Shown piece after piece: positions 1 to 11,545 of a stretch of DNA of 11,545 bases (its first letter is position 1; every line of letters begins with the position of its first letter). Origin of the DNA: an uncultured Oscillospiraceae bacterium. GTDB taxonomy: Bacteria; Bacillota; Clostridia; Oscillospirales; Oscillospiraceae. The notes below the pieces were generated by a model, which was given only the letters and a program-made list of their open reading frames with translations, did not search any database and had not been told where the DNA came from. The position numbers and the translations under genes were made by a program. Location of the stretch: the NCBI GenBank assembly GCA_934573935.1, contig CAKTMO010000034.1:1-11545 (forward strand), written 5' to 3'.

Positions 1-1
1 T

Positions 2-35
2 TTTCGCAAAGTACGATACTTTGCGAAATTTTTTT
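2..35 (+). terminator. intrinsic terminator, plus strand
   Basis: A perfect 12-bp stem (2-13 with 17-28, triloop 14-16) is followed directly by seven T residues at 29-35. This is a canonical rho-independent terminator for a plus-strand transcript entering from left of the window. No gene for it is visible here. Confidence 0.75.
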
Positions 36-39
36 ATGG

Positions 40-66
40 AAAAGGACGCCATCTGGCGTCCTTTTG
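40..66. terminator. second terminator hairpin, possibly bidirectional
   Basis: An 11-bp perfect stem (40-50 with 55-65, loop ATCT) has A residues on its 5' side and T residues on its 3' side, so it could stop transcription from either direction. It lies in tandem with the terminator at 2-35, giving double insulation at the left edge. Confidence 0.6.
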
Positions 67-156
67 TGGTATTTCGTATGCGACTGATTGGATCTGATCA
101 GAACAACTCAGTTTTTTCTGATACTCTTTTCAATATGCCGATCTTCCGGACATGGA

Positions 157-182
157 AAAGCGCAGGCATTTGCCTGCGCTTT
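157..182 (-). terminator. terminator of the Abi_2 gene
   Basis: A perfect 12-bp inverted repeat (157-168 with 171-182) has only two unpaired bases, so the inner pair or two must open. Read on the minus strand it ends in GCGCTTTTCC about 30 bases after the stop codon of the Abi_2 gene. It is the best candidate for that gene's transcription end. Confidence 0.6.
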
Positions 183-211
183 CAGTCCCAGAATTATTCT
201 TGTTTTTTGCG

Positions 212-1177
212 TTAGGTTCCTAGAGATATGTCCATCCAGTTTGTAGGGAAGCCCATACATGACAATATCTTGTTGGGAGGAATTTTCTTTGTCTCGCTGC
301 ACAGCTTCGATATCGCCGAAGCTATATTTGAACACATATGTACAAAATCTTCGGCATCAAGCAAATATTTGAGGCAAATCAATGACGCAAAAAGATCAGT
401 CTTTCCCTGCTTATACAACCCCGCCTTGCTCTTTGATATGCCAAGCGCAGCGTGAACAGGAAAATTGGGAATCGCACGTTTGTCTATGACAGAAAAATCG
501 TAAAGCCGTTCGTTATGTGCGCAGACATTGCGTACACGGGTCAGCATGTCCAGCATACCAACCAAATCTTCCGAGCTTACTCCGGGAAATTCTTTTGCCA
601 CATCACTTTGCACGGACGCCTTGCACAGACTATACATTTTTGAAACATTGCCCAGCGTAAGTGCTTTTACAGCTACCCACAACGGGACATTCCCATGCTT
701 GTCCCATTGATGTTGAATATATCTGTGATCTGACGGAGGAATCACAATGGAAAATAATGTGGAAACCAGTTTTCTAATTTCAGTTTTCCGCTTTATTGTA
801 TTCTTTGTTCCCGGCTTCTCATCGTAGCTTGCCGGTGAGAGATATGCGGCTTGATCATCGCCGTACAAGGCTACAAAAGCATACGACAGAAGTGACTTTA
901 TATTCTTTTCAACAATCTGAATTGCATGGAAAAATTCATCGCGTAGTGTATCATCAAACTTGTAGAGCGCCAGAATATCATCAATATGCGTGTCTGGCAT
1001 ATATGTCCCGTCTTCTTGCTTAAACAGAGCCTTGTAGCCCGAAATCATCGAAAAGTAGCTATATTTCTTTAAGAGGCCAATTACTTTCTCTTCATCTTCC
1101 TTATCGATAACCAATTTCTTTTCGTCTCTCAGCTTGACAATCAATTCTTTATATGTTCTAAAAGGCTTGTCACTCAT
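212..1177 (-). CDS. Abi_2 (AbiD/AbiF-type) HEPN protein, candidate RNase toxin or phage-defence factor
   Basis: The 321-residue product has the features of the Abi_2 family of abortive-infection proteins. The N-terminal part (about 10-52) has the family pattern of a short helix pair ending in an SGYKALF-type motif. RDEFFHAIQIVEKNIKSLLS (79-98) resembles the family's first conserved helix. NVPLWVAVKALTLGNVSKMY (163-182) matches the family's P-x-W-V core. RNVCAH (216-221) is an R-x4-H HEPN ribonuclease motif, and the C-terminus has MGFPTNW. Members such as AbiF are thought to cut RNA on phage infection or when an antitoxin is lost. The start is an ATG with AAGGGAG about 11 bases upstream. The gene is clearly AT-richer than the ATP synthase genes, which suggests horizontal transfer. 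No protein antitoxin gene adjoins it; a structured RNA lies immediately upstream. Family membership is secure; exact subfamily (AbiD versus AbiF) is not. Confidence 0.85.
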   Translation of the reverse strand: MSDKPFRTYKELIVKLRDEKKLVIDKEDEEKVIGLLKKYSYFSMISGYKALFKQEDGTYMPDTHIDDILALYKFDDTLRDEFFHAIQIVEKNIKSLLSYAFVALYGDDQAAYLSPASYDEKPGTKNTIKRKTEIRKLVSTLFSIVIPPSDHRYIQHQWDKHGNVPLWVAVKALTLGNVSKMYSLCKASVQSDVAKEFPGVSSEDLVGMLDMLTRVRNVCAHNERLYDFSVIDKRAIPNFPVHAALGISKSKAGLYKQGKTDLFASLICLKYLLDAEDFVHMCSNIASAISKLCSETKKIPPNKILSCMGFPTNWMDISLGT

Positions 1178-1188
1178 CTCTCTGTCGA

Positions 1189-1210
1189 CTCCCTTCTAAT
1201 GAAGAAGGGA
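1189..1210 (-). promoter_or_regulatory. Shine-Dalgarno region able to form an alternative hairpin
   Basis: In the minus-strand RNA the ribosome binding segment AGAAGGGA (1197-1190) is a perfect complement of UCCCUUCU (1210-1203), separated by the 5-base loop UCAUU. UCCCUUCU also belongs to the 3' arm of the 16-bp hairpin at 1201-1236. The two pairings are therefore mutually exclusive: the long hairpin leaves the Abi_2 ribosome site free, while loss or capture of its 5' arm would allow the site to be masked. The pairing is seen in the sequence; regulation is inferred. Confidence 0.45.
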
Positions 1211-1273
1211 ACTTCCTCACGGAAGTTCCCTTCTTCGGCTACACGCCCCGCAAGCATGTGTAGCACAATCACT
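1198..1273 (-). ncRNA. structured RNA upstream of the Abi_2 gene, candidate RNA antitoxin or leader
   Basis: From the promoter at 1280-1308 the transcript should begin near 1273. It then forms a 7-bp hairpin (GCUACAC at 1264-1258 with GUGUAGC at 1244-1238, 13-base loop), followed at once by a perfect 16-bp hairpin (1236-1221 with 1216-1201) capped by GUGA, a GNRA tetraloop. No reading frame lies in it. The 3' end is not certain: the stem is followed by CAUUAG rather than a clean U-tract, so the RNA may continue into the Abi_2 message and be processed, or end in part here. A short structured RNA directly upstream of an Abi_2 HEPN gene resembles the reported AbiF-ncRNA pairs, in which the RNA restrains the toxin; I recall this from the literature and did not check it. 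The alternative is a simple 5' UTR. Confidence 0.55.
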
Positions 1274-1279
1274 ATGAGT

Positions 1280-1308
1280 AATATACCAAAGACCACGTTG
1301 ATTGTCAA
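1280..1308 (-). promoter_or_regulatory. sigma-A type promoter for the structured RNA and Abi_2 gene
   Basis: On the minus strand TTGACA (1308-1303) is a perfect -35 box. A 17-base spacer leads to TATATT (1285-1280), a 5 of 6 match to the -10 consensus. Start of transcription is expected near 1273. A strong constitutive-looking promoter before a probable toxin implies control after transcription starts, or by a factor binding the array at 1311-1363. Confidence 0.8.
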
Positions 1309-1310
1309 GT

Positions 1311-1363
1311 TTTTTTACGCATTTCTGCGTATTTCTACGCATTTTCATGCGCCATTATGCGTG
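1311..1363. repeat. helically phased decamer array just upstream of the -35 box
   Basis: Five consecutive 10-base units read on the plus strand TTTTTTACGC, ATTTCTGCGT, ATTTCTACGC, ATTTTCATGC, GCCATTATGC. Each has a T-tract and a CGCA/TGCG/ATGC core in the same helical phase, and neighbouring cores form small inverted repeats such as TACGCA-N4-TGCGTA. The array ends about two bases from the -35 box. It could be a curved-DNA or UP-like activating element, or an operator row for a dimeric regulator. Confidence 0.55.
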
Positions 1364-1541
1364 CTCTTTCGCCACGAAATAACATCGCAAAGCCGTAGGA
1401 ACCCGGCTTCAATCATATAGCCTATATATTACCCTTTGTAGTATATGTAGTTTGATAATAATTGTTGCCCTGAATTGCACAACAAATACATTTTATTTGC
1501 GTCTTTTGATATCGCCGCTATCCCTCCTATAAAGCATAAGT
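1364..1541. other. AT-rich intergenic stretch, no gene seen
   Basis: No plausible reading frame with a ribosome site was found on either strand. The only structure noticed is a 6-bp inverted repeat AAGCCG/CGGCTT (1390-1395 with 1404-1409). The stretch separates the low-GC Abi_2 locus from the ATP synthase terminator and may mark the border of an inserted segment. Confidence 0.4.
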
Positions 1542-1576
1542 AAAGAGGAGACAGCCATTGCGGCTGTCTCCTCTTT
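1542..1576 (-). terminator. terminator of the ATP synthase operon
   Basis: A perfect 15-bp stem (1542-1556 with 1562-1576, 5-base loop) starts four bases after the atpC stop codon on the minus strand. Its distal arm ends in TTT and is followed by ACTTATG, so the T-tract is short but the stem is very stable. It marks the end of the operon. Confidence 0.8.
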
Positions 1577-1579
1577 CGT

Positions 1580-4310
<2,731 letters not shown>

Positions 4311-4320
4311 ACCGCCCGCC

Positions 4321-6096
4321 TCAGCTTTCCGGATGCTTCATCAGGTTTGCCGCCAGCGCCAATATGGCTTTCCGATCTTCGCCCGATGCCTGTCCGGTGC
4401 GGTCGATCTTCCGGCAAAGCTCCGGCAATGTGGTCTCTGCCATGTCCAGCAGCACACGGGCGGTCTTGGCGGTATCCGCCACGGGAACATCCGCAAAGGC
4501 GTGGTCCAGCGCCGCCGTCAGCAATATGACCTGCTGGTGCTGACTGTAGGGATGGTACTGCTCCTGCCGCAGCAGACGCATCAGGCCCTGCCCGTAGTGC
4601 AGCTGCCGCTTGGTGGTGTCGTCCAGATCGCTGGAGAACTGCATGAATACCTCCATCTCGCGGTATTGGGCCAGATCAAGGCGCAGCGTACCGGAGGCTT
4701 TTTTCATAGCCTGCGTCTGTGCCGCGCCGCCCACACGGGATACGGACAGACCCACGTTGACTGCCGGGTGCTGCCCCGCGTGGAACAGACTGCTCTCCAA
4801 AAAGATCTGTCCATCCGTGATGGATATGATGTTGGTGGGGATATAGGCGGACACATCGCCCGCCTGCGTCTCCACAATGGGCAGCGCCGTCATGCTGCCG
4901 CCGCCCAGCACGTCGGACAGGTGGGCAGACCGCTCCAGCAGCCGGGAGTGCAGATAAAACACATCTCCGGGATAGGCCTCACGACCGGGGGAACGCTCCA
5001 GCAGCAGACTCAGTGCGCGGTAGGCCACGGCGTGCTTGGACAGGTCGTCGTATACGATCAGCACATCCCTGCCACGGTGCATGAAGTATTCGCCCAGCGC
5101 GCATCCGGCATAGGGCGCGATATATTGCAGCGTGGCAGAATCGCTGGCGGTGGCGGCCATTACGATGGTATAGTCCATGGCGTCGCGGCGGCGCAGCGTT
5201 TCCACCAACTGTGCCACAGAGGACGCCTTCTGTCCGATGGCCACATAGATGCAGACGATATTCTTCCCCTTCTGGTTCAGGATGGTATCCAGTGCGATGG
5301 CGGTCTTTCCCGTCTGGCGGTCACCGAGGATCAGCTCTCGCTGGCCACGGCCAATGGGGAACATGGAGTCGATGGTCAGAATGCCCGTCTCCAGCGGCTG
5401 ATCCACCGGCTGGCGGTCAATGATACCAGGGGCCGGGGCCTCCACCGGATAGTAGTCCTCCGCCGCGATCTCACCGGCGTCGTCTATGGGCTCGCCCAGC
5501 GCGTTGACCACACGGCCCAGAAAGCCCTCGCCCACCGGCGTGCCCGCCACCTTTCCGGTGCGGCGCACCATGCTGCCCTCCACGATCTCGCTGTCGTCGC
5601 CAAAGATCACGCAGCCGATCTCGGATTCCCGCAGATCCAGGATCATGCCCTTCAGTCCGCCGTCAAACAGCAGTATCTCGCCGTATTCCGCTCCGGCAAG
5701 CCCGCTGACTGTGGCGATCCCGTCGCCCACCGTCAGCACAGCGCCTACCTCATCGGCATGGGGTGCCGGTTCAAAGCCCCGGATGGTCTGCCGCACCAAT
5801 GGCATCACATCGCCATGGCTGCGGACAGCCTGCGCCACCTGCTCCTTCAACTGGCGGCTTTTGCCTGCGGCGCTCCAGTCATAGATCTGATCCAACTGCC
5901 AGCGGTAAACGGAGGTACCTACCTCGATGCGAAAGCCGTCGTGGACGCTCTCGTCCTTCCGCCACACGACGCCGACGGTCTTCTGGTACTTCTTTTCCAG
6001 AAACGCCCGCAGACGATCCAACTGCTCCTGAGAAGGCTCCTTGGCACTGTAAAGATAGGCTTCGACCTCGATCTTTCTGATCTCATGCTCCGTCAT
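4321..6096 (-). CDS. atpA: fused ATP synthase delta (C-terminal domain)-alpha subunit
   Basis: The 591-residue product is about 90 residues longer than a normal alpha subunit. Residues about 102-591 are alpha: LVRQTI then DEVGAVLTVGDGI (115-127), Walker A GDRQTGKT (258-265), VLIVYDDLSK (345-354) and the arginine finger in SVSRVGGAAQ (R454). The extra N-terminus (about 9-75) matches the C-terminal domain of the delta/OSCP subunit: YSAKEPSQEQLDRLRAFLEK (16-35) parallels E. coli delta VSAAALSEQQLAKISAAMEK, followed by KDESVHDGFRIEVG (47-60), the counterpart of KIDKSVMAGVIIRAG. The usual DGS after it is altered to YRW. The fused start is well supported: GGAGG lies eight bases before the ATG, inside the end of atpF, three bases downstream of its stop. 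No free atpH gene occurs in the cluster. The fusion is seen directly; its structural effect is inferred. Confidence 0.95.
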   Translation of the reverse strand: MTEHEIRKIEVEAYLYSAKEPSQEQLDRLRAFLEKKYQKTVGVVWRKDESVHDGFRIEVGTSVYRWQLDQIYDWSAAGKSRQLKEQVAQAVRSHGDVMPLVRQTIRGFEPAPHADEVGAVLTVGDGIATVSGLAGAEYGEILLFDGGLKGMILDLRESEIGCVIFGDDSEIVEGSMVRRTGKVAGTPVGEGFLGRVVNALGEPIDDAGEIAAEDYYPVEAPAPGIIDRQPVDQPLETGILTIDSMFPIGRGQRELILGDRQTGKTAIALDTILNQKGKNIVCIYVAIGQKASSVAQLVETLRRRDAMDYTIVMAATASDSATLQYIAPYAGCALGEYFMHRGRDVLIVYDDLSKHAVAYRALSLLLERSPGREAYPGDVFYLHSRLLERSAHLSDVLGGGSMTALPIVETQAGDVSAYIPTNIISITDGQIFLESSLFHAGQHPAVNVGLSVSRVGGAAQTQAMKKASGTLRLDLAQYREMEVFMQFSSDLDDTTKRQLHYGQGLMRLLRQEQYHPYSQHQQVILLTAALDHAFADVPVADTAKTARVLLDMAETTLPELCRKIDRTGQASGEDRKAILALAANLMKHPES

Positions 6097-6099
6097 GCG

Positions 6100-6582
6100 T
6101 CAGTCCTCCTTCTCCACCCTGTCCAGGAAATCATCCAGCGGCGCTTTTCCGGAGGGCGGCAGCAGCTTATCCACCGCCTCAGCCACAAGGGCGTCGATTT
6201 CCGTACCGGCCTCAGCCAGCACTCTGGCCTTCTCCTGTGCGGCTTCCCTCTGCGCTCTGTCCAGAATGGCGCGGCGCTCCTCCTTTGCCTGCCGGAGCTG
6301 CTCCGCCGCGGCCTGCCGCGCAGACTCCATAGCCTGCTTTTTCAGCGCATCGGCCTCATTTTCCACGTTGGCCAGATGGTCGCGGTACTGTTTCTCCTGG
6401 CGCTCTGCGTCGGCCAGCTTCCGCTTCGCCTCCGCATCCATGTCCGCGTAGTAGGCGGTACGCTTGTCCATAAATGCCTTTACAGGCCGGTACAGCAGCA
6501 GATACAGCCCGCCGAACAGAATCAGGAAGTTGAAGAGATGCAGCAATATCTGCTGCCAGTCGATATTCAGTGGTACACCCAT
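6100..6582 (-). CDS. atpF: F1Fo ATP synthase b subunit (peripheral stalk)
   Basis: The 160-residue product is the b subunit. One N-terminal membrane helix (about 8-31, ILLHLFNFLILFGGLYLLL) is followed by the PVKAFMDKR boundary motif (33-41). A long charged, Ala-rich helix runs to about 145 and would form the right-handed coiled coil of the stator. The ATG at 6582 is preferred because GGGAGG lies seven bases upstream; a GTG at 6600 overlapping the atpE stop would bury that ribosome site in the gene. Length is ordinary, so the missing delta N-terminal domain is not attached here, unlike the mycobacterial b-delta fusion. The C-terminus would meet the delta domain carried by alpha. Confidence 0.95.
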   Translation of the reverse strand: MGVPLNIDWQQILLHLFNFLILFGGLYLLLYRPVKAFMDKRTAYYADMDAEAKRKLADAERQEKQYRDHLANVENEADALKKQAMESARQAAAEQLRQAKEERRAILDRAQREAAQEKARVLAEAGTEIDALVAEAVDKLLPPSGKAPLDDFLDRVEKED

Positions 6583-6596
6583 ACCGACACCTCCCG

Positions 6597-6980
6597 TCAC
6601 AGCACGAAGATGACCAGAATGGCGATGATCAGAGCATAAATAACGACCGTTTCAATGAACACCAGACCCAACATCAGGCTGGTACGGATATTTCCGGCGG
6701 CCTCCGGCTGGCGGGAGATACCCTCTGCCGACTTACCAATGGCAAGGCCCATGCCGATGGCGGCGGCCGCAGAGGCAAGTCCCACGCAAACCGCGGCGGC
6801 CACAGCCTTGCTGCCGGTGGCGCTGCCCGCCGTGTCGGCGGCGGTCTGAGCGGTTTCTGTGACTGCCGTCGTATTGGCGGCATTATCAGACGTGGCAGCA
6901 AAGGCAGCCACGGTGCAAAGCGCGCAGATCAGCGCCGCTACCAGCGCCATAACGATCACTTTCTTAGAAATGGTTTTCAT
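6597..6980 (-). CDS. atpE: F1Fo ATP synthase c subunit with N-terminal extension
   Basis: The 127-residue product forms the rotor ring. The c hairpin is in the last 70 residues: helix 1 with a G/A-repeat (67-82), the cytoplasmic loop RQPEA (90-94), and helix 2 with the ion-binding glutamate E110 in FIETVVIY (108-115). E110 followed by T111 and Y115 resembles Na+-binding c subunits, but the Gln usual in helix 1 of those is Met (M77), so the coupling ion cannot be settled. Residues 1-57 are extra: a Lys-containing start, a hydrophobic stretch (8-28), an AFAA-type cleavage site near 26-29, then a Thr/Ala/Asp-rich linker. Ordinary c subunits are 70-90 residues. The ATG overlaps the atpB stop, with GGAGG eight bases upstream. 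Confidence 0.95.
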   Translation of the reverse strand: MKTISKKVIVMALVAALICALCTVAAFAATSDNAANTTAVTETAQTAADTAGSATGSKAVAAAVCVGLASAAAAIGMGLAIGKSAEGISRQPEAAGNIRTSLMLGLVFIETVVIYALIIAILVIFVL

Positions 6981-7819
6981 ATTCTTTTCCTCCGCAGTTT
7001 CGTTTTTTCTTTTACTTTCCGCTTGGCCGGTTCCGTGACCTCGCCATAGAACAGAGCGGTCAGCATCGTCAATACATAGGTCTGGATCAGTGCGTGCAGC
7101 AGTGTGAACATCACACCCACCGCCACCGGCAGCACGAAGCTCAGGTGGATGTAGTAGTACACCAGCTCCGTCACCAGCAGTCCACTCAGCAGCGCGCCGA
7201 ACAGACGGAAGCTCATGGATACGGGCAGTGAGAAATCCTTCAGCGTCAGCCCGATTCCCTTGACACCGTTCCCAGCGATGCCGCCGGACATAATGACAAG
7301 GTAAGACAGGCAGCCAAGGGCAATAGCCCCGTTGATATCCGACAGCGGTGCGGGCAGTGACACAGACACGCCGCCCGTTGTTACTGCCTGAATACCGAAC
7401 AGCTCAAACAGCGTCCCTGTGAAGATGTACACGCCTGCCGCAAATACATACGCGCCAAGGAAGGTATTCCGGTGGGGGCTGCTGCTTTTCGCAAGGTTAT
7501 CGAAAAAGCCCACCAGTTCCTCCAGCGCCAGTTGCAATTTTCCCGGTACCATCCGGAAACGGGGAATGACCAGCAGCCGCAGAAGCAGCGCCGCCAGCAG
7601 CAATACCCCGGATACAACCAACGCCGAAATAAACGCCGGGTCTACCGCTTTCAAGCCAAACAGGCTGATCCGGTTGGTGCCGTGCAGTACCGCGTCACGC
7701 ATCGTCTCCTTGATGGACGCCGACTCACCTCCGCCGCCCACCGCCAGCACGGCGACCAGCGTCAGCACGATCAAGCCCAGCCAGACCACCAGAAAGCGGT
7801 TCCGTTTCTTTTTCTCCAT
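6977..7819 (-). CDS. atpB: F1Fo ATP synthase a subunit (proton or sodium channel)
   Basis: The 280-residue product is the stator channel subunit next to the c ring. It has an N-terminal membrane segment, then several more between about 60 and 260. The essential arginine is R205 in MSFRLFG (202-208), and the conserved Gln of the last helix is Q246 in HALIQTYV. The Asn that usually follows RLFG is Ala here. LSDINGAIAL (159-168) is the usual D-x-N motif. The ATG at 7819 is chosen because GAGGGAG (7834-7828) lies eight bases upstream; GTG at 7828 overlaps it and ATG at 7825 is too close. The Lys/Arg-rich C-terminal tail is longer than usual. No atpI precedes it; the YoaK-family gene ends 15 bases upstream. 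Confidence 0.94.
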   Translation of the reverse strand: MEKKKRNRFLVVWLGLIVLTLVAVLAVGGGGESASIKETMRDAVLHGTNRISLFGLKAVDPAFISALVVSGVLLLAALLLRLLVIPRFRMVPGKLQLALEELVGFFDNLAKSSSPHRNTFLGAYVFAAGVYIFTGTLFELFGIQAVTTGGVSVSLPAPLSDINGAIALGCLSYLVIMSGGIAGNGVKGIGLTLKDFSLPVSMSFRLFGALLSGLLVTELVYYYIHLSFVLPVAVGVMFTLLHALIQTYVLTMLTALFYGEVTEPAKRKVKEKTKLRRKRI

Positions 7820-7834
7820 ACGCATCACTCCCTC

Positions 7835-8506
7835 TTACTTTTCTGGCACGAACATCATGCCGAAGCTGACCGACAGCAACACGCAACAGACCCAGATCAC
7901 CCAGTCGCCGAACGCCGCAGCCAGAACGCTGCCCAGCCCCGCGCCGATGCCGAATACCAGGATCACGCCGAAATAGGTCAGCGCCTTCCACAGAATTTCC
8001 TTGTCCTTCTCCCGGAAGTAGGCACACAGTGCCTCCGTTCCGGAGCGCATATTGCCGATGCACATGGTGCTGGCATAGGCGTGGCCCCGCACCTTGTGGA
8101 AGGTCTGCACCTGCAAGGCACAGACAAAGGACACCAGTGCGTTGGCCAGTGCATCCAGACGCTGGGGCATAAAGCCCACCGCAAGCAGCAGTAGGATCTC
8201 GCACAGCAGGATGATCTGCCGCCAATGGATCTTTTCATAGTGCTTCAGCCGGATATGGACGACCTCCGCCGCCGCAATACCGATCATAAAGGACAGGATG
8301 GGGATCAGATATTTCAGCGCCGTCGGCCACTCCCGCTGGAACAGCGCCGTACTGAGCAGCACGATGTTGCCCGTCTGGGCGTTGGCAAACACGCCGCCCC
8401 GGCAGCAATAGGTGTACGCGTCCTGAAAGCCGCCGGACAGAATGATAAAGATCGCCGCCCGAAAGCTGTCCGACATCTGCCCGTGAAAGCTGACGTCATG
8501 CTCCAT
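7835..8506 (-). CDS. YoaK-family (DUF1275) membrane protein
   Basis: The 223-residue product is a multi-pass membrane protein of the YoaK/DUF1275 family, whose function is not established. The family signature is clear: LSGGFQDAYTY (23-33), RGGVFANAQTGNIVLL (36-51) and, later, QTFHKVRGHAYASTMCIGNMRSG. About six hydrophobic segments are seen (near 15-30, 40-53, 64-83, 97-113, 118-131 and 158-219 as two or more). The ATG at 8506 is used because it lies two bases after the aminotransferase stop with GGAG six bases upstream; an upstream open frame to 8698 only overlaps the aminotransferase and is not coding. It sits between the aminotransferase and atpB, in the place often held by atpI, but shows no resemblance to AtpI. 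Confidence 0.9.
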   Translation of the reverse strand: MEHDVSFHGQMSDSFRAAIFIILSGGFQDAYTYCCRGGVFANAQTGNIVLLSTALFQREWPTALKYLIPILSFMIGIAAAEVVHIRLKHYEKIHWRQIILLCEILLLLAVGFMPQRLDALANALVSFVCALQVQTFHKVRGHAYASTMCIGNMRSGTEALCAYFREKDKEILWKALTYFGVILVFGIGAGLGSVLAAAFGDWVIWVCCVLLSVSFGMMFVPEK

Positions 8507-8508
8507 GG

Positions 8509-9789
8509 TCAACTCCGTTCCTTTTCCAGCTTCTCGATGCTGACGAGTTTGGTACACAGTGCCAGTATCGTGACGGCGGCACGGATCTCCTCCACCGTGG
8601 CAAAGGAGGGGGCCAACCGGATGTTCCGATCCTCCGGATCGCGGCCATAGGGATAGGTCGCGCCTGCCGGTGTGAACTTGACGCCATTGGCGGCGCACAG
8701 CTTCACCACCTCGGCGGCGCAGCCCGGCAGCGTGTCAAAGGAGAGAAAGTAACCACCCTTCGGCGTTGTCCACTGTGCGACGCCTGTGCCGCCCAACTCC
8801 GTGTCCAGCACCTCCAGCACCGCGTCGAACTTGGGCTTCAGGATAGCGGCATGCTTTTTCATGTGGGCCAGCAGCCCCGCGTCATTCTTGAAGAACCGCG
8901 CGTGCCGCAGTTGGTTCAGCTTGTCCGGCCCAATGGTGGACAACTGCAAAAACGACTTGATGTCGATGAGGTTCGCCGCGCTGGCAGCCACCGCCGCAAT
9001 ACCGGAGCCGGGGAACGTGACCTTGCTGGTGGAGCAGAACTCGTAGACCAGATCGGGATGTCCGGCCTTTTCGCACTCCGCGATGATATCCGGTATCTGA
9101 GCACACTCCCCGTCGAAGCAGTGGACGCAGTAGGCGTTATCCCAGAAGATGCGGAAATCTGCCGCTGCGGGCCGCAGATTGGCAAAGCGTCTGACCACAT
9201 CATCGCTGAACACGATCCCGGTGGGGTTCTGGTATTTCGGCACGCACCAGATACCCTTCACCGTCTCGTCCTGCACCAGATGCTCCACCAGCGCCATATC
9301 CGGGCCGTTTTCATTCATCGGCACCGGGATCAACTGGAAGCCGAAATGCTCTGTGATGGCAAAGTGCCGGTCATAGCCCGGCACGGGACACAGAAACTTA
9401 CGTTCTGGTACCTCCTGCCACGATGTGCCGCCGCAGATGCCCTCGGTCATGCCGTGGCTGATGATCTGATACATCAGCGTCAGGCTACTGTTGCCACCCA
9501 CGATGGTGTGTGAGGCGTGGGTGCCCATCATATGGGCCAGCAGCCGCTTGGCCTCCGGAATGCCGTCAAGGCCGCCGTAGTTGCGGCAGTCCTGGCCGCT
9601 CTCGCTGTCCAGAATGCTGCGGTGATCCAGCTCGTCCAGCAGCTTCAGCGACAGCTCAAGCTGCTCCGCGGCAGGCTTGCCCCGCGACAGATCCAGCGTC
9701 AGGCCCCGTTTTTCGTATTCCTTGAGCCGGTGCAGGCATTGCTCCTTCTCCTGTGCCAGCGCCGCGCCATTCATTGATGTGTACTCCAT
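8509..9789 (-). CDS. PLP-dependent aminotransferase, MocR-type aspartate aminotransferase family
   Basis: The 426-residue product is a fold-type I aminotransferase like the Aminotran_MocR (subgroup Ic aspartate aminotransferase) family, which moves an amino group between aspartate or a similar amino acid and 2-oxoglutarate. Seen are LDLSRGKP (32-39), YGGLDGIPEAK (71-81), PKYQNPTG with N188, WDNAYC with D217 and Y220, the PLP-binding lysine K256 in STSKVTFPGSG, and R391 in NIRLAPS for the substrate carboxylate. Length is normal for that family. The ATG at 9789 is decided by GAGGT six bases upstream; a longer frame to 9906 would overlap the promoter. It is the first gene of the operon leading into ATP synthase and is divergent from a LysR regulator. 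Exact substrate cannot be read from sequence. Confidence 0.92.
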   Translation of the reverse strand: MEYTSMNGAALAQEKEQCLHRLKEYEKRGLTLDLSRGKPAAEQLELSLKLLDELDHRSILDSESGQDCRNYGGLDGIPEAKRLLAHMMGTHASHTIVGGNSSLTLMYQIISHGMTEGICGGTSWQEVPERKFLCPVPGYDRHFAITEHFGFQLIPVPMNENGPDMALVEHLVQDETVKGIWCVPKYQNPTGIVFSDDVVRRFANLRPAAADFRIFWDNAYCVHCFDGECAQIPDIIAECEKAGHPDLVYEFCSTSKVTFPGSGIAAVAASAANLIDIKSFLQLSTIGPDKLNQLRHARFFKNDAGLLAHMKKHAAILKPKFDAVLEVLDTELGGTGVAQWTTPKGGYFLSFDTLPGCAAEVVKLCAANGVKFTPAGATYPYGRDPEDRNIRLAPSFATVEEIRAAVTILALCTKLVSIEKLEKERS

Positions 9790-9814
9790 AATGATACCTC
9801 GCTTATTCTGTTCA

Positions 9815-9831
9815 GGCGGCGTGCCGCCGCC
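9815..9831 (-). promoter_or_regulatory. GC-rich hairpin in the aminotransferase leader
   Basis: A perfect 7-bp stem (9815-9821 with 9825-9831, 3-base loop) lies between the expected start of transcription near 9847 and the ATG at 9789. It has no T-tract, so it is not a terminator. It could stabilise the message of the long operon. Confidence 0.35.
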
Positions 9832-9853
9832 CTTGACTTCCTGTAACGGGTGC

Positions 9854-9882
9854 ATTATACTGACATTGCTTCTATATGTAAA
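9854..9882 (-). promoter_or_regulatory. promoter of the aminotransferase-yoaK-atp operon
   Basis: On the minus strand TTTACA (9882-9877) and TATAAT (9859-9854) are separated by 17 bases, an almost perfect vegetative promoter. Transcription should begin near 9847, leaving a leader of about 58 bases. No other clear promoter was noticed before atpB, which starts 15 bases after the preceding gene. Confidence 0.8.
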
Positions 9883-9893
9883 ATGTATGTTGA

Positions 9894-9908
9894 ATATGGT
9901 TATCATAT
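9894..9908. promoter_or_regulatory. candidate LysR-type binding site
   Basis: ATATG-N5-CATAT is a perfect 5-bp inverted repeat of the T-N11-A form typical of LysR regulators. It lies between the lysR start and the minus-strand -35 box of the aminotransferase promoter. Autoregulation and control of the operon are inferred from position only. Confidence 0.45.
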
Positions 9909-9936
9909 CTTGTTGACATATCTAAGTGGAGGGCAT

Positions 9937-10827
9937 ATGTATATCAGCTATGACTATTACCGGGTATTCTACTATGTGGCGAAGTATGGCAACGTGTCAC
10001 AGGCGGCAAAGCTTCTGCTGAACAACCAGCCGAACCTGACGCGCACCATCCGTAATCTGGAAAGTGAGCTGGGCTGTCCGCTGTTCTCCCGGACGAACCG
10101 GGGCATGAAGCTGACACCGGAGGGTGAACGGCTGTATACCCATGTCCGCATCGCTTTCGAGCATATCGAGGCGGGCGAGGCAGAGCTTACCGAAGCCAGA
10201 AACCTACAGACCGGCACCGTCTATATCGCCGCCAGCGAGGTGGCGCTGCGTTGTCTGCTGCTGCCTGTTCTGAAGCAGTATCGTCTGCTCTATCCGGGCG
10301 TCCGTATCCGAATCAGCAACCACTCCACGCCGCAGGCCATTGCCGCCTTGAAGGACGGCGCGGCAGACATTGCCGTGGTGACCACCCCCACTGTTCACTC
10401 TGCCTCACTGGCAGAGACCGTGATCCGCCCTATTCAGGAGGTGGCCGTCTGTTCCTCCGCCTTTCCGGCGCTGACCGACAGGCCCGTGGCGCTCTCGGAG
10501 CTGCTGGACTATCCCATCATCTCGCTGGGGCCGGATACCAAGTCTTTCGCATTCTATTCCGACTTTTTTACCGGTCACAGTCTGCCGTTCCACCCGGCCA
10601 TTGAGGCATTTACCGCCGACCAGATCCTGCCGATGGTGGAGGCCGACCTGGGCATCGGGTTCGTGCCCAACGAATTTCTGACGCAGGAAAGCCATGTCTG
10701 CCGCATTGACCTGAAGGAGCAGATCCCGGAACGTCAGGTGGTACTGATCAAGCGGAAGGGCCAGCCGCTGAGCGTGGCCGCCAGAAAGCTGGAGCATATG
10801 ATCTTGGAGGAAAAGAGCGGCACCTGA
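9937..10827 (+). CDS. LysR-family transcriptional regulator
   Basis: The 296-residue product has the normal LysR length and layout. The N-terminal winged helix-turn-helix (about 5-62) includes GNVSQAAKLLLNNQPNLTRT (18-37), LESELGCPLF (41-50) and RGMKLTPEG (55-63). A linker helix (about 63-90) leads to a periplasmic-binding-like effector domain (about 92-290) with ADLGIGFVPNEF near the end. The ATG at 9937 is chosen because GGAGGG (9928-9933) lies three bases upstream and the helix-turn-helix begins right after it; the longer frame from 9850 has no ribosome site. It is divergent from the aminotransferase operon, its probable target together with itself. The ligand is unknown. No T-rich terminator follows on the plus strand. 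Confidence 0.93.
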   Translation: MYISYDYYRVFYYVAKYGNVSQAAKLLLNNQPNLTRTIRNLESELGCPLFSRTNRGMKLTPEGERLYTHVRIAFEHIEAGEAELTEARNLQTGTVYIAASEVALRCLLLPVLKQYRLLYPGVRIRISNHSTPQAIAALKDGAADIAVVTTPTVHSASLAETVIRPIQEVAVCSSAFPALTDRPVALSELLDYPIISLGPDTKSFAFYSDFFTGHSLPFHPAIEAFTADQILPMVEADLGIGFVPNEFLTQESHVCRIDLKEQIPERQVVLIKRKGQPLSVAARKLEHMILEEKSGT

Positions 10828-10836
10828 TATCCATAT

Positions 10837-10878
10837 AAAAAGCCAGAACGCCCGAAGCAGAGCCTCAGGCGTTCTGGC
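10837..10878 (-). terminator. strong intrinsic terminator on the minus strand
   Basis: In the minus-strand RNA, 10878-10862 pairs with 10858-10842 over about 17 bp (two G-U pairs, UCU loop), followed by UUUUU at 10841-10837. The orientation means it ends a minus-strand transcript coming from the right, not lysR, which has no T-tract after this hairpin. It also shields lysR from antisense transcription. Confidence 0.75.
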
Positions 10879-10986
10879 CAGGAACAAAAAAGAGATAGTA
10901 CGTCCCCGGCCACAAGGTGGAGGCGGCCGGGGACGTCACAGGGGGTAAGTGTCTTTCATGAGTAAGTATGGATCTCTCTCAACTGC
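10837..10986 (-). ncRNA. candidate small RNA of about 150 nt with own promoter and terminator
   Basis: A near-consensus promoter (10993-11021) and a strong terminator (10837-10878) on the same strand define a transcript of about 150 bases with no convincing gene. It contains a perfect 12-bp GC-rich hairpin (10936-10925 with 10911-10900, 13-base loop), and AGAGAU (10977-10972) can pair with AUCUCU (10896-10891) to close a domain around it. The second stem is the terminator. Only a 7-codon frame (10936-10959) without a ribosome site is present. I do not recognise it as 6S RNA or a known riboswitch. It could be a regulatory small RNA. Confidence 0.55.
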
Positions 10987-10992
10987 AAATAC

Positions 10993-11021
10993 ATTATACT
11001 ATGCGGTGTCATAGTTGTAAA
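10993..11021 (-). promoter_or_regulatory. promoter of the minus-strand small RNA
   Basis: On the minus strand TTTACA (11021-11016) and TATAAT (10998-10993) are separated by 17 bases. It has the same two boxes and spacing as the aminotransferase promoter, but the spacers differ. Start expected near 10986. Confidence 0.75.
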
Positions 11022-11029
11022 ACGCATTT

Positions 11030-11058
11030 TTGTCCTCGATTGCATGAGCAACTGTAAT
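11030..11058 (+). promoter_or_regulatory. weaker divergent promoter
   Basis: TTGTCC (11030-11035) and TGTAAT (11053-11058) have a 17-base spacer, matching 4 of 6 and 5 of 6 consensus bases. It lies back to back with the promoter at 10993-11021, nine bases apart. Start expected near 11065. Confidence 0.4.
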
Positions 11059-11064
11059 GTATTC

Positions 11065-11215
11065 CTGCAAAAAGAGTATCTTTACAACCATGACGCTTCA
11101 TGCCATGCTGGAAATGCAGTTGGATCTTTGGATTCGTTTTTGCCCATTATGAGATGAGGGGCATCCTCCTCTCACGCCGCACCCAGACATGCCGTCTTTG
11201 CTGGGTGCGGTTTTT
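11065..11215 (+). ncRNA. possible small RNA, plus strand
   Basis: The stretch between the weak promoter at 11030-11058 and the terminator at 11177-11215 has no convincing protein gene. Local pairings include AAAGA-GTA-TCTTT (near 11071-11083) and CATGA-CGCT-TCATG (near 11089-11102), and GCAAAAA near 11067 could pair with TTTTTGC near 11135. It is mirrored by the minus-strand small RNA candidate. An open frame at 11100-11288 has no ribosome site and runs through the terminator, so I do not call it. Confidence 0.3.
11177..11215 (+). terminator. intrinsic terminator, plus strand
   Basis: CCGCACCCAG (11177-11186) pairs perfectly with CTGGGTGCGG (11201-11210), followed directly by five T residues (11211-11215). 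This clear plus-strand terminator shows that something is transcribed rightward across this region. Confidence 0.8.
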
Positions 11216-11227
11216 CTATAGGGAGAA

Positions 11228-11251
11228 AGGGACAGCCGTTTGGCTGTCCCT
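11228..11251 (-). terminator. hairpin after the short minus-strand ORF
   Basis: AGGGACAGCC (11228-11237) pairs with GGCTGTCCCT (11242-11251). Read on the minus strand it begins six bases after a stop codon at 11258-11260 and ends in CCCTTTCTC, a poor T-tract. The plus-strand side is T-richer, so it may act both ways. Confidence 0.5.
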
Positions 11252-11257
11252 CGTATT

Positions 11258-11407
11258 TTATTTTGCTACCGGCGCGTCGGGCCAGTAGATCACATAGCAC
11301 TCCTGCATCTCGCCCATGAAAAAGAAGATGTTTTCGCCCATCTCAATATGCTCACCGAAGGCCAGATTCGGCACGAAAAGCCGTCCGCTGGTGCACTTTA
11401 GCCCCAT
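11258..11407 (-). CDS. short hypothetical protein or gene remnant (49 residues)
   Basis: An ATG-to-TAA frame of 49 codons has codon choice like the surrounding host genes and is followed at once by a terminator-like hairpin, which favours a true gene end. The product has no signal peptide or membrane segment and no motif I recognise; it is rich in Met, Phe and Glu and ends in CYVIYWPDAPVAK. There is no good ribosome site before the ATG and an in-frame TAG lies eight codons upstream. It may therefore be the 3' remnant of a longer gene that was lost. No function can be given. Confidence 0.4.
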   Translation of the reverse strand: MGLKCTSGRLFVPNLAFGEHIEMGENIFFFMGEMQECYVIYWPDAPVAK

Positions 11408-11478
11408 GATGGTAAAAAGATAAATACGGCGCTATGTCCAATGCTGCGATTTTTCCTTTGTGTAACTATCTTTATCTC

Positions 11479-11508
11479 TTGACTTCGCCGTTCGGCTTAT
11501 ATTATACT
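11479..11508 (+). promoter_or_regulatory. promoter pointing out of the window, with operator-like repeats
   Basis: TTGACT (11479-11484) and TATACT (11503-11508), 18 bases apart, match 5 of 6 bases each. Transcription would run rightward past the edge. A 15-bp repeat occupies the spacer and recurs just after the expected start near 11515, an arrangement typical of repressor control. Confidence 0.55.
11486..11500 (+). repeat. direct repeat copy 1, operator-like
   Basis: CGCCGTTCGGCTTAT, containing the inverted repeat GCCG-TT-CGGC, lies wholly between the -35 and -10 boxes of the edge promoter. An identical copy begins 39 bases further on. Confidence 0.7.
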
Positions 11509-11524
11509 GCTACTAGAGTAATAA

Positions 11525-11539
11525 CGCCGTTCGGCTTAT
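11525..11539 (+). repeat. direct repeat copy 2, operator-like
   Basis: This is the identical 15-base copy, about ten bases downstream of the expected start of transcription. The copies are separated by 24 non-repeated bases. More copies may lie beyond the edge. Confidence 0.7.
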
Positions 11540-11545
11540 TTTCTG

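Follow-up and report, generated by a model that had tools for sequence, protein, structure and literature searches.

In canonical bacterial ATP synthases, delta (OSCP) is a separate, one-copy subunit whose N-terminal helical domain docks on the N-termini of the alpha subunits, and its C-terminal domain (deltaCTD) binds the C-terminus of subunit b. Mycobacteria have a chain in which delta is joined to b, present in one copy per enzyme. N-ATPases have no delta and a longer b (PMC5706428). Ueno et al. (2025) removed residues 2-104 of Bacillus PS3 delta and attached the remainder, residues 105-178, to the alpha N-terminus; the resulting deltaDeltaN-alpha enzyme carries up to three stalks, has an H+/ATP ratio of 5.8 compared with 3.0, and comes to equilibrium at 68 instead of 133 mV at one ATP/ADP.Pi ratio (PMC12229609). 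According to the same paper, ATP synthases so far described have a single a subunit per complex. It also names a natural delta-alpha layout for Acidaminococcus fermentans, with "similar features" in UniProt G4Q3K6 and A0A1I2C5T3, and puts forward a multi-stalk enzyme for natural fusions as a prediction (PMC12229609). Among the papers listed, it was the sole relevant one on delta-alpha when natural delta-alpha, b-delta-alpha or gamma-beta fusions and multi-stalk enzymes were sought in the literature available to us, which excluded bioRxiv preprints and most subscription papers. The sequence-only reading of the DNA described here named no characterised delta-alpha fusion, but the engineered enzyme is one, and natural cases are named with it. 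The delta-alpha fusion itself is already in print; what is new is its spread and context.

The window, meaning the whole 11,545-nt stretch analysed, encodes a complete F-type set on its minus strand in the order a, c, b, fused alpha, gamma, beta, epsilon: atpB (6977..7828, PF00119), atpE (6597..6980, 127 aa, PF00137), atpF (6100..6600, 166 aa, PF00430), the fused gene (4321..6096), atpG (3390..4310, PF00231), atpD (1987..3393, TIGR01039) and atpC (1580..1990, PF02823/PF00401). Pfam finds both epsilon domains in atpC. The operon has one a gene and one b gene, and no separate delta gene occurs in the 11,545-nt window. Subunit b has its own 166-aa open reading frame, which places b and delta on separate chains, and a listing of its C-terminal tail shows an FL motif also present in the b subunits of other loci. 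A DUF1275 membrane protein is encoded at 7835-8506, immediately 5' of atpB, and an ORF resembling it by eye lies at the same place in L001; an Abi_2 abortive-infection-like protein (212-1177, PF07751, E 1.1e-43) lies past the operon's end. The nearest named relatives of the fused gene are from uncultured Clostridia (L001) and uncultured Oscillospiraceae (L002).

Translation of 4321..6096 gives 591 residues, the length reported in the sequence-only reading, which gave no strand. The extra N-terminus, about 90 residues long, had been taken there for the C-terminal domain of delta. That assignment is borne out by the Pfam OSCP model and by a profile of 22 such domains compared with the PDB. Searched with residues 1-95, PF00213 matches residues 8-86 (5839..6075) over its positions 100-171 of 172 with E 7.2e-9; on the whole protein it scores 31.0 bits (E 3.3e-7) against a cut-off of 22.3. 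Nothing in the gene matches PF00213 positions 1-99, which represent the six-helix N-terminal domain of delta. The motifs picked out earlier by eye were approximately right, and read SAKEPSQEQL (17-26), EKK (34-36) and GFRIEVG (54-60). NCBIfam delta models also match residues 1-95, although their thresholds, designed for full-length delta, are not reached (best 6.2e-7, 29.6 bits vs 115). A PDB search with the single sequence was not significant, placing delta chains (E 0.44-0.51) behind chance CD1b matches that start at 0.15, so a profile of domains was needed. The 22-domain profile gave 33 matches at E <=1, of which 29 are delta, OSCP, b-delta (including mycobacterial 7jg5_d) or engineered delta-alpha chains, the best at 7e-12, and the remaining four are COP9 subunits at 0.48-0.57.

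Downstream of this domain the protein is an F-type alpha. Residues 96-578 match the atpA model TIGR00962 over positions 6-490 (E 8.4e-217, 720.8 bits vs a cut-off of 484.45). Against the N-ATPase alpha model TIGR03324 the protein reaches 619.0 bits, short of the required 750.5. The beta-barrel (residues 116-181, 5554..5751, PF02874), nucleotide-binding (residues 238-453, 4738..5385, PF00006, E 2e-80) and C-terminal (residues 460-582, 4351..4719, PF00306) domains all score above family cut-offs. Residues 87-110 (5767..5838) comprise the junction and the retained N-terminal helix of alpha, as judged from an alignment (A1) and a predicted model. The sequence evidence confirms that the window gene encodes a delta/OSCP C-terminal domain fused in front of alpha. 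The domain is homologous to its counterpart in canonical delta. As in N-ATPases, the operon has no separate delta gene; unlike them, the window keeps the delta C-terminal domain, on alpha. It shares with the mycobacterial chain a fusion that involves delta, there joined to b and here to alpha.

The closest described match is the engineered PS3 protein (PDB 9jc1). A profile of 24 natural fusions (A2) aligns over positions 13-580 with 9jc1 residues 5-576 in one stretch, and plain alpha chains start at profile position 73 or later among the 60 of 114 matches listed. An AF2 model of the window-type fusion, built from a 24-sequence alignment, has a mean pLDDT of 68.3 and predicts helices at 76-91 and 97-106 around the junction with pLDDT of about 60. 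Its three best Foldseek matches are 9jc1 chains I, J and K, with TM-scores of 0.52-0.58. Since this model and that of a b-deltaCTD-alpha relative (mean pLDDT 68.2, best matches likewise three 9jc1 chains) are of low confidence, they served only for the order of secondary structure and the ranking of fold matches. The profile and fold matches together indicate that the window holds a natural counterpart of the designed protein. Both have deltaCTD directly before alpha and lack the delta N-terminal domain; within the window's operon there is no other delta, so the gene has the layout described by Ueno et al. The Acidaminococcus fermentans fusion, compared through its published description alone, has the same domain order and the same missing domain. 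The engineered enzyme is man-made and its epsilon C-terminal domain was removed, whereas the window's is natural and keeps both epsilon domains; its b and c are of another lineage than those of PS3, and it is known from genes alone, while the stalk number of the PS3 enzyme was measured.

A frameshift or assembly error joining two genes is a rival reading, and the sequence-only reading had named a frameshift among the things that would overturn it. We found nothing in favor of such an artefact and regard it as extremely improbable. The protein is frequent in public genomic and metagenomic sequences. Residues 1-95 are matched by 213 of 317 candidate proteins at E <=10; among the 120 matches listed (the window's own included) identity to this region is 94-100%, and one of the near-identical proteins represents 513 contigs. 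Recurrence of near-identical fused proteins on many contigs, with the same domain order in many separate genomes, excludes a sequencing error. The ribosome site proposed earlier at the fused start was recovered in a start-site scan as a strong AAGGAGG (6105..6111, minus strand), 8 nt 5' of the ATG and overlapping the end of the atpF coding sequence. Judged from sequence, the product is made as a fused chain.

Internal starts or proteolysis might also yield free alpha, giving enzymes built from roughly one fused and two plain alpha subunits. We scanned the junction of 29 deltaCTD-alpha sequences, among which L004 and L005 duplicate L002 and L001, and two, L068 and L073, reach the edge of their contig, the latter probably being a truncated b-fusion. 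At the alpha junction these 29 share no conserved start bearing a ribosome site; seven have no start codon of any kind there, and 6-base ribosome-site matches occur in only three, at differing positions. Start codons are likewise missing from the scanned junction in 5 of 13 b-deltaCTD-alpha sequences and 1 of 10 full delta-alpha sequences. These results argue against a mixed population, and we consider it unlikely. In its favor, the window itself has a GTG at residue 87 that follows AAGGAG with just 3 nt between them, and 6-base matches precede internal starts in L090 and L091. In L087, as in L043 of the b-deltaCTD-alpha class, the GGAGG before an internal start is a closer ribosome-site match than the sequence before the first start; some relatives also keep an internal beta start within gamma-beta reading frames. 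L001, the nearest relative, has a single start codon in the junction, an ATG at residue 100 preceded by a 4-base match. Internal starts in single sequences (the window, L087, L090, L091, L043) may thus leave room for some free alpha.

We sampled genomes of the family, class and phylum of the Oscillospiraceae genome G002, the source of L002. An OSCP match at E <=0.01 occurs in 143 of 250 genomes from the family. The fused profile is matched near full length with no internal stop in at least 36 of 391 genomes of the class and at least 19 of 398 of the phylum, with G002 and four further genomes common to both samples and one of the 19 (G828) having a frame of only 246 aa. For comparison of architectures we assembled 137 loci: 60 mapped loci picked to cover frame sizes, 40 from wider samples, the window, and L001-L036. 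After removal of four without a usable alpha (L006, L010, L011, L016) and three duplicates (L003, L004, L005), 130 loci remain, a chosen set whose class counts are not frequencies: 61 deltaCTD-alpha, 30 free full delta, 13 full delta-alpha, 13 b-deltaCTD-alpha (plus one cut at a contig edge), 6 b-deltaCTD, 5 free deltaCTD and 1 tandem deltaCTD-deltaCTD-alpha. Pfam agrees for the examples scanned, giving OSCP at 3-170 in a full delta-alpha protein, two OSCP stretches in the tandem form, and b, OSCP and alpha in two of three b-deltaCTD-alpha proteins scanned, the b part of the third (L044) falling below threshold. The fused gene is the sole OSCP-family match (E <=0.01) in 22 of 23 mapped deltaCTD-alpha genomes from one family sample, a count that omits L069/G043, which has two OSCP matches, because it groups with b-fusions. 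A free delta is present besides the fusion in G001, the close relative that carries L001, and one may likewise lie in the window's own genome beyond the 11,545 nt covered here. The alpha ORF of L173 shows, ahead of deltaCTD, an apparent threefold tandem repeat of some 21 residues, which may be an assembly error. Four high-GC loci (L148, L150, L151, L155; 62.8-64.6%) have a beta insertion near the N-terminus that varies in length and sequence.

Quick trees without bootstrap were built from the alpha core, excluding the N-terminus. Fused and unfused states require 6 changes on the tree of 137 sequences. The b-deltaCTD-alpha clade adjoins ordinary free-delta enzymes, apart from the window's clade, in which full delta-alpha and deltaCTD-alpha forms are intermingled. 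The delta N-terminal domain is lost 5 times on a smaller tree if loss is irreversible, and fewer times with weak branches collapsed or on a larger tree, which places L075 and L093 with the main group. A free-delta sequence, L129, is nested in the window's clade, a position that implies a re-split or a second fusion. Separately, a single clade of all alpha-fused sequences was rejected by an AU test (p-AU 1.8e-63) on a quick tree of 58 sequences, 39 of them fused, with 7 changes; these sequences were picked after earlier trees, and their fused or unfused label was taken from gene structure. No report of the Clostridia cases, of repeated origin, or of full-length and tandem intermediates was found in the limited literature described above.

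In the b-deltaCTD-alpha form the whole sequence from b through alpha is one chain. Twelve such loci are uncut (L037-L046, L057, L058), with ORFs of 736-812 aa, and L074 and L073 are cut by contig ends; a second, free b gene lies upstream. All of the 120 matches listed, out of 1143, have ATP-synt_B, OSCP and alpha domains, at 675-753 aa. Because all three domains recur on many contigs, the form is no assembly error. We found no published report of it within the same literature. Three b segments per F1 would result from such a chain.

A further joined frame was observed among the loci. Gamma, a rotor subunit, and beta, a stator subunit, form one open frame with no stop between them in L051 (3201-5510), L052, L053, L065, L066, L067, L163 and L165, with lengths of 766-794 aa; L078 is partial, at 645 aa, because its frame is broken within beta. 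These frames keep an in-frame beta start, mostly with a stretch resembling a ribosome site before it. Engineered rotor-stator cross-links near the gamma C-terminus permit rotation (PMC3536650), so a natural gamma-beta tether would not be absurd.

For the window's enzyme, we favor with modest confidence a natural deltaDeltaN-alpha subunit that fixes the stalk to the ring and leaves F1 able to bind more than one b2-a unit. The deltaCTD on alpha would anchor the b stalk directly, covalently tying it to the alpha3beta3 ring, and this attachment of b to alpha through the fused domain is well supported by homology and, in our view, nearly certain. Three copies of alpha in each ring would allow more than one stalk. 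Each alpha would offer b2 a socket, no delta N-terminal domain would occupy the axis, and two or three stalks, each with its a subunit, could be assembled as in the engineered enzyme, moving more ions per ATP and allowing ATP to be made at low driving force. Multi-stalk assembly in the native enzyme has, in our analysis, about an even chance.

The main rival is a single-stalk enzyme, in which only one of the fused delta domains holds b2 and two are idle, the benefit being a secured stalk and a gene saved. The window's single a and b genes agree with it, since their expression could limit the number of stalks. So do the full-length delta-alpha relatives, which keep the domain expected to block extra stalks; three central domains presumably cannot share one axial site. 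The engineered enzyme provides evidence in both directions. By cryo-EM its particles have 0, 1, 2 and 3 stalks in 15, 51, 26 and 8% of cases, so that two thirds have one stalk or none, while gels indicate about two stalks on average and the bulk H+/ATP ratio is doubled (PMC12229609). A single stalk is harder to reconcile with the repeated loss of delta's central domain after fusion (the five losses noted above if irreversible, fewer on the larger tree), and with the b-deltaCTD-alpha relatives, where each fused alpha carries its own b segment. We judge the single-stalk enzyme less likely than not, though a serious contender.

Returning to the favored enzyme with room for several stalks, its subunit c bears on which ion would be moved. 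We scored the c-subunit position that we take to be the site where sodium-type rings carry Gln or Glu, leaving out duplicates L003-L005. Free-delta loci have Glu in 27 of 30, Gln in two and Leu in one; among the 61 deltaCTD-alpha loci, 47 carry Met or Ile there, 10 carry Asp or Asn, and four carry Gln. The window's c has Met at this position and keeps the Thr and Tyr of the sodium motif. Its enzyme therefore likely uses protons because of the Met, with less than certainty because of the retained Thr and Tyr. By eye, the window's c (6597-6980) has an N-terminal extension like a signal peptide and a spacer. In the 31 loci that make up the window's subclade, c measured from the first start spans 106-148 aa. 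Of 98 other loci, 95 have a c of 70-102 aa, the exceptions being L069 (112), L149 (128) and L060 (144).

A second rotary ATPase often accompanies the remodelled enzyme in the same cell. Of 59 genomes selected for remodelled enzymes, 45 have a V/A-type ATPase D subunit (a fragment in G230), as do 2 of 32 selected for free delta alone, a contrast confounded by kinship. G001 has a sodium-type free-delta operon (L096) besides its fused operon. Among the genomes with one gamma and no V/A D subunit are G060, G151, G354, G466 and G576, as far as incomplete assemblies allow one to judge.

A broader proposal, which we advance tentatively as falling a little short of probable, is that Bacillota repeatedly evolved multi-stalk ATP synthases. 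Fusion would have made the symmetry-breaking domain of delta dispensable, leading to its loss several times, and one lineage would have joined the whole stalk as b-deltaCTD-alpha, giving three covalent membrane anchors per F1 in an enzyme that runs at low proton-motive force in cells that also have a second rotary ATPase. Natural deltaCTD-alpha and above all b-deltaCTD-alpha enzymes are candidates for a change in the ion-to-ATP ratio through multiplied stalks and not a larger c-ring, and relatives of the window gene could reveal whether nature makes multi-stalk ATP synthases.
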